Part shown: in pieces, positions 1 through 64,000 of the stretch
Numbering within the stretch: position 1 is the stretch's first letter
Layout: each line of letters starts with the position of its first letter
NCBI RefSeq assembly: GCF_012516395.1
Contig: NZ_CP051206.1
Location: 4,655,334-4,719,333 of the forward strand
Length of the DNA stretch: 64,000 nt
Direction: 5' to 3'
Source: Dolichospermum flos-aquae CCAP 1403/13F
GTDB lineage: Bacteria; Cyanobacteriota; Cyanobacteriia; Cyanobacteriales; Nostocaceae
Notes under the pieces: model-generated
What the model was told of the DNA's origin: nothing
What the model saw: only the letters and a program-made list of their open reading frames with translations
The model's database searches: none
Made by a program: the position numbers and the translations under genes

Positions 1-395
1 ACTAACTCTCTCACATTATTCTGTTGACGATGTTCCCAAACATAGATTCCTTGCCATGTTCCTAATACCAAATGACCACGATTAATGGGAATTTGTTCGG
101 AGGTATGGGTTAAAACTGTACGGATATGTCCTGGCATATCGTCTGGTCCTTCAGCATCATGAATGTAATGGTTTCCTTCTGGGACTATTTTGGCCATGAA
201 ATTAGCTAAATCAACTAATACATCAGGATCAGCATTTTCTTGAATTACTAAACTAGCTGAGGTGTGACGTAAAAATAAACTACAAAGCCCAGTTTCTATA
301 CCAGATTCAGCAACAATAGCTTCAATTTTGGCGGTAATATTGTGAAATGATTTTCCATGGGTGGAAACTCTTAATAGTTTTTGGTAGTGGGTCAT
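1..395 (-). CDS. YjbQ/UPF0047 family protein (partial)
   Basis: The reverse strand encodes about 131 residues beginning MTHYQKLLRVST and running off the left edge of the window. The segments LFLRHTSASLVIQENADP and GPDDMPGHIRTVL are hallmarks of the YjbQ/UPF0047 family, small proteins whose E. coli member can weakly complement thiamine phosphate synthase; the physiological role is unsettled. An alternative in-frame ATG lies three codons upstream (404), but MTHYQK is the usual start in cyanobacteria. It follows the glycosyltransferase gene on the same strand by 86 bp and may share its transcript. Only the last few residues are missing. Confidence 0.85.
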   Translation of the reverse strand, partial: MTHYQKLLRVSTHGKSFHNITAKIEAIVAESGIETGLCSLFLRHTSASLVIQENADPDVLVDLANFMAKIVPEGNHYIHDAEGPDDMPGHIRTVLTHTSEQIPINRGHLVLGTWQGIYVWEHRQQNNVREL

Positions 396-481
396 AATCC
401 TCATGGTGTAATATCCCCGACTAATTTTTCAATGATATCAATAAATAATGAATCAATGGTAGAAGTAGGGGATCTGAATAC

Positions 482-1555
482 TTACAAATAATCTATCACA
501 GCTTTAGCTATTGTTTCATTGCCATTTTTATCAATGATTTTAGTTTGCTTCGGTGGTTGGGGTGACTGATAAAGAAAATCCCAATCTCCCTGAAAAAATT
601 CCGGTACTGTGAGAATTTGATGATGATTGTAATTAGTAATTCCTGCTAACATAAAAGCAGCTTCGGCAAAATCATCACGAGGTATAGTTACTACTGGTAC
701 ATCTAAAAGGGTGGCTTCTGAAAATGTCCCATAACCAGGTTTAGAAATAATTCTGCCACAAATTGGCATAAAATCTACAGGACGGTATTGACGATTTGTA
801 ACTTTAATTAAGTTAGGTAAATCTGGGGCTGAAGCATCAAAAGTAATAAATTGCCAATCGGGAAATTTGTTGATATTTGTATAGGGAATTGCTTGTAAAC
901 CTAAACCCCCAAATGTTAGTAAAATTGTTTTTTCTGGAGGTGTACTTATTCCCCAATTGGTGCGTAATTTATCAATAGAAAAATGGGGAAAACCACCAGT
1001 TAAGCCTACATCTGTAATGTTGGTAAATGCTGACATAGGTTCATGGAAAGGAAGACGAAATAAAAGGTCGCATTTTCCATACCAATCACTAATCCAATCA
1101 GCCATTTCTGTAAATTCTCCTCCCCAATCTCGATAGATAAAATCCCAACCAAAATTACTAATCATCCAACAGGGGATATTTGTAGCTTCAGCAAATCCGG
1201 CAGCGAGAAAAGGAATATCTGCCAAAATGAGATTAACGCGATTTTGACGAATAAAATTAACTTCTGAAGCAATTAAGGATTTGTGATTTTTTTTAATTTC
1301 TCGTAGTTTTTCCAAAGTTGCTGATTTATCCATTGTCAAACTATCAACTTGAACAACACCTAAATCAAACGCCCGTGGACGTAAAATAAAATCACCTTCC
1401 ATATAAGATTCCAGCAACCAGCGAGGTGCAGTAGTAACTAGAATTAATAACGCTTCAGGACATAATTTTTGGATAGTGTTAGCTATGGAAGCTGTGCGGG
1501 TAGCATGACCAAAACCGTGATTGGTAATTGCTATATATATAATTGGTCTGTCCAT
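482..1555 (-). CDS. MurG-like GT-B glycosyltransferase
   Basis: A 357-residue protein with a GT-B layout. The N-terminal motif ITNHGFGHATRT is the glycine-rich loop of the MurG/UDP-glycosyltransferase group. The C-terminal half contains RIISKPGYGTFSEAT followed by VPVVTIPRDDFAEA, the usual nucleotide-sugar binding region. No signal peptide or membrane helix is evident, so it is probably cytoplasmic or peripheral. Donor and acceptor cannot be read from sequence, and it is not MurG itself, which is a separate conserved gene. It sits between the cystine lyase-like gene and YjbQ, all on the minus strand. Confidence 0.75.
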   Translation of the reverse strand: MDRPIIYIAITNHGFGHATRTASIANTIQKLCPEALLILVTTAPRWLLESYMEGDFILRPRAFDLGVVQVDSLTMDKSATLEKLREIKKNHKSLIASEVNFIRQNRVNLILADIPFLAAGFAEATNIPCWMISNFGWDFIYRDWGGEFTEMADWISDWYGKCDLLFRLPFHEPMSAFTNITDVGLTGGFPHFSIDKLRTNWGISTPPEKTILLTFGGLGLQAIPYTNINKFPDWQFITFDASAPDLPNLIKVTNRQYRPVDFMPICGRIISKPGYGTFSEATLLDVPVVTIPRDDFAEAAFMLAGITNYNHHQILTVPEFFQGDWDFLYQSPQPPKQTKIIDKNGNETIAKAVIDYL

Positions 1556-1588
1556 GATTTCAAAAGAAAAAGGTTAAAAAGTATTTGT

Positions 1589-1718
1589 GTAGGTTAGGTT
1601 GATGCAAGAAAACCCAACATTAAAAATCATTTGTTTTGTTGGGTTTTCCCCAAAGCCATTGCTCCGCGTTCACGCAGTGTCCCGCAGGGATACGTTCACG
1701 TTCCACAACCCAACCTAC
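1589..1718. repeat. MITE-like palindromic repeat with TIRs
   Basis: About 130 bp bounded by inverted ends, GTAGGTTAGGTT at 1589 and AACCCAACCTAC ending at 1718. An internal hairpin pairs AAAACCCAACA with TGTTGGGTTTT (about 1609-1647). The right part holds a GC-rich segment. It carries no gene and looks like a miniature inverted-repeat element of the sort common in Nostocales. Its right end overlaps the last codons of the neighbouring lyase-like gene. Confidence 0.7.
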
Positions 1719-2862
1719 TTGATATTGCTGCTATTAATTGGTCAATTTCCGACTCTAAAGTTAGATAATGAACACTCACCCGAATGCAATTAGGATTGGC
1801 AATTGTTCGTGTTAAGATATTTTCAGACTCTAGAGATTGCACCAATTTAAAACTAGGTTGATTAGTTACTTGAAAAGAAACTAATCCACTTTCTGGAGGT
1901 GAATTCTTTAAACATTTGACATTAGCTAAAGAGTTTAATTTTTGCCAAAGATAATTACTATTTTGGCAAATTTGCTCATATCGTTCCTGTGCTGTTCCCC
2001 ATTGTTCATGAATTGTAATTGCTTGCTTTAAACCCACATATAATGAAGTTGGTAAAGTGGATACTTCATATCTGCGTCCATCTGGTTGCCAACCCGTCGG
2101 TTGGGCTTGATTATTAGTAATTATCCCACTCAAACCAATAAAGGTAGGGTGCAAACTTTCCCTCGTTTCAGGACGCACATATAAACCACCCACACCCGCA
2201 GGACCGCATAACCATTTGTGACCAGTAAAGGCATAAAAATCTACCCCCAAAGCAGTTAAATCTAAAGGAATCACACCCACTGATTGAGCCGCATCTATCA
2301 ATAACAGCGAATTATTACTTCTGCATACTTCGACAATCTTATCAATAGGTAAAACTTGACCAGTATTCCACAAAACATGACTTAAAACTACTAAGCGAGT
2401 TTTGGGACGGAGATTTTCAGCAATAATACTGATAGGATCACCTTCATTTAAAGTAGCCATTAAGGGACAAATGGTAACTTCTACCCCAAACCTGCGGGCA
2501 ATTTCCTGGGCTGTAGCAATTACTCCAGGGTGTTCGCAGTCGGAAAGAAGCAGATGATCACCTGCGTGCCAATCAATCCCCCACATCGCAATATTACAAC
2601 CTATCGTGACATTACCTGTGAGAGTAATTGTGTCACTTGGTACATTTAATGTAGATGCAATGGCTTCCCGACTGGCTTGTATTTGCGGTGCAATCCAACT
2701 ATACGCCTCACTCCCAAAAGGACCTATACTTTGAATATGTGCCTGAGATTGGCTAATAGCATCCATAGCCCCTTGAGGCATTGTCCCCTGTCCTCCGTAG
2801 TTAAAATAAATTTTATTACTTAAAGCGGGAAATTGTGAGCGATGATGATGTAGGTTATTCAT
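1696..2862 (-). CDS. L-cysteine/cystine C-S lyase-like PLP enzyme (C-DES family)
   Basis: A class V aminotransferase-fold protein of about 388 residues. The N-terminal YFNYGGQGTMPQ and the PLP-lysine segment FTGHKWLCGPAGVGGLYV match the cyanobacterial C-DES group, which cleaves cystine or cysteine to pyruvate, ammonia and a (per)sulfide used in Fe-S assembly. Conserved DAAQSVG and SHVLWNTG segments are present. I chose the ATG at 2862 because the 18 residues from the upstream in-frame start at 2916 resemble no family member. The last six residues (RLGCGT) and the stop come from the adjacent repeat, so the C-terminus was remodelled by its insertion. NifS/SufS-type desulfurase activity is an alternative. 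It is divergent from the permease gene at 2948 with 85 bp between. Confidence 0.75.
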   Translation of the reverse strand: MNNLHHHRSQFPALSNKIYFNYGGQGTMPQGAMDAISQSQAHIQSIGPFGSEAYSWIAPQIQASREAIASTLNVPSDTITLTGNVTIGCNIAMWGIDWHAGDHLLLSDCEHPGVIATAQEIARRFGVEVTICPLMATLNEGDPISIIAENLRPKTRLVVLSHVLWNTGQVLPIDKIVEVCRSNNSLLLIDAAQSVGVIPLDLTALGVDFYAFTGHKWLCGPAGVGGLYVRPETRESLHPTFIGLSGIITNNQAQPTGWQPDGRRYEVSTLPTSLYVGLKQAITIHEQWGTAQERYEQICQNSNYLWQKLNSLANVKCLKNSPPESGLVSFQVTNQPSFKLVQSLESENILTRTIANPNCIRVSVHYLTLESEIDQLIAAISSRLGCGT

Positions 2863-2947
2863 AAAATAGGTTTGCGGTTTTTGATCTAATCTATTGATAT
2901 ATACTTTTATCAACAATTAATCAACATTAACTTTTACATCAAAAACT

Positions 2948-4063
2948 ATGAATTGGTGGCAACGACTCAACAAAAACCCTCTAGCACGAACTGGGGCAAT
3001 TGTCCTCTTCTCTTTGTATTTAGCAGTGATTGGTGCTGATTTTATCGCTCCTTATAACCCTTATGATTCACAACCGAACGGTTCACTACTTCCACCGACT
3101 CAGATTCATTGGGTATCTCAATCAGGGCAGTTTATTGGACCCCACGTATATCCTACAACACAAGGCGATACTAACTTAGAAACCGGGGAAAGAAAAATAA
3201 TTATAGATCAGACAAAACCTTCACAATTACGATTATTTGTGACTGGGACAAAATATCAATTATTTAACTTGAGTATTTCCCTACCTCCAAAATGGCAGGA
3301 AGTCACAATTATCCCTGGTATTTCTTTAAATTGGCATTTGTTTGGTGTTATTGGTGACGCAAAATTGAATATTTTGGGAACAGATGAACAAGGACGCGAC
3401 CAATTTAGTCGCTTGTTACATGGTGGTCGAATTAGTATGTTTATTGGTATTTTCGGGATTATCATTACCTATCCATTGGCATTGCTTATTGGTGGTATTT
3501 CCGGCTATTTTGGCGGAATAATTGATAGTATCATCATGCGTTTAGCAGAAGTCTTGATGACCTTTCCGAGTATTTATTTATTAGTAGCATTATCAAGTAT
3601 TTTGAGTCCAAAATTAACCAGCACTCAGCGATTTTTATTAATCATTATCATCACTTCTGTAATTAGTTGGGCAGGTTTAGCGAGGATAATTCGCGGACAG
3701 GTATTATCAATCAAAGAACTCGAATTTGTGCAAGCAGCAAAGGTAATGGGTGGTAATCCTATTTATATTATTGTTCGTCATGTTTTACCACAAACTGCAA
3801 CTTACATTATTATTTCTGCTACTTTAACAATTCCTAGTTTTATTGGAGCAGAAGCAGTATTAAGTCTAATTGGTTTAGGTATTCAACAACCAGATCCTTC
3901 TTGGGGAAATATGCTTTCTTTAGCTAGTAATGCTTCTATTTTAGTGTTACAACCTTGGCTAATTCTACCACCAGCAATTCTAATTATTATCACCGTTTTG
4001 TCATTTAATGTATTAGGTGATGGCTTACGTGACGCTCTTGACCCTCGTAGTGTGCAAAGGTAA
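2948..4063 (+). CDS. Dipeptide/oligopeptide ABC transporter permease (DppC-type)
   Basis: A 371-residue inner-membrane permease. The first hydrophobic helix (ARTGAIVLFSLYLAVIGA) is followed by an extended loop of about 120 residues, then the helices of a binding-protein-dependent transporter domain. The EAA loop reads EFVQAAKVMGGNPIYIIVRH, which contacts the ATPase. Family members import di- or oligopeptides or nickel; the substrate is unknown here. Its natural partners, a DppB-type permease and a binding protein, lie at 8146-10964 on the opposite strand beyond a methyltransferase operon, which is unusual because DppB and DppC are normally adjacent. No ATPase gene for this importer is in the window. 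Confidence 0.85.
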   Translation: MNWWQRLNKNPLARTGAIVLFSLYLAVIGADFIAPYNPYDSQPNGSLLPPTQIHWVSQSGQFIGPHVYPTTQGDTNLETGERKIIIDQTKPSQLRLFVTGTKYQLFNLSISLPPKWQEVTIIPGISLNWHLFGVIGDAKLNILGTDEQGRDQFSRLLHGGRISMFIGIFGIIITYPLALLIGGISGYFGGIIDSIIMRLAEVLMTFPSIYLLVALSSILSPKLTSTQRFLLIIIITSVISWAGLARIIRGQVLSIKELEFVQAAKVMGGNPIYIIVRHVLPQTATYIIISATLTIPSFIGAEAVLSLIGLGIQQPDPSWGNMLSLASNASILVLQPWLILPPAILIIITVLSFNVLGDGLRDALDPRSVQR

Positions 4064-4123
4064 TTTATGAACAAGCGATCGCAATTATTTTATCTTGATA
4101 GTGCGATCGCAAACTCTCTTTTT

Positions 4124-4783
4124 TTAGATGGAAATTTCAGAGCAATCAAGGAGAATATGATAGACAGTGATTGGACTTCCTGTGGAGCGATCATGTTGAC
4201 TCACCAACTCATTGGGTAAAGAAGCAATAACCTCAACTTGTGTCAATTCTTTTATTATAGAAAGGCCATTGTTAGATTCAGTAAATTTTCTAGTAAGTTC
4301 TCCAATCCAATATTCATAATTATCACTTTGAATGTAGCCAATCATAGCCGCCTCTGGATACTGAGTAGCATAAGCAGTTCCAAATATAAATTGTTGTAAT
4401 CCTTCTTTATCTGTGTATTTACTTATGGGATATCCCCGTTTACGCAAACGCTTTGCTTCAAAAATATACTTTTTACGTGGTTTACCCCTAGTGCATTCAA
4501 CTACAAGATCAACCCTACGTCTAGATTTTCCAGTACGTCCTTCTCCTACTACTGGTTGATCTTCTGCTATAGAGTAGCGTACAAATCTAGGTGGTGTATC
4601 AGGATCACCAAGTCTTTTGTCTATTTTCTCAGCTATAAAACCTGTAATATCTGTTTCTTCTAATGTAGGTTTAATAATCGGTCGAGCATCTTCATAACCC
4701 CAAGCAAGTAGCTGATGTGCATTTCTACGAAAAGATGGATCATAAGCAACAATTAAATCTACATCAGGACTGCTTTTTGACAT
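4124..4783 (-). CDS. PD-(D/E)XK-like putative restriction nuclease
   Basis: A 219-residue protein. The core reads RRVDLVVEC followed by KKYIFEAKRLRKRGYP, giving a D-Xn-E-X-K arrangement (Asp about residue 92, Glu-Ala-Lys about residues 109-111) typical of PD-(D/E)XK nucleases. A following EGLQQFIFGTAYA helix fits the fold. It lies 18 bp downstream of the large DNA methyltransferase gene, same strand, so the two are very likely cotranscribed. This is the context expected for the nuclease half of a restriction-modification system. The catalytic call rests on motif spacing and context only. A possible GGAGC ribosome site precedes the ATG. Confidence 0.6.
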   Translation of the reverse strand: MSKSSPDVDLIVAYDPSFRRNAHQLLAWGYEDARPIIKPTLEETDITGFIAEKIDKRLGDPDTPPRFVRYSIAEDQPVVGEGRTGKSRRRVDLVVECTRGKPRKKYIFEAKRLRKRGYPISKYTDKEGLQQFIFGTAYATQYPEAAMIGYIQSDNYEYWIGELTRKFTESNNGLSIIKELTQVEVIASLPNELVSQHDRSTGSPITVYHILLDCSEISI

Positions 4784-4801
4784 TAATTTATTGCTCCATT
4801 A

Positions 4802-7800
4802 TCATAAATTTTTATCCCTGAGAGAAAGTATTTCAGCAATAATATCATCAGAATCATTTAACGCTTGTGTTTTTGTCCAATCAATCAAGCGTGGAGTTTT
4901 ACAAATATGAATTTTTGAACCATCTATTATAGATATACCGCGTTGAATATAAACCCATTGACTAAACTGCTGTTTCAGCTTTGGAGTGATTGTTTCTAAG
5001 AAAGATGAGAAACTTTCATTGGCTTGTTCAATAGTAACGGTTATAGGTTTATCTGATTTTTTGATTCCGACCGTACAAATAATCATTTCATTGGAAAGAA
5101 CAATTGAAATCTGATGATGGAGAGCAGGATCATCCACAAAATCATCTAATTCATTTACCAAACATTGACCATAATCTGTTATGGCTTCTTGGCTAGGCTT
5201 TTCAGTCGCTGAATTAACTGCTTTACCATTATTCAGCTTAAATCGAACCTGCCAAAAATCTCTTGCTAAAATGCTTATATCATTAGGAATTTTAATTATT
5301 TTCTCTAATTCTTTATCAAGCTTTTCTTGCAGTAGCATATCAACATTTTCTGGCACTGATAAAGATTCTTGATAAAAAGCCATTTCAGAAGAAGCTAGTT
5401 CTTTCTGAAGTCGAGATAATTCTCTAATTTGGTCTGAGGATAAATTAGGGATAGGAATATTTTTGATATCTTTATGGCTAATAAAACTTCTGGCGATACC
5501 CCATGATGAACTTTGAAAGAATAAGTAGTATTTGCTGATACTAGAACTCAGAAAAACTGAAAGAGCGCGTAATAAATCAGCATCTGATTTACTTCCAGAT
5601 AAACCAACTTTAGGATGGGGAATGACAAAATTAATATCACTATAGATAAAGTAGTTAGGAGATAGAATTAAATGTGGAGCATAGGCAACGGTTAAGCCTA
5701 TTATTCTACCTTTTCTTATAAAATACTTTTCCGGTGGAATTAATCGTAAAAATTCTTCCGGGATTGAAAAGCGATTCTTCGATTGTGCCATTAAATTGGC
5801 ATTAAGTATCTCTAAGCCTTTAAGATAGTAAGCTTCATCTATGGAATCACTTTCTTGATTGTGCAAAATTGAACCATCTCTAAGTTCTAATCCCTGATGA
5901 AGATACCAACCTTTTTCTTCAATTAATTCACCTAAATTAATTGTAAATAATCGGCGTAAACGCTTAATAGCTCTTTTGTCCCGGTAGCTACCCCATAAAG
6001 CTAGTTTCCAAACTATAGCTTCTCCAGTTTCTGCGTCATCAGGTGAAACAGTTTGTATTTCATTTTCATTAATAGTGATTATCCAGGTTGAATTTTTTTT
6101 ATCTGCTTTCCAAGATCGATTAGAAATTTGATTAATGACAAAAGGAGAATAATGAATAATCGGTGGTTTTTCTTGTTCTGGTTTAGCTTTGCTATAAACT
6201 ACAGTTGCAGCAGGAGCTTCTCCCCTTTTACCAAATAGGACATAAGCCAAATTGGAAAAGTTAGTAATTCGTACAACTTCATGTTGCTGAAAAAAGTGTT
6301 TACGGTACTTTTCAGACTCATGGTTAAATAAACTCTTGGCGTGTATAAGTAAACCTGCACAACCTTCATCATCTAGTAGATCAGTTACTCGCCAAGTAAA
6401 AGCTTCACAAACTCTGTTACCTGTAGCTGGCCGATTAACAAAATTGTTTTTAATCCAAGTTCGTGCTAATTCTTCACCCTTTGTCTCTGGCTTCAGTTCT
6501 ATCCAGGGTGGATTACCTACAATATAATCAAACTTTAAATTACTTTTAAAAAATTCAGATTCATTATCGAAGAAATCACATTCAAAAATTCTGTAATTAT
6601 GTAATTTAGGAAATTGAAAATCTTTATGCTTATGTAAATCTGGCGGCTCAATATAGTTGAGCATCGTTAGAATTAAACTAAATTCTGCTACATAGCAAGC
6701 ATCAATATTTCGCTCAATACCATAAAAACTTTCAAGTAGAATTTTTCGTAATTCTTTAGCATCTATTTTTTTATTTGAAGTCTTAGCTAATTCTATTTCA
6801 ATTAATCTACGATAAGCTAGGACTAAAAATATTCCCGAACCACAACAAGGATCAAGAATTTTCATTCCTCTTTCAAGAGGTTTAGTATAGTGAATTTCAG
6901 ATAGCAAATAGTCTGCTACAGGTTCAGGTGTATAAACAGCACCGACTTTTTTTCCTTTACCTTGTGCATGAAGAAACTGCTCATAGATTGATGATAATGT
7001 TTCCACGGGAATATAAGAAAAGTCATATATATCAAAATCAAGATGAAGCTGACCTGAAATAGGATCATCTCCTTTAAAAACAGATGCTACCAAGGATACT
7101 ATTTCGTCCTTTGGTGCTTTTTTACCCTGTAATGGTAAAGGAAATATATCACCATTAAAACGGCTCTCTAATGCCTCAACTAGCTTACGTAATCCTTCTA
7201 AGGTTGCATTACGACCAAGTACAGTATCTAGAATAATATTATTTTCGTCTAACCACTGTTTAGATAGAATTCCTCTATCCCAAAGGTAGCGAATATAGAC
7301 ATATTTACCAATTAATGCGTGAGCAACTGAGAGGTCGATTCCTTCTTTTTCTAGTCGCTTTCCTAACTTTTCTAGGTTGTTTAGTAAATGTATATCTACG
7401 CGTTTTTCAGGAATAAGATATTTAGCTTGAGTTTGCCAAAGCCTACCAGAATCTATTGATTCAGCAAAAACATAATCTAATTTAGTTTGAATATTAGCAA
7501 TATTAGAATCAATTGTATCTATTAAGCCTTTGTTTTTATTTTCTTGGTCATAATCAAAACCTGTATAAACTCTAATTTGATTGGGAAGAACTACTATTAA
7601 AAATGGTGCGTTACCAAGATTCCAGAGTTTGCGATGAATATCCCTAGCTTCTTCTGGTGTTTTGGCTTCTGCAACATGAACAGCGGGTCTAACAGGCAAA
7701 ATTTCATCACTAGCAGGACTAGTGCGAAAAACATAAGTTCCCTTTACACCAGCTTTTTTCGCAGCACGAAATATATGCTCCGTCGATATGTCGTGTTTAA

Positions 7801-7867
7801 CACTAGTATCGCAGTAGTTTGGCGACTGAGCATAGTCAAGTACATTTAAGACCTGTTCTAGCTGCAA
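4802..7867 (-). CDS. N6-adenine DNA methyltransferase with specificity domain
   Basis: A 1021-residue protein. Motif X-like GAVYTPEPVADYLL (about 309-322) precedes SAM-binding motif I DPCCGSGIF (339-347), and the catalytic motif IV is NPPW (452-455), so it is a gamma-type N6-adenine methyltransferase. The C-terminal third (about 650-850) resembles the target-recognition domain of TaqI/Eco57I-type enzymes, including IARSFISHKDIKNIPIPNL. The N-terminal 100 residues contain VAEAK, which could be a relic nuclease motif, but no partner acid is obvious. The start is a TTG (7865-7867) supported by a strong AGGAGG seven bases upstream. With the nuclease at 4124 it forms a probable type II/IIG-like R-M operon. 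The recognition sequence cannot be read. Confidence 0.85.
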   Translation of the reverse strand: MQLEQVLNVLDYAQSPNYCDTSVKHDISTEHIFRAAKKAGVKGTYVFRTSPASDEILPVRPAVHVAEAKTPEEARDIHRKLWNLGNAPFLIVVLPNQIRVYTGFDYDQENKNKGLIDTIDSNIANIQTKLDYVFAESIDSGRLWQTQAKYLIPEKRVDIHLLNNLEKLGKRLEKEGIDLSVAHALIGKYVYIRYLWDRGILSKQWLDENNIILDTVLGRNATLEGLRKLVEALESRFNGDIFPLPLQGKKAPKDEIVSLVASVFKGDDPISGQLHLDFDIYDFSYIPVETLSSIYEQFLHAQGKGKKVGAVYTPEPVADYLLSEIHYTKPLERGMKILDPCCGSGIFLVLAYRRLIEIELAKTSNKKIDAKELRKILLESFYGIERNIDACYVAEFSLILTMLNYIEPPDLHKHKDFQFPKLHNYRIFECDFFDNESEFFKSNLKFDYIVGNPPWIELKPETKGEELARTWIKNNFVNRPATGNRVCEAFTWRVTDLLDDEGCAGLLIHAKSLFNHESEKYRKHFFQQHEVVRITNFSNLAYVLFGKRGEAPAATVVYSKAKPEQEKPPIIHYSPFVINQISNRSWKADKKNSTWIITINENEIQTVSPDDAETGEAIVWKLALWGSYRDKRAIKRLRRLFTINLGELIEEKGWYLHQGLELRDGSILHNQESDSIDEAYYLKGLEILNANLMAQSKNRFSIPEEFLRLIPPEKYFIRKGRIIGLTVAYAPHLILSPNYFIYSDINFVIPHPKVGLSGSKSDADLLRALSVFLSSSISKYYLFFQSSSWGIARSFISHKDIKNIPIPNLSSDQIRELSRLQKELASSEMAFYQESLSVPENVDMLLQEKLDKELEKIIKIPNDISILARDFWQVRFKLNNGKAVNSATEKPSQEAITDYGQCLVNELDDFVDDPALHHQISIVLSNEMIICTVGIKKSDKPITVTIEQANESFSSFLETITPKLKQQFSQWVYIQRGISIIDGSKIHICKTPRLIDWTKTQALNDSDDIIAEILSLRDKNL

Positions 7868-7874
7868 AAGAAAT

Positions 7875-7880
7875 CCTCCT
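7875..7880 (-). promoter_or_regulatory. Ribosome binding site deciding a TTG start
   Basis: On the minus strand AGGAGG lies seven bases before the TTG codon at 7865-7867. No ATG or GTG fits the same site, so this Shine-Dalgarno sequence supports translation of the methyltransferase from TTG. Confidence 0.7.
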
Positions 7881-8092
7881 CTTACTTAGTTAAGTTAATA
7901 CACTAAACTTATGAACTTATGAAAAATTTTTGTTCAATACATGGCAACGCCTAAATATAGAACAATAATACTAGGCAATGTATAGCAAGTCAACATCTTA
8001 TTCTAACTAATAAATGGTTATAAATACAAAAGTTAGACATAGTGTATTATGATTGGGTGTGATTTTGACTGTAAAGTAACTAAAATTTAGAT

Positions 8093-8115
8093 AAAAAAGC
8101 GGGCATAATGCCCGC
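8093..8115 (-). terminator. Rho-independent terminator after the DppB-type gene
   Basis: A perfect palindrome (GCGGGCAT, one base, ATGCCCGC; 8099-8115) is followed on the minus strand by six T residues (8093-8098). It lies 31 bp beyond the stop of the DppB-type permease and should end that transcript before the methyltransferase operon, whose own promoter must lie in the remaining roughly 220 bp up to 7867. Confidence 0.8.
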
Positions 8116-8145
8116 ACGACGGAATAAATAATTTTTTGAAGATAT

Positions 8146-9171
8146 TTAATATCTAATTCTCGGATCTACATAAGCATTAAGAATATCAATCAAAATACTC
8201 GCACTCACAACAATTGCCCCGAAAAATACTAACACACCCTGAACTGTAGGATAATCTCGGTCGGAAATAGCTTGATATAAACGATTTGCTAACCCTGGCC
8301 AGGAAAATGTCACCTCTGTTAAAATCGCTCCACCTAATAAGGAAGCAAATGTTAATCCTAATACTGTAATTACAGGAATCAAGGCATTCTTTAAAGCATG
8401 GGAAACTAAAATCTTATTTTCAGAAATTCCCCGCGCTCTAGCCGCTTCTATATAATCAGCTTTTAAAGTTTGTTTTAAATTAACTCTGACAATGCGTTCA
8501 AAAATACCACTTAATAAAATTCCCAAAGTTAAACTTGGTAAAGCTAAATGATGTAAAGCTGTAAAAAATTGACTTAAATTTCCAGTCAATAAACTATCAA
8601 TTGTATATAAACCAGTAATATTTGTAGGTGCAGGAAGATTGGGCGGAAACCGATTGGAATTGGGAAACCAACCCAATTGAACTGAAAAAACTAATTGTAA
8701 TAACATACCTGCCCAAAACATCGGTAGTGCGTAGGTAATAATCCCAAATAAACGCCCCCCAATATCAAAACCAGTTCCCGGATGAGAAGCGGAAATAGTT
8801 CCCACTAAAACGCCAACAATCAGCGCCACAGCCATACTCGCAAATGCTAATTCTACGGTTGCTGGAAAATATTGACCAATTATTTCACCTACATTTTGCC
8901 CGCGACTGGTTAAAGAAGTTCCTAAATCAAATTGCAGTAATTTACCTAAATAATTGAGATATTGTAACCAAATTGGTAAGTCCAAACCAAGTTGTTTTCT
9001 TAATTCTTCTTTTGCACTTTCTGGCGCTCTTCCTCCTAAAATAGCATCTGCGGGATCTCCTGGCGTAGCTCTAAGTAAAAGAAAAACAATGGTGATAATA
9101 GTGAATAGTTGCAATGGCGCAAATAGCAACCGGGAAAAAATGTAATACTGTAATGCTTTAGAACGAGACAT
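8146..9171 (-). CDS. Dipeptide/oligopeptide ABC transporter permease (DppB-type)
   Basis: A 341-residue inner-membrane permease. The N-terminus (RLLFAPLQLFTIITIVFLLLR followed by ATPGDPADAILGG) is characteristic of DppB/OppB. Several further helices follow, with the EAA loop DYIEAARARGISENKILVSH (about residues 242-261). It is the second gene of a dppA-dppB order on the minus strand, 179 bp downstream of the binding-protein gene, with a palindromic element in the gap. Its DppC partner is displaced to 2948-4063 on the other strand. A clear terminator follows. Confidence 0.87.
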   Translation of the reverse strand: MSRSKALQYYIFSRLLFAPLQLFTIITIVFLLLRATPGDPADAILGGRAPESAKEELRKQLGLDLPIWLQYLNYLGKLLQFDLGTSLTSRGQNVGEIIGQYFPATVELAFASMAVALIVGVLVGTISASHPGTGFDIGGRLFGIITYALPMFWAGMLLQLVFSVQLGWFPNSNRFPPNLPAPTNITGLYTIDSLLTGNLSQFFTALHHLALPSLTLGILLSGIFERIVRVNLKQTLKADYIEAARARGISENKILVSHALKNALIPVITVLGLTFASLLGGAILTEVTFSWPGLANRLYQAISDRDYPTVQGVLVFFGAIVVSASILIDILNAYVDPRIRY

Positions 9172-9212
9172 ATTTATTAATTAAAAATTCAAAATTGAAA
9201 TCGACCTAAAAC

Positions 9213-9319
9213 CTCGTTCCTTGTCTCTGACAAGGAATGCAGCCTAGAGGCTCTGCCTCTTGTTAATTATATGAGGCAGAGCCTCTAAATGGCATTCCCA
9301 GCCGGAGTCTGGGAACGAG
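9213..9319. repeat. Nested palindromic repeat between dppA-like and dppB-like genes
   Basis: About 107 bp with inverted ends (CTCGTTCC at 9213 and GGGAACGAG ending at 9319) and a 14-bp perfect inner stem (AGAGGCTCTGCCTC at 9246-9259 against its complement at 9273-9286). It has no coding capacity. Similar nested hairpins are dispersed in many Nostocales and Microcystis genomes. Being inside a probable operon, it may fold in the mRNA and change the dppA/dppB ratio. Confidence 0.7.
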
Positions 9320-9350
9320 AGAATGAGAGAGAAATTACCCGGTATTGATA

Positions 9351-10964
9351 CTACTTTTTAATTGTTTTGTAAATTAGGTTTTGGGTAGGATCAAGATTGA
9401 TATTGGCTACGCCTTTTTGAGCAAATACAAAATCTTTACTTTGCCATAAAGGGATGTAGGGAACATCAGTTAATACTTGGGTTTGAATGTCGGCAAATAT
9501 TTTTTTCCGAGTTTCAGGATTTTGTTCTTTGCGTTGTTGATCTATGAGTTTATTCATAGCTTCACTATAATAAAATGACCCCTGAGATTGACTGCCTCCT
9601 TCTTCACAACCTTTAGCAACTGAACCTTTGGCACAGGCTAAAAATGGTTGAACATAGTTATCTGGATCTAAAAAGTCTGGATACCAATTAGTTAAGGTGC
9701 TGGGATATAAACCTTTGGAAATTTCTTTATAGAAAGTTGCACCTTCGACGGTTTTAACTTCAAATTGCAACATCCCATCCATTTTAGTATCAGCGAGGGA
9801 TTTTAAGGTTTGCGCGACTAAACTCCGAGTCATTGAACTTGCAGGATACCAAATTTGCACTTTGGCCGGATTTTCTTGGGAAAAACCAGCAGCGACTAAG
9901 GATTGTTTGGCTTCTGCAAATTTACCATCACCATATTTATCTTTAAACAATGGTTGGGAAACATTGAAAGTTGTGGGAATCATGCTGTAAAGCGGATCAG
10001 CCTGTGATAATAATACCCGATCATTTAATAATTTACGATCAATTAATGATGCGATCGCTTGTCTCACCTCTACTTGATCTAAAGGTTTTTGATTGCGATT
10101 TAAAGTCAGATAAGTAACTACACTACCTTGAGCAGATATAGCTTGCCAATCTCCCTTTTTCGCACTTGCTTCTAAACTCTGAATTTGATCTGGTTGTAAG
10201 GATAGATAAGCCACATCTATTGCACCAGTTTTAAAGGCATTAAATAAGTTGACTGGACTGGTTTGAATTTGGACATTTACACCTTTGTTTTCTGGTTTTG
10301 TTCCCCAATATTTATCAAATACATCAAACTTTAAGGAATCAGTTCCATATTTGGCTAATTTATAAGCACCAGTCCCCACAAAAATATTCGGTTTAAATTT
10401 TCCAGCCCCAATTTCATAGGATTTTGGTGAAACCGCACAGACTCCAGAAAATGCTAACAATGAAGGAAAAGCTGCAAAGGGTTTCTTCAGTTTAATTGTT
10501 AATTCATACTCCCCTGTGGCTTTAACTGAAGCTACGGTATCAGAAAGCAGGAAAGACGGTTTACCTTTGTTTTCGATAAAGCGTTGCAGACTAAACTCCA
10601 TTGCTTTGGCATTGAAGGGAGTATCATCATGAAATACTACTCCTTTGCGAATGGGAATAGTATAAGTTAAACCATCTGCACTCACTTTTGGTAATGCTGT
10701 GGCCAATTGTGGTTTAATTTCTGTACTACCTGGTTCATAAGTGTACAGGCGATCGCTCATATTAAATACTAAACTCAAAGATCCCAATTCATACGCATCA
10801 GCAGGATCAAGAGTTCTTGGCTTTTCCGTTGTCCCTACGGTAATCCGACCATCACCCGTCCGAGTATTTATAGTATTAGACTGTGGTGTATTTGTTTGCT
10901 GTTTAGGAGTACAACTAACAACCAATAATAGACAAAGACAGAACAAAGATAGGAATTTTGTCAT
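9351..10964 (-). CDS. Peptide ABC transporter substrate-binding lipoprotein (DppA/OppA type)
   Basis: A protein of about 537 residues from the SBP_bac_5 family. The start at 10964 gives a lipoprotein signal (MTKFLSLFCLCLLLVVSC) with lipobox VVSC and a cysteine ready for lipidation; longer in-frame starts up to 11027 would bury it. Family hallmarks are TVGTTEKPRTLDPADAYE near the N-terminus and FHDDTPFNAKAMEFSLQRF. It should capture peptides in the periplasm and deliver them to the permeases at 8146 and 2948. It is the first gene of the minus-strand pair; the 241 bp upstream probably hold its promoter. Confidence 0.88.
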   Translation of the reverse strand: MTKFLSLFCLCLLLVVSCTPKQQTNTPQSNTINTRTGDGRITVGTTEKPRTLDPADAYELGSLSLVFNMSDRLYTYEPGSTEIKPQLATALPKVSADGLTYTIPIRKGVVFHDDTPFNAKAMEFSLQRFIENKGKPSFLLSDTVASVKATGEYELTIKLKKPFAAFPSLLAFSGVCAVSPKSYEIGAGKFKPNIFVGTGAYKLAKYGTDSLKFDVFDKYWGTKPENKGVNVQIQTSPVNLFNAFKTGAIDVAYLSLQPDQIQSLEASAKKGDWQAISAQGSVVTYLTLNRNQKPLDQVEVRQAIASLIDRKLLNDRVLLSQADPLYSMIPTTFNVSQPLFKDKYGDGKFAEAKQSLVAAGFSQENPAKVQIWYPASSMTRSLVAQTLKSLADTKMDGMLQFEVKTVEGATFYKEISKGLYPSTLTNWYPDFLDPDNYVQPFLACAKGSVAKGCEEGGSQSQGSFYYSEAMNKLIDQQRKEQNPETRKKIFADIQTQVLTDVPYIPLWQSKDFVFAQKGVANINLDPTQNLIYKTIKK

Positions 10965-11205
10965 CCTACCCCATTGTTTAATTAGCAAGGAACACCAAGT
11001 GATCATTATTAAAGTATTTTCAATCAACGGTCAGTCATTATAGCAGGGAAGAGGGAATATTGATCTTTTTCCCATAACTTAATTACATAACTCATAATAT
11101 ACTCAAATTTTTTATTAAGTTATGTATTTGAATTTGGTAATTTTCCTAAATGAAGATGGATTATTCTATTATTAAAAAAATCCTGATCGAAGCATTAAAT
11201 AAATT

Positions 11206-11781
11206 ATGGTTTTAACAGCTTCTACAATGTTGCCTCTAGGCACGAAAGCACCAGATTTTCATCTACCAGAAGTAGTATCTAGAAAAATAATTTCTCTTGA
11301 TAATTTTGCCGATAAAAAAGCATTGTTAATCATGTTTATTTGTCGTCACTGCCCATTTGTTAAGCATATTCAACAAGAATTAGCCAGATTAGATCAAGAT
11401 TACAGCAACAGTGACTTAGGGATTATTGCCATTAGTGCTAATGATGCTAAAAATTATCCCAATGATGCCCCAGAATCATTAAAAGACATGGCTATAGAAC
11501 TGGGGTTTGATTTTACCTTCTGTTACGACGAAACCCAAGAAACGGCAAAAGCATATACAGCAGCTTGTACACCAGATTTCTTTTTATTTGATAGCGATAG
11601 AAAACTCGTTTATCGTGGACAATTAGATGATAGTCGTCCTAGTAATAATCAACCTGTTACAGGTAAAGATTTAAGAGCAGCTATTACCGCAGTCTTAAAT
11701 AATCAACCTGTGACAAGTGAACAAAAGCCCAGTATTGGTTGCAATATCAAATGGAAATCAGGTAATGATCCTAGTTATTAA
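11206..11781 (+). CDS. Thioredoxin-fold (AhpC/TSA-like) family protein
   Basis: A 191-residue cytoplasmic protein. The N-terminus (PLGTKAPDFHLPEV) is typical of peroxiredoxin-like proteins, and the redox site reads ICRHCPFVKH, a CxxC at the position of the thioredoxin active site. It belongs to a widespread bacterial group annotated as thioredoxin family protein, with unproven substrates. It stands alone, and heptanucleotide repeats begin directly after its stop codon. Confidence 0.8.
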   Translation: MVLTASTMLPLGTKAPDFHLPEVVSRKIISLDNFADKKALLIMFICRHCPFVKHIQQELARLDQDYSNSDLGIIAISANDAKNYPNDAPESLKDMAIELGFDFTFCYDETQETAKAYTAACTPDFFLFDSDRKLVYRGQLDDSRPSNNQPVTGKDLRAAITAVLNNQPVTSEQKPSIGCNIKWKSGNDPSY

Positions 11782-11786
11782 GGGTA

Positions 11787-11985
11787 ATTGGTGATTGGTA
11801 ATTGGTAATTGGTAATTGGTGATTGGTAATTGGTAATTGGTAATTGGTAATTGGTAATTGGTAATTGATAATTGGTAATTGGTAATTGGTAAAACTCTTA
11901 CCTGTTCCCTGTTCCCTGTTCCCTGTAACCTGTCACCGGCCCCCTCCCCTACCCCCTGTAACCTGTCACCTGTCACCTGTTCCCT
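11787..11985. repeat. Heptanucleotide short tandem repeats
   Basis: Roughly fifteen copies of GGTAATT variants (11787-11890) run into a second set built on CCTGTTC and ACCTGTC (about 11898-11985). These are STRR-type heptamers characteristic of heterocystous cyanobacteria. They fill the space between two convergent genes and end at the stop codon of the next gene. Confidence 0.85.
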
Positions 11986-12498
11986 TTAATGCTGAATTTC
12001 CAAATTGAGAATATAACGCCCTAATTGGATTTTTCCTGTCCATAATTCGTATTCTAAACGGAGATTCTCTGGAAAAGGATGCCCGCTAAGAGTAAAACTT
12101 TTGGTAAAATTACGCAAACGGATAGATTGATGGGGTTGTAATGATTCATTTGGCAACCAGAAACGACTAATGCCATAAACACCTAATTCCCAAAAGTGAC
12201 GGTAACTGACTTGTGCATTACCTTGCATTGTCATAATTAACCGCCGAGATGAAATTTCCAGCCATAAAATTCTGGGACTGCTGGGAGGAGAAAAATTGTT
12301 TTTAGTTGGGTAAATTGTATCTTCTGGATTTAAATAACTGCCTACTTCACAACTAATAAGAGGTGGTGCAGTTAATAGTAAATGAAATTTATCTGTATCC
12401 TTTTGAATTAAAGTTCCAGCAGTGTCAACCACAGACCAAATTGGTAAGTCGGTGGAAATCATTGATAAACATACGGGTTTGCGGTGGTGAGTTAGCAT
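11986..12498 (-). CDS. Conserved cyanobacterial hypothetical protein
   Basis: About 170 residues from the ATG at 12498. I preferred this start because the preceding 40 codons of open frame (to 12618) look like repeat-derived noncoding DNA. There is no signal peptide or transmembrane helix. The protein is rich in aromatic residues and beta-prone (PRILWLEISSRRLIMTMQG, LRLEYELWTGKIQLGRYIL). I do not recognise a named family. It is convergent with the thioredoxin-like gene and divergent from aroA. Confidence 0.6.
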   Translation of the reverse strand: MLTHHRKPVCLSMISTDLPIWSVVDTAGTLIQKDTDKFHLLLTAPPLISCEVGSYLNPEDTIYPTKNNFSPPSSPRILWLEISSRRLIMTMQGNAQVSYRHFWELGVYGISRFWLPNESLQPHQSIRLRNFTKSFTLSGHPFPENLRLEYELWTGKIQLGRYILNLEIQH

Positions 12499-12837
12499 GA
12501 GAGTGTGAGGGATTAAAAATGAAGAGTAAAAGTTTAGCGATTTTCTAAATTGCCAGTTTTGCCTATTATTTAACGTTACGGCTGACGTTTTTGGTAGAAG
12601 CAACAAAACACAAGACATTTAAGCAAGATATCTAATAAATAGTAAAACCTGCTTCATCGTTAGCAAATATTTTGATTTGTTAATCTAAACCATTCAATAT
12701 GGTATTACCTGTCACCTGCTATCTACCAGAAGAAGGATTATAGTTGCCAAAAAGCGGTAGGATACTAAATTGGAAGTGAATAGTGACAATTAAGTCGCTG
12801 TTTAGCTTTTATTCTATTCAAAAGTCATTGTATCCTA
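12499..12837. other. Intergenic region upstream of aroA
   Basis: This 339-bp gap between two divergent genes is AT-rich. It contains a short heptamer-like stretch (TACCTGTCACCTGC around 12708) but no convincing ORF, RNA or operator. The aroA promoter presumably lies in its right part. Confidence 0.5.
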
Positions 12838-14187
12838 ATGTCGGCTATTGTTATTAATTTAGAAACTCAAGCAAACTCTTCTGATCACTTAATTATTCAG
12901 CGCCCTGCCTCTGAATTGTCTTTGCAGGGACGTATCCGAGTCCCTGGAGATAAGTCTATTTCTCATCGCGCTTTGATGTTGGGTGCAATTGCTGAAGGTG
13001 AAACTCAAATTCAAGGACTGCTGTTAGGTGAAGACCCCCGTAGCACTGCGGCTTGTTTTCGGGCGTTAGGTGCGGAAATTTCGGAATTAAATACAGAATT
13101 AGTCAAAGTCAAAGGCATCGGTTTAGGCAATTTTCAAGAGCCTATAAACGTCTTGGATGCGGGTAATTCTGGAACAACGATGCGGTTGATGTTGGGATTG
13201 TTAGCATCCCATCCAGGGCGATTTTTCACGGTGACTGGTGATAGTTCTTTGCGATCGCGTCCTATGTCCCGTGTCGTCAAACCACTGCAACAAATGGGGG
13301 CGCAAATTTGGGGACGCAAGGGCAACACCTTAGCACCTCTAGCCATTCAAGGACAAGCCCTCCAGCCCATTCATTATCATTCTCCCATCGCTTCGGCTCA
13401 AGTTAAATCCTGCATTCTCCTCGCGGGTTTAAACACCCAAGGACAAACCACCGTTACTGAACCCGCTTTATCACGGGATCACAGTGAACGAATGTTAAGG
13501 GCTTATGGCGCAGAATTAAGTATAGATCCAGACCGCAATAGCGTCACGATCACAGGTGGGGCGAAACTCTACGGACAAACTGTAATTGTCCCTGGTGATA
13601 TCAGTTCAGCGGCTTTTTGGTTGGTTGCGGGGGCGATCGTTCCTGGTTCAGATTTGGTAGTCGAAAATGTCGGTGTGAATCCTACCCGCACGGGGATTTT
13701 AGAAGCATTGGCACTCATGGGGGCAGATATTCAACTAGAGAATCAACGGGAAGTAGCGGGAGAACCTGTGGCTGATATCCGTGTCCGTTCCGGTGGTTTA
13801 AAAAGCTGTACGATTGCTGGTGATATCATTCCCAGGTTAATTGATGAAATTCCCATTTTGGCAGTTGCAGCGGCTTTTGCTGAGGGGACAACCATTATTC
13901 GGGATGCGGAGGAGTTAAGAGTCAAAGAGAGCGATCGCATTACCGTGATGGCACAACAACTCAATAAAATGGGGGCAAAAATCACCGAACTACCCGACGG
14001 GATGGAAATCACCGGCGGTACTCCCTTAGTCGGTGCGGAAGTAGATAGCCATACAGATCATCGCATTGCCATGAGTTTAGCGATCGCAGCCCTCAACGCT
14101 ACTGGTACAACTACCATTCACCGCGCTGAAGCTGCTGCTATTTCTTATCCCAACTTCACAATCACATTACGGGAAATTTGTCAATAG
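12838..14187 (+). CDS. aroA: 3-phosphoshikimate 1-carboxyvinyltransferase (EPSP synthase)
   Basis: A 449-residue enzyme of the shikimate pathway that joins phosphoenolpyruvate to shikimate-3-phosphate. Visible signatures are [19 protein letters not shown] at the N-terminus, [15 protein letters not shown] (PEP site), [19 protein letters not shown] and [10 protein letters not shown] near the C-terminus. The length fits the bacterial family. It is a single gene whose 3' end borders the conflict-gene island beginning at 14211. Base use is the most GC-rich in this part of the window, and it contains internal HIP1 sites. Confidence 0.97.
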
Positions 14188-14210
14188 TTTTTAGGGACAG
14201 GGTAAAGGGG

Positions 14211-14238
14211 GATAGATTGGCAAAAGGAGAAATTAAGT
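14211..14238 (+). repeat. 28-bp copy of the MazE-like gene 3' end
   Basis: These 28 bases, starting GATAGATTGGC, are identical to 15514-15541, the last codons of the MazE-like antitoxin gene. Similarity continues weakly for about 14 more bases. The copy also supplies the GGAGA-containing leader of the papain-fold toxin gene. It is a direct repeat flanking a 1.3-kb toxin segment. Confidence 0.85.
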
Positions 14239-14255
14239 AGTAAATTTAAAAATGA

Positions 14256-14636
14256 ATGAAGTATTTAACACTAAAACAAAAACAATATTTAGCAGAAATA
14301 GCTAACAGTTATGCTAATTTACAATGTGTTCAATGTGCTGTAGCTATAAAAAACTATTTACAACTGGTAGGAATCCAAGGCAAACTAATTACAATTAATA
14401 CACAAGCTGATTTAGATTATCGTAATTGTTTTCTTTATGATGATAGTATTGGAGGTGATGCCATTTCAGAAACAGGATATCATGAAGGAGTTATGGTTAT
14501 AATAGATGGGATAGAAATTGTTTTTGACAATCATCATCCTCAAGGAGTAGCAAAGGTAGAATGGTTAGCTAATTTTCAATTTTTTGGTAAAATTCATTTA
14601 GGACAAGAGTTAATAGTCATTGAAGAAAACTTTTAA
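14256..14636 (+). CDS. Papain-fold toxin domain protein
   Basis: A 126-residue protein that matches the small papain-fold toxin family (Tox-PL type) seen in cyanobacterial conflict loci. The catalytic cysteine would be C24 or C27 in LQCVQCAVAIKNYL, the histidine H76 in GYHEGVMV, and the third residue D91 or N92 in FDNHHPQG. No signal peptide, export domain or polymorphic-toxin leader is attached, so it would act inside the producing cell or be a stand-alone cassette. It is followed after 20 bp by a candidate immunity gene. Peptidase or deamidase activity is inferred from the fold only. Confidence 0.72.
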   Translation: MKYLTLKQKQYLAEIANSYANLQCVQCAVAIKNYLQLVGIQGKLITINTQADLDYRNCFLYDDSIGGDAISETGYHEGVMVIIDGIEIVFDNHHPQGVAKVEWLANFQFFGKIHLGQELIVIEENF

Positions 14637-14656
14637 TCAATATTCAGGAGAAAATT

Positions 14657-15034
14657 ATGCTAGATATAACTATCGCTAATGGTAATAAAAATAGTCAAGA
14701 ATATCTCTATGAGTTATTAACTAGAATTAAACAACGCCCAGGAATGTATTTAGGAAAAGTATCTATAACTCGGTTAAAAATGTTATTGATGGGTTACAGT
14801 ATGTCCAGAGGTGAGTTAGGGTTACAACTAACACAACAAGAAAAACAATTTGCTCAATTTCAGAAATGGATACAAGGAAAATATCAAATTAATTCTACTG
14901 AAGGTTGGGAAAGTATTATTTTGTCTCAAGTAGAGGATGAAAAATTAGCTTGTGATTTATTTTTTCAATTATTGGAACAATTTAAGAATGAAATTTTAGA
15001 GTTGGATAAACTGACTGTAACAGTAGGAAAATAA
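14657..15034 (+). CDS. Putative immunity protein for the papain-fold toxin
   Basis: A 125-residue acidic, helical protein with no signal or membrane segment. The segment IKQRPGMYLGKVSITRLKMLLMGY is reminiscent of small immunity-like proteins that follow toxin genes in cyanobacteria. It lies 20 bp downstream of the toxin gene with an AGGAG site before its ATG, so cotranscription is likely. The immunity role is inferred from position and resemblance; I cannot assign a named family. Confidence 0.55.
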   Translation: MLDITIANGNKNSQEYLYELLTRIKQRPGMYLGKVSITRLKMLLMGYSMSRGELGLQLTQQEKQFAQFQKWIQGKYQINSTEGWESIILSQVEDEKLACDLFFQLLEQFKNEILELDKLTVTVGK

Positions 15035-15056
15035 TACTATTATATCGCTTCCATAA

Positions 15057-15128
15057 CTCGTACCCAAATTGCAGGGAGGAAAAAGAATACCTTTAGAAAA
15101 AATGTGGGAAGGAATTGATGCAGAATGA
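15057..15128 (+). pseudogene. Antitoxin-like C-terminal remnant
   Basis: An open frame with no start codon ending KRIPLEKMWEGIDAE and a TGA that overlaps the ATG of the following RelE fragment. An overlapping stop/start is the usual antitoxin-toxin arrangement, so this is probably the tail of the lost antitoxin gene. Confidence 0.4.
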
Positions 15129-15282
15129 GTCTTTCTTAATTAATATTGATTTAACTCCTGAATATCAGAAGAATTTAAAATATTTAGCCAAAAAGTATCG
15201 AAATATTCGCTCTGATACTCAGTTTTTTACTACGGAATTACAAAAAGGAAATTTATTAGGGGATAGGTTAAGTGGTTTGTGA
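15118..15282 (+). pseudogene. Truncated RelE/ParE-family toxin
   Basis: An ATG-started frame of 54 codons. LTPEYQKNLKYLAKKYRNI and LQKGNLLGDRLSGL match the N-terminal half of RelE-like mRNA interferases of cyanobacteria. Full-length relatives are about 90-120 residues and carry the catalytic basic residues in the missing half. It stops with TGA 36 bp before the MazE-like gene, so it is a disabled relic. Confidence 0.6.
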
Positions 15283-15318
15283 TATAATATCAATACCATA
15301 AACAATAGGAGATGTTTT

Positions 15319-15546
15319 ATGAATCAAACTATCAATAAAATTGTGGAATCAATTGAGTCTCTTTCTGGTGAAGAAAAATATTTATTATTTGAGCAATTAG
15401 CTAAAAGAAAATTATTTAATGGTTATGAAAAACTATATCCAAATGTCGGAGAATCTTTAGAAATAGCTGAATCTGATTTTAATGATTATCTTTCTAATTT
15501 AGAAGATTATGAAGATAGATTGGCAAAAGGAGAAATTAAGTGGTAG
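15319..15546 (+). CDS. Antitoxin of a MazEF-type module
   Basis: A 75-residue acidic protein beginning MNQTINKIVESIESLSGEE and ending EDYEDRLAKGEIKW. Size, charge and the seven-base overlap with the downstream MazF-type toxin gene mark it as the cognate antitoxin. It carries no obvious AbrB or ribbon-helix-helix signature, so the class is open. An AGGAG site lies before its ATG. Its last 28 bases are duplicated at 14211. Confidence 0.7.
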   Translation: MNQTINKIVESIESLSGEEKYLLFEQLAKRKLFNGYEKLYPNVGESLEIAESDFNDYLSNLEDYEDRLAKGEIKW

Positions 15547-15920
15547 ATATAAAAAGAGGAGATATTGTTTTATGTGATCTTAATCCAGTTAGAGGAACAG
15601 AACAGGCAGGAATTAGACCAGTTGTAATTGTACAAATAGATCAAGCTAATAAAGTTAGTCCTCATACAATTATTGTACCTTTGACTTCAAAAATTCGACA
15701 AACTATTTTAACATCTCATGTATTTATACCCGCTAATACTGGGGGCTTAAAACAGGATTCAGTTATTTTATGTGAGCAAATTAGAGTAATAGATAAATTA
15801 AGAATTAACAAAATTATTGGTCATTTAGAAGATGATTATTTATTTAAATTAGAACAAGCATTATCTGTAATTTTAGGGATTAATTTTAACAAAACAGAAA
15901 AAATTATTGATGAACTTTGA
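15540..15920 (+). CDS. mazF: MazF/PemK-family mRNA interferase toxin
   Basis: A 126-residue toxin. Family features are IKRGDIVLCDLNPVRGTEQAGIRPVVIVQ at the N-terminus (basic RGD and RPVVIV strands), the conserved TSKIR segment, and SVILCEQIRVIDK. It starts with GTG inside the antitoxin's terminal codons, which fits translational coupling. MazF enzymes cut single-stranded mRNA at short sites. All core motifs are present, so it is probably active when freed from its antitoxin. Confidence 0.88.
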   Translation: MVDIKRGDIVLCDLNPVRGTEQAGIRPVVIVQIDQANKVSPHTIIVPLTSKIRQTILTSHVFIPANTGGLKQDSVILCEQIRVIDKLRINKIIGHLEDDYLFKLEQALSVILGINFNKTEKIIDEL

Positions 15921-15933
15921 AATAAATAATTAT

Positions 15934-16194
15934 ATGGAAACAATAACTTTAAATTCTCATGTTGGTGAAGATGGAATATTACATTTAGATATTCCTGTAA
16001 ATATGGTTAATGCTGATTTAACTATTACTATTAATTTAAAACATAGTGATGATTTTCAACAGGACAATAAACCAAAAGGAAAAGGTTGGCCTGCTAATTT
16101 TTTTGAGGAAACATCAGGATGTTTAAAAGATACTCCTTTAACTATAGATTCAGAAGGTGTTTATGATGATTTAGAGGAGTTTAAATTGTCATGA
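15934..16194 (+). CDS. VapB-type antitoxin (orphan)
   Basis: An 86-residue protein starting METITLNSHVGEDGILHLDIP, the N-terminal DNA-binding strand pattern seen in cyanobacterial VapB-like antitoxins. The C-terminal KGWPANFFEETSGCL is the usual toxin-binding peptide of this group. I preferred the ATG at 15934 over one at 15907, because family members start METITL. The stop overlaps, in ATGA fashion, the ATG of a decapitated VapC. It lies 13 bp beyond the mazF stop and could be cotranscribed with it. Confidence 0.7.
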   Translation: METITLNSHVGEDGILHLDIPVNMVNADLTITINLKHSDDFQQDNKPKGKGWPANFFEETSGCLKDTPLTIDSEGVYDDLEEFKLS

Positions 16195-16223
16195 AATATT
16201 TGTGAGATACAAATGTACTTACT
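16191..16223 (+). pseudogene. Decapitated VapC PIN-domain toxin start
   Basis: The frame beginning at the ATG overlapping the vapB stop reads MKYL, a TGA stop, then DTNVL. This is the canonical VapC start MKYLLDTNVL with one codon changed to stop. The PIN domain is then replaced by the 3' end of the WD40 gene from the other strand. The toxin is certainly lost. Confidence 0.65.
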
Positions 16224-17814
16224 ATCTTTGTTGCCAAAATTTAATAGTTTTATCTTTGCTACCACTAATTAATATTTGAGTATTTGGAATAAAAGTAAGA
16301 GATGTAACAGCACTATCATGTTGCTTTATTTCATCAAAAGGAAGTAACTTTTTATTAATAAAATCCCAAATTTTAATATAACCTTTATTGTCACCACTGG
16401 CTAATAACTTACCATTTGAACTGAATGTAATTGTGTTAATTATATCATGACCTAGATCACTAGAATTTTCTTCTTCTAAAATACCTACTTCCTCACCAAG
16501 AAGATTCCATAATTTTATTTGATAATTATCCTCACCCACACTTGCTAAAATTTTACCATCAGGATTAAATGCTAACGAATTAATCTTCATGCCATTGTGT
16601 ATTTTGTGAGCATTCATAATTTCATGTTTTTCACATATAGTTAAATCTACTATTTCCCAAAAACATATATTTCCTCCACTGTCGGAACTCGCAAGAGTTT
16701 TATTATCGCTACTAATTGTAATTGATGTTATTTGTTTACCAATCCCGTGTTGTTGATTATCAATATTTTTTTGTGTTTTCCAATTAAACAATTGGATAGT
16801 TCCATCTTTACAACCGCAAATAATTAAATCTTTATTTATAAATGATAAGGAAGTAATTCTAGTATTGTTACCACCTTGTATTAATATTGAATATTTTTCT
16901 TTGCAATTATGATCATATATTTTAATGTAATTAATGTCTCCGTTTACTATCCCCGTTGCTATATAATCGTTTTGATTAATTGATGTAGGACTTTGATGAT
17001 AAATACCTGGTTCTGCTCGTTGTACAAGTTCTAATATTTGTTCTCCAACAAAAGGAATGTTATTGATTAGTTTTGAGGGAAAAATTTGATGTTTCTTTTC
17101 TAATTTATTTTGATCATCATATTTAATATCTTCTCCATTTGTAGCATCAAACGGAACTCTAGCTAATGTTTGCCAAGTATCATCAAATCTTACAGCCAAA
17201 AAAGTACCTTGAGTAGAAATATCAAAATCACATATTTCATGATCAAGTTTTATTTTATGTAATAGATCCCATTTTTTCTGAGAACTGTCCTCAATTTTGG
17301 GAGAATTTGTGTAAGGTTCTTGAATAATTAATTCAAAATATTCTGATGAGGTTTCAAAATTTTGTAATTTTGAAGGAATTGTTGCTTTTGGACTACTCCA
17401 CTGCCAAAATGCTTGATAAGGGTGTTTAATGTCATTATGGATTTTAGCAAAAATGTCCTCATCAACTTTTATTTTTGTTAATTTATTCCTAAAAACAACA
17501 CCTTCAATAAATGGAATTTCTCTACCGAAAGAATCTTTAATTATGCCATCTCCGGGTATTCCCATATCTTTATAAGTTGTTTCAATTACACGAAATACTA
17601 ACGTTAAATCACCCACAGGAGAATTATGGATTTGACGACATATTGCTTTTTTAGCTTCTGTTACATTTCCTCCAGCAACAGACTCAATGAAACTAGATAC
17701 TCTAGCATCACACATGAAATCAGGTGCAACTATTGTTCTAAATCCAAGATTTTTACTACGACTAATGAGGAAAACCCAACCTTCTATTTTTTCCATACTA
17801 TATTTTGTCATCAT
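16222..17814 (-). CDS. WD40-repeat protein with unassigned N-terminal domain
   Basis: A 530-residue protein. The C-terminal part (about 290-530) holds five or six WD40 blades, for example ITSITISSDNKTLASSDSG and INSLAFNPDGKILASVGED, each ending in a W/F-x-W-like dipeptide. Residues 1 to about 190 form a separate domain (EGWVFLISRSKNLGFRTIVAPDF) that I cannot name. No signal peptide or helix is seen. It begins 27 bp after the GTPase gene, same strand, so the two form an operon. A scaffold or sensor role for the GTPase is inferred. The gene's 3' end overlaps a destroyed vapC. Confidence 0.75.
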   Translation of the reverse strand: MMTKYSMEKIEGWVFLISRSKNLGFRTIVAPDFMCDARVSSFIESVAGGNVTEAKKAICRQIHNSPVGDLTLVFRVIETTYKDMGIPGDGIIKDSFGREIPFIEGVVFRNKLTKIKVDEDIFAKIHNDIKHPYQAFWQWSSPKATIPSKLQNFETSSEYFELIIQEPYTNSPKIEDSSQKKWDLLHKIKLDHEICDFDISTQGTFLAVRFDDTWQTLARVPFDATNGEDIKYDDQNKLEKKHQIFPSKLINNIPFVGEQILELVQRAEPGIYHQSPTSINQNDYIATGIVNGDINYIKIYDHNCKEKYSILIQGGNNTRITSLSFINKDLIICGCKDGTIQLFNWKTQKNIDNQQHGIGKQITSITISSDNKTLASSDSGGNICFWEIVDLTICEKHEIMNAHKIHNGMKINSLAFNPDGKILASVGEDNYQIKLWNLLGEEVGILEEENSSDLGHDIINTITFSSNGKLLASGDNKGYIKIWDFINKKLLPFDEIKQHDSAVTSLTFIPNTQILISGSKDKTIKFWQQR

Positions 17815-17841
17815 TTAACTTCTTGATTTAATCTAATTAAT

Positions 17842-19023
17842 TTAATTGGTTAATTTAGAGTCTGGATGTTCATATTCTAATTTATCTACAAGCGATAAAA
17901 AACAACGAGTAGAATATTCTAAAGCAGTTTTCTCATTGTCAATTTTTGCTAAAGCTTCTATTTTTTTATTTCTTAATTGTTCTGTTCTTTCTTTAGCTGC
18001 GATTTCTTTATCATATACAGATGTTTGCAATTCTTGATCAATAAAATCAATAATATCTGTAAGTATTTCCTTTGAAAAAAATTGAAACTTGGGAGGTAAT
18101 TTAGGTGTTACTATTTCCAGGATTGTTTTAGTAGTTTTACCAAAATATTTTTTGAGTCTATCCCATAAAGTTAAATTAGCTTTGACTTCTTGAACCTGTT
18201 CTTCAGATTTTTTCTTCTCCTCATTAATCATTTTTCTTAACTCTTCTTGTAGCTTATCAGGTAGAATACAAGCTATAGGTAATTCTATATTATAAGGTTT
18301 AGGTAGTTTTCCTGTTTTTTTCATACTACCATCAGTTTGTTGTTCTGCAAAACCTTTACCAACTGAACTAACAGGAATTAATCGAATAACACCTTTATCA
18401 TTTCCATTATTATTACTCCGAGTCATAATAATATTGCGGAACTGCTCTATTTCTAACAGATGATTTTTAACTTCTTCTAGGGTATATTCATCTTCTATTA
18501 AATCCCATTTACTAATAATAAAATGAATAGATTCATTTGTATTTTGCATTAAATTCAATACGTTTGCCAATTCTTTAGTTACCCATATATTACCTGACTC
18601 TTCACCCTTAATATATGAAAGTAACCGCGAACCATCTATTAAACCTAATAAAACATCTGCATTTTTTATTGTCTCACCAAATTTTTCAACTTGTGTACGA
18701 TCATCTTTTCCCTCTGTTAGTATTTCACCTGAATAATCTGTATACTGAAATTGACAAGCTGAATAAATACCTTTCTGAGTCTGTATTTTACAAGTAAATT
18801 TCCAATTAGATATACCATTGACAAATTGTGTTGATTCTGGCCATTTTTTACCAGTAGCAACTTCAGTATAAATCTGATTTAGAATTATTCGTTGAGCATC
18901 ATCTACCGCCAAGAAAAATCCTGATTCTCCCTGTGTTGAGAGTTTATGATACATACTCCCTAAAAACACAGTTTTACCTGAACCAGATGGACCCAAAATA
19001 ACTACATTATAAGTTGGTAGCAT
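17842..19023 (-). CDS. P-loop GTPase of a conflict-type system
   Basis: A 393-residue protein. G1/Walker A is GPSGSGKT (11-18), the switch II region is DYSGE (96-100), the base-recognition motif is SKWD (171-174) and a G5-like PVSS lies at 217-220. The C-terminal third (about 255-390) is helical and charged, with coiled-coil potential (EELRKMINEEKKKSEEQVQE) and no obvious membrane helix. The motif set resembles the GTPases found with WD40, vWA or TPR proteins in bacterial conflict systems. It is the first gene of the operon with the WD40 protein and is divergent from the STAND gene. Confidence 0.72.
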   Translation of the reverse strand: MLPTYNVVILGPSGSGKTVFLGSMYHKLSTQGESGFFLAVDDAQRIILNQIYTEVATGKKWPESTQFVNGISNWKFTCKIQTQKGIYSACQFQYTDYSGEILTEGKDDRTQVEKFGETIKNADVLLGLIDGSRLLSYIKGEESGNIWVTKELANVLNLMQNTNESIHFIISKWDLIEDEYTLEEVKNHLLEIEQFRNIIMTRSNNNGNDKGVIRLIPVSSVGKGFAEQQTDGSMKKTGKLPKPYNIELPIACILPDKLQEELRKMINEEKKKSEEQVQEVKANLTLWDRLKKYFGKTTKTILEIVTPKLPPKFQFFSKEILTDIIDFIDQELQTSVYDKEIAAKERTEQLRNKKIEALAKIDNEKTALEYSTRCFLSLVDKLEYEHPDSKLTN

Positions 19024-19219
19024 AAATTGTCTCTAAGTATCAATACAGTAATTTTTCGATTTTTTACCCCACGTTATATCTATCATCTTTTTTTATTATC
19101 TAAAAGACTGTTTAATACTGTGTTTTGTAATGAACTGTTAAAGAAATGTATTAAAATAGCTTAGAATGATGCGTAAAAATACGCTATAATTCCTGAAAAC
19201 CTTATCATGATTTAATTTT
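19024..19219. promoter_or_regulatory. Divergent promoter region of GTPase and STAND genes
   Basis: 196 bp of AT-rich sequence separate the two divergent starts. Both promoters must lie here, so the two units are probably co-regulated, perhaps by the HTH of the STAND protein. I do not see a clear palindromic operator. Confidence 0.5.
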
Positions 19220-20557
19220 ATGGATGTTACAGAAATTTTACAATTTGCAGATCAATTGATCTTAAATAAAACAGGAAAACGTTTAGATGATCTGCAAAAA
19301 ACTGTAATTACAGGAGTTTATGATGGAAAAACTTATGAAACAATAGCAGATGAATGTCATCGCAGCGAAAGTCGCGTTAGAAGTGTTGGACGTAAACTAT
19401 GGCAAATTTTATCAGAATCTTTAGGAGAAGATGTTAATAAGCATAATTTTTGTTGGACTATAGAAAGAGTTATTAATTCTCAGCTTGTTAATATTGTTAA
19501 TAGTAATATTCATTATTGTCATAATAATAAAGAATCTTCTGAAAATACAGAACAAAGTATTAAAGATCAAGTCTATCACGATTTAACCATTGCTCCTAAA
19601 ATTAATCGTTTTTGTGATCGCACTGCGGAAATTGATACTTTATCCAATTGGATATTAAATCAAAATACTCATTTAATCTCAATCTTAGGATTATCCGGTA
19701 TTGGTAAAACCACACTCGTTAAAAGATTTATAGACTTACATCAACAAAAGTTTGATGCTATAGTTTGGAGAAGTTTAAAATTCCCCCAATCTTTAAATTT
19801 ATTACTTGATGATTTACTAAAACATCACAAATTAGACTCATTACCAACAATAAATGATAAATTAAAACAATTATTTGATATTCTCACAAATAAAAAATGT
19901 TTAATTATCCTTGATGATTTACAAAATATCTTTATTCCTAGTCAATTCGCGGGAAAATATCAACCAGAATATCAAGATTATCAAACCCTATTCAAAATGA
20001 TTACAGAAACCCAACATCAAAGTAGCGTCATATTAATTAGTCAAGAACAATGTCCAGAAATGGAATGTTTAGATGAAGAACTATATCCTATTAAATCTTT
20101 AGAATTATCAGGTTTAGATAATCCAGAAATTCTCAAAAATACCGGATTAAAAAATAAGGATAGTTGGTTAAAATTAATCAAATTATATGAAGGTAATTTA
20201 CTGTATTTAAAAAGTATTAGTATCCTAATCAATAAAAATTATGATGATCAAGTTGCTGATTTTTTAGCTGAAAATACTTTACATATTACCAATCAAATGC
20301 AGTCTCATTTTCAAGAGACATTTCACCACCTATCACCCCAAGAACAACAAATAGTATTAGAACTAAGTAAATTTGAAAACCCTATTTCCAGAGAAGAATT
20401 AAGACAAAGTTTAAATTTATCCTCAGTTGATTTTAATAATGGTTTACAATCCTTACAACAACGGTATTTAGTCACGAAAATAAAAGAAGATAGAATTCTG
20501 TTTAAATTATCTCCAGTTTTTCAAGAATATATGAGAAATCCGGGGCTAGTTATCTAG
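19220..20557 (+). CDS. HTH-NB-ARC STAND NTPase without sensor repeats
   Basis: A 445-residue protein. Residues 1 to about 75 form an HTH-like domain (FADQLILNKTGKRLDDLQKT, then YETIADECHRSESRVRSVGR) of the kind that precedes many cyanobacterial STAND and vWA-MoxR-associated proteins. NB-ARC follows with Walker A GLSGIGKTT (157-165) and Walker B CLIILDDLQ (227-235). The usual GLPLAL motif is degenerate (EGNLLYLK). A winged helix spans about 365-440, and the protein then ends. Relatives normally continue into WD40 or TPR sensors, which are absent here. It is divergent from the GTPase-WD40 operon, which suggests the sensor may be supplied in trans. Confidence 0.78.
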   Translation: MDVTEILQFADQLILNKTGKRLDDLQKTVITGVYDGKTYETIADECHRSESRVRSVGRKLWQILSESLGEDVNKHNFCWTIERVINSQLVNIVNSNIHYCHNNKESSENTEQSIKDQVYHDLTIAPKINRFCDRTAEIDTLSNWILNQNTHLISILGLSGIGKTTLVKRFIDLHQQKFDAIVWRSLKFPQSLNLLLDDLLKHHKLDSLPTINDKLKQLFDILTNKKCLIILDDLQNIFIPSQFAGKYQPEYQDYQTLFKMITETQHQSSVILISQEQCPEMECLDEELYPIKSLELSGLDNPEILKNTGLKNKDSWLKLIKLYEGNLLYLKSISILINKNYDDQVADFLAENTLHITNQMQSHFQETFHHLSPQEQQIVLELSKFENPISREELRQSLNLSSVDFNNGLQSLQQRYLVTKIKEDRILFKLSPVFQEYMRNPGLVI

Positions 20558-20642
20558 TTGAATCTGGTAATGGATAATTTGTGATAAAATCCCTGTATTT
20601 ATCCTGTTCATCCTTTAATCCTGGACATCCTGATTCAGACAA

Positions 20643-21419
20643 TTACCTAACCAATTGCATTGCTGAATTAAAAAACTGCCGACATAAACCTTTGGTAATT
20701 AAAATAGTTGTTAATAAGTTTGTGACAGCCACCATAAAAATAATTAAAATCTCGTAGGATACAGCCTCTAGTGGTGCAACACCAGCTAATAATTGTCCAT
20801 TGGTAAAAGTTGGTATTGTTACCATACCAATCAACATCATTTGATTCAAAGTCGGCATAATTGCGGCGCGAATCGCTTCTTTGCGGTAGGGCTTAATCGC
20901 CTGTTCAGGAGTTGCACCTAAACTTAAATGAGTTTCTATTTCCGTGGGAAATTGGTTGATACTACTAACTAAACGTTCTCCGGCTATGGCGGCTGCATTC
21001 ATGGCATTACCCAGCAAAATGCCAGCTAAAGGAATGATATAACGTGGTTCATACCATCTTTCTGGTTGAATAATTAAAAAATTGGTATAAAGCAATGTTA
21101 AGGACGTGCTGACAAAAATCGCACTTCCAGCTAAAGGTAAAACTTGTGGAATTTTTTGACTGATGCGGTTGCGAGTAATAATTACAGTAATTGTCAAAAT
21201 TATTGCTAAAATTCCCAGTACCGCCCAAACATTGTTAACGGCAAAAATGAAGTCAAAAGTGTATCCTAATACAAGTAGTTGGAGGATAGTTCTACCAGTA
21301 GCTACGCTTAAATTTAATTCTAGTCCTAATTGCTCCCACGCCGATATCCCAATGGCAACAGCCATTAAACCAATAGCTAAAGCCAAATCTACCATATCCA
21401 ATTTGATTAGCTCTGGCAT
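20643..21419 (-). CDS. FetB/UPF0014 family metal-export permease
   Basis: A 258-residue integral membrane protein with about seven hydrophobic helices. The segment LAGILLGNAMNAAAIAGERL and the following ATPEQAIKPYRKEAIRAAI are typical of the UPF0014/FetB family, the membrane half of an ABC exporter that raises iron tolerance in E. coli. The FetA ATPase is not adjacent. It is followed by the STAND gene convergently and preceded by a repeat array. Confidence 0.8.
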   Translation of the reverse strand: MPELIKLDMVDLALAIGLMAVAIGISAWEQLGLELNLSVATGRTILQLLVLGYTFDFIFAVNNVWAVLGILAIILTITVIITRNRISQKIPQVLPLAGSAIFVSTSLTLLYTNFLIIQPERWYEPRYIIPLAGILLGNAMNAAAIAGERLVSSINQFPTEIETHLSLGATPEQAIKPYRKEAIRAAIMPTLNQMMLIGMVTIPTFTNGQLLAGVAPLEAVSYEILIIFMVAVTNLLTTILITKGLCRQFFNSAMQLVR

Positions 21420-21522
21420 AGTTTGTCTACCTCTTAACGATTGAAAACTTTACGTATTACAGGGAATAGGGAACAGGGAAATCTTTTGAATTCTTCCTTC
21501 TTTATCCTGACAACTGACAACT

Positions 21523-21859
21523 GTACGGGCGAAGCATTTGGAGAACTATTTTTGGCAATGACCGATAATTTATCTTCCAAATGCTTCGCCCCTACTAACA
21601 ACTGACCACTGTACGGGCGAAGCATTTGGAGAACTATTTTTGGCAATGACCGATAATTTATCTTCCAAATGCTTCGCCCCTACTAACAACTGACAACTGT
21701 ACGGGCGAAGCATTTGGAGAACTATTTTTGGCAATGACCGATAATTTACCTTCCAAATGCTTCGCCCCTACTAACAACTGACAACTGTACGGGCGAAGCA
21801 TTTGGAGAACTATTTTTGGCAATGACCGATAATTTACCTTCCAAATGCTTCGCCCCTAC
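21523..21859. repeat. Four tandem copies of a 73-bp palindromic element
   Basis: Units lie at 21523-21595, 21611-21683, 21699-21771 and 21787-21859, with an exact 88-bp period. Each begins GTACGGGCGAAGCATTTGGA and ends TCCAAATGCTTCGCCC, a 16-bp perfect inverted repeat, and encodes no protein. The 15-bp spacers are versions of TAACAACTGACAACT. Units 3 and 4 share a T-to-C change absent from 1 and 2. Further copies lie at 33571, 39199 and 39280 in the opposite orientation. The DegT gene starts 36 bp after the array. Confidence 0.9.
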
Positions 21860-21894
21860 TAACAACTGACCACTGACAACTAAAATAAAACCTC

Positions 21895-23043
21895 ATGATT
21901 AAAAGTGTAAATTCGATTCCGGCCTTTGATATTAAACAACAATATGCCACCATTGAAACTGAAGTAAGTGCTGCTGTCTTAGCGGTTCTGGCTTCTGGGC
22001 GTTATATTGGTGGTCCAGCAGTTACAGATTTTGAACAACAGTTTGCAGCTTATCATGGCGTAAGCGAATGCGTAACTTGTAACTCTGGTACTGATGCCCT
22101 ATTTTTAGCATTACGCGCTTTAGGAATTGGTGCAGGTGATGAAGTTATTACTACACCCTTTACTTTTTTTGCGACAACAGAAGTTATCAGTGCGGTAGGG
22201 GCAATACCAGTATTTGTAGATATTGATGCGACTACCTTTAATTTAGATGTAGAAAAAGTAGCAGCAGCGATTACAGCAAAAACCAAGGCAATTATGCCAG
22301 TGCATTTATTTGGACTCCCTGTAGATATGACAGGATTAATGGAGATTGCCAAAGCTCATAATTTAGCAGTAATTGAAGATTGCGCTCAAGCTACCGGTGC
22401 AAGTTGGGAAAATCAAAAAGTTGGGAGTATTGGACATATTGGTTGTTTTAGTTTTTACCCTACCAAAAATCTCGGTGGTTGCGGTGATGGTGGGGCAATT
22501 ACCACAAATGATCCAGCGATCGCTACTCAATTGCGAATTTTGCGGGAACATGGTAGTAAAGTAAGATATATTCATGAAGAAATCGGTGTCAATAGTCGTT
22601 TAGATGCTATTCAAGCCGTAATTCTGCAAATCAAACTCCGCTATCTCGATCTTTGGAATAACAGACGCAAGCAAATCGCTGATTATTATTACCAACACCT
22701 CAGCCAAGTTTCTGATATTATTGTCCCCCAGGAATTTACCTCCGGAGTTGGTGTTTGGAATCAATACACCATTCGCATCTCTGGAGAAAGACGTAATGGT
22801 GCAAGTGGTAAATATCGAGATTCCGTAAAAAACCAAATGCAGGAACAGGGTGTTAATTCCATGATTTACTATCCCTTACCTTTGCATTTGCAACCAGTAT
22901 ATAAAAATTTAGGTTATCAACCAGGACAATTGCCAGTATCAGAACAAGCAAGTCAAGAAGTTTTATCTTTACCCATGTTCCCAGAATTGGAGCAAGAACA
23001 ACAAGATAAAGTCATTGATACTTTGAAAAATTGTTTATCTTGA
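21895..23043 (+). CDS. DegT/DnrJ/EryC1/StrS sugar aminotransferase
   Basis: A 382-residue PLP enzyme of the nucleotide-sugar aminotransferase family. Landmarks are GGPAVTDFEQQFAAYHG, the cofactor-phosphate region CNSGTDALFLALRALG, EDCAQATGA and the PLP lysine in FYPTKNLGGCGDGG (about residue 190). Family members aminate keto sugars for surface polysaccharides. No sugar-biosynthesis genes adjoin, so the product is unknown. Heptamer repeats begin soon after its stop. Confidence 0.9.
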   Translation: MIKSVNSIPAFDIKQQYATIETEVSAAVLAVLASGRYIGGPAVTDFEQQFAAYHGVSECVTCNSGTDALFLALRALGIGAGDEVITTPFTFFATTEVISAVGAIPVFVDIDATTFNLDVEKVAAAITAKTKAIMPVHLFGLPVDMTGLMEIAKAHNLAVIEDCAQATGASWENQKVGSIGHIGCFSFYPTKNLGGCGDGGAITTNDPAIATQLRILREHGSKVRYIHEEIGVNSRLDAIQAVILQIKLRYLDLWNNRRKQIADYYYQHLSQVSDIIVPQEFTSGVGVWNQYTIRISGERRNGASGKYRDSVKNQMQEQGVNSMIYYPLPLHLQPVYKNLGYQPGQLPVSEQASQEVLSLPMFPELEQEQQDKVIDTLKNCLS

Positions 23044-23094
23044 ATTGTTCAGAGATCAGGGGTGCAGGGGTCAAGGGGCAGGGAGAATGTTGAT

Positions 23095-23151
23095 CTTACC
23101 TCTTACCTCTTACCTCTTACCTGTTCCCTGTTCCCTGTTCCCTGTTCCCTC
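23095..23151. repeat. Heptanucleotide tandem repeats
   Basis: Copies of TTACCTC (about four) pass into copies of TGTTCCC (about four). They separate the convergent DegT and Ycf23 genes. Confidence 0.8.
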
Positions 23152-23895
23152 TTACGCAAATGTGCGAGTATTTGCAGTCGCTAAAGCTTCTACTAAACTC
23201 CGCACGGCAGCAATCATAGCGATTTCGCTGTTGAGTTGGTTGATAGCTGAACCAACACCAACACCAGATGCACCAGCAGCGATCGCTAAAGGTGCAGTAA
23301 CATTAGAAATACCAGAAGCACACAGTACAGGTACAGAAACCGCACGGGCAATTTCATAAGCTGCGGCTAAAGTGGGAGCAGCCTTTTCAATTAAACCCAA
23401 AGTACCAGGGTGAATAGGATTGCTGCTAGTACCACCTTCAGTTTGAATAATATCAGCACCAGCTTTCACCAAATCTTCAGCCAGTTGTACCTGTTGGTCT
23501 AAGGTGAGAATATGGGGAACAGTCACAGATAGGGTAATTTCTGGCAGCAAGGCACGGGTTTGGCGAGTTAGTTCCAAAACCTCAGCAGCTTCAAATCTGC
23601 GTCCTTGGGCGTAGAAAGAATCGAAATTACCAATTTCAATCAAATCCGCACCAGCAGCCACAGCAGTGACAAACTTTTCTGGTTCAACCGCAGATACACA
23701 AATAGGTAACTTAGTCAAGCTTTTCGCCAATCTTACCAAATCCACATCAGCAGCAATATCCACAAAAGTCGCACCACCCAAATCAGCCGCTTTTACAGTT
23801 GCAGCCACACTAGCAGCATTGAAATTATTCAAACCGCTAATTACCTTTAGTACAGGATGAGCAAATGCCCGGTTGAGGTTAGGATACATAGTCAT
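23152..23895 (-). CDS. ycf23: Ycf23 (DUF561) family protein
   Basis: A 247-residue protein with a TIM-barrel-like repeating pattern (VLKVISGLNNFN, GATFVDIAADVD, AGADLIEIGNFDSFY, LVKAGADIIQTEGG, CASGISNVTAPLAIAAGA). This matches Ycf23, a protein of unknown function conserved in cyanobacteria and red-algal plastids. It is cytoplasmic by sequence. The gene is monocistronic; the 230 bp upstream hold a weak inverted repeat (CACTTCACT at 23977 and its complement at 24011) but nothing definite. Confidence 0.9.
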   Translation of the reverse strand: MTMYPNLNRAFAHPVLKVISGLNNFNAASVAATVKAADLGGATFVDIAADVDLVRLAKSLTKLPICVSAVEPEKFVTAVAAGADLIEIGNFDSFYAQGRRFEAAEVLELTRQTRALLPEITLSVTVPHILTLDQQVQLAEDLVKAGADIIQTEGGTSSNPIHPGTLGLIEKAAPTLAAAYEIARAVSVPVLCASGISNVTAPLAIAAGASGVGVGSAINQLNSEIAMIAAVRSLVEALATANTRTFA

Positions 23896-24126
23896 AATTT
23901 TTCTTTTGCAGCTTATTTCAGTAGGAATATTTTTACACTAAATATAGCAATATTTAATTTTGAAAAAAATTCAGTCCACTTCACTCCAGTAATTTCCTCA
24001 ATTAAATAGTAGTGAAGTGTCTGTAATTATGGATACTACTGGTAGATGTGTTTTTAATGACCTGACACCAATAATTTATATTTTGCCTGTACTTGGAATC
24101 AAATAAAACTTCGACATTTACTTATC

Positions 24127-24840
24127 TTAAACAGCAACTTTTTCCTCAAGGGGCTTAAAAGTCTTTTTCGTCGCACCGCAAATAGGACAATTCCAATCAT
24201 CAGGAATATCTGCAAACGCTGTACCTGGTGCAATTCCCGAATCAGGATCACCAGTAACCGGATCGTAAATCATACTGCATTGTCTACAAATCCATTTTTG
24301 CGTTTGCGGATCTTCACTGACAACTCTAGTGACAGCTTCTCCACCGTTTAATACTTCTAAGGCTTCAGTGTAGCGATCTGCGTGATGATTTTCAATGAAT
24401 TTAAGTAATCCAAAACGATGGGCTGCGGTGCGAAATGTGTTAGCATGATCACTAGATTCTTGAGCTTGTTGGAGAAATTCTGCTGCTGCGGGATGATCTC
24501 GATCAGTTTGGGCAGCAGCAGCGAATTCAGGATACATTGTTGTATATTCATAGGTTTCACCTGCGATCGCTAAAGACAAACAACGAGAGATAATTTCCCG
24601 TTTTTGTGCATCAGTTAAAACCGCTGCGTCTTTAACTACAAGTTCTGGATGTAATAATTCAAAATGTGCAAAAGCGTGTTCAGTTTCTTGATCTGCTGTT
24701 TCTTTAAAAAGTTTCGCTAAATCGGAAAAACCCAGTTTACGTGCTACTGCTGCAAAAAATAGGTATTTACGATTTGCCATTGATTCCCCACCAAAGGCTG
24801 ATTCTAAATTTTGTAGTGTAGTAAAATTGGACAAATCCAT
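24127..24840 (-). CDS. Rubrerythrin
   Basis: A 237-residue non-haem iron protein. The N-terminal ferritin-like four-helix domain (1 to about 145) shows ESMANRKYLFFA and DQETEHAFAHFE iron-ligand helices. The C-terminal rubredoxin domain has paired cysteines CRQC and CPIC. Rubrerythrins reduce hydrogen peroxide; in heterocystous cyanobacteria they have been linked to protecting nitrogenase from oxidants. It is divergent from the aldehyde dehydrogenase gene across about 66 bp, where both promoters must fit. Confidence 0.94.
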   Translation of the reverse strand: MDLSNFTTLQNLESAFGGESMANRKYLFFAAVARKLGFSDLAKLFKETADQETEHAFAHFELLHPELVVKDAAVLTDAQKREIISRCLSLAIAGETYEYTTMYPEFAAAAQTDRDHPAAAEFLQQAQESSDHANTFRTAAHRFGLLKFIENHHADRYTEALEVLNGGEAVTRVVSEDPQTQKWICRQCSMIYDPVTGDPDSGIAPGTAFADIPDDWNCPICGATKKTFKPLEEKVAV

Positions 24841-24906
24841 AATTGGTGAATCTCTATGAGAGGTTATTGCATTATATTAAAACATATACTTTAAAATTTG
24901 GTTAAA

Positions 24907-26292
24907 ATGATTACTAACGAATTACCAAAATGCGTCGAGATTATTGCCAAACAACGGCAGTTTTTCCAAACTGGTAAAACGAAAAATGTTACTTTTCGGA
25001 TTGGACAACTCAAAATCCTCAAACAATTAGTAATTGAGAATAAAACAGCAATTATTCAAGCATTAAAAGCCGATTTACGTAAACCAGAATTTGAGAGTTA
25101 CGCTACAGAAATCGGTGTGAATAAAGAAATTGATTATGCTCTCAAACATATCAATACTTGGACAAAACCCAAAAAAGCAGCCGTTCCTTTAGACTTATTT
25201 CCATACTCGGCTAAAATATATCCAGAACCGTTAGGAGTAATTTTAATTATCAGTCCTTGGAATTATCCCTTTCAGTTAATTATCTCACCTTTGGTTGGGG
25301 CGATTGCTTCGGGAAATTGTACCATCATTAAACCTTCAGAACTTGCGCCTCATACTTCCAATTTAATCACAGAACTTATTCATAAATACTTTGATCCAGA
25401 ATATATTACAGTTGTCCCTGGAGCAGTCGAAACTAGTCAACAGTTACTAGCAGAAAAATTTGATCACATCCTTTTTACGGGTGGGACAGCCATTGGTAAA
25501 ATTGTCATGGAAGCTGCTGCAAAACATCTCACTCCAGTGACTTTGGAATTGGGGGGAAAAAGTCCTTGTATCATTGATACAGATATCAATCTAGAACATA
25601 CCGCCAAACGCATTATCTGGGGTAAATTTATTAATGCTGGACAAACTTGTATTGCCCCGGATTATTTGTTGGTAGATGCTAAAATTAAACCAAATTTAGT
25701 TAATGCTTTGCAAAAATGTCTCAAAGAATTTTATGGTGAAAATCCTGCTAATAGTCCCGATTATGCCAGAATTATTCATCAAAAACATTTTGACAGATTA
25801 GCTAATTTACTCAAATGTGGTAAAGTGATTATTGGTGGTGAAACTAACCGTGAAGAACTTTATATTGCTCCCACTTTGTTAGAAAATGTTTCTTTAGAAG
25901 ATGCAGTTATGCAAGAGGAGATATTCGGGCCAATTTTACCAATCATTGAATATACAGATATCAATGAAGCTATTACCTTAATTAACTCTAGACCAAAACC
26001 CCTGGCTTTATATTTATTTTCCCAAAACAAAAACCTGCAAAACCGCATTTTACAGGAAACATCATCTGGGGGAGTATGTATTAATGACACAGTAATGCAG
26101 GTTGCTGTTTCTTCTTTACCATTTGGGGGTGTGGGTGATAGTGGGATGGGTAGCTATCACGGTAAAGCTGGTTTTGACACTTTTTCTCATGACAAAAGTG
26201 TCTTGCAAAACTCATTTCGTTTAGATATAAATTGGCGATACGCACCCTATCAAGGTAAATTATCGCTGTTGAAAAAAATTATTGGTATTTAA
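24907..26292 (+). CDS. Aldehyde dehydrogenase
   Basis: A 461-residue NAD(P)-dependent enzyme. The substrate-channel segment SPWNYPFQLIISPL, the cofactor site FTGGTAIGKIVM, the general base in ELGGKSPCIID and the nucleophile in GQTCIAPDYLL are all present. Sequence and length resemble the class 3/fatty aldehyde dehydrogenase group, including the cyanobacterial enzyme of the slr0091 type. I chose the ATG at 24907 over a TTG three codons upstream. It is divergent from rubrerythrin, so both may serve detoxification. Confidence 0.92.
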   Translation: MITNELPKCVEIIAKQRQFFQTGKTKNVTFRIGQLKILKQLVIENKTAIIQALKADLRKPEFESYATEIGVNKEIDYALKHINTWTKPKKAAVPLDLFPYSAKIYPEPLGVILIISPWNYPFQLIISPLVGAIASGNCTIIKPSELAPHTSNLITELIHKYFDPEYITVVPGAVETSQQLLAEKFDHILFTGGTAIGKIVMEAAAKHLTPVTLELGGKSPCIIDTDINLEHTAKRIIWGKFINAGQTCIAPDYLLVDAKIKPNLVNALQKCLKEFYGENPANSPDYARIIHQKHFDRLANLLKCGKVIIGGETNREELYIAPTLLENVSLEDAVMQEEIFGPILPIIEYTDINEAITLINSRPKPLALYLFSQNKNLQNRILQETSSGGVCINDTVMQVAVSSLPFGGVGDSGMGSYHGKAGFDTFSHDKSVLQNSFRLDINWRYAPYQGKLSLLKKIIGI

Positions 26293-26564
26293 AATTCCAG
26301 GAATCACAGAGTTAGAATTTAACTTGAGGATTTTCTAGGAATTCCAATCTATACTTCAATACCTTAGCAAAATTGAAAAAAGCCTTGATTCGTAGGTATT
26401 GATACAAAAAATGGCTTAATTGTTTGATTCTCCAGGTAGGGGTAAAGCGCAGTGCTAAACCCTTACACATTTAGGTTTTTAGTAATCTTGTAAAAATTCA
26501 AATCTCAGCCGTCACGAGTATAAATTTATTCTAACTCCTGAATTGGAGACTACTGAATTCTTCT

Positions 26565-26741
26565 TTAAGATTCTTCTGTTTCTTCTTCCTCAGTCGTTGG
26601 ATAGACGAATTTAGAACGGCCACTCAAAATGGATTTACCAAGGGAAAGAGCTTTTTGCGCTTCAACAACAGCCTTGTGTCTCCAGGTAGCGCGACGTTTA
26701 TCTCGTTTAGATTTTGATGTTTTCTTCTTAGGAACAGCCAT
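26565..26741 (-). CDS. rpmF: 50S ribosomal protein L32
   Basis: A 58-residue basic protein starting [18 protein letters not shown] with TWRHKA following, the standard L32 N-terminus in cyanobacteria, and an acidic tail TEEEETEES. The cysteine zinc ligands seen in some L32 proteins are absent, as is usual in this group. It stands alone on the minus strand. Confidence 0.95.
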
Positions 26742-26872
26742 GACAGCGGTATATCGTGATTCTTGACAACCTTCCTATTGTAAGCGATCAATTGACATTA
26801 TGGTACTATTAAAAGAACTGTTATCCAAATCATCGCTAAAGATTAAGGACTGGAATGCTTGTCATCTATTGA

Positions 26873-27049
26873 TCAAAGAACAGTAACAAGCGGGCTGTTT
26901 TGAAGTAAATTGCCCGCTTGTTGGGGATCAGGAAGTTTTTTCCATTGAGGACGACTGACTTTTAATGATAAGATTGGTGCGATCGCTTCCGTCGTTAACC
27001 ATAAAGGAACTGCTAAGAACAGCCAAACTCCACTGTCAGTAACCCAGCC
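26873..27049 (-). pseudogene. Membrane-protein gene fragment
   Basis: A minus-strand open frame without a start codon encodes about 58 residues (GWVTDSGVWLFLAVPLWLTTE, then PQWKKLPDPQQAGNLL). It has one hydrophobic helix and good coding character. A TAG immediately precedes the open part, where a sequence resembling a transposon end (CCCTAAAGGGACTGAGTTTC) begins. It is probably the 3' remnant of a membrane-protein gene. A 10-bp hairpin (26886-26895 with 26912-26921) overlaps its end. I do not recognise the family. Confidence 0.35.
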
Positions 27050-27340
27050 CTAAAGGGACTGAGTTTCCCGCTTACCGCGTGATCTTATGAATAATTCGGA
27101 TTTTTTTGCCAACTTGGCTAATAATTGAAACGAGGATCACTGAAAATGGTTGTTCTGTATAAATCCTGAACATAAACTTGTAGCTCCTGAGTGATCGATC
27201 ATGGAAATCGAGTGCAAGTATTTTACGATTATTTATGTTGTATAAACTACAACAAATTTCATCAAGAGGTGAAGAGTAACTAAACTATAAGAGGTTGTTT
27301 GAAAAGTATTATATGAAACCCATAATCTCCAAAAACCTAA
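27050..27340. other. Noncoding stretch upstream of caspase-like gene
   Basis: No ORF or RNA gene is evident. The only clear structure is a palindrome GTTGTA-TAAAC-TACAAC at 27237-27253, which could be an operator for the downstream gene or chance in AT-rich DNA. Confidence 0.4.
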
Positions 27341-27419
27341 CCCCCCTCCCCCCCTTCCCTACAAGGGAATGGGGGTTTTAAAGCCTCTCCCCTACCAGGG
27401 GAGAGGTTTGGAGAGGGGT
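27341..27419. repeat. C-rich interspersed repeat with hairpin
   Basis: A pyrimidine-rich block (CCCCCCTCCCCCCCTTCCC) is followed by a perfect 10-bp hairpin (CCTCTCCCCT, ACC, complement; 27384-27406) and GGAGAGGGG. It is a common noncoding repeat type in cyanobacterial genomes. Confidence 0.65.
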
Positions 27420-27535
27420 CTGTTTACACATTAAAAACTTTTAAAACATCCTCTAAGATGTAAGTTAGCTTTGTGGTGAAAGCCCAGTGCTAACAGCAAT
27501 TTCAGGCAAACAACAAACAACCGACAAAGAGCGGG

Positions 27536-29383
27536 ATGGTAAATTACTGGGCGATCGCCATCGGCATTAATCAATATCAATCGTTTCAACCTCTCAGTTG
27601 CGCTCAAGCCGATGCTGAGGCAATTAAGGATTTTTTGGTGACACAAGCAGGTTTTCTTCCCGAAAAATGCCTGTTAATGACAAATACTTCACCCCCCATA
27701 GGAGAGCAATCCTCCTATCCGACAAAGGAAAACATCCTCTCGTTGCTAGAAGAATTAGCAGCCACATTCTGGCAGCCAGAGGACTGTCTATGGTTATTTT
27801 TTAGCGGCTACGGGGTTAACCACAAAGAACAAGATTATTTAATGCCAGTCGCAGGGAATCCTGATCAAGTTCCCGAAACCGGGATAGAAGTGCGATCGCT
27901 CTTACAGAGTCTACAAGTTACCGGACTCAATATCTTACTCATCTTTGATATTAATCGCGCTTTTGGGACTCAAGCCGATGCACCCGTAGGACAAGAAATC
28001 ATCGAACTAGCCCAAGAACTGCAAATGGGGGCAATTATTTCCTGTCAACCTGAAGAATTTTCCCATGAAAGCACAGAATTAGGTCATGGTTTCTTCACAG
28101 CAGCATTATTAGAAGCCTTGGGTTCTGCAAAAGGCTACAACTTTGCCGATTTAGCCGCTTATCTGACTTATCTTACTCCCAAACTTTGTCAACACCACTG
28201 GCGGCCAGTCCAAAACCCTGTGACTATCATTCCCTCTCAACAGCCAGCTATTTTACCCACGTTGACATTAGATGAAAACTCAGAAGCACTAATTTTCCCA
28301 GCAGAAAGTTTTGCTATCACCCGGACTGCACCTCCTCTAGAAAATAGTCCCTCTAGCGCCACAGACAAGGCTTGGTGGACAGAGAATGCCTCAGTAGAGA
28401 CTACTTTAAGCCAAATAAAGACAGGGGGAAATTTAGCACTTCCACCAACCTCAGAGTCACTTATTAGCAGCAATTACACCTTAGCAACTTCCCCAGCATC
28501 CAAACCGGGGGGCAGATTTATTCCCGCTCTCCCCACAGCTAACACCTATCCTTCATCCCAGTCCGAGCTACCAATTTGGCAACAGTTTATTATTTGGGGT
28601 GGCGGTATTATGGTGGTAGTAGGTTTAATTACTACATTTTTACTCCGTAATCATGAGAGTTTCCGGTTTAAAAATTTCTCAAAAACAGTATCTAATCATC
28701 GGACTAGCAAACTTCCACTTCCCCAAATATTTCCCACTCCTCAAAATCCTAGTACAGCCCAAATCAATTCAAATACAGACTCTCATCAACGTAATCAAGC
28801 TATTTCCGACCTAGAAAAAATGTCTCTTGTCCCTACTCAACCGAGTAATTTAAGTATTGCGATCGCTAAAGCCCAAAGAACTCCAGCGAACGCACCACTA
28901 CACGCCAAAGCTCAGGAGAATATTCAGGTTTGGTGTCAAATGATTTTAGAGTTGGCACAAGCACAAGCCAAACAAGGAAAATATGAAAATGCGATAGCAA
29001 CTGCCCAGTTAATTACCAAAAAAGAGCCACTTCATACCCAAGCCCAAACTGTCATTCAAAAATGGCAACTAGAAGCCAAGCAATATGTAAGCAATAAAAC
29101 TCTCTTAGATGCAGCTACAGCTTTGATCATTCCTGAACAAGCATCTACATATAATCGCGCTATCGAAGTAGCCAAAAAAATCCAAAAAGGACAACCTGGG
29201 TTTGAAATTGCCCAAACGTCAATTAATCAGTGGAGTGAAAAAATTTTAGATTTAGCCAAAATCCGCGCCACTCAAGGAGATTTTAATGCCGCTGTCGCCA
29301 CTGCTATATTAGTCCCAAAAGTGACGATTGCTTATGAAGATGCTCAGGATGCTATCCAAAAATGGCAACAGCAAAAGAATTAG
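27536..29383 (+). CDS. Caspase-fold protein (orthocaspase type) lacking the catalytic dyad
   Basis: A 615-residue protein. Residues 1 to about 230 form a caspase p20-like domain starting YWAIAIGINQYQSFQPLSCAQ. The catalytic histidine position (normally SGHG) is SGYG with Y92, and the cysteine position (normally D-x-C) is DIN with N140, so it should be proteolytically dead. A single transmembrane helix lies at about 349-367 after a proline-rich linker. The C-terminal part carries two related helical repeats of about 70 residues (AIAKAQRTPAN and AIEVAKKIQKG starts). YN-type pseudo-orthocaspases are known in filamentous cyanobacteria. A regulatory or scaffold role is inferred. Confidence 0.85.
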   Translation: MVNYWAIAIGINQYQSFQPLSCAQADAEAIKDFLVTQAGFLPEKCLLMTNTSPPIGEQSSYPTKENILSLLEELAATFWQPEDCLWLFFSGYGVNHKEQDYLMPVAGNPDQVPETGIEVRSLLQSLQVTGLNILLIFDINRAFGTQADAPVGQEIIELAQELQMGAIISCQPEEFSHESTELGHGFFTAALLEALGSAKGYNFADLAAYLTYLTPKLCQHHWRPVQNPVTIIPSQQPAILPTLTLDENSEALIFPAESFAITRTAPPLENSPSSATDKAWWTENASVETTLSQIKTGGNLALPPTSESLISSNYTLATSPASKPGGRFIPALPTANTYPSSQSELPIWQQFIIWGGGIMVVVGLITTFLLRNHESFRFKNFSKTVSNHRTSKLPLPQIFPTPQNPSTAQINSNTDSHQRNQAISDLEKMSLVPTQPSNLSIAIAKAQRTPANAPLHAKAQENIQVWCQMILELAQAQAKQGKYENAIATAQLITKKEPLHTQAQTVIQKWQLEAKQYVSNKTLLDAATALIIPEQASTYNRAIEVAKKIQKGQPGFEIAQTSINQWSEKILDLAKIRATQGDFNAAVATAILVPKVTIAYEDAQDAIQKWQQQKN

Positions 29384-29556
29384 TCAGTTGTCAGTTGTCA
29401 GTTGTCAGTTGTCAGTTGTCAGTTGTCAGTTGTCAGTTGTCAGTTGTCAGTTGTCAGTTGTTCGTTGTCAGTTGTAAAACTACTACCTATTACCCATTAC
29501 CTATTACCCATTACCCATTACCCATTACCCATTACCCATTACCTATGACCCATTAG
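29382..29556. repeat. Two families of heptanucleotide tandem repeats
   Basis: Copies of GTCAGTT (about 13, 29382-29475) begin at the caspase-like stop codon. Copies of ACCCATT (about ten, 29485-29556) run to the stop of the next gene. They fill the whole space between two convergent genes. Confidence 0.88.
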
Positions 29557-29930
29557 CAATATTGGGAAATATCTTCGCCACAGGTATCAGCTAGATAGCA
29601 CATCGCTTTAAATCGCAAACCTACTACTTCTTCGTATAAAGGATTAAGTTTACACATTGGCGGAATGTGAAACAGTGTTTTCCCAAATACTTTGACATCA
29701 CGCTCAAATGGACACTGAGCCGGAATGTATTTACACAAACGATGAGCTAATAGGCGATCGCTTACTTGGATGTTATCTAGCCAATTACGCACAGGACGCA
29801 AAAAGTCCCAAATAGAATCAGCTGCAACATGGTGCAATGGATTAACATTAGCTGCACTAGCCTCTACTGGATTTATAGAAATCCAACTTGCTAAAAAAAT
29901 ATTTTTGCTGGTATTTTTAGATACTTTCAC
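29553..29930 (-). CDS. Mo-dependent nitrogenase C-terminal-like protein
   Basis: A 125-residue protein matching the family named after a Mo-dependent nitrogenase C-terminal domain, found as small proteins across cyanobacteria. Typical segments are FLRPVRNWLDNIQVSD, HRLCKYIPAQCPFERD and FHIPPMCKLNPLYEEV, with five conserved cysteines. Despite the name it is not a nitrogenase subunit and no nif genes adjoin. The function is unknown. Confidence 0.85.
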   Translation of the reverse strand: MKVSKNTSKNIFLASWISINPVEASAANVNPLHHVAADSIWDFLRPVRNWLDNIQVSDRLLAHRLCKYIPAQCPFERDVKVFGKTLFHIPPMCKLNPLYEEVVGLRFKAMCYLADTCGEDISQYC

Positions 29931-30266
29931 AGTAATTCCTCTTTTCTTATGAGGGTATTCACTTGACTAATGAATATAGAGTATGACAAGAACCTGAAGC
30001 ACAGAACAGGAAGGAAATTCTGTAAGAGGTGTAATTAACTGCTTCCTCTGATTGAATCTATATGTTAATACGTCAATCCGACCATAATTTCCCAAAAAGC
30101 AATACTGTACTTGTTCAATCTTATTAGTAACTTGGCACAGTTAAAATTCTAATAAAGACATCTGCCTTTAGTTGTGATTTCTTTTAACTGCAACAAAACT
30201 TATTATAGCAATAATTATGAATAATTAAGATTAAGAAAAATATTCTTACATAGCTAAATCTAGTCC
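29931..30266. other. Intergenic region with no recognised feature
   Basis: 336 bp of AT-rich sequence between the nitrogenase-like gene and the permease remnant. I see no ORF, RNA gene or convincing hairpin. Confidence 0.5.
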
Positions 30267-30557
30267 GTGATTTTTACTAAATTTGTCATTTATAGTACCT
30301 TTTCCTTAACCTATCTAAGTATTGGTGTTGCTATTGAGCTTTACTTGTAGTCCTCTGAGCTTATTGATAGTCCTTACTTTTGGCTGTGGCATCCTCTCTG
30401 CCTACTTTCTCAATGACACCATAGCCCTAATTTTTACACCCATCGCTTTAAGTCTAACTCTATCTTTAGGCTTAAATCCCATTCCCTACTTATTAGCTGT
30501 AGCCGGTGCGACTAACATTGGTTCTGTTACCACACTAAGCGGTAATCCCCAAAATAA
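30267..30557 (+). pseudogene. Degraded ArsB/NhaD-type anion permease
   Basis: A GTG-started frame gives about 27 residues (FTKFVIYSTFSLTYLSIGV) resembling the first helix of an ArsB/NhaD-like transporter, then stops. A second frame from about 30322 continues with LNDTIALIFTPIALSLTLSLG and ATNIGSVTTLSGNPQN, the signature around the ion site of that family. Most of the approximately 400-residue protein is missing, and a repeat (CGCAAAG/CTTTGCG) follows. It is a clear relic with deletion and frameshift. Confidence 0.65.
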
Positions 30558-30635
30558 CTCCCAAACAAAAACGCAAAGATGCCAAAAAACACCTTTGCGC
30601 CTTTGCTCCTTAGCGTCTCTGCGCGAAATAATTCT

Positions 30636-32402
30636 TTAAGAAGCAACCGCAGTAGAACGGGTGCGTCGTCTTCTACCATCAGAAACCTTAGCAGCAGGTT
30701 CTTCAGGGACTTGCATCAACAACGTCAGAGAAGGTTGACATTGCAACTCTCTCCGCATAGAACGAGCCAATTCACGCTCTAATGTTTCCTGCAAACCACC
30801 CCAATCTGTATCAGCGGGTTGTCCTTCAACAGGTGAAAACTCTGACCAACGGACGCTGAGAATTTCTTCAATGCGTTGTTGTACCCATTTTTGCAACAGC
30901 GATCGCTCGATACTTGTCACCACACCCTGCATGAGAAGTTCTGGTTTAGCCATCAGCTTACCACTCCAATCAATAGCAGCAGCAATAGTCACAGTCCCTT
31001 CAGAAGCCATGCGTTGGCGTTCTTGCAACACTTTAGAACTAACCATACCAGAACTCGAAGTATCCACCAATTCAATCCCTGCTGGCACTTTCCCAGCAAC
31101 GCGGATAGAATGTTCTGTCAACTCAATGACATCCCCATTTTCGATAATGATCATATTTTCTGCCGGAATGCCCATACTTTGAGCAGTTTCCGAATGCTTG
31201 ACTAACATCCGATGTTCACCGTGAAATGGCACAAAGAACTTGGGACGAGTTAAAGCAATCATCAGCTTTTGTTCTTCCTGACAACCGTGGCCAGAAACGT
31301 GAATCCCCTTATCCCGTCCATAGACCACTTTTGCCCCCTGAATCATCAATTTATCAATGGTATTAACCACCGCAATTGTATTACCAGGAATGGGGTTAGC
31401 AGAGAATAAAACCGTATCTCCTTGGCGAATTTTGATATGGGGGTGTTCTTTATTAGCAATTCTTGTCATTGCTGCCATTCTTTCACCCTGAGAGCCAGTA
31501 GTTAAAATCAGCACTCTTTCATCTGGCATTCCCCGCACAGTATGCAACGGTTGGAACAGGCTATCTTCACATTTGATATAACCTAAATTGCGGGCATGGG
31601 CGATTAAATTCAGCATGGAACGCCCAACAATCGTCACTACACGATTATGTTTTCTTGCTAGTTGCAAAATCATGTTAATGCGATGGACGCTAGAAGAAAA
31701 GGTCGTTATAAATAAGCGTCCAGTTGCGTGGGAAAATTCTCGGTCAAGATTAGGAAAAACAGCCCGTTCAGAAGGTGTAAATCCTGGCAATTCTGCGTTA
31801 GTGGAATCACTCAATAAGCAAAGTACGCCTTTTTCACCATGTTCTGCCAGACGTTGTAAGTCGAACTTCTCACCATCTACGGGAGTATGATCAATTTTAA
31901 AATCTCCGGTGTGGATAACTACGCCTATTGGTGTATGAATAGCAACAGTGAAGCTATCAGCAATGGAGTGGGTGTTACGGATATATTCAACTAAGAAATG
32001 TTTGCCAATTCGCACCATGTCCCGGGGCATAACTGTTCTTAATTCTGTGCGATCTTTTACCCCAGCTTCTTCTAATTTACCCTCTAGCATTGCCATTGCT
32101 AGTCTTGGTCCATGAATCACTGGAATATCAAATTGCTTCAAGTGAAAAGCAATTCCCCCAATATGGTCTTCATGACCATGAGTGACGATCATCCCTTTAA
32201 TTTTGTGGCGATTTTCTCGTAGATAAGTTGTGTCAGGTAATACAATATTTACTCCGTGCATGGCTTCTGTGGGAAATGCCAATCCTGCGTCTAAAAGGAC
32301 AATTTCGTCTTCATACTCGAAAACGCAAGTATTTTTACCTATTTCGTGTAAACCGCCCAAAGGAATAATTTTGAGAGCGGAATTAGCTTCGTTTTTAACC
32401 AT
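30636..32402 (-). CDS. rnj: Ribonuclease J
   Basis: A 588-residue metallo-beta-lactamase/beta-CASP nuclease. The zinc-binding signature HGHEDHIGG lies at about residue 75, followed by HSIADSFTVAI and HTGDFKID, with the beta-CASP motifs SGHGCQEEQKLM and FVPFHGEHRML. RNase J has 5'-3' exo- and endonuclease activity on mRNA and rRNA precursors and works beside RNase E in cyanobacteria. The basic C-terminal tail (GRRRRTRSTAVAS) is a typical cyanobacterial extension. It is the last gene of the asd-dapA-rnj series, 220 bp after dapA. Confidence 0.96.
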   Translation of the reverse strand: MVKNEANSALKIIPLGGLHEIGKNTCVFEYEDEIVLLDAGLAFPTEAMHGVNIVLPDTTYLRENRHKIKGMIVTHGHEDHIGGIAFHLKQFDIPVIHGPRLAMAMLEGKLEEAGVKDRTELRTVMPRDMVRIGKHFLVEYIRNTHSIADSFTVAIHTPIGVVIHTGDFKIDHTPVDGEKFDLQRLAEHGEKGVLCLLSDSTNAELPGFTPSERAVFPNLDREFSHATGRLFITTFSSSVHRINMILQLARKHNRVVTIVGRSMLNLIAHARNLGYIKCEDSLFQPLHTVRGMPDERVLILTTGSQGERMAAMTRIANKEHPHIKIRQGDTVLFSANPIPGNTIAVVNTIDKLMIQGAKVVYGRDKGIHVSGHGCQEEQKLMIALTRPKFFVPFHGEHRMLVKHSETAQSMGIPAENMIIIENGDVIELTEHSIRVAGKVPAGIELVDTSSSGMVSSKVLQERQRMASEGTVTIAAAIDWSGKLMAKPELLMQGVVTSIERSLLQKWVQQRIEEILSVRWSEFSPVEGQPADTDWGGLQETLERELARSMRRELQCQPSLTLLMQVPEEPAAKVSDGRRRRTRSTAVAS

Positions 32403-32622
32403 TTTGTCCTGGATATTTTTGTTAGTTGTGAATCAGTTGATAGTTCGGTTTCTGGGATGAAAGAAAAGACCAAATTTCTGTTTAAATTTAGTTTTTGATG
32501 GAGTCCTATTCAATTTTGTTTACCGAAAACGGACTTAAAACTGAATGATTTTTATATGAGTCAGTTGTAGCACAGGTGTTTAAATTGCAATAAAGTAACA
32601 ATTTGTACACATTATTTATAAA

Positions 32623-33525
32623 TCACTCACCTATTGTGGCTGGGATTAAATTCAGTTTTTGCATGACTGACTCTAATTTTTTAGATACATCTGTATCAGC
32701 GTCACACAGGGGTAGACGAGTTGAACCTACTTCCCAACCTTGCAGTTTTAGTGCTTCTTTGACAGGAATGGGATTGGTAGTTAAAAATAAAGCTTTAAAC
32801 AATGGGAACAGTTGCAGATGAATGTCGGTAGCAATTTCAGTTTTTCCCACTTTCCATGCTTGAATCATTTCTTGGATTTGATTACCCACTAAATGAGAAG
32901 CTACACTGACTATACCTTGAGAGCCGATCGCTAACATGGGCAGGGTTAAAGAATCATCTCCAGCGTAAATCTCAAATTCTTTTGGTGTCAAGCGACGGAT
33001 TTCACTCACTTGATCTAAGTTACCACTGGCTTCTTTAATGGCAACAATGTTATTAATTTCTGCTAACTTGACCACTGTTTCTGAACTGAGGTTTTGACCT
33101 GTGCGCCCAGGAACGTTATATAACATCATTGGCAGGTCGGGACAGCATTGTGCTATTGCTTGGAAATGTCGATATAATCCAGCTTGTGGCGGTTTGTTGT
33201 AGTAGGGAACTACTTGTAAAGAACCATGTACTCCTATCTTAGCGGCTTTTTGGGTGGCAGCGATCGCTTCTTTGGTGTCATTAGAACCACATCCAGCCAT
33301 TACTTTAGCTTTACCTGCTACAGTTTGCAATACCTCAGCAAATAATTGGTATTCTTCGTCCCAAGTCAGGGTTGGGGATTCCCCTGTTGTTCCACACACC
33401 ACCAATGTATCTGTACCGTTGTTAACTAGATAATCTGCTAGTTTGGCAACTACATCATAATTAATACTACCGTCTGCTTTAAACGGCGTAATCATAGCGG
33501 TTACAACTGTTCCAAAATCTCCCAC
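32623..33525 (-). CDS. dapA: 4-hydroxy-tetrahydrodipicolinate synthase
   Basis: A 300-residue TIM-barrel lyase that condenses pyruvate with aspartate semialdehyde, the first step of the lysine/diaminopimelate branch. The substrate loop [14 protein letters not shown], the catalytic tyrosine in [13 protein letters not shown] and the Schiff-base lysine in [11 protein letters not shown] are visible. It lies between asd and rnj on the same strand. The gap to asd contains a copy of the 73-bp palindromic element. Confidence 0.97.
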
Positions 33526-33570
33526 ACTCTTTTCTCTCCTAATTTGTTAGTTGTCAGTTGTCGGTTGTCA

Positions 33571-33643
33571 GTAGGGGCGAAGCATTTGGAAGATAAATTA
33601 TCGGTCATTGCCAAAAATAGTTCTCCAAATGCTTCGCCCGTAC
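33571..33643. repeat. Single copy of the 73-bp palindromic element
   Basis: Same element as in the 21523 array but inverted: it opens GTAGGGGCGAAGCATTTGGA and closes CTTCGCCCGTAC. It is flanked by GTTGTCAGTTGTCGG-like heptamers and lies between the asd and dapA genes, so it is transcribed if they form an operon. Confidence 0.9.
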
Positions 33644-33712
33644 AGTTGTCGGTTATTTGTTATTAATTAATGGTGACAAATGACTGAATTTAAACTTATA
33701 CTGTAGTCAATT

Positions 33713-34726
33713 TTAGTAAATTTTTTCTACTAATAATTCGGCAATTTGCACTGCATTTAAAGCTGCACCTTTACGAATTTGATCGCCACATAGCCACAAT
33801 TCTAAACCGCAAGCATGAGAAATATCCTGACGAATTCTGCCTACTAAAACTTCATCTTTACCACTGGCATCTATGGGCATAGGGAAATAATTTGCTTGCC
33901 AATCTTCCACTAATTTAACACCAGGTGATTTTCTTAAAATTTCTCTGGCCTCATCTGGATCAAAAGGTGTTTCAAACTCTAGATTAATCGCCTCAGAATG
34001 GGCGCGGAGGACGGGAACCCGTACACAAGTCGCGGTAATTCTGATTTCTTGACTACCAAAGATTTTGCGGGTTTCGTTCACCATTTTCATTTCTTCCTCA
34101 CAATATCCCCAAGCTGTCATCGGAGAATTATGGGTAAATAAATTAAATGCCAATGGGTAAGGTAAAACTTCCGCTACAGGTTGTTTTCCTTGTAGTATAG
34201 CGTCACTTTGGATTTTTACTTCCTCCATGGCCTGAGCACCAGCACCACTAGCAGATTGATAGGTAGCAGCTACAATCCTTTTAACTGGTTTGACTTGATG
34301 TAAAGGCCACACTGCCAAGGACATAAGAATCGTTGTACAGTTGGGATTGGCAATAATTCCTTTGTGAGTAAATGCGGCTTGGGGATTTACTTCTGGAACT
34401 ACCAAGGGGACATCCGGGTTCATCCGAAAGGCACTGGAATTATCAATTACCACTGCTCCTTTTTGCACAGCTATCCCAGCCCATGTTTTGGAGATGCTAC
34501 CCCCAGCACTAGCTAAGACTATATCTATATTTTCTAAACTGCGATCGCTCACAGCTTCAACTGGGATATCTTCCCCTTTGAATCTGAGTGTTTTTCCCGC
34601 ACTGCGTTCTGATGCCAACAATTTTAAATCAGCTAGGGGAAAATTTCGACTTTCTAGTAATTCCAGCAACTCCGTACCTACAGCACCAGTTGCACCCAAA
34701 ATAGCTACACGATAGGACTTAGACAA
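33713..34726 (-). CDS. asd: Aspartate-semialdehyde dehydrogenase
   Basis: A 337-residue NADPH enzyme that makes aspartate semialdehyde, the precursor of lysine, threonine and methionine and substrate of the adjacent DapA. The Rossmann loop VAILGATGAVGTELLELL opens the protein. The active cysteine is in NPNCTTILMSLAVWP and the histidine in VPVLRAHSEAIN. A GGAGGAG-like site precedes the ATG. It is probably the promoter-proximal gene of asd-dapA-rnj and is divergent from tig across 822 bp. Confidence 0.97.
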   Translation of the reverse strand: MSKSYRVAILGATGAVGTELLELLESRNFPLADLKLLASERSAGKTLRFKGEDIPVEAVSDRSLENIDIVLASAGGSISKTWAGIAVQKGAVVIDNSSAFRMNPDVPLVVPEVNPQAAFTHKGIIANPNCTTILMSLAVWPLHQVKPVKRIVAATYQSASGAGAQAMEEVKIQSDAILQGKQPVAEVLPYPLAFNLFTHNSPMTAWGYCEEEMKMVNETRKIFGSQEIRITATCVRVPVLRAHSEAINLEFETPFDPDEAREILRKSPGVKLVEDWQANYFPMPIDASGKDEVLVGRIRQDISHACGLELWLCGDQIRKGAALNAVQIAELLVEKIY

Positions 34727-34969
34727 ACTCGACTCCTCCTCTAAGAGGTAATTAGCACTTTTTTTTCGGACAACTTAAAAATTAAATGTTTCTGTCGTTC
34801 CGCTCAACAGCAGATTTTAAATAGTAAAATTTGCATATTTTTGTGATTATATCTCAGTTTTTGATGGTTATTAAGGAATTTGAGACTTTGTTATTCATAT
34901 GGCAAAATTAACTGATACCATGGTCTACAGCAATTTAAGTTATAGCGATCAAATATAGTTATATACTAT

Positions 34970-34990
34970 CGTATAATATTCTATTATACG
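34970..34990. repeat. AT-rich perfect palindrome in the asd-tig intergenic region
   Basis: CGTATAATA, a TTC loop, and its exact complement. It has no T-run that would make it a good terminator on either strand. Operator or cruciform-prone sequence are possibilities. Confidence 0.5.
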
Positions 34991-35079
34991 GCAAACTGCA
35001 AAAAAAAAGAAAAAGAAGCGCGATTAATATTTTAGGTATTTTTAAGAAGCCCGATCTGTAAAGTTATGTTACCGGAGTT

Positions 35080-35248
35080 AAGGCTACCATTGAAGAATAC
35101 CATAAAGTGTTTTGTCCCTGACTTTTGGCAGTATACTGGATATCTCCCTAAGGAGATTCATAAGCATTTTTAGCTGAATGATAGCTAGTCAGTGGATAAT
35201 CACGTCTTGAAGACAGCGTGTAAGCTGAAGTCGGGATAACTGAATCCC
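35080..35248 (+). other. Structured noncoding leader upstream of tig
   Basis: This AT/GC-mixed stretch contains a series of small hairpins: TCTCC-CTAA-GGAGA (about 35144-35157), TAGCT-GAATGAT-AGCTA (about 35172-35188) and a GACAGC...GCTGAAGTC stem further on. It contains no ORF. It could be a long tig 5' leader or a small RNA, but I recognise no named RNA family. Confidence 0.3.
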
Positions 35249-35452
35249 CATTGGTGTCAACTTAACGCAAAACCCCATCCGGCAAGGAACTCAAGCTCTT
35301 TGCTAATAATAAAAGTTATCTTTTGATGACTAAACACTAGGCAAATTTATTAGTCCGTTAAAACGGACTTGAGCTATGAGACAGGGAATTTATTCCCTGA
35401 CGGTTGTGGAAGGCAACAGATAAGCCATTTTTAGTTTAAGTTGACACCAATG
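35249..35452. mobile_element. 204-bp MITE-like element with 17-bp TIRs
   Basis: The ends are a perfect 17-bp inverted repeat, CATTGGTGTCAACTTAA at 35249-35265 and its complement at 35436-35452. Inside are two hairpins, AGTCCGTTAAAACGGACT and CAGGGAATTTATTCCCTG (about 35351-35400). It has no coding capacity, so it is a nonautonomous element. It ends 96 bp before the tig start and so lies in the likely promoter or leader region. Confidence 0.75.
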
Positions 35453-35548
35453 CCCAATCCCATACCCCCGTTGAAGTAAGAAGTAAATGTCTAGACTTGT
35501 CTAGTATTTAGATAGCAGATTAAAATACCAGAAAACAAGAAATAAAGC

Positions 35549-36958
35549 ATGAAAGTTACCCAGGAAAAACTCCCCGCTAGTCAAATTGGTTTAGAAATAG
35601 AAATTACATCGGAAATTACCACACAAAAATACGAGCAAGTCCTGAGAAATTTAACTAAAACCGTAAATATTCCTGGGTTTCGTAAAGGCAAAGTACCCCG
35701 GCAAATATTAATACAACGTATCGGTACTACTCGCGTTAAGGCAACTGCCCTAGAAGAAATCATTCAAGAAGGGATTGAGCAAGCAATTAAACAAGAAGCA
35801 ATTACCGCTCTTGGTCAGCCCCAATTACGCTCTTCCTTTGATGATTTGATTAATAGTTATGAACCAGGAAAACCCCTGACTTTTGCGGTGGCTGTGGATG
35901 TAATTCCAGAAATCAAGTTAAACCAATACACTGGTTTAGAAGCCAAAGCGGAGGAAATTAAATATGATCCTACCCAGGTAGATACCGTTATTGAAGCCCA
36001 AAGAGAAAAGTTAGGAACTTTGGTCCCTGTAGAAGGACGGGCTACGGAAATCGGTGATATGGCAGTAATTGACTTTAAGGGTGTAATTGCTAAAACTGAA
36101 GGTGATGATCCTGACAGTGAACCCAAACCAATTCCTGGTGGAGAAGGAACTGATTTTCAAGTTGAGTTACAAGAAGATAAGTTTATTCCCGGTTTTGTGT
36201 TGGGGATAGTGGGTATGAACCCTGGGGAAACAAAAGAGGTATCTGCTCAATTCCCAGATCCTTATGGTAACGAAGAATTATCTGGTAAAGCGGCTCTGTT
36301 TACCATCACGCTTAAAGAAATTAAAGTTAAAGAATTGCCAGAGTTGGATGACGATTTTGCTCAAGAAGTCAGTGACTTTGAGACATTAGAGGAATTGCGG
36401 GCATCATTGACCCAGCGGTATGAAAAAGAAGCCGCAGATAAAACCAGAAATAATCAGCAAGAAGCTTTATTAACAGAATTGCTTAATCATGTCGAAATAG
36501 ACTTGCCAACAACATTAATTGATCAAGAAGTTGATGCTATGCTGTCACAAACAGCAATGAAGTTGTCTGAGCAGGGAATAGATGTGAAAAAGCTATTTAC
36601 CCAGGAAATTATTCCCCAATTACGGGATAGATCCAAACCTGAAGCTATAGAACGTCTTAAACGGACTCTATCTTTGCAAGAAATTGGTAAACGCGAATCT
36701 ATTGAAGTTGCAGCCGCAGAAGTGGAAGCTAGAGTCACAGAATTGCTGACAGAGTATGCTGATCAAGATTTGGATGAAAAGAGATTACGTGGAGTTGTTC
36801 AAGAAGAACTTCTCACCACAAAGATTGTTGATTGGTTACTAGAACGTTCTTCTGTGGAACTAGTAGCAGAAGGGTCTTTAACTCCTCCAGAAGAACCAGA
36901 TTCAGAAGCAGAAGCCGCTGAAGCAGCTCAGGAAGAAGAAACCAGTAATCCTGAGTAA
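35549..36958 (+). CDS. tig: Trigger factor
   Basis: A 469-residue ribosome-associated chaperone and peptidyl-prolyl isomerase. The ribosome-binding signature GFRKGKVPRQI lies at about residues 42-52. The FKBP-like domain covers about 160-245 (GDMAVIDFKGVIA, then FIPGFVLGIVGMNPGETKEV), and the helical chaperone domain follows. The acidic C-terminal tail (PEEPDSEAEAAEAAQEEE) is typical of cyanobacteria. It leads the tig-clpP-clpX cluster. Heptamer repeats begin at its stop. Confidence 0.97.
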   Translation: MKVTQEKLPASQIGLEIEITSEITTQKYEQVLRNLTKTVNIPGFRKGKVPRQILIQRIGTTRVKATALEEIIQEGIEQAIKQEAITALGQPQLRSSFDDLINSYEPGKPLTFAVAVDVIPEIKLNQYTGLEAKAEEIKYDPTQVDTVIEAQREKLGTLVPVEGRATEIGDMAVIDFKGVIAKTEGDDPDSEPKPIPGGEGTDFQVELQEDKFIPGFVLGIVGMNPGETKEVSAQFPDPYGNEELSGKAALFTITLKEIKVKELPELDDDFAQEVSDFETLEELRASLTQRYEKEAADKTRNNQQEALLTELLNHVEIDLPTTLIDQEVDAMLSQTAMKLSEQGIDVKKLFTQEIIPQLRDRSKPEAIERLKRTLSLQEIGKRESIEVAAAEVEARVTELLTEYADQDLDEKRLRGVVQEELLTTKIVDWLLERSSVELVAEGSLTPPEEPDSEAEAAEAAQEEETSNPE

Positions 36959-36997
36959 TGGGTCATGGGTCATGGGTCATGGGTCATGGGTCATAGG
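36959..36997. repeat. Heptanucleotide tandem repeat after tig
   Basis: About five copies of CATGGGT directly follow the tig stop codon. They precede an AT-rich stretch that should hold the clpP promoter. Confidence 0.8.
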
Positions 36998-37126
36998 TAA
37001 AAGTTCTTTCTTTTACTCTTGCCCCTGCCCCTGCCTCCTGCCTTCTGCGCCCTGAATTTTGCCATATAAGGCATAATGGTTAACAGTTCACAATTTCATT
37101 TCATCTATTGTTAAATATTCTAGATT

Positions 37127-37804
37127 ATGCTTGTATCGCAGTCAGGAAATTACCCCATCAACAGCTTGAGTCCTATCGGGGCTAGTGGCAATTTAAGCAC
37201 CTCTAGCAACATTGTACCGATGGTTGTAGAACAGTCGGGGATGGGAGAAAGGGCATTTGACATCTACTCCCGCTTACTGCGCGAGCGGATTATTTTTTTG
37301 GGAACACCGATAGATGATGTTGTCGCTAATTCTATTGTTGCCCAATTACTTTTCCTCGATTCTGAAGACGCGGAAAAGGATATTCAATTGTACATTAATT
37401 CTCCTGGTGGCTCTGTCTACGCGGGTATGGTAATCTATGATACAATTCAACAAATACGTCCCGATGTTGTAACTATCTGTTTTGGACTAGCCGCAAGCAT
37501 GGGGGCTTTTTTATTAACATCTGGAACTGCCGGAAAGCGGATGTCCTTACCTGACTCCCGGATTATGATTCACCAACCCCTGGGTGGCGCTCAAGGGCAG
37601 GCTATTGACATTGAAATTCAAGCGCGAGAAATCCTTTACATCAAGGGTGAATTAAATCAATTAATGTCTAAACATACTGGTCAACCCTTGGAAAGAATTG
37701 AAACTGATACCGAGCGCGACTTTTTCATGTCAGCAGAAGAGGCGAAGAATTATGGTTTGATTGATCAGGTCATTTCTCGACAAAATCTGCCCACAGCAGG
37801 GTAA
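37127..37804 (+). CDS. clpP: ATP-dependent Clp protease proteolytic subunit
   Basis: A 225-residue serine protease. The catalytic serine is in [11 protein letters not shown], the histidine in [12 protein letters not shown] and the aspartate in [11 protein letters not shown]. It has a 30-residue N-terminal extension before the usual [11 protein letters not shown] core; a later start at the MVVEQSGMG methionine is possible and would suit the mature form. Cyanobacteria have several ClpP paralogues; this one is paired with clpX 30 bp downstream, so it is probably the ClpXP partner (clpP2 type). Confidence 0.96.
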
Positions 37805-37834
37805 ATCGTCATCATTCTGAAATAAGAGGCTGAT

Positions 37835-39178
37835 ATGTCTAAGTACGACTCCCATTTAAAATGTTCATTTTGTGGTAAGTCTCAAGAGCAAGTCCGTAAA
37901 TTAATCGCAGGTCCGGGAGTCTACATCTGCGATGAATGCGTTGACTTGTGTAATGAAATCCTTGATGAGGAGTTGCTGGATACTAATACTGCGGCAGCAT
38001 CACAACCAACTCAAAAGTCAGAACCAGCGGAAAAACGGCGGACACGTTCGTCTAATCTCTCATTTAATCAAATTCCTAAACCGAGGGAGATTAAAAATTA
38101 TTTAGACGAACACGTGATCGGCCAAGATGAAGCTAAAAAAGTGCTATCTGTCGCTGTTTACAATCACTACAAACGGTTGGCTATTCTTCAGGCTAAAGGC
38201 AGTGCCAAAGTTGAGGCTGATGATGCTATAGAACTACAAAAGTCCAATATTTTACTTATTGGTCCGACTGGTTGCGGTAAGACTTTATTGGCACAAACTC
38301 TCGCTAAAATTCTGGATGTCCCCTTTGCTGTGGCTGATGCTACAACCCTAACTGAAGCGGGGTATGTGGGGGAAGATGTGGAAAATATCTTGTTACGACT
38401 GTTGCAAGTGGCTGATTTGGATGTGGAAGAGGCTCAACGGGGCATTATCTACATTGATGAAATTGATAAAATCGCCCGCAAGAGTGAAAATCCCTCGATT
38501 ACTAGGGATGTTTCTGGGGAAGGGGTACAACAGGCTTTGCTGAAAATGTTGGAGGGGACTGTTGCTAATGTTCCACCACAAGGCGGACGTAAGCACCCAT
38601 ATCAAGATTGTATCCAAATTGATACGAGTAATATTTTGTTTGTCTGTGGTGGGGCTTTTGTCGGTTTGGAAAAGGTTGTAGATCAGAGAGTGGGTAAAAA
38701 GTCAATCGGCTTTGTTCAACCAGGAGATGTGCAAACTAAGGAAAAACGCGCTGCGGATACATTGCGTCATTTGCAACCGGATGATTTGGTGAAATTTGGC
38801 ATGATTCCTGAGTTTATTGGGCGGATTCCCATGGTGGCTGTGGTAGATCCTCTGGATGAGGACGCGCTGATGGCAATTCTGACTGAACCACGCAGCGCTT
38901 TGGTGAAACAGTACCAAAAACTGCTGAATATGGACAATGTCCAGTTAGATTTTAAACCAGATGCGTTGCGAGCGATCGCTCAAGAGGCTTATCGGCGAAA
39001 AACTGGAGCGCGGGCTTTACGCGGTATTGTGGAAGAGTTGATGCTGGATGTAATGTATGAGTTACCTTCTCGTAAGGATGTGACTCGCTGTACTATTACT
39101 AAGGAAATGGTGGAAAAACGTTCTACTGCGGAACTGATAGTACATCCTTCTTCTTTACCTAAACCAGAGTCGGCTTAA
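37835..39178 (+). CDS. clpX: Clp protease ATP-binding subunit ClpX
   Basis: A 447-residue AAA+ unfoldase. The N-terminal zinc domain has CSFCGKS and CDECVDLC. Walker A is GPTGCGKT, Walker B is [10 protein letters not shown], and the pore/ClpP-contact region includes KSIGFVQ. It unfolds tagged substrates and feeds them to the ClpP encoded 30 bp upstream in the same operon. Its 3' end is followed by two copies of the palindromic 73-bp element. Confidence 0.97.
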
Positions 39179-39198
39179 TTGTCAGTTGTCAGTGGTCA

Positions 39199-39344
39199 GT
39201 AGGGGCGAAGCATTTGGAAGATAAATTATCGGTCATTGCCAAAAATAGTTCTCCAAATGCTTCGCCCGTACAGTTGTCAGAAGCATTTGGAAGATAAATT
39301 ATCGGTCATTGCCAAAAATAGTTCTCCAAATGCTTCGCCCGTAC
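39199..39344. repeat. Two copies of the 73-bp palindromic element
   Basis: A complete copy at 39199-39271 and a copy at 39280-39344 that has lost its first eight bases, both in the orientation of the 33571 copy. They are embedded in CAGTTGTCAG heptamers just after clpX. The truncated copy suggests recombination between heptamer tracts. Confidence 0.88.
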
Positions 39345-39410
39345 AGTTGTCAGTTGTCAGTTGTCAATTGACAATTGTTAGTTTTTAATTTTTAATTCTT
39401 AATTGTGACA

Positions 39411-40238
39411 ATGAGTTATATAAATGTTCGGGGTGTTGATCATTATTACGAGTGGATGAAAAAATCATCAGATGTTATGAAACCGGTGATGGTTTTTTTG
39501 CATGGTTGGGCTGGTTCAGCAAGATATTGGCAAAGTACGGCTGAGGCTTTATTAGATAATTTTGATTGTTTATTATATGATTTACGGGGTTTTGGCCGTT
39601 CTCAATGTCAGCCTCATTTAAGTTATGAATTAACAGAATATGCGGAAGATTTGGCGGTTTTATTAAATGAGTTAAATCTTGATCGTGTTTATATTAATGC
39701 CCATTCTATGGGTGCTTCTATTGCTACTTTATTTTTTAATCGTTATCCCCAAAAAGTTGAAAAGGGAATTTTAACTTGTAGTGGAATTTTTGAATATGAT
39801 GAAAAGGCTTTTTCTGCTTTTCATCAATTCGGTGGTTATGTAGTTAAATTCCGTCCCCAATGGTTAAGTAAAATTCCCTTGGCTGATAGAATGTTTATGG
39901 CTAGGTTTTTACATCGTTCTATTCCTAAAGCTGAACGACAGGCTTTTTTAGAAGATTTTATTAATGCTAATTATGATGCGGCCTTAGGGACTATTTATAC
40001 TTCTGTTAGTCAAGAACAAGCGGAAACAATGCCGGGAGAATTTGCGAAATTAACTATCCCAACTTTGCTAATTGCTGGGGAATATGACATTATTATTCCG
40101 GCTAAATTAGGAAAAACAGCCGCGGCTTTAAGTGATAAGGTTGAATTAAATATTATTCCCAATACGGGACATTTTCCGATGTTGGAAGACGCAGAAACTT
40201 ATTTGGCAAAAGTCAAAGAGTTTTTAAGTTGTTCGTAA
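39411..40238 (+). CDS. Alpha/beta hydrolase
   Basis: A 275-residue alpha/beta-hydrolase-fold protein. HGWAGSARYW supplies the oxyanion region, the nucleophile elbow is NAHSMGAS, and the late motifs GEYDIIIP and NTGHFPMLED carry the acid and histidine of the triad. There is no signal peptide. The fold is shared by esterases, haloperoxidases and C-C hydrolases, so the substrate is open. A GTG two codons upstream is an alternative start. Confidence 0.85.
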   Translation: MSYINVRGVDHYYEWMKKSSDVMKPVMVFLHGWAGSARYWQSTAEALLDNFDCLLYDLRGFGRSQCQPHLSYELTEYAEDLAVLLNELNLDRVYINAHSMGASIATLFFNRYPQKVEKGILTCSGIFEYDEKAFSAFHQFGGYVVKFRPQWLSKIPLADRMFMARFLHRSIPKAERQAFLEDFINANYDAALGTIYTSVSQEQAETMPGEFAKLTIPTLLIAGEYDIIIPAKLGKTAAALSDKVELNIIPNTGHFPMLEDAETYLAKVKEFLSCS

Positions 40239-40279
40239 TTGGGTTTGAGCCTAAAATTATCTAAAAATAACTACAAATA

Positions 40280-40444
40280 CTACTTTCTTGTCAATAAATG
40301 TTGTCCCACCCGCAAAGCATTAGCAATAATAGTTAACGAAGGATTTACCGCAGCACTAGAAGGAAAAAAGCTACCATCAAACTTACTTCTACCTATTAAG
40401 CCAGTTAAAATAGATGAATTATGTTGTTTAAAATTAGAGATTAG
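40280..40444 (-). pseudogene. GMC oxidoreductase C-terminal remnant
   Basis: The minus strand reads FDGSFFPSSAAVNPSLTI then IANALRVGQHLL, the C-terminal signature of glucose-methanol-choline flavoenzymes (cholesterol oxidase-like). Only about 53 residues remain, without a start codon, out of about 500. It is a relic squeezed between two intact genes. Confidence 0.65.
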
Positions 40445-40568
40445 TCATTAATTTAGCGTGTATTAATTGTTAATTCTGTATTTTAAATCCTATCAGCAAC
40501 AGAGCAGAATCGTCCAAGGAGTACATTTTGCAGTAGAATTAGGGCTTTGCATAGAGGAAAGAAAAAAA

Positions 40569-41912
40569 ATGACCCGTGTGATCATCGTGCGTCATGGTCA
40601 AAGTACCTACAATATAGAAAAACGTATTCAAGGGCGAACTGATGCCTCATCATTAACTGCAAAAGGTCAAAATGATGCTAGTCAAGCAGGTAAAGCCCTC
40701 AGTAGTATTTCCTTTCAAGCTATTTATAGTAGTCCCCTCCAGCGAGCAAAATCCACAGCGGAAATTATCCGCAGTCAATTAGCTACACAATCTCCTGTGA
40801 TTCAAATTGATGAAAACTTAGTAGAAGTTGATTTACCTCTGTGGGTAGGAATGACTACAAGTGAAGTCAAAGAAAACTTTACTGAAGATTACCGCACTTG
40901 GAAAGAACGTCCCCACGAGTTTCGCATGGTTGTCAATGAAGATTCCGGGACTAGAGAACATTTCCCAGTTCTGGCTTTATACGCTCAAGCCAAACAGTTT
41001 TGGCAAGAGGTTCTCCCCCAACACCAAGGCGAAACTATCCTGATTGTGGGTCATAATGGCATCAATCGTGCCTTAATTAGCACAGCCTTGGGAATTTCCC
41101 CCAGTCGCTACCATTGTTTACAACAATCTAACTGCGGAATTAGTATCTTGAATTTTGCTGGTGGTTTGGGTGAACCAGTGCAGTTAGAATCCATGAATCA
41201 AACCCAACATTTGGGTGAAACTTTCCCTTCCTTGCGTCCTGGTCACGAAGGCGTAAGATTATTATTAGTGCGTCACGGGGAAACAGAATGGAATCGTCAA
41301 GGCAAATTTCAAGGACAAATTGATATTCCCCTCAATGATCATGGTAGAAACCAAGCTGCAAAAGCCGCAGAATTTCTCAAAGACGTAAATATTGATTTTG
41401 CTGTTAGCAGTACCATGTCCCGTCCCAAGGAAACAGCGGAAATTATCTTAAAATATCATGCTAGTTTGAAATTAGAACTATTTGCTGGTTTAAGAGAAAT
41501 TAGTCATGGACTTTGGGAAGGCAAATTTGAATCAGAAATTGAGCAAGAATTTCCTGGTGAATTAGAAAGTTGGCGCACAATTCCCGCCAATGTGCAAATG
41601 CCAGAAGGGGAAAATTTAGAACAGGTCAAAGAACGCAGTGTTACTGATTGGAATACTATAGTTGAAAATGCCCAATCGCAGCAATTACAACTAGGATTGG
41701 TCGTCGCCCATGATGCCACTAATAAAACCTTGTTATGCCATATTCTCGGTTTATCTAACGAGAATTTCTGGAACTTCCGTCAAGGTAATGGTGCTGTGAG
41801 TGTCATTGATTATCCTCATGGGATTCAAGGTTATCCAGTTCTGCAAGCGATGAATATTACTGGGCATTTAAGTAATGGTGTTCTTGATAAAACTGCGGCT
41901 GGTGCATTGTAG
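40569..41912 (+). CDS. Two-domain histidine phosphatase (phosphoglycerate mutase-like)
   Basis: A 447-residue protein with two tandem histidine-phosphatase domains. The first opens with IIVRHGQSTYN and the second, at about residue 233, with LLVRHGETEWN. Each has a later histidine (VGHNGINR and VAHDATNK). The duplicated form is widespread in cyanobacteria; one member was shown to be a phosphoserine phosphatase, so a serine-biosynthesis role is possible. I chose the ATG at 40569, which has a GAGGAAAG site; the 34 residues upstream in frame do not fit. Confidence 0.85.
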   Translation: MTRVIIVRHGQSTYNIEKRIQGRTDASSLTAKGQNDASQAGKALSSISFQAIYSSPLQRAKSTAEIIRSQLATQSPVIQIDENLVEVDLPLWVGMTTSEVKENFTEDYRTWKERPHEFRMVVNEDSGTREHFPVLALYAQAKQFWQEVLPQHQGETILIVGHNGINRALISTALGISPSRYHCLQQSNCGISILNFAGGLGEPVQLESMNQTQHLGETFPSLRPGHEGVRLLLVRHGETEWNRQGKFQGQIDIPLNDHGRNQAAKAAEFLKDVNIDFAVSSTMSRPKETAEIILKYHASLKLELFAGLREISHGLWEGKFESEIEQEFPGELESWRTIPANVQMPEGENLEQVKERSVTDWNTIVENAQSQQLQLGLVVAHDATNKTLLCHILGLSNENFWNFRQGNGAVSVIDYPHGIQGYPVLQAMNITGHLSNGVLDKTAAGAL

Positions 41913-41984
41913 TTGAGATAAGTTGTTAGGGTAATTGATGAATTGCCCTAATATCAAATAGAGTAGGAGATTAAGAATAATTTA

Positions 41985-42024
41985 ACGCAGATAAACGCAG
42001 ATAAACGCAGATAAACGCAGATAA
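41985..42024. repeat. 10-bp tandem repeat
   Basis: Four exact copies of ACGCAGATAA. This lies in a 248-bp gene-free gap upstream of the conserved protein at 42161. Confidence 0.85.
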
Positions 42025-42160
42025 GAAGGGATGAATTAATGGATTTAAACGGAAATTGTTACAATCTAATTCACAAAGTGCCTGATACCGGAGATAGATG
42101 GTACAAAATATGGTACAAACGATAGACTTATTAAATTAAACACACTGATATTCTAAAATC

Positions 42161-43033
42161 ATGAAAGCATCTGCAAAATTCGACTTTGAAGACGAAAAAT
42201 TTAATGCCCCACCGTCCCAAGTGATTCCCTGGGGTTTAATGATCAATCCTGGCTATGGTACAGATGGTTTACAAAGCTATGGTTTAGCGATTAGCCGTGA
42301 TAATGCTCAGTCTGTTGGGTTTGAAGCAGATGATAATTGGCAACAGGTAGAACATGAATTTAGTTCTGGAGAAGTAGCAACAATATTTATTACTACTACT
42401 CCTAAACTGGTGATTGTGCGTCGTGGTCCGTTATCTGTGCAAGATCGGGAAACCAAGATTAGATTAGGTACATACAAAGATTACAAAGAAGAGTTTTTAG
42501 CTGATAAACTTAAATTCAAAATTTATACTCGCCATTTGATTTTTTTAGTCGGTGAAGATAAAAAGTTTTTGCATCAATCACCTCTACAATTAACTCTGAG
42601 TGGTTCACCCGGCGCTAGTTTTGGTAAAAATTACGCTGAATATCAACAAGGGAGAATTACTGGCGGTTTTGCTGGGGAATTGGAAAAAGCTTATGCTGGT
42701 TTTCAAAAGAAACCAATAACTCCCAAGGGTCCTTTATTTCATGCTCATGGGATTTTTTGCCCTATCATTGAACCGGAAGAAAGAGGAATAGAACCGAATA
42801 TTGCTTTGGTAGCTTCAACTGTAGATTATAAACATCCCACAATTTCAACTTTAATAGATTATATGATTGCCTCAGATTCCCCTGAGTCAGCAATTATTTG
42901 TAAGACTTTTGAAGAATACAAAGAATTTGGTAAGGAAGTGATTAAACCAGAGGCTTCTAAAGTAGAAACTTCTGGTGTTACTAGTTCTTATGTCTATGCG
43001 GATGACGATGAATTTAGTTATCCACCGTATTAG
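42161..43033 (+). CDS. Conserved cyanobacterial protein (probably DUF5895)
   Basis: A 290-residue soluble protein starting MKASAKFDFEDEKFNAPPSQ. It matches my recollection of the DUF5895 family, restricted largely to filamentous cyanobacteria and often near mobile genes. It has no signal peptide, membrane helix or recognisable catalytic motif, and ends in an acidic DDDEFSYPPY tail. The function is unknown. It stands between repeats and is convergent with mltA. Confidence 0.65.
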   Translation: MKASAKFDFEDEKFNAPPSQVIPWGLMINPGYGTDGLQSYGLAISRDNAQSVGFEADDNWQQVEHEFSSGEVATIFITTTPKLVIVRRGPLSVQDRETKIRLGTYKDYKEEFLADKLKFKIYTRHLIFLVGEDKKFLHQSPLQLTLSGSPGASFGKNYAEYQQGRITGGFAGELEKAYAGFQKKPITPKGPLFHAHGIFCPIIEPEERGIEPNIALVASTVDYKHPTISTLIDYMIASDSPESAIICKTFEEYKEFGKEVIKPEASKVETSGVTSSYVYADDDEFSYPPY

Positions 43034-43070
43034 GTAGTAGGGGAGCAGGGGAGAAATTTTCTTCTTTCTT

Positions 43071-44329
<1,259 letters not shown>

Positions 44330-44331
44330 TT

Positions 44332-44580
44332 TTATCTTTCAATACTGGAATTAAAAATTGGTTCTACTCGAATCCCTGCAATCTTAGACGGACGTACCAC
44401 CATATATTCTCCCTGAATATTTTTAATCGGTACGCTAATAAAATCATGAGAAGCTGACTTTGGCACAAGCTCACCGCTATACCACTTTTGAAATTCTTGA
44501 ATAGTAGGAAAGCGCACTTCTTCCCGATGTCCATTGTCTAAGAGCAGGAAGACAGCATATTCACTCGGAGTTCTGGGCAT
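44332..44580 (-). CDS. Small conserved hypothetical protein
   Basis: An 82-residue soluble protein (MPRTPSEYAVFLLLDNGHRE, ending RVEPIFNSSIER). The beta-rich middle GEYMVVRPSKIAGIRVEP suggests a small barrel. I do not recognise a family. It ends two bases before the mltA start on the same strand, so the two form an operon. Confidence 0.65.
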   Translation of the reverse strand: MPRTPSEYAVFLLLDNGHREEVRFPTIQEFQKWYSGELVPKSASHDFISVPIKNIQGEYMVVRPSKIAGIRVEPIFNSSIER

Positions 44581-44793
44581 AAATTTACATGACTAAAGAT
44601 ACAGCTACTCCATTGTTCACCACGTTACACCACTTTGACAGTCTCAGGGCTAAATTTGCGTTCCTAAGTTTTAAGTTTCCGGCATTCTCCTGATAATTTT
44701 CGGTGAATCAGCAAGATGGAATGTTTTGATCCTGTTCCTAGGTTATGTTTATATTTGAGGTTTTTGACCTCTTGGTTACAAGTCACAGTAAAA

Positions 44794-45426
44794 ATGTCTA
44801 ATCAAGTTTGGTTATCACAGTTAAAAATACACCGAGCGATCGCGGTGATTCGCGCCCCAAAAATGGTATGGGGTGAGCAAATGGCCATAGCTGTAGCATC
44901 TGGGGGAATGCAGTTAATTGAAATTACCTGGAATAGCGATCATGCACCCGAATTAATTTCCCAACTCCGCGCCAAATTACCTAACTGTATGATTGGGACA
45001 GGAACGTTATTTAATGTCCAACAGTTAGAAGATGCGATCGCTTGTGGGGCGCAATTTCTCTTCAGTCCCCACACTGATCCCGAAATGATTCAAGCCGCAG
45101 TAGCCAAAAATATTCCGATTATTCCCGGTGCATTGACACCGACAGAAATTATTACCGCTTGGAATTATGGAGCAAGTTGTGTCAAGGTGTTTCCCGTGCA
45201 ATCAGTGGGAGGAACTAGCTATATCAAAAGTTTACAAGGACCTCTTGGGCATATTCCCTTAATACCTACTGGTGGGGTGACATTAGAAAATGCCAAAGAT
45301 TTTTTGCAAGTTGGTGCGGTAGCCGTAGGGTTGAGTAGCGAATTATTTCCGCAAGCATCAGTGTTACAGAAAAATTGGCAAGCAATCAGTCAACAAGCAA
45401 AAACCCTCATGCAGAGGTTACAATAG
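44794..45426 (+). CDS. eda: KDPG/KHG aldolase (bifunctional 2-keto-3-deoxy-6-phosphogluconate aldolase)
   Basis: A 210-residue TIM-barrel aldolase from the ATG at 44794; the 26 codons upstream in frame do not fit the family. The catalytic glutamate is in LIEITWNSD and the Schiff-base lysine in CVKVFPVQSVGG, followed by the phosphate site PTGGVTLENAKDFL. It splits KDPG into pyruvate and glyceraldehyde-3-phosphate in the Entner-Doudoroff route, which operates in some cyanobacteria. No edd gene adjoins. Confidence 0.92.
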   Translation: MSNQVWLSQLKIHRAIAVIRAPKMVWGEQMAIAVASGGMQLIEITWNSDHAPELISQLRAKLPNCMIGTGTLFNVQQLEDAIACGAQFLFSPHTDPEMIQAAVAKNIPIIPGALTPTEIITAWNYGASCVKVFPVQSVGGTSYIKSLQGPLGHIPLIPTGGVTLENAKDFLQVGAVAVGLSSELFPQASVLQKNWQAISQQAKTLMQRLQ

Positions 45427-46093
45427 TAGTTACAGCACTTTCCGGTGTGATGAGGTACTTATGTAGGGCTTGCTGAAAAAGTCTTTTCGTGAGAGGTAGG
45501 AGTATGGCTAACGCCACGCTTCGCTATCAATTACCAGCTACTAATCGGTGTGTTTACCATGAATAGCCTAATTTATCCTCACTGGGTGCATCCCTTACAA
45601 ATGTTAGTTGCGGGTACGGTGGTTATTCAGAAATAAGATATTTCGATCCTATTACCGCCTGGTTGTTGAGATACTCACCGACCTAAAGGTGTGGTAATTC
45701 TTGACGCTTCACCGACTGACGCTAACCTTTGCTAGTCTTACTCTGTCTCTGCGCCCGTTTAGAGTCGTGGCAATGGCCTATCCCGACACTTAGGCTTGGC
45801 TGAGTGCAAGCTTTTTTCAAAAAACATATTGTCTATTAAGTTTTTCTGGGGATTTTATTTCTTGGAAGTCCCCAAGCTATTGGTAATAATATGACCCGTG
45901 CTGCTTCTGAGTTACGCAAACTGTCTATCTATGCTCCTTGCACAGCCCTAACCACACCTTGATATATTCACAGAAGTATTTATCAAAACAAAGTAAAAAA
46001 AACAACACTAAAATTTGAAAAATTATTTTATAAAAAATCAGCCTAGCCGTGCTAAAGTTTTGATCTTGTTATATTCCTTAGCTGCTTCAGCTT
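45427..46093. other. Gene-poor region with probable transposon debris
   Basis: 667 bp without an intact gene. A plus-strand 25-codon frame at 45559-45636 (MNSLIYPHWVHPLQMLVAG) may be chance or a gene scrap. Around 45660-45830 the minus strand reads broken frames with SVKRQELPHL before a stop and a structured tail, which recalls the 3' end of IS200/IS605-family tnpB genes. The last 130 bp before the replication gene are very AT-rich but I see no iterons. Confidence 0.3.
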
Positions 46094-49000
46094 ATGCACC
46101 TGCCTTCATTGCATCCACAACACCTTGAAGAATTAGTCAAGACTAGTGGTATAAACTTAGACTTAATTCCTTTGAATTTTAAATCGCTTCAAGGTATCAG
46201 TGCTTATGAATATTTGCTCATTTCTGACCAACTCCCTCGCACCAATACAGGGATGATTAAAAATGCTTGGTTACAGCGGTATACCCATGTTACAGAAGGT
46301 GGTTGGTGGTGTTCTGGACTAGACCCTCTCAATAATTGGCATAAGATGGAATGGGGATGTTTTAAACCCAACCAACCGCGACAAAATCAAAAGGGCAAAT
46401 CAATTAAATATGAACACCCTCCCAGCACACCCACACGCATATTTTGTTTACGCATATCCTTACAAATTTGGCAACAAGTTGGCCAACGTTACAACTTAGC
46501 CATACCGGAAAATATTACTATTAATCATGATGGTGAAGCCGAAGGTTTTTGGTCATGGGTAATTAAAAATAAAATAGCCATTGTCATTTGTGAAGGTGTG
46601 AAAAAAGCCGCAGCCCTTTTAAGCCAAGGATATGTTGCTATTGCTATTCCTGGTATTAATAGCGGTTATCGAGTTATTAAAGATGAATTTGGCAAAGTTA
46701 CCCGGCGGCAATTAATACCTGATTTAGCAGTATTCACAAACATAAAACGCAACTTTTATATTTGTTTTGATTTTGAAACCCAAGGCAAAAAAATTGCGGC
46801 TGTCAATAATGCTATTTCTCAATTGGGTTGTTTATTTCAACAACAAAACTGTCCTGTTAAAGTTGTCGAACTTCCAGGCAAAGAAAAAGGAGTTGATGAA
46901 TTTATCATTGCCAAAGGTGCAACAGCCTTTGATAAAACTTATCGTCAAAGCCTAGATTTAGATATTTATATTGCCCAAACCAAACCCCATACAGAGTTAA
47001 CAATTCCCGCTGCACTTACTGTTAACCGTCCTTATTTGGGAAAAATTGCCTTTCCTACCTCTGGTTTAGTAGGAGTAAAATCAGCCAAGGGTACAGGTAA
47101 AACCACAGCATTAAAAAGCATTGTTCAACGAGCAAAAAATCATAATCAACCAGTTTTATTAATTACCCATAGAATCATCTTGGGACGGTTTTTATGTGAT
47201 AAAATCGGGATTAAATGGGGTTTTGAGCATGAATCATGGCGGATAGAAGCTGATGAAGTAGCTGTTAAGTTTCCGTTACCAATTACGCCATCTTTGGGAT
47301 TATGTGTAGATTCAATTTGGAAATTAAAACCCGAAGATTGGCACGGTGCCATATTAATTTTAGATGAGGTTGAGCAGTCTTTATGGCATTTACTCAATAG
47401 TAATACCTGTAAACAAAAACGAGTTAAAATTCTTCGTATTTTCCAACAACTAATTTCTACAGTTCTCACAACAGGAGGTTTGATAATTGCCCAAGATGCC
47501 GATTTATCAGATGTATCTTTAGAATATTTACAGACCTTAGCCGGAATTAAATTAAATCCTTGGGTAGTTGTCAATGAATGGAAACCGGAAAAAGGTTGGG
47601 ATACAACTTTTTATGATTCACCCAATCCCACACCCCTAATTCATCAATTAGAATTAGATTTAATTGCTGGACGTAAATGCTATGTTACTACCGATAGTCG
47701 TTCTGGACGCTACAGTTGTGAAACTATTGAACGTTATTTAAAAGAACGTTTACAGAAACTCAGAAGAGAATTTCCTGAAACTTTAGTAGTTAGTAGTCAT
47801 ACTACTAATACACCTGGTCATGCAGCCGTTGATTTGATAGCTGCTATTAATCAAAAAATCACTGATTATGATACTGTTTTTGTTACCCCTAGTTTGGGAA
47901 CAGGAATTAGTATTGATGTTCAACATTTTGACCGAGTTTATGGCATTTTTCAAGGGGTAATTCCTGACTCAGAAGCCCGTCAAGCTTTAGCAAGAGTTAG
48001 GGATAATGTTCCCCGTATTGTTTGGTGTGCTAAACGCGGTATTGGCTTAATTGGTAGTGGCAGTACAAATTATCGGTTACTGTCTAATTGGTATCAAGAA
48101 AATCAAAAAGAAAACTTAGCTTTATTAAGTCCATTACATAAAATAGATGTAGATTTACCTCTAGTTTATGATCCTATTCATTTACGCACTTGGGCAAAAT
48201 TATCTGCTAGGGTAAATGCTTCTATTCGTCTTTATCGGCAATCAATGCAGGATGGATTAATAAATGATGGTCATCAAATTCAAATGCGAAGTAATGAAGT
48301 CCAAAATAACATTCTTCGTGATTTGCGTTTAGCCTTTTTTGCCACTGAACCTAGTGATGTAGAAAATCGCAAACGGTTAATTGTAGAAATTGTTAAAGTG
48401 CAAAAAGATTGGGGACAAAGTCTTCAAAAAGCCAAGGAAATTAAACGCAAAATCAAAGAAATTAAGCAGCAAAATCAATCAGCAGCAGCAAATTCTGTAG
48501 CTAATGCTAAAGATATTGACTATGTGGAATATGAACAGCTATTAACTAAACATTCTCTTAGCAATGGAGAACGTCATCAAGTTGATAAATATATTCTCAG
48601 ACAAAGGTATGGAATTGTAGTTACTCCCCAACTCAAATTACAGGATGAAAAAGGTTATTATGGACAATTATTAATTCATTATTATCTGACTCATGAAAGT
48701 GAATATTTTCATGTAAAAGATCAGCAAGAATGGAGTCAGCAGTTATTGTGGGGTGAAGGTAAAGTTTTTCTCCCAGATTTAAGAACTTATACGTTGAAAG
48801 TAGAAGCTATGCGGGCTTTAGGAATGATGCAATTTCTGGAAACAGAAAGAGTATTTAGTGAAAATGACGCTGATTTAATTTGGCTAAAAAATGTAGCTGG
48901 ACAAAGTAGTAGACATATTAAACGCGCTTTAGGTATTGATTTAGTTAGAGGTAAAGAATCTGTTGCGGGAATTAAGTTATTAAGCCGACTTTTAGGTTTG

Positions 49001-49192
49001 TTAGGTTTGAAATTACAGCAAGTCGATGATGGTTATAAAATTGATTTAGACACTCTAAATGATGGTAGAGATAAAATATTTGCAGTTTGGCAACACCGTG
49101 ATGATTTGATGTTAACTACTTTACATAATATGGAATGTGAAATTGTAGATTTATCTAAAAAGTCTCAACAGGAAGCTGTACTGATAAGTTAA
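46094..49192 (+). CDS. CyRepA1-type plasmid replication protein
   Basis: A 1032-residue protein. The N-terminal part includes a DUF3854/Toprim-like segment (IVICEGVKKAAALLSQGYVAIAI and FYICFDFETQGKK). A helicase-like part follows with Walker A KSAKGTGKTT (about residues 335-344), a DExx motif ILDEVEQSLWH, and the later VTPSLGTGISID. This architecture is that of CyRepA1, the replication initiator of small cyanobacterial plasmids. Copies also occur in cyanobacterial chromosomes. No partition, transfer or integrase genes are nearby. It may mark an integrated plasmid or domesticated element. Confidence 0.8.
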   Translation: MHLPSLHPQHLEELVKTSGINLDLIPLNFKSLQGISAYEYLLISDQLPRTNTGMIKNAWLQRYTHVTEGGWWCSGLDPLNNWHKMEWGCFKPNQPRQNQKGKSIKYEHPPSTPTRIFCLRISLQIWQQVGQRYNLAIPENITINHDGEAEGFWSWVIKNKIAIVICEGVKKAAALLSQGYVAIAIPGINSGYRVIKDEFGKVTRRQLIPDLAVFTNIKRNFYICFDFETQGKKIAAVNNAISQLGCLFQQQNCPVKVVELPGKEKGVDEFIIAKGATAFDKTYRQSLDLDIYIAQTKPHTELTIPAALTVNRPYLGKIAFPTSGLVGVKSAKGTGKTTALKSIVQRAKNHNQPVLLITHRIILGRFLCDKIGIKWGFEHESWRIEADEVAVKFPLPITPSLGLCVDSIWKLKPEDWHGAILILDEVEQSLWHLLNSNTCKQKRVKILRIFQQLISTVLTTGGLIIAQDADLSDVSLEYLQTLAGIKLNPWVVVNEWKPEKGWDTTFYDSPNPTPLIHQLELDLIAGRKCYVTTDSRSGRYSCETIERYLKERLQKLRREFPETLVVSSHTTNTPGHAAVDLIAAINQKITDYDTVFVTPSLGTGISIDVQHFDRVYGIFQGVIPDSEARQALARVRDNVPRIVWCAKRGIGLIGSGSTNYRLLSNWYQENQKENLALLSPLHKIDVDLPLVYDPIHLRTWAKLSARVNASIRLYRQSMQDGLINDGHQIQMRSNEVQNNILRDLRLAFFATEPSDVENRKRLIVEIVKVQKDWGQSLQKAKEIKRKIKEIKQQNQSAAANSVANAKDIDYVEYEQLLTKHSLSNGERHQVDKYILRQRYGIVVTPQLKLQDEKGYYGQLLIHYYLTHESEYFHVKDQQEWSQQLLWGEGKVFLPDLRTYTLKVEAMRALGMMQFLETERVFSENDADLIWLKNVAGQSSRHIKRALGIDLVRGKESVAGIKLLSRLLGLLGLKLQQVDDGYKIDLDTLNDGRDKIFAVWQHRDDLMLTTLHNMECEIVDLSKKSQQEAVLIS

Positions 49193-49202
49193 ACAAAAAA
49201 AC

Positions 49203-49235
49203 AGATACCCGACTTCTCAAAGAAATCGGGTATCT
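49203..49235 (+). terminator. Terminator hairpin after the replication gene
   Basis: AGATACCCGA pairs exactly with TCGGGTATCT (49203-49212 with 49226-49235), extended by an inner TTCT/AGAA pairing. There is no strong T-run, so efficiency is uncertain, but it sits 10 bp after the stop codon. Confidence 0.65.
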
Positions 49236-49285
49236 ATCTGATCTATCTGTGGTAAAATCTATTTTGTGTGCTTACAAGTTACAAA

Positions 49286-50596
49286 ATGAATAAAAATATT
49301 GATTTTGATGTTGTTAATGCTTTACACCAACAGGGTTTAGATCATTATCATGATGGTAATTATCAACAAGCACTGGCTAATTTTGATGCGGCTTTAGAAT
49401 TATATGCTAATTTTTCGATGGCTTATATTAATCGAGGTAATATTTTTCATATTTTAGGTAATTATGAAAAAGCTATTGCTGATTATAATCAATGTATAAA
49501 AATCAATCCTAATTTTCCTGAAGCTTACCATAATCGGGGTAACAGTTATTATGCTTTGCAAGAATATCAAAGTGCAATTTCTAATTATAATCGTTCTCTA
49601 GAAATTAATCCTAAATTTGGTGCAGCTTACTACAATCGGGGTTTAGTTTATGCCCGTATTCAAGATTATTATCAAGCAATTGCTGATTTTAATCAAGCAT
49701 TAAAAATAGTTCCTGATGATATTCAAGCATACTATGAACGGGGTTTAGTCCATAGTAATTTGGGAGATTATGAAAATGCCATTAAAGATTACAACCAAGC
49801 ATTACAAATTAATCCTACATTAGTTTCAGTATATGGTTTTCGAGCAAATGCACATCACCAACTGGGAAATTATGAAAATGCGATTATTGATTATAATCAA
49901 GCATTACAAATTGATCCTCATTTAGCAACAGCTTACTATGGAAGGGGCATGGTACGAGAAGCTATACAGGATCTTATTGGTGCAGTTGCAGATTATACTC
50001 AAGCTATAGAAGTATCTCCAGAATTTGCCTCAGCTTACTGTAAGCGAGGAGATGCTTACAAGTTGTTAGGTAATATACAAACAGCTATTCAAGACTATAA
50101 CCAAGCATTAAAGATAGATTCTGATTCTTTAGCAGCATATTATCATCGAGGAAGTAGTCGTTATATAGTTAAAGATTTTACAGGAGCAATTAGTGATTTT
50201 ACTGAAGCTTTACGATTAGATTCCCAGTCTGCTGTATTTTATAGCGATCGCGCTAATGCTCGTTATGCCCTAAAGGAGTACCAAAAAGCCATATCAGATT
50301 ATACTCAAGCCATCAGCATTAACCCTAATTTAGCTGAAGACTGGTTTAATCGCGGTCGTAGTCACTTTCTGGTAGGAGAATTAAATACCGCATTAGCAGA
50401 TTTAACTCAATCTATTCACTTGCAACCACGCTATCCTTTAGCTTATTTAGTCAGAGCAGACATACATAGACATTTGGGGAATCAGCTAGACGCAATCGCC
50501 GATTTCCGTAAATCTGCTGATCTCTATTCTCAGTCAGGAAACACGCGATATTATCAGGAAATTACCAATCTGATTGCCAAAATGTCTCAGACTTGA
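49286..50596 (+). CDS. Tetratricopeptide-repeat protein
   Basis: A 436-residue protein almost wholly built of TPR units, about 12 of 34 residues. Typical units read AYYNRGLVYARIQDYYQAIA and AYYERGLVHSNLGDYENAIK, each followed by DYNQALQINP-like text. It has no signal peptide, catalytic domain or membrane helix, so it is a probable cytoplasmic scaffold. I used the ATG at 49286; an upstream GTG (49268) is less likely. The partner is unknown. Confidence 0.88.
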   Translation: MNKNIDFDVVNALHQQGLDHYHDGNYQQALANFDAALELYANFSMAYINRGNIFHILGNYEKAIADYNQCIKINPNFPEAYHNRGNSYYALQEYQSAISNYNRSLEINPKFGAAYYNRGLVYARIQDYYQAIADFNQALKIVPDDIQAYYERGLVHSNLGDYENAIKDYNQALQINPTLVSVYGFRANAHHQLGNYENAIIDYNQALQIDPHLATAYYGRGMVREAIQDLIGAVADYTQAIEVSPEFASAYCKRGDAYKLLGNIQTAIQDYNQALKIDSDSLAAYYHRGSSRYIVKDFTGAISDFTEALRLDSQSAVFYSDRANARYALKEYQKAISDYTQAISINPNLAEDWFNRGRSHFLVGELNTALADLTQSIHLQPRYPLAYLVRADIHRHLGNQLDAIADFRKSADLYSQSGNTRYYQEITNLIAKMSQT

Positions 50597-50639
50597 ATAG
50601 GGAACAGGGAACAGGGGAGAAACTTCTTTCTTCTTTCTT

Positions 50640-51297
<658 letters not shown>

Positions 51298-51447
51298 TAC
51301 AAACAATTAAAAGTTGTGTTAAACCAAAATTGAAACTCAATAGAGTTCTCCAATTAAGCATAAATTAAGATTTACCCAAAACCTAGCGAGAATTAAATTA
51401 ATTTAATTCTGTCCGCAGAAACGAGCTTGGCTTTCGCGCTGAGAGTG

Positions 51448-52461
51448 TCAATCTCCCTCTTCGCTGATGACTACCTTACCTCGAAAGACAAAGTAATTGT
51501 AGATGTTGTAAAACAACATAATCGGAATCAAAAACCCAATGAAAGTAATCATAAAAACCATTGAAGTAGCAGAAGATGCTGCTTGATAAATAGTAATAGT
51601 GGGGGGAATAATGTAGGGAAAGGCAATAAATCCTAAACCAATAAATGTCAGCAGAAATATTAATGCTGTGTAAACAAATGAGGCAACTTCTTCTTTCCGG
51701 TTTAGGCTTTCTAACAGCAACCAAATCAACAGCATACCCAACAAAGGAATTAGGGCAAAGATATAAACTTCTGGTTGATGAAATAGTTTAAGTCTAGCAT
51801 TTTCATAGACAATTGGCGTAGTAATGGTAATTAAAATTGCGCCAATAAAAGTTGTCCAAGCTGCTAATTTTGCTGTACGAAAATGAGTTTCTTGTAATGT
51901 CCCTTCAGTCTTTAAAATCAGGTAAGTTGAACCAATCAATACATAACCTTGTACAAGTGTCAATGCTGTTAATAATGATTGCCAACTTAACCAATCCCAC
52001 ATCCCACCAATAAAATGCCCGGCCGCATCAACTTTGATTCCTGCTAATACACCACCTAATGCAAATCCTTGAAATAAAGCAGCAATAAAACTACCAATTC
52101 CAAAGGCAAAATTCCAAAAACTTTTATTATCAGAATGTTCTCGAAATTCAAAAGCAACAGCCCGCAAAATTAACCCCACAACCATTACCATCAAAGGTAG
52201 ATAAAGGGCATTTAAAATTGTTCCATAAGCTAAAGGAAAAGCCCCAAATAATGCTCCTGCCATCAAAACTAACCAGGTTTCGTTAGCATCCCAAACGTTA
52301 CCTAAACTGGTCATTAATAAACTACGGCGTTTCTCATCAGAAGCAGTCAAAGAGAGGATACCAACGCCTAAATCAAAGCCATCTAAAAGCACATACAGGA
52401 ACAGAAATAGCCCTAGAATGAAAAACCAAACTTGTGGTAAAAAGCGCAATAAAGCTGTCAT
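51448..52461 (-). CDS. cydB: Cytochrome bd-type quinol oxidase subunit II
   Basis: A 337-residue membrane protein with about eight hydrophobic helices. The N-terminal LYVLLDGFDLGVGILSL and VWDANETWLVLMAGALFGAFP are invariant CydB features. It pairs with CydA to make a thylakoid- or plasma-membrane oxidase that passes electrons from plastoquinol to oxygen. Its gene follows cydA by 11 bp, so it is cotranscribed. Confidence 0.96.
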   Translation of the reverse strand: MTALLRFLPQVWFFILGLFLFLYVLLDGFDLGVGILSLTASDEKRRSLLMTSLGNVWDANETWLVLMAGALFGAFPLAYGTILNALYLPLMVMVVGLILRAVAFEFREHSDNKSFWNFAFGIGSFIAALFQGFALGGVLAGIKVDAAGHFIGGMWDWLSWQSLLTALTLVQGYVLIGSTYLILKTEGTLQETHFRTAKLAAWTTFIGAILITITTPIVYENARLKLFHQPEVYIFALIPLLGMLLIWLLLESLNRKEEVASFVYTALIFLLTFIGLGFIAFPYIIPPTITIYQAASSATSMVFMITFIGFLIPIMLFYNIYNYFVFRGKVVISEEGD

Positions 52462-52472
52462 ATAACTTCTTT

Positions 52473-53915
52473 CTATTGTGGCGTTTCTAAAGGACGACTA
52501 TCAGGAAGATGAGTCACCGATTCAGTGGCAATTACTGTATTTATCTCACCTCCAGGTATTGGTAAAGTTAAATCTGGTCCTTTACGAATAATGCGGCTAC
52601 CAAAAAACATCGCACAAACAAACAAAACACTGTAGAGAATAGTAATAACTGTCAAAGAAAATAATACTTCACCCGGTGGTAAATGAGAAGCTGCATCAGT
52701 AGTGCGAATTTGCCCGTATACCGTCCAAGGTTGTCTTCCCACACAGCGCACAATCCAGCCTGCTTCAATCGCAATATAGCCCAAAGGTGCAGCTAAAATC
52801 CAAGCCCGTAATAACCATTTTTGTTGAGTTAAGTTATTTGGACTCAGTTTACCTCTGAGCCATTGTAGGATACTCCACAGCATTAATCCTACTAAGAAAA
52901 AGCCGATTCCTGCCATGATTCGGAAGGAATAAAAAATCAAGGGAATCATTGGTGGACGGTCTTCTGGTTTCCATTCTTTCAGTCCTAATACTGGTTCAGA
53001 AAGTTTGGGTTTGAGATCTAAAATGTAACTTAAACCATTAGGAATAGAAATTTCCCAATCATTTTTTTCCGCTTTTCTATTAGGTATTGCTAATATATTC
53101 CACTTGGCAGATTCACCAGCGGGTACTGTTTCCCATTGGGCTTCAATTGCGGCTAATTTAGTTGGTTGATAGTGATAAACTTGATCACCACTAGCGTGAC
53201 CAATGTAGACTTGTAAGGGAGCAACAAAAATAGATATTGCTAAAACTATTTTCAATGATTTGCTGAAAAATTCTGAATGGCGATTATTGAGAATATACCA
53301 AGCACTAATGCCACCAATGACAAATAAAGAAGTCTCCAATGTTGCCAAGAACATATGGAGAACACTATTTACCATGAAGGGATTTAAAATTGCTTGGAAA
53401 TAGTCATCAACAATAAATTTACCATTCACCATTTGTCCACCACTAGGAGTTTGAAACCATGAATTAGCAACCAAAATCCAGAATGTGGAAAGATTCGCCC
53501 CAAAAGCCACGAGAATAGTCGCTAAATAGTGAATTACGGGAGGAACTCGCTCCCAACCAAACATCATAATTCCTAAAAAAGAAGCCTCTAGCATAAATGC
53601 CATTGAGCCTTCAAATCCGAGAATACTACCTAAGAAATCTCCCACTGCTTCTGATAATGGGTCCCAGTTAGTCCCAAACTGAAAACCCATTGGTAAACCT
53701 GATGCAACTCCGATTCCAAAGTTTAGTAAATACAGTTTTGACCAGAAACGAGCATGATGATAATAAGTGGGATCTTTGGTTTTTAACCATAGTCCTTCTA
53801 CGACAATTAAGTAAATAGACATACCTGTCGTGAGAACAGGCCAAATCATGTGAAAAATTGCTGTAAATGCAAATTGCAAGCGTGATAAAGCTAAGGTATT
53901 AGATAAAATTTCCAT
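52473..53915 (-). CDS. cydA: Cytochrome bd-type quinol oxidase subunit I
   Basis: A 480-residue subunit that carries the haems. LSRLQFAFTAIFHMIWPVLTTG contains the proximal haem histidine, and the GRQPW motif (CVGRQPWTVYGQIRT) near residue 390 lies beside the late ligands. It is somewhat shorter than E. coli CydA, consistent with a reduced Q-loop. Cyanobacterial forms are often cyanide-tolerant variants. It leads the cydAB operon; two copies of a 19-bp direct repeat lie about 100-145 bp upstream. Confidence 0.96.
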   Translation of the reverse strand: MEILSNTLALSRLQFAFTAIFHMIWPVLTTGMSIYLIVVEGLWLKTKDPTYYHHARFWSKLYLLNFGIGVASGLPMGFQFGTNWDPLSEAVGDFLGSILGFEGSMAFMLEASFLGIMMFGWERVPPVIHYLATILVAFGANLSTFWILVANSWFQTPSGGQMVNGKFIVDDYFQAILNPFMVNSVLHMFLATLETSLFVIGGISAWYILNNRHSEFFSKSLKIVLAISIFVAPLQVYIGHASGDQVYHYQPTKLAAIEAQWETVPAGESAKWNILAIPNRKAEKNDWEISIPNGLSYILDLKPKLSEPVLGLKEWKPEDRPPMIPLIFYSFRIMAGIGFFLVGLMLWSILQWLRGKLSPNNLTQQKWLLRAWILAAPLGYIAIEAGWIVRCVGRQPWTVYGQIRTTDAASHLPPGEVLFSLTVITILYSVLFVCAMFFGSRIIRKGPDLTLPIPGGEINTVIATESVTHLPDSRPLETPQ

Positions 53916-54017
53916 ACTCTTTAAGGGAGTTACGCAAAAGGGCTAAATACCTATTCAGGATACACATTAATATTTGTTTACATTATATTACTTCCAAAAG
54001 TTTTAAGCTTTGAAATG

Positions 54018-54058
54018 TTTGACAATCGGTCGTTTAAGGTTTGACAATCGGTCGTTTT
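54018..54058. promoter_or_regulatory. Direct repeat upstream of cydAB
   Basis: TTTGACAATCGGTCGTTT occurs twice with a 22-bp period (from 54018 and 54040), close to two helical turns. It lies about 105 bp upstream of the cydA start. The spacing suits binding of a regulator to one DNA face. It could also be a chance short duplication. Confidence 0.45.
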
Positions 54059-54171
54059 ATACTTGTTCTATGCAAAGGTATTAACTGCAAAGATACCCAT
54101 ATCAAAACCAACCTAGAATATAACCGTACAGAATAAATCTTTTGAGATAATTTTGATATTTTTGTAAAAAT

Positions 54172-55087
54172 ATGAGATTATTTAGTCTAGCTTTACAGAT
54201 CAAACATTTACATCTTCCCGCAGTATTATTACTAAATATGGCAGATGAAGCCCCAAAATTTGGGGTAAAAATTGAGCCTAATAGAATAGCCAAGCATTTG
54301 GGAATACCAGTGCTGCCCATTAGTGCTAAGTATGGTGATGGTTATGATCAAGCAGTAAAAGCGATCGCACAAACTCTCCAGCAACAGCAAGAACCAATCA
54401 CAGCACGTTCTTTAGCACAGTGTTCTGCGTGCGATAGCAAAATTGCCTCAGAAATGAGCAGCTTATTGGAGGATGCAGTTTATACTCCAGCACAAGTTGA
54501 GGAAAACCTAAGAACACGCTTAGATAGAGTTCTCTTACATCCAGTCTTTGGCTTACCGTTGTTTTTTGCCGCCATGTTTTTGATGTTCCAGATAGTATAT
54601 GCCCTGGGAACACCTGTGCAAAAGTTTATGGGAGATACCCTGGACTGGTTTAAGGGAGTAGCACTAGAGCCGTTATTAGGGGGTTTACCACCGTTTTTGA
54701 AAGGTTTCCTCATTGATGGTCTTTATGGTGGGATGGGAACAATTGCCGCTTTTATTAGCACCAATTGGAATTAATGCTCAATTGGCTGTAGCTCTCATTT
54801 TCGGCTTTATTGCTAAAGAAATTGTTTTAGGTGGTTTAGCGGTAATTTACGGTAAGGCTGAGGGTGCAGATTTAATGGGGACTATTGCCCATCAAATAGA
54901 TTGGGTACAGGCTTATAGTTTTATGTTATTTACTCTCCTTTATGTTCCTTGTTTGTCAACTGTTGCCGTCCTCAAAAGTGAATCTAAAAGTTGGAAATTT
55001 GCAGTTATATCGGTGGCTTGGTCTGTTGGTTTAGCTTGGGTAACAAGTTTTATTTTCTATCAAAGTGCGAGGGTTTTAGGATTTTAA
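54172..55087 (+). pseudogene. feoB: Broken ferrous iron transporter FeoB
   Basis: The first frame (54172-54774) begins inside the G domain at LALQIKHLHLPAVLLLNMAD, so the FeoB Walker A is missing, and continues to the first membrane region (LHPVFGLPLFFAAMFLMFQI). Reading then shifts at about 54735 into a second frame with APIGINAQLAVALIFGFIAKE, the last part of FeoB. The central gate helices are deleted. FeoB is normally about 600-770 residues, so this gene is dead. Confidence 0.85.
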
Positions 55088-55135
55088 TTTTTCACAGCAA
55101 TTTTTATCTGCTTAGACCATTCCACGAATGGCTCA

Positions 55136-55603
55136 GATTTCCGGGAGTTAACCCAGTGTAAACTAGCTTCAAACTATACTGGCTTAGTGATGATTGGTGG
55201 TGGTGTGCCGAAAAACTTTGCTCAGGATACGGTGGTAGCTGCGGAAATGCTGGGTTTTGATACAATTATGCACAAGTATACAATTCAAGTTACCGTTGCT
55301 GATGAACGAGATGGGGCTTTATCTGGTTCTACTCTCAAAGAGGCGCATTCTTGGGGCAAGGTGGATAAAGCTACTGAACAAATGGTATTTGCAGAAGCAA
55401 CTGTGGCTTTACCATTGATTGCGGGCTATGCATATCATAAGGGTAATTGGCGCGATCGCCAACCACATCATTTAAGTAGGTTGGCGTTAAAAATTGTCGT
55501 TGGGGCAAGGGAACAGGGAACTCTTAACTGGGAACAGGAAGAGAGTTTTGGGCGATTTTACTTTTCTTCACATACCTTTAAATTTTTCAGTTCACCTACT
55601 TAG
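55136..55603 (+). pseudogene. Truncated deoxyhypusine synthase-like gene
   Basis: The frame reads DFRELTQCKLASNYTGLV, then MIGGGVPKNFAQDTVVAAEM, TVADERDGALSGSTLKEA and ATVALPLIAGYAYHKGNW. This is the C-terminal third of the deoxyhypusine/homospermidine synthase-like family of cyanobacteria, about 380 residues when intact. The N-terminal two thirds are missing, and the C-terminus runs into a 49-bp repeat (55473-55521). No start codon fits. Confidence 0.75.
55473..55521 (+). repeat. Left copy of a 49-bp perfect inverted repeat
   Basis: Begins TAAGTAGGTTGGCG and ends GGGAACAGGGAAC; the exact complement lies at 56819-56867, and a degenerate third copy at about 56918-56947. The pair brackets the hli gene and the peroxidase relic. 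It forms the end of the truncated deoxyhypusine synthase-like frame. Confidence 0.85.
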
Positions 55604-55776
55604 CTGATTTATTTACCAAATCTCAATCTAAGGTACTTGCAGTATAGGTTTCCTCAACGGCTTTGCTGACAAATTTTTTCCTTTCAGCCCTAACTGAACT
55701 TGATTATACGGTATACCCAACAGACTTTGTACGGTATCCCGTATTTTTTATTTATGTCAAGCCCTTGCAAAAAATG

Positions 55777-55804
55777 TTTACAAAATGTTATATTCATTTA
55801 CATA
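55777..55804 (+). promoter_or_regulatory. HLR1-like triple repeat upstream of hli
   Basis: TTTACAAA, two bases, GTTATATT, two bases, TTTACATA: three octamers at a 10-bp period that fit the HLR1 consensus (G/T)TTACA(A/T)(A/T), the middle one with one mismatch. HLR1 binds the response regulator RpaB in high-light-inducible promoters. It ends 22 bp before the hli start, so it overlaps the promoter or early leader. The functional role is inferred. Confidence 0.6.
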
Positions 55805-55826
55805 AGAAAACAAAAAAGAAAAAAAC

Positions 55827-56039
55827 ATGACAGCTAAAGGCTTTACCACCAACGAACTCGGTCAACTCAACAGCTTTGCGATTGAACCCAAAGTATATGT
55901 AGACGAAACCCCAAGAGTAGGTTTTACAGAATACGCAGAAAAGCTCAACGGACGTTTAGCAATGATTGGTTTTGTCTCACTCATAGCTGTGGAAGTAATC
56001 ACAGGAAATGGCTTTATTGGATGGTTGACAAACCTGTAA
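55827..56039 (+). CDS. High-light-inducible protein (HLIP/SCP)
   Basis: A 70-residue single-helix chlorophyll-binding protein. The conserved ExxNGRxAMIGF motif appears as [20 protein letters not shown]. HLIPs sit in the thylakoid membrane and protect photosystem II assembly and chlorophyll recycling under high light. The gene is intact although it lies among broken genes. It has an HLR1-like promoter and a terminator hairpin. Confidence 0.95.
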
Positions 56040-56103
56040 ATCAGTTTTTGAATCAACAAATAAAACATTAATTAAATTAGGAAAATATTAAATAATCTCA
56101 CAT

Positions 56104-56134
56104 GGAGTCTTAGTTTTTTAAACTAAGGCTTCTT
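56104..56134 (+). terminator. Terminator hairpin after hli
   Basis: CTTAGTTT, a TTT loop and AAACTAAG (56109-56127) with outer pairs and a following TTCTTTT tract. It lies about 65 bp after the hli stop. Confidence 0.65.
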
Positions 56135-56289
56135 TTGATTTAAATATGTAGCGATTTCTCCAAACCCACAAAATCGAAAATCAAGTTTGACAGTTTGTCT
56201 TTTGACTTAGTGATTTATTTAACTGAAAATTGAATACAGTAGAGATACGGCTACTTTCAGACTAACTTTATATATTCATACAAATAACC

Positions 56290-56878
56290 ATGAAACGGCA
56301 ATTATTATTAACATCTACCACAACAGCAGTAATTATTTTGGCTGGAAATTTTGGTGATGTTACCAAAACTGTAGCTCAAACGAGTAACACCCAAGAAGTA
56401 AAAATTAATTTCTCGTAACTCCATGAGTCTTGCGAATATTGCCTATAACCCTGTATTAACTTGGGCTAATCCTTTAATGACAAAGTTGGAAAATCAAGCT
56501 TTAGTGCCAATATTTGGGGAACATCCAGTGGAAATGGGGATGGTAGGAAGGGAGAAACAAATATTAGCAATGTTGCGAGATGACGCGAAATATCGGCAGA
56601 TGTTTACAGATGCTTTTAAGAATGATAAATATCCTATTAACCTGAGTAATTTAACTAAGGCTTTAGCAGCTTTTCAACGCAGCTTGATTTCTGTCAATTC
56701 TCCCTATGATAAATATCGCTTTGGTGGTGATACCAATGCCATTTCTCCAGCAGCGAAACGGGGTGAAAAATTATTTAACAGCGAAGATTTAGAATGTTTT
56801 CACCTCTTCCTGTTCCCTGTTCCCTGTTCCCTTGCCCCAACGACAATTTTTAACGCCAACCTACTTAGCATTTCCTAG
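56290..56878 (+). pseudogene. Broken MauG/cytochrome c peroxidase-like gene
   Basis: The first 42 codons (MKRQLLLTSTTTAVIILAG) encode a signal peptide and stop at 56418. The second frame, from about 56415, continues NSMSLANIAYNPVLTWANPL, GEHPVEMGM and RGEKLFNSEDLECFH, which match di-haem peroxidases of the MauG type. The first haem CxxCH region is deleted, and the second is cut just before its CxxCH, where a heptamer tract and the right copy of the 49-bp repeat begin. The gene is dead. Confidence 0.78.
56819..56867 (-). repeat. Right copy of the 49-bp inverted repeat
   Basis: Exact complement of 55473-55521. Its position coincides with the truncation of the peroxidase relic. About 50 bp on, 56918-56947 carries a degenerate copy in the same orientation. 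Confidence 0.85.
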
Positions 56879-57028
56879 TCTAATGAAGTACAAAATTATC
56901 CGCGTTTATCTTGCTATAACGACAATTTTCAATGCCAACCTACTTAGGCATCAGTATAAAAAGTATGCTGCTCTTGGTGACTAGTTGAATTGATGCCAAA
57001 CTGCTATTGCAATTTTTACTATTTATGC

Positions 57029-57047
57029 GATAATGATTATTATTCTC
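57029..57047. promoter_or_regulatory. Fur box upstream of the iron-uptake operon
   Basis: GATAATGATTATTATTCTC agrees with the 19-bp Fur consensus at most positions. It lies 147 bp upstream of the TonB-receptor start in a 315-bp gene-free gap that otherwise holds only a repeat scrap. Iron repression of the operon is inferred. Confidence 0.65.
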
Positions 57048-57193
57048 ACATAAATGCAGTGCGACTTCTTTCTATCTTTATTGTTGCAGTCTTTTTCTGG
57101 CGTGTAATTGAGTAAATTACCGTCCTGGTTAATGAAAAACACTGCTACTTTGACTTGCTCAAATTTTTAGTTATACAGGTGTTTAGGTAAAAA

Positions 57194-59284
57194 ATGTCTA
57201 CTAATTTAGTTGCGAAACTGGGAATTCAAATTGTTGCATCTAGTGTAACTATGACCTTGGGCATATTGTGTGAGAATTACAAAGTTATAGCAGCAGAAAT
57301 TCCCCAACACGAAGAACCAGTCACAGAGAAAATTACTCAAAATACACCAGCAGATACTGAAGAAAAAGAAGCTGATATTGAAATAAATGTCATTGAAAAA
57401 TTATTAAATGAACCTGTTTTTTCACCCTTTCGTCAGGAAGGAACAGTCAAAGATTCTACTCGGCCAATTTATGTAATTACGGGTGAAGAAATGGCAGCGC
57501 AAGGTGCGAGAACCATCAGAGAAGCACTTAAATTTCTGCCTGGTATATTAGGTGATGGTACAGTAGGAACAGAAGTTAATGCTTTAAGTGGTCAATTAAT
57601 TCGTGGTTCTAATACTAGTCAAGTATTAATATTACTTGATGGTAGACCAATTAATAATGCCGGAAGTGGTGGTTTCGATCTTTCGGAATTTACAACTAAC
57701 AATATTCAAAGAATTGAAGTATTACCAGGAGGAGGTTCAACTCTTTACGGTTCTGATGCAATTGGGGGAGTAATTAATATTATCACCCGTCGTCCTACAG
57801 AGAAAATTACCACAGAGGCAAAAGTCAATATTGGTGCTTATGGACTCAATCAACAGAGTATTCAAAATAGCGGTAAAAAAGGTGATATTTCTTGGGTTGT
57901 AGGTTATAACCGTACCCAAGCAGAAAATAATTATCCTTTTTCTATTCCTGAAGCTAATTTTTCAGGAACAAGGAGGAATAATGATGCACTTTATAACAAT
58001 TTCAATGTCAAATTAGAAGCAGATTTAGGAAAACGAAATACTCTCAGTTTCTCGACTTTATACTTAAATAAAGAACAAGGAACACCGGGAGGAGTGCCAA
58101 TTCCTTTTCCTGTCAATGGACAAGGGTTTTTTAATTCGCTTACAGATAGAAATCGCAAATATACAGATCAAGTTTTGACTGATTTAACCTGGAATTCAAA
58201 ATTAGGAGGTGGGAATAATTCTTTATTAACAGCTAGAGTTTATGGTGATTTTTTGAATACTCGTTTTGATCCTAGTGGTTCAAGTCGCTTTGAAACCAAC
58301 CAAACTTCCTACGGAATTCAAACCACACACAGTTGGAATTTTGCTAAAAATCAAAGTTTAGTTTATGGCTTTGATTATCGCACTGTCAATGTTCGGAATA
58401 CTTCTTTTAGCTATTCTACTAATAGAGAAACATTGAACTATGATAATGATATTAATCAAGGAGCATTATTTGCCAAATATGAAGTAGCATTAATCCCTAG
58501 TTTGACCGTTAATTTAGGTTTGCGTCAAGACTTTAGCACCTTGGTAAATGGTTCAGTCACATCTCCTTCTGTGGGGACAAAATTTGCTGTTTCTGACTCA
58601 ACAACTTTAAGAGCAAATTACATCAAAAATTTCCGAGTTCCTACTATTGCTAATTTATTTAATGTCAATCCTAGCAATATTGGCAACCCAGAACTTAAAC
58701 CAGAAAGAGGTGATAGTTTTGATATTGGCATTGACCAAAAACTTGGTGATATTGGTTTACTAAGATTAACCTTTTTCAAAAATAGCGTATCTGATACAAT
58801 TGCCTTTAAGAGACTGACACCACCAGTAAATGGTAATACAGGAACTTGGGAAAATATCGGACTGGTGGAAACTACGGGAATTGAGGCGACTTTGAATTTG
58901 CAACTTGCCAAAAATATTTATACTTTTGTTAATTACACGGCAAATGATCCGCGTATTTTGAAAAGTTCTAATGCGGCGGAAATTGACAAAGAACTGCGCT
59001 TTGCTGGTGCAGATAAATTAAATTTGGGAGTTTCTTATGAAAATCCTCAAGGTTTGTATTTGGGTTTATTAATGAATTCCTTAAATGGATATCCTACTAA
59101 TAATACAAATACAGAATTTTTATCTGGTTATACGACTTTTGATTTTAAACTGCGTGTACCTTTAAGTGATAAACTGGTAGTTACAGGTAGTTTGGAAAAT
59201 CTCTTTAATCAGCGTTATCAGTTGTTTCCTGGTTTTCCTGACGGAGGTAGAGGTTTTCAAATTGGTTTGAGTGCTACGTTTTAA
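57194..59284 (+). CDS. TonB-dependent siderophore receptor
   Basis: A 696-residue outer-membrane receptor. A hydrophobic signal segment covers about residues 10-35. The plug domain follows (YVITGEEMAAQGARTIREA, then IRGSNTSQVLILLDGRPIN and GGGSTLYGSDAIGGVINII). The beta-barrel takes the rest, with FRVPTIANLFNVNP and NPELKPERGDSFDIG, and the final FQIGLSATF ends on phenylalanine as usual. It imports ferric siderophores, haem or cobalamin with TonB energy; the ligand is not deducible. It is the first gene of a five-gene operon behind a Fur box. Confidence 0.93.
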   Translation: MSTNLVAKLGIQIVASSVTMTLGILCENYKVIAAEIPQHEEPVTEKITQNTPADTEEKEADIEINVIEKLLNEPVFSPFRQEGTVKDSTRPIYVITGEEMAAQGARTIREALKFLPGILGDGTVGTEVNALSGQLIRGSNTSQVLILLDGRPINNAGSGGFDLSEFTTNNIQRIEVLPGGGSTLYGSDAIGGVINIITRRPTEKITTEAKVNIGAYGLNQQSIQNSGKKGDISWVVGYNRTQAENNYPFSIPEANFSGTRRNNDALYNNFNVKLEADLGKRNTLSFSTLYLNKEQGTPGGVPIPFPVNGQGFFNSLTDRNRKYTDQVLTDLTWNSKLGGGNNSLLTARVYGDFLNTRFDPSGSSRFETNQTSYGIQTTHSWNFAKNQSLVYGFDYRTVNVRNTSFSYSTNRETLNYDNDINQGALFAKYEVALIPSLTVNLGLRQDFSTLVNGSVTSPSVGTKFAVSDSTTLRANYIKNFRVPTIANLFNVNPSNIGNPELKPERGDSFDIGIDQKLGDIGLLRLTFFKNSVSDTIAFKRLTPPVNGNTGTWENIGLVETTGIEATLNLQLAKNIYTFVNYTANDPRILKSSNAAEIDKELRFAGADKLNLGVSYENPQGLYLGLLMNSLNGYPTNNTNTEFLSGYTTFDFKLRVPLSDKLVVTGSLENLFNQRYQLFPGFPDGGRGFQIGLSATF

Positions 59285-59301
59285 TATAAGGAGAGTTTTT
59301 T

Positions 59302-60162
59302 ATGGCTGATTTTAATTGTTGGGTAACACCAGTAAATGAAAAAACAATTGAAGCTACGGGAAATGATTGGCAAATTGAGTATGAGTTTTTTGATTGTCAA
59401 GGTGATGTTCTGGCTTGTTTAGCTTATACTTTATTTCATGAAAATTGGCATCAAGTTGGTTTGGGACATTTGGAACAAGGTAGTGTTTTAGAGTTGGAGT
59501 TTCATGAAGCACCTAAAAAATGTGTTCTCTATGATGGATATTTAACTGTTATTACTAGAGATTGGCATTTTCATTTATGTATTGAGGAAACTCTAGGTGG
59601 TCCCAATGCTGAAACTTCTATCGAAGTAAGACAGCAACGTTTGATTAATAAGGGTGCATTTTATAGAAGAATAAATCCCGAAGGAGAAGTCAGAAGTTGG
59701 GGTATTCAATTTTGGAATGGTGCTGGTGAAAAGGCTATGACGATATTTTTACCTAATCCCTATGTAGAGGATGAAAATTTGCTTCCTGAAGGTAAGGCTG
59801 ATTTTAGAAAGTTGGATTTTTATCAGGAACTTAGAGATGTTTATGTATTAGGTAAAAAGCCCATTCCTTTTACTAAAAATCCTCTCAAATGTGCCTATAT
59901 TGCAGTTTGCACTTCTGGACGTTGTTATCCTTCTCGAAAATGGCAACCTACTTTTGAGGCTTTAAAGGCTGCTGTTGAGAAGGCGGAATTAGATTTGGAA
60001 GTGAGAACAAGTGGTTGTTTACAGGTTTGTAAGTTAGGGCCTGTTGTTTATCATTCTACTGATAGAACTTGGTACAGTCGTGTTAAGCCGGAAGTTGCAG
60101 AAAGAATTGTACAGGAACATTTGGTTGAGGGGAATAAGGTTGTTGAATATATATATCCTTAG
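59302..60162 (+). CDS. Two-domain protein with C-terminal 2Fe-2S ferredoxin-like domain
   Basis: A 286-residue soluble protein. The last 90 residues hold CTSGRCYPSRKW and TSGCLQVCKLGPVV, the four-cysteine pattern of thioredoxin-like 2Fe-2S ferredoxins. The N-terminal 190 residues form an unrelated beta-rich domain (HFHLCIEETLGGPNAETS) that I cannot name. It starts 17 bp after the receptor gene. A role in reductive release of iron from the imported siderophore is an inference from the operon. Confidence 0.8.
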   Translation: MADFNCWVTPVNEKTIEATGNDWQIEYEFFDCQGDVLACLAYTLFHENWHQVGLGHLEQGSVLELEFHEAPKKCVLYDGYLTVITRDWHFHLCIEETLGGPNAETSIEVRQQRLINKGAFYRRINPEGEVRSWGIQFWNGAGEKAMTIFLPNPYVEDENLLPEGKADFRKLDFYQELRDVYVLGKKPIPFTKNPLKCAYIAVCTSGRCYPSRKWQPTFEALKAAVEKAELDLEVRTSGCLQVCKLGPVVYHSTDRTWYSRVKPEVAERIVQEHLVEGNKVVEYIYP

Positions 60163-60226
60163 TTGGTGTTTTTCTGGGGTAATTTTCTCACGCAGAGGCG
60201 CAGAGGCACAAAGAGAAATATGGAAG

Positions 60227-61438
60227 ATGGTTTTTAGGAAGTCTCAGGTTATTATTTTTCTATGTCAGTTGTTTTTAGTTGCTGTTTTGGTTGTTTCTTG
60301 TCAAGGTTCTCAGAATAGTCCGGTTGTTAGTTCAGTTAGTAATGGCTGTGTTCAAAAGTATGATTCTAATGTTGATTATTTTCCCAATAAGGTGAAGGTT
60401 ACTCATGCTATCGGTTTTGCAGTTGAATATTATAAAAACTACAAAGTCGTGACGATTAAAAATCCCTGGAAAGATGCTAAAACAGGTTTTAAATATGTTT
60501 TGGTTCAATGCGGTACACCAATACCACCAGGGTTCGAGAAATCCCAAATATTTACTACACCTGTAAGTTCTGTGATTTCTCTTTCTACAACTCATTTACC
60601 ACATTTTTCTAAGTTAAATGTTGTTGATAAGTTAATCGGTGTTAGCGATATTAAACAAGTAACTACACCAGATTTTATTGACAGAATCCAGGCTGGTAAG
60701 GTGGTATCTGTTGGCAATAATTCTACTGTGAATGTGGAGAAAGTTTTAGAACTTAATCCTGAGTTAGTTACCACTTTTGGTACTGGAAATCAACAAACTG
60801 ATAGTTTTCCTAAGTTGTTGGAAGCTGGGTTAAAGGTGGCGATAAATGCTGAATATATGGAAGATACACCATTGGGAAGAAGTGAATGGTTAAAGTTTAC
60901 TGCTTTATTTTTTAATAAGGAGGAAGAGGCGGAAAAAATCTTTGCTGCAATTGCTAAGAAATACGAAGATATTGCTACTAAAGCTAAAGCTGTTAAAAAT
61001 CGTCCGACTGTGTTTGTAGGCTTCAATTTTAAAGGGACTTGGTATACACCAGGTGGTAATAGTTATGTGGCTAAATATCTAGCCGACGCAGGTGCAAATT
61101 ATCTTTGGAGTGAGGATAAATCTTCTGGTAGTTTACCTATATCTTTTGAAGCTGTTTTTGAACGGGCTGCTAATGCTGATTATTGGTTGAATCTTAGACA
61201 ATCTTGGAACAGTTTAAAAGATGTTGTGACTGAAGATAATCGTTATGGTGATTTTCATGCTTTCAAAAAAGGAAATCTCTATAATAATAATGCTCGCCTT
61301 AGTCCCAATGGTGGTAATGACTACTGGCAAAGTGGTATTAGTAACCCTGATGTGGTTTTATCTGATTTAATTAAAATATTTCATCCAGAAATATTACCTA
61401 ATCATAACCTATTTTACTATCAAAAAGTGAATAAATGA
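60227..61438 (+). CDS. Iron-siderophore ABC transporter binding lipoprotein
   Basis: A 403-residue lipoprotein. The start at 60227 places FLCQLFLVAVLVVSC as the signal with lipobox VVSC. The periplasmic-binding domain (FecB/BtuF type) contains VISLSTTHLPHFSKLNVVDK and VEKVLELNPELVTTFGTGN. About 90 residues between the lipobox and this domain form a separate N-terminal module. It delivers the ligand to the permease encoded next, whose ATG overlaps its stop by 4 bp. A repeat scrap (CGCAGAGGCGCAGAGG) lies just upstream. Confidence 0.9.
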   Translation: MVFRKSQVIIFLCQLFLVAVLVVSCQGSQNSPVVSSVSNGCVQKYDSNVDYFPNKVKVTHAIGFAVEYYKNYKVVTIKNPWKDAKTGFKYVLVQCGTPIPPGFEKSQIFTTPVSSVISLSTTHLPHFSKLNVVDKLIGVSDIKQVTTPDFIDRIQAGKVVSVGNNSTVNVEKVLELNPELVTTFGTGNQQTDSFPKLLEAGLKVAINAEYMEDTPLGRSEWLKFTALFFNKEEEAEKIFAAIAKKYEDIATKAKAVKNRPTVFVGFNFKGTWYTPGGNSYVAKYLADAGANYLWSEDKSSGSLPISFEAVFERAANADYWLNLRQSWNSLKDVVTEDNRYGDFHAFKKGNLYNNNARLSPNGGNDYWQSGISNPDVVLSDLIKIFHPEILPNHNLFYYQKVNK

Positions 61439-62526
61439 TGTTAATCAAAAAGCATGAGGTTATTAATAAATTTTTACTCTGGAAATTTATTAATAAGAAA
61501 TATTTGATTTTCTCGATTTTACTACTATGTTTAATTTTGGCATTCTTACTGGATTTAGGTTTTGGGGCTGTGAATATTCCCATTCATGAGGTTATGAATA
61601 TCTTGCTGGGACAAGAAGCAGAAAAGACAACATGGACAAATATTATTCTTAAATTTCGTTTACCTAAAGCTTTAACTGCAACGTTAGCTGGTGCAGCTTT
61701 AGGGGTAAGTGGCTTGCAAATGCAAACTCTATTTAAAAATCCTTTAGCGGGTCCTTTTGTATTAGGAATTAGTTCTGGTGCAAGTTTAGGAGTAGCGTTG
61801 GTTTTACTGACAGCAAGTTTGACTGTACCGACGTTATTAACTGATTTAGGAATGATTGGTGATTTTAGTTTAGTCATAGCGGCAAGTTTTGGTGCAGCTT
61901 CAGTATTAGGATTGATGTTAGTTGTTTCTCGTCGTGTACAAGATACAATGACTTTATTAATTTTAGGTTTATTATTTGGATATGCGACAAGTGCAATGGT
62001 AAGTATTTTGTTGCAATTTAGTTCACAAGAACGGATTCAAAGTTATATAATGTGGACTTTTGGAAGTTTCACTGCGGTAACTTGGCAACAATTAGCTATT
62101 TTAACTCCAGTTATTTGTGTAGGTTTATTAATTGCTGTGCTGCAATCAAAATCTTTAAATGCACTTTTATTAGGTGAATCTTATGCACACAGTTTAGGGT
62201 TGACAGTGCAGAAAACTAGATTTTCTGTGATTAGCAGTGCTTCTATATTAGCAGGAGCGATTACTGCTTTTTGTGGACCAATAGCATTTTTAGGTGTAGC
62301 AATTCCCCATCTTTGCCGCAGTCTTTTTAATACTTCAGATCATCGGATATTAATTCCTAGTGTTATTATTATGGGAGCAACTTTAGCCTTATTTGCTGAT
62401 TTGGTTTCCCAAATTCTGATAAATCAAATGGTTTTACCTTTAAATGCTATTACTGCTTTGATAGGAACTCCTGTTGTTACTTGGGTAATTCTACAACGTA
62501 ACTCTAGAAAATCTTTTCCGTCATGA
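61435..62526 (+). CDS. FecCD-family iron-siderophore permease
   Basis: A 363-residue inner-membrane protein with about ten hydrophobic helices. FRLPKALTATLAGAALGVSG and QTLFKNPLAGPFVLGISSGA are FecCD signatures, and FCGPIAFLGVAIPHLCR is the coupling region for the ATPase. Both neighbours overlap it by 4 bp (ATGA), showing translational coupling. It works as a homodimer since only one permease gene is present. Confidence 0.94.
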   Translation: MMLIKKHEVINKFLLWKFINKKYLIFSILLLCLILAFLLDLGFGAVNIPIHEVMNILLGQEAEKTTWTNIILKFRLPKALTATLAGAALGVSGLQMQTLFKNPLAGPFVLGISSGASLGVALVLLTASLTVPTLLTDLGMIGDFSLVIAASFGAASVLGLMLVVSRRVQDTMTLLILGLLFGYATSAMVSILLQFSSQERIQSYIMWTFGSFTAVTWQQLAILTPVICVGLLIAVLQSKSLNALLLGESYAHSLGLTVQKTRFSVISSASILAGAITAFCGPIAFLGVAIPHLCRSLFNTSDHRILIPSVIIMGATLALFADLVSQILINQMVLPLNAITALIGTPVVTWVILQRNSRKSFPS

Positions 62527-63539
62527 GTAACTCAATTCTGAAAACTCATAATTTAACTATTGGTTATAAGACTTTCCAGAAAACTACTCGGAATGTTGCA
62601 TCTAATATTTCTACATCTTTGCAAACAGGAGAATTAGTTTGTCTACTTGGTCCTAATGGTGCTGGTAAGTCTACTTTATTGCGAACTCTGGCAGGAATGC
62701 AACCACCAATTGCTGGGGAAGTCAAACTTTTAGAAAATGATATTTACAAGTTACCACCACAGGAATTAGCAAAACTTTTAAGTTTGGTATTGACTGAAAA
62801 AATTGATGTGGGAATGTTATCAGCTTACGCTTTGGTGAGTATGGGCAGATATCCTTATACTGACTGGTGGGGAAAGTTAACACCTGAAGATGAGGAGATT
62901 ATTAATTGGGCGATGAAATCTGTGGGAGCGGTAAATTTAGCCCAACGGAATGTGAGCGAATTAAGTGATGGTGAACGACAGAAAATTATGATTGCTAGGG
63001 CTTTAGCGCAGTCGCCTATGGTGATGTTATTGGATGAACCAACAGCATTTTTAGATTTACCACGCCGGGTGGAAATTATGCAATTGTTACGTCAATTAGC
63101 AAGGGATACAAATCAAGCAATTTTGCTTTCTACCCATGATTTAGATTTAGCTTTGCGCCTTGCTGATAAAATTTGGCTGTTAGGAATTAATGGTATTCTT
63201 CACGTTGGCGCACCAGAAGATTTGATATTAAGTGGTGCATTTGCTGATACTTTCCGCAGTGAAGGTGTGGAATTTAATATTTTTTCTGGGGAATTTAATC
63301 TGCATATACCTGAAAAAGGAACAGTTAATTTAATAGGTGAAGGTGTTGCTGCTATTTGGACAATTCGCGCCTTAGAAAGAGTAGGATTTACAGTTTTACA
63401 AGGTGGTAAATCTGCACAAATTACAGTAGAAGTTATTTCTAGTCCTGAACAATTTGTTTGGCAAATTACCAAGAATAGGGATGTTTCTATATATTATTCT
63501 GTGTCTGAAGTAATTAAATTTTTGAACATCATTAGATAG
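62523..63539 (+). CDS. Iron-siderophore ABC transporter ATPase with C-terminal extension
   Basis: A 338-residue ATPase. Walker A is GPNGAGKST, the signature is ELSDGERQKIMIARALAQ, and Walker B is VMLLDEPTAFLD, followed by the STHDLDLA switch. Typical FecE/FhuC-type ATPases end at about 260 residues. Here a further domain of about 80 residues follows (GTVNLIGEGVAAIWTIRALE, then VISSPEQFVWQITKNRDVS) that I cannot name. It is the last gene of the operon; a hairpin follows. Confidence 0.9.
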   Translation: MSNSILKTHNLTIGYKTFQKTTRNVASNISTSLQTGELVCLLGPNGAGKSTLLRTLAGMQPPIAGEVKLLENDIYKLPPQELAKLLSLVLTEKIDVGMLSAYALVSMGRYPYTDWWGKLTPEDEEIINWAMKSVGAVNLAQRNVSELSDGERQKIMIARALAQSPMVMLLDEPTAFLDLPRRVEIMQLLRQLARDTNQAILLSTHDLDLALRLADKIWLLGINGILHVGAPEDLILSGAFADTFRSEGVEFNIFSGEFNLHIPEKGTVNLIGEGVAAIWTIRALERVGFTVLQGGKSAQITVEVISSPEQFVWQITKNRDVSIYYSVSEVIKFLNIIR

Positions 63540-63607
63540 TACTGACTTTTCCCGTTAAGTCTTGAAAAGCTTGGATTATTGAGCGGTTACATTAGATAAA
63601 TCATGAA

Positions 63608-63627
63608 TGGGAGATGTAAATCTCCCA
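63608..63627 (+). terminator. Hairpin between convergent genes
   Basis: TGGGAGAT and its exact complement ATCTCCCA with a 4-base loop, 68 bp after the ATPase stop. Flanking T-richness is modest, so it may serve either or both convergent transcripts. Confidence 0.55.
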
Positions 63628-63651
63628 CCTCTTTAAGAAATTGTCTTTTGA

Positions 63652-64000
63652 TTAAATCAGGTAACTGGTATTTGGCACAATGGGAAATATTGCATACTCA
63701 TACCAAGCTGTCCAGATAAAACTCCGAATCCAGCGTTGACGTTTTTCTGCACTTAATTCATACGCAAATGCACCGGAAGATTCATCAATGGAAGATAAAT
63801 GGGAGTTACAACCACAGCCATGTTGATAGGTAAAACCGTATTTGGAGGCTATACTTTGCACTTTCATTTGGATTGCAAATACCTTACCTGCGTGGAGGAT
63901 AGCATCCCAAGAACGTTTATGTTCTATATCCCGTTGATCAAATCTTAAAGCTCTTTCTTCAAATACATGATCTCGATAAATTGGAGCTAAATGAACATGA
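63652..64000 (-). CDS. Hypothetical protein with CGC motif (partial)
   Basis: The minus strand is open from the right edge to 63652, at least 115 residues, and the start lies outside the window. It has HKRSWDAILHAGKVFAIQMK, then YGFTYQHGCGCNSHLSSIDE and RWIRSFIWTAWYEYAIFP. The paired cysteines could bind a metal. I do not recognise a family. An internal methionine at 63867 is not the true start because the coding signal continues upstream. It is convergent with the iron-uptake operon. Confidence 0.6.
   Translation of the reverse strand, partial: HVHLAPIYRDHVFEERALRFDQRDIEHKRSWDAILHAGKVFAIQMKVQSIASKYGFTYQHGCGCNSHLSSIDESSGAFAYELSAEKRQRWIRSFIWTAWYEYAIFPIVPNTSYLI

Follow-up and report, generated by a model that had tools for sequence, protein, structure and literature searches.

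A sensor-less STAND NTPase facing a GTPase operon: a probable example of a modular cassette in cyanobacteria

A trio of cyanobacterial genes, encoding a STAND NTPase and a divergently transcribed pair of a GTPase and a WD40 protein, is probably (at about 60%, in our estimate) one example of a modular cassette in which a STAND regulator that lacks a sensor and has an operator of its own is combined with an exchangeable divergent partner operon. The trio lies in a stretch of 64,000 nucleotides (the window), whose host is a bloom-type cyanobacterium. All three open reading frames (ORFs) are intact, and their arrangement is that of the original prediction: a GTPase gene and, after a gap of 27 bp (17815-17841), a WD40 gene on the minus strand, with an HTH-NB-ARC gene divergent from them on the plus strand. 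Gene calls throughout are longest-ORF calls.

16222..17814, minus strand: second operon gene, encoding an ND-WD40 protein of 530 aa (ORF call, Pfam, alignment)
17842..19023, minus strand: DO-GTPase-family GTPase, 393 aa, with a Ras-like TRAFAC G domain and a helical C terminus (Pfam, alignment, model)
19024..19219, no strand: intergenic region between the GTPase operon and the STAND gene, 196 bp (ORF calls)
19220..20557, plus strand: sensor-less HTH-NB-ARC STAND protein, 445 aa, intact (ORF call, Pfam, family comparison)

The STAND protein, its short family and its neighbours

NLR-like STAND NTPases are usually viewed as receptors to which a sensor and an effector are fused. The window protein matches NB-ARC (PF00931, 37.3 bits, cut-off 23.5) and, over residues 21-56, a sigma-r4-like HTH (PF04545, 23.3 bits, E 4.4e-5, just below the cut-off of 24.1); no repeat or sensor domain (TPR, WD40) was found among the 20 Pfam families listed for it. 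It had been read correctly as stopping after its winged helix. Its family is usually about 430-500 aa long, so the short end reflects no loss, and the existence of this sensor-less family accounts for the truncated look of the protein. The possibility raised with the original prediction, that the gene is a 3'-truncated copy of a longer one, proved false and was rejected, the short family being distinct in length, orientation and repeats. Family members were matched in 16/16 genomes of the window's genus, often in many copies per genome. A plasmid search returned 17 records, each below 60% identity, and a phage search returned nothing at 1e-10. According to the accessible text of PMC10907252, Avs and other bacterial NLR-like antiviral STAND proteins carry a fused effector and a C-terminal sensor; the window protein shares their STAND NTPase core, but neither effector nor sensor was found in it.

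The short STAND genes stand head-to-head with their upstream gene in 64/69 copies, or 58/63 after removal of six picked for their GTPase linkage, against 146/408 control genes (p 3e-18; related copies, as also in the repeat statistics below, are not independent, and the controls contain GTPase, ND and a few STAND genes). Spacing to the upstream gene is 150-260 bp in 40/63 STAND copies and 33/408 controls. The copies, a part of those listed, come from 19 genomes and were hand-picked for nearly complete length and a position clear of contig starts; three with a different N terminus (L227, L228 and L229) were kept here and among the 46 intergenic regions below, and dropped from the Mantel analysis. 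Long HTH-NB-ARC relatives (frames of about 1,200 aa) are head-to-head in only 9/20 cases, versus 58/63 for the short copies. The five upstream ORFs scored as same-strand are 57-91 aa long and may be spurious, as may some of the small head-to-head ones.

The genes facing these STAND genes are diverse, among them methylase, phospholipase-A2-like, vWA, dynamin-like and protease genes. Several are effector-like (phospholipase-A2-like, subtilase, and a methylase with a restriction-like tail). A scan of 30 partner proteins found no domain common to them, and ten small partners had no NCBIfam match at 0.01.

The GTPase-ND operon across cyanobacteria

The complete G1, G3 and G4 motifs noted previously in the GTPase were re-read in the sequence as GPSGSGKT, DYSGE and SKWD. 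The protein matches both PF19975 (DO-GTPase1; E 1.8e-12, 47.6 bits, cut-off 27) and PF19993 (DO-GTPase2; E 1.9e-8, 34.7 bits, cut-off 27), and at E<=0.01 related GTPases do so in 38/38 and 37/38 cases, respectively. By these profile matches, the window GTPase is a member of the Pfam double-GTPase families known from published conflict systems. The best E in a PDB sequence search was only 0.32, and a plasmid search with the GTPase found nothing at 1e-10. Its partner combines an N-terminal domain (ND) with a C-terminal half of WD40 repeats (PF00400, E 1.1e-32).

16222..16947, minus strand: region of the WD40 propeller (about residues 290-530), which varies between ND proteins (Pfam, comparison of loci)
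17371..17814, minus strand: ND, an alpha/beta N-terminal domain of about 140 residues (alignment, AlphaFold)
17869..18282, minus strand: residues 248-385 of the GTPase, a C-terminal extension that is helical (DSSP on model)

Seven ND residues are invariant in 31 sequences (F15, L16, P31, F33, R98, G105 and F136), and the AlphaFold model of the domain has a mean pLDDT of 90. Neither the N-terminal 242 residues of the WD40 protein (best E 0.17) nor 32 ND members (best E 0.092) gave a significant Pfam match. A PDB fold search with ND gave no match at E<=0.001 (best E 0.022); TM-scores among the 50 matches listed were at most 0.42, with recurring PAS, LOV and longin-like entries, none convincing. 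PADLOC matches were partial or weak (HEAT-ARM_XIII, E 9e-13 over 71 WD40 residues; mad8, E 3e-5; PDC-S27, E 1.5e-6). ND appears to be a hitherto undescribed domain that takes the place of GAP1 beside the GTPase.

GTPase and ND genes are adjacent in 55 distinct loci scattered across cyanobacteria and form a recurring core. The WD40 repeats vary in placement, lying on the ND protein or, in some loci, on a second GTPase. A STAND gene completes the trio in nine of the 55 loci, from six genera and three families, always head-to-head; two of the nine linked STAND genes (L130 and L188) are in pieces, and a third (L011) is cut by a contig end. At 45/55 loci there is no upstream STAND gene, which indicates that the operon works without it, and one further locus (L126) ends at a contig edge. 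An obligatory third component is therefore ruled out, the STAND gene being linked in just 9/55 loci. The expectation of a conserved neighbourhood accordingly divides: the genes rarely co-occur as far as the STAND gene is concerned, and the GTPase and ND genes stay together.

The closest described systems are the DO-GTPase/GAP1 systems, which, in the accessible text of Kaur et al. (2020, PMC7159879), share the Pfam GTPase families, a GTPase gene followed by a constant partner with a varying C terminus, the presence of two GTPases (38% there, 19/55 loci here) and, in some versions, a membrane link. They differ in that ND and WD40 stand here for GAP1, in some loci with a head-to-head STAND gene. 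They differ too in the conserved Walker B glutamate that this text gives as a DO-GTPase trait, at a position not stated exactly; no glutamate appears among the invariant or 90% columns of our alignment of 38 GTPases. Of the nine Pfam families listed at E<=1 for 32 ND domains, none was GAP1 (GAP1-N/M/C), and Pfam found none in the N-terminal half of the window WD40 protein, results that leave room for a distant homology. GAP1-N1 was found in 0/291 cyanobacterial genomes, where the control was likewise silent. We therefore rejected membership in the GAP1 systems at the Pfam level, with the silent control of the genome search in mind. Neither GASH nor FNIII occurred among the Pfam matches listed (at most 25 each) for seven window proteins. 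The proposal of an undescribed conflict system thus holds in part: the GTPase belongs to DO-GTPase families published in PMC7159879, as far as its accessible text goes, and the suggested comparison with GTPase-associated conflict families matched DO-GTPase and not GAP1. The operon may have a role in conflict or defence.

Phased repeats and partner exchange

Direct repeats phased at about 10 bp lie upstream of the STAND starts. In 46 non-redundant intergenic regions (a set thinned at 55% identity) the lag-10 signal reached z 15.0 (13.1 on a rerun), compared with z 0.3 in 37 control head-to-head regions; for 20 long relatives, several of which have doubtful starts, the upstream value was z 1.1. 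With NB-ARC controlled for, the repeat unit tracks the HTH region (partial Mantel r 0.28, 0/2000 permutations, 43 copies); with the HTH controlled for, it does not track NB-ARC (r -0.01). TCGGA-type repeat pairs in four genomes did not adjoin any listed STAND gene in 15/26 cases, a point against the cassette model; the count is partly circular, since arrays in some of the searched genomes had supplied the pattern.

19127..19149, plus strand: weak direct repeat, 9/12 matches at lag 11, singly not above chance; relatives have phased arrays here (repeat scan)
19171..19184, no strand: perfect palindrome GCGTAAAAATACGC, abutting the STAND -10-like box (direct reading); one base differs in relatives G048, G055 and G050
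19185-19190, no strand: TATAAT, the -10-like box of the STAND gene (direct reading)
19101..20537, plus strand: block also present in G055 (84%) and, split by an insert into pieces of 93% and 97%, in G048
19647..20537, plus strand: portion of the STAND gene that follows the HTH, 96% identical in G047, where HTH, promoter and partner differ
15933..16217, no strand: left flank, with a homologue beyond other partners in G055 (89%) and G047 (96%, to 16158)

The block shared with G048 and G055 comprises the STAND-side part of the intergenic region and the STAND gene, and its partner in both is a phospholipase-A2-like gene. In the relatives similar STAND sequence is left beside other partners, the breakpoints falling either within the STAND gene or in the promoter that it shares. 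The locus in relatives is rearranged, with a transposase-like insert and duplicated aroA and STAND ends.

Taken together, the head-to-head pairing, phased repeats and HTH co-variation lend indirect support to the suggestion that the HTH makes the STAND protein a regulator. MalT and AfsR are STAND transcription activators that combine an NTPase switch and a DNA-binding domain with a TPR sensor, and MalT has tandem sites at promoters. The window protein likewise joins a putative DNA-binding domain, its HTH match lying just under cut-off, to an NTPase, but the HTH is N-terminal, no sensor domain was found, copies are many and the divergent cargo is variable. For their binding of repeated promoter sites, the family offers a possible counterpart in its phased repeats and HTH co-variation, the window's own repeats being weak.

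NB-ARC is given in the accessible text of PMC11119718 as an accessory domain of sigma70-type cyanobacterial proteins, which resembles the union of a sigma-r4-like HTH with NB-ARC here; by contrast, 'divergent' and 'head' are absent from its main text, and neither phased repeats nor partner exchange came up in the accessible part. Divergent STAND cassettes were not described in the literature searched, which included the accessible text of PMC7159879, PMC10907252, PMC11119718 and PMC8195603 and left most subscription journals outside its scope; this is a weak sign of novelty.

Alternative explanations and a proposed model

The original prediction held that the three proteins form a dedicated signalling complex, with the WD40 protein as the displaced sensor of the STAND protein. 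This fits the occurrence of the trio in three families, and the fact that all nine trios are of the single-GTPase ND-WD40 type (9/25 versus 0/30 for the rest, p 3e-4). We nevertheless consider it quite unlikely, because genes of this STAND family stand opposite many unrelated partners, the partner differs while similar STAND sequence stays, most GTPase-ND operons lack an upstream STAND gene and, outside the window's genus, every linked STAND protein compared has an unlinked copy as its closest relative. The sensor-less copies constitute a distinct family, and these observations do not support the idea that a WD40 domain was moved out of the STAND protein. Mere hitch-hiking in a recombination-prone island, with operon and STAND gene functionally unlinked, would suit the rearranged locus of the relatives and the minority of loci that hold the trio. 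It is very improbable, given nine occurrences in 55 loci (binomial p 6e-13, assuming a chance of about 20/5500 per locus for an upstream STAND gene), all nine head-to-head and with different STAND genes.

The STAND protein might instead act on its partner as a protein (as guard, antidote or scaffold), the repeats serving autoregulation alone. A strong repeat signal is confined to the STAND side (z 13.1 versus 3.3 in the partner-side remainder), which leaves autoregulation better supported than control of the partner; a -10-like box at -60 to -15 in 32/46 regions (an uncontrolled count) and the effector-like nature of several partners also favour this reading. However, promoter sharing is the simplest account of a head-to-head spacing that stays narrow across very different partners, and the partners scanned have no common domain. 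We regard this reading as unlikely.

In the modular cassette that we favour, the N-terminal HTH of the STAND protein would bind direct repeats that lie in the shared promoter at a spacing of roughly one turn of the helix. In its ATP state the protein may assemble side by side on these repeats, and the assembly would switch the partner operon along with the STAND gene itself. The partner operon of the window would be a GTP-switched module in which the GTPase and the ND-WD40 protein act together. In that module ND would stay constant and couple to the GTPase, and the WD40 propeller, which varies, would serve for sensing or as a scaffold.

A broader proposal, held tentatively and at a little under even odds, is that cyanobacteria contain many such 'ports', each made of a sensor-less STAND protein and a private, helically phased operator evolving in step with the HTH; effector-like operons would be swapped into these ports by recombination at the shared promoter or at the joint between HTH and NTPase. 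The GTPase-ND-WD40 operon would then be one cargo, a GAP1-free DO-GTPase system with a new domain, and NLR-like oligomers on DNA would turn infection or stress into cargo expression. The GTPase-ND system is a separate target in its own right, as a GAP1-free relative of published conflict systems. If the model is true, only the switch and a DNA-binding head remain in a large bacterial family, which has a phased operator to match and cargo that can be exchanged; such a family would amount to a natural collection of paired switches and promoters and would allow direct study of how STAND oligomers act on DNA.

The GTPase and its ND partner

An ORF check of the window bore out the three genes of the original prediction as described:

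16222..17814, minus strand, WD40 protein with an N-terminal domain of ~140 residues (ND)
17842..19023, minus strand, GTPase
19220..20557, plus strand, sensor-less HTH-NB-ARC protein of 445 aa (STAND)

In Pfam scans the GTPase matches both DO-GTPase1 and DO-GTPase2 above the cut-off. The WD40 protein carries its repeats in the C-terminal part and has no significant match in its N-terminal half, and the STAND contains NB-ARC together with a sigma-r4-like HTH scoring just under the cut-off.

The GTPase is present in 32 of the 217 family genomes searched. At 31 of the 33 loci fetched around GTPase matches (the window excluded), a downstream protein shares ND, in one case split; the other two loci contain only GTPase fragments. 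Profile searches detected ND in 13/386 genomes drawn from the phylum and 31/388 from the order. A scan of genome contigs returned 33 loci, all in cyanobacterial records, although its use of a single peptide pattern biases it to close relatives. Both genes were called in 77 of the 87 locus records examined. Of those 77, 23 duplicated a locus already counted, so that 54 distinct loci were left. The remaining ten records were excluded as incomplete or atypical; two of these (L120 and L180) represent one intact locus with an over-long GTPase start, giving 55 loci in total.

One GTPase is combined with an ND-WD40 protein at 25 of the 55 loci, two of which were assigned by judgement (L011, which a contig end truncates, and L131, whose WD40 is partial by Pfam). 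Two GTPases occur at 19; at the other 11 a single GTPase accompanies an ND protein that is short or transmembrane, the transmembrane calls on ND proteins following a simple hydrophobicity rule. Loci of the Moorena/Okeania type have the WD40 as a fusion to the second GTPase instead, and their ND protein usually has a predicted transmembrane segment. That either protein can carry the WD40 suggests that the GTPase and the ND protein work together. Small CD225 or DUF2752 genes lie between the GTPase-WD40 and ND genes in the four examples of double-GTPase loci that were scanned with Pfam, including:

L106:5975-6741, CD225 (interferon-induced transmembrane) and DUF2752 genes
L055:1478-1921, DUF2752 gene
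L109:6420-6725, CD225 (interferon-induced transmembrane) gene

The predicted ND structure (mean pLDDT 90) matched no PDB chain by fold at E<=0.001, and the long C-terminal region of one ND protein (L066:5591-6793) matched no Pfam family. The GTPase model (pLDDT 87) resembles Ras-like, EF-1-alpha and YcjX GTPases. DO-GTPases accompanied by GAP1, in one or two copies and with variable effectors, are among the systems described by Kaur et al. 2020 (PMC7159879), and the window-type GTPase fits the same GTPase family. Pfam did not find GAP1 in the N-terminal half of the window WD40 protein or in ND domains, and an alignment of 38 GTPases shows no conserved glutamate; we did not file the pair as a GAP1 system. 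A search for GAP1-N1 in 291 cyanobacterial genomes gave no match, and its control was silent too. The GTPase and ND may nevertheless work like a GAP1 system.

Recurrence of the trio

The original prediction treated the three genes as one candidate undescribed conflict system. Across cyanobacterial genomes, a STAND stands head-to-head with the GTPase and ND operon at 9 of the 55 loci: the window, L039 and L011 (one genus), and L120, L130, L131, L176, L183 and L188. L130 and L188 retain STAND pieces only, and L011 stops at a contig edge. All nine were counted as single-GTPase ND-WD40 loci (9/25 vs 0/30 others, p 3e-4). The trio is a real, recurring arrangement. The six linked STANDs compared share 34-56% identity across genera, and each of those outside the window's genus has an unlinked copy as its nearest relative, so the pairing probably has several origins.

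A short STAND family with varied partners

All 16 genomes of the window's genus contain STAND matches (1-10 each, E<=1e-30), and six other genomes contain 14-21 each at E<=1e-20, both counts including fragments and ~1,200-aa frames. Phylum-wide, 53/194 genomes have a match at E<=1e-30. We sampled 69 copies of 380-560 aa, with flanks, from 19 genomes, and 64 of them lie head-to-head with the gene upstream, at a median distance of 203.5 bp. Without the six copies chosen because they face a GTPase, the figure is 58/63, compared with 146/408 control genes (p 3e-18), and spacing of 150-260 bp is found in 40/63 and 33/408, respectively; the controls were genes of >=150 aa in the GTPase loci, GTPase, ND and STAND genes among them. 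Of 20 long relatives (~1,200-aa frames), 9 are head-to-head and 11 are not, which makes the arrangement a trait of the short family.

The commonest partner in the genus is a DNA methylase with a restriction-endonuclease-like tail. Others are a group XII phospholipase-A2-like protein, vWA proteins, dynamin/AIG1-like GTPases, an AAA ATPase, GUN4, DUF3825, a subtilase with Calx-beta repeats and a ferredoxin-like protein. Many partners are small proteins, several of which look by eye as if they begin with a signal peptide; no telling domain match came from those that were scanned. Alike 58-aa peptides with the look of small precursors face STANDs in two genera (L231:2124-2300 and L253:4319-4495), with no NCBIfam match.

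Relatives have different partners between similar flanks. Genome G048 is homologous to the window from 19101, within the 196-bp intergenic region, and on through the STAND (93% and 97%), where the match is broken by an insert (L103:9590-10904) with a 399-aa transposase-like ORF. Genome G055 shares the 19101 onset (84%). Both genomes have a phospholipase-A2-like gene as the partner (called by Pfam in G055 only, with the G048 gene showing 93% identity over 122 residues). In genome G047 the homology on the right begins no earlier than 19647, a point within the STAND past the HTH (96%), so that this genome has another HTH, another promoter and another partner (a 113-aa protein). The corresponding start in G051 is 19651, and of the STAND no more than that part is left. 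Beyond the partner, the match to the window resumes at 15933-16217 in G055 (89%) and 15933-16158 in G047 (96%). Read from these alignments, the breakpoints lie either within the promoter or between the HTH and the NB-ARC.

In G048 the block has aroA nearby, like its counterpart in the window, and FetB is absent from the 18 kb read; in 19 kb of G055 neither was matched. G047 has duplicated aroA 3' ends together with a STAND 3' fragment (L102:6160-7810, 94% to the window), signs of repeated insertion or recombination. Also near the trio in the window are a Tox-PL-2 papain-fold protein (PF15643, E 1.9e-32) and a 125-aa ORF at 14256-15034, kept at the same place in G052 (93% and 98%). At 15540-16194 a PemK/MazF-like gene (PF02452) overlaps a 95-aa ORF that has no Pfam match; PemK was not matched in the G052 locus, and a copy 97% identical to the window's lies near the STAND in G047.

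Phased repeats upstream of STANDs

Judged against dinucleotide shuffles, 46 non-redundant 150-bp regions upstream of STAND starts show a sharp self-similarity peak at lag 10 (z 15.0) and weaker ones at lags 9, 20, 29-30 and 43-44. At lag 10, z is 0.3 in 37 control head-to-head regions, 3.3 in the partner-side remainder of 38 intergenic regions and 1.1 upstream of long STAND relatives. In 38/46 regions the best repeat segment starts 40-95 bp ahead of the start codon, and 32/46 have a TATAAT-like box at -60 to -15, a figure without a control.

The repeat unit varies among copies (for example GTCGGA, GTGGGA or TTTAGTA). Across 43 copies (after removal of three that have a different N-terminus), unit similarity tracks HTH-region similarity (r 0.32; 0.28 after removing NB-ARC similarity, 0/2000 permutations), and nothing is left for NB-ARC once HTH similarity is removed (-0.01). 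One unit type has 26 sites in four genomes, 11 of which have a listed STAND no more than 250 bp downstream; the reversed pattern has 4 sites. GTCGGA-type pairs also occur away from listed STANDs (G530:C78:15673-15708 and G748:C59:298854-299037), possibly marking a wider regulon or unlisted cassettes. At the window's STAND the array is degenerate (9/12 matches at lag 11), which is where the case for this locus is weakest.

A stronger finding than the trio is the family itself: sensor-less STANDs with matching phased repeats, which they may bind, and exchangeable divergent cargo.
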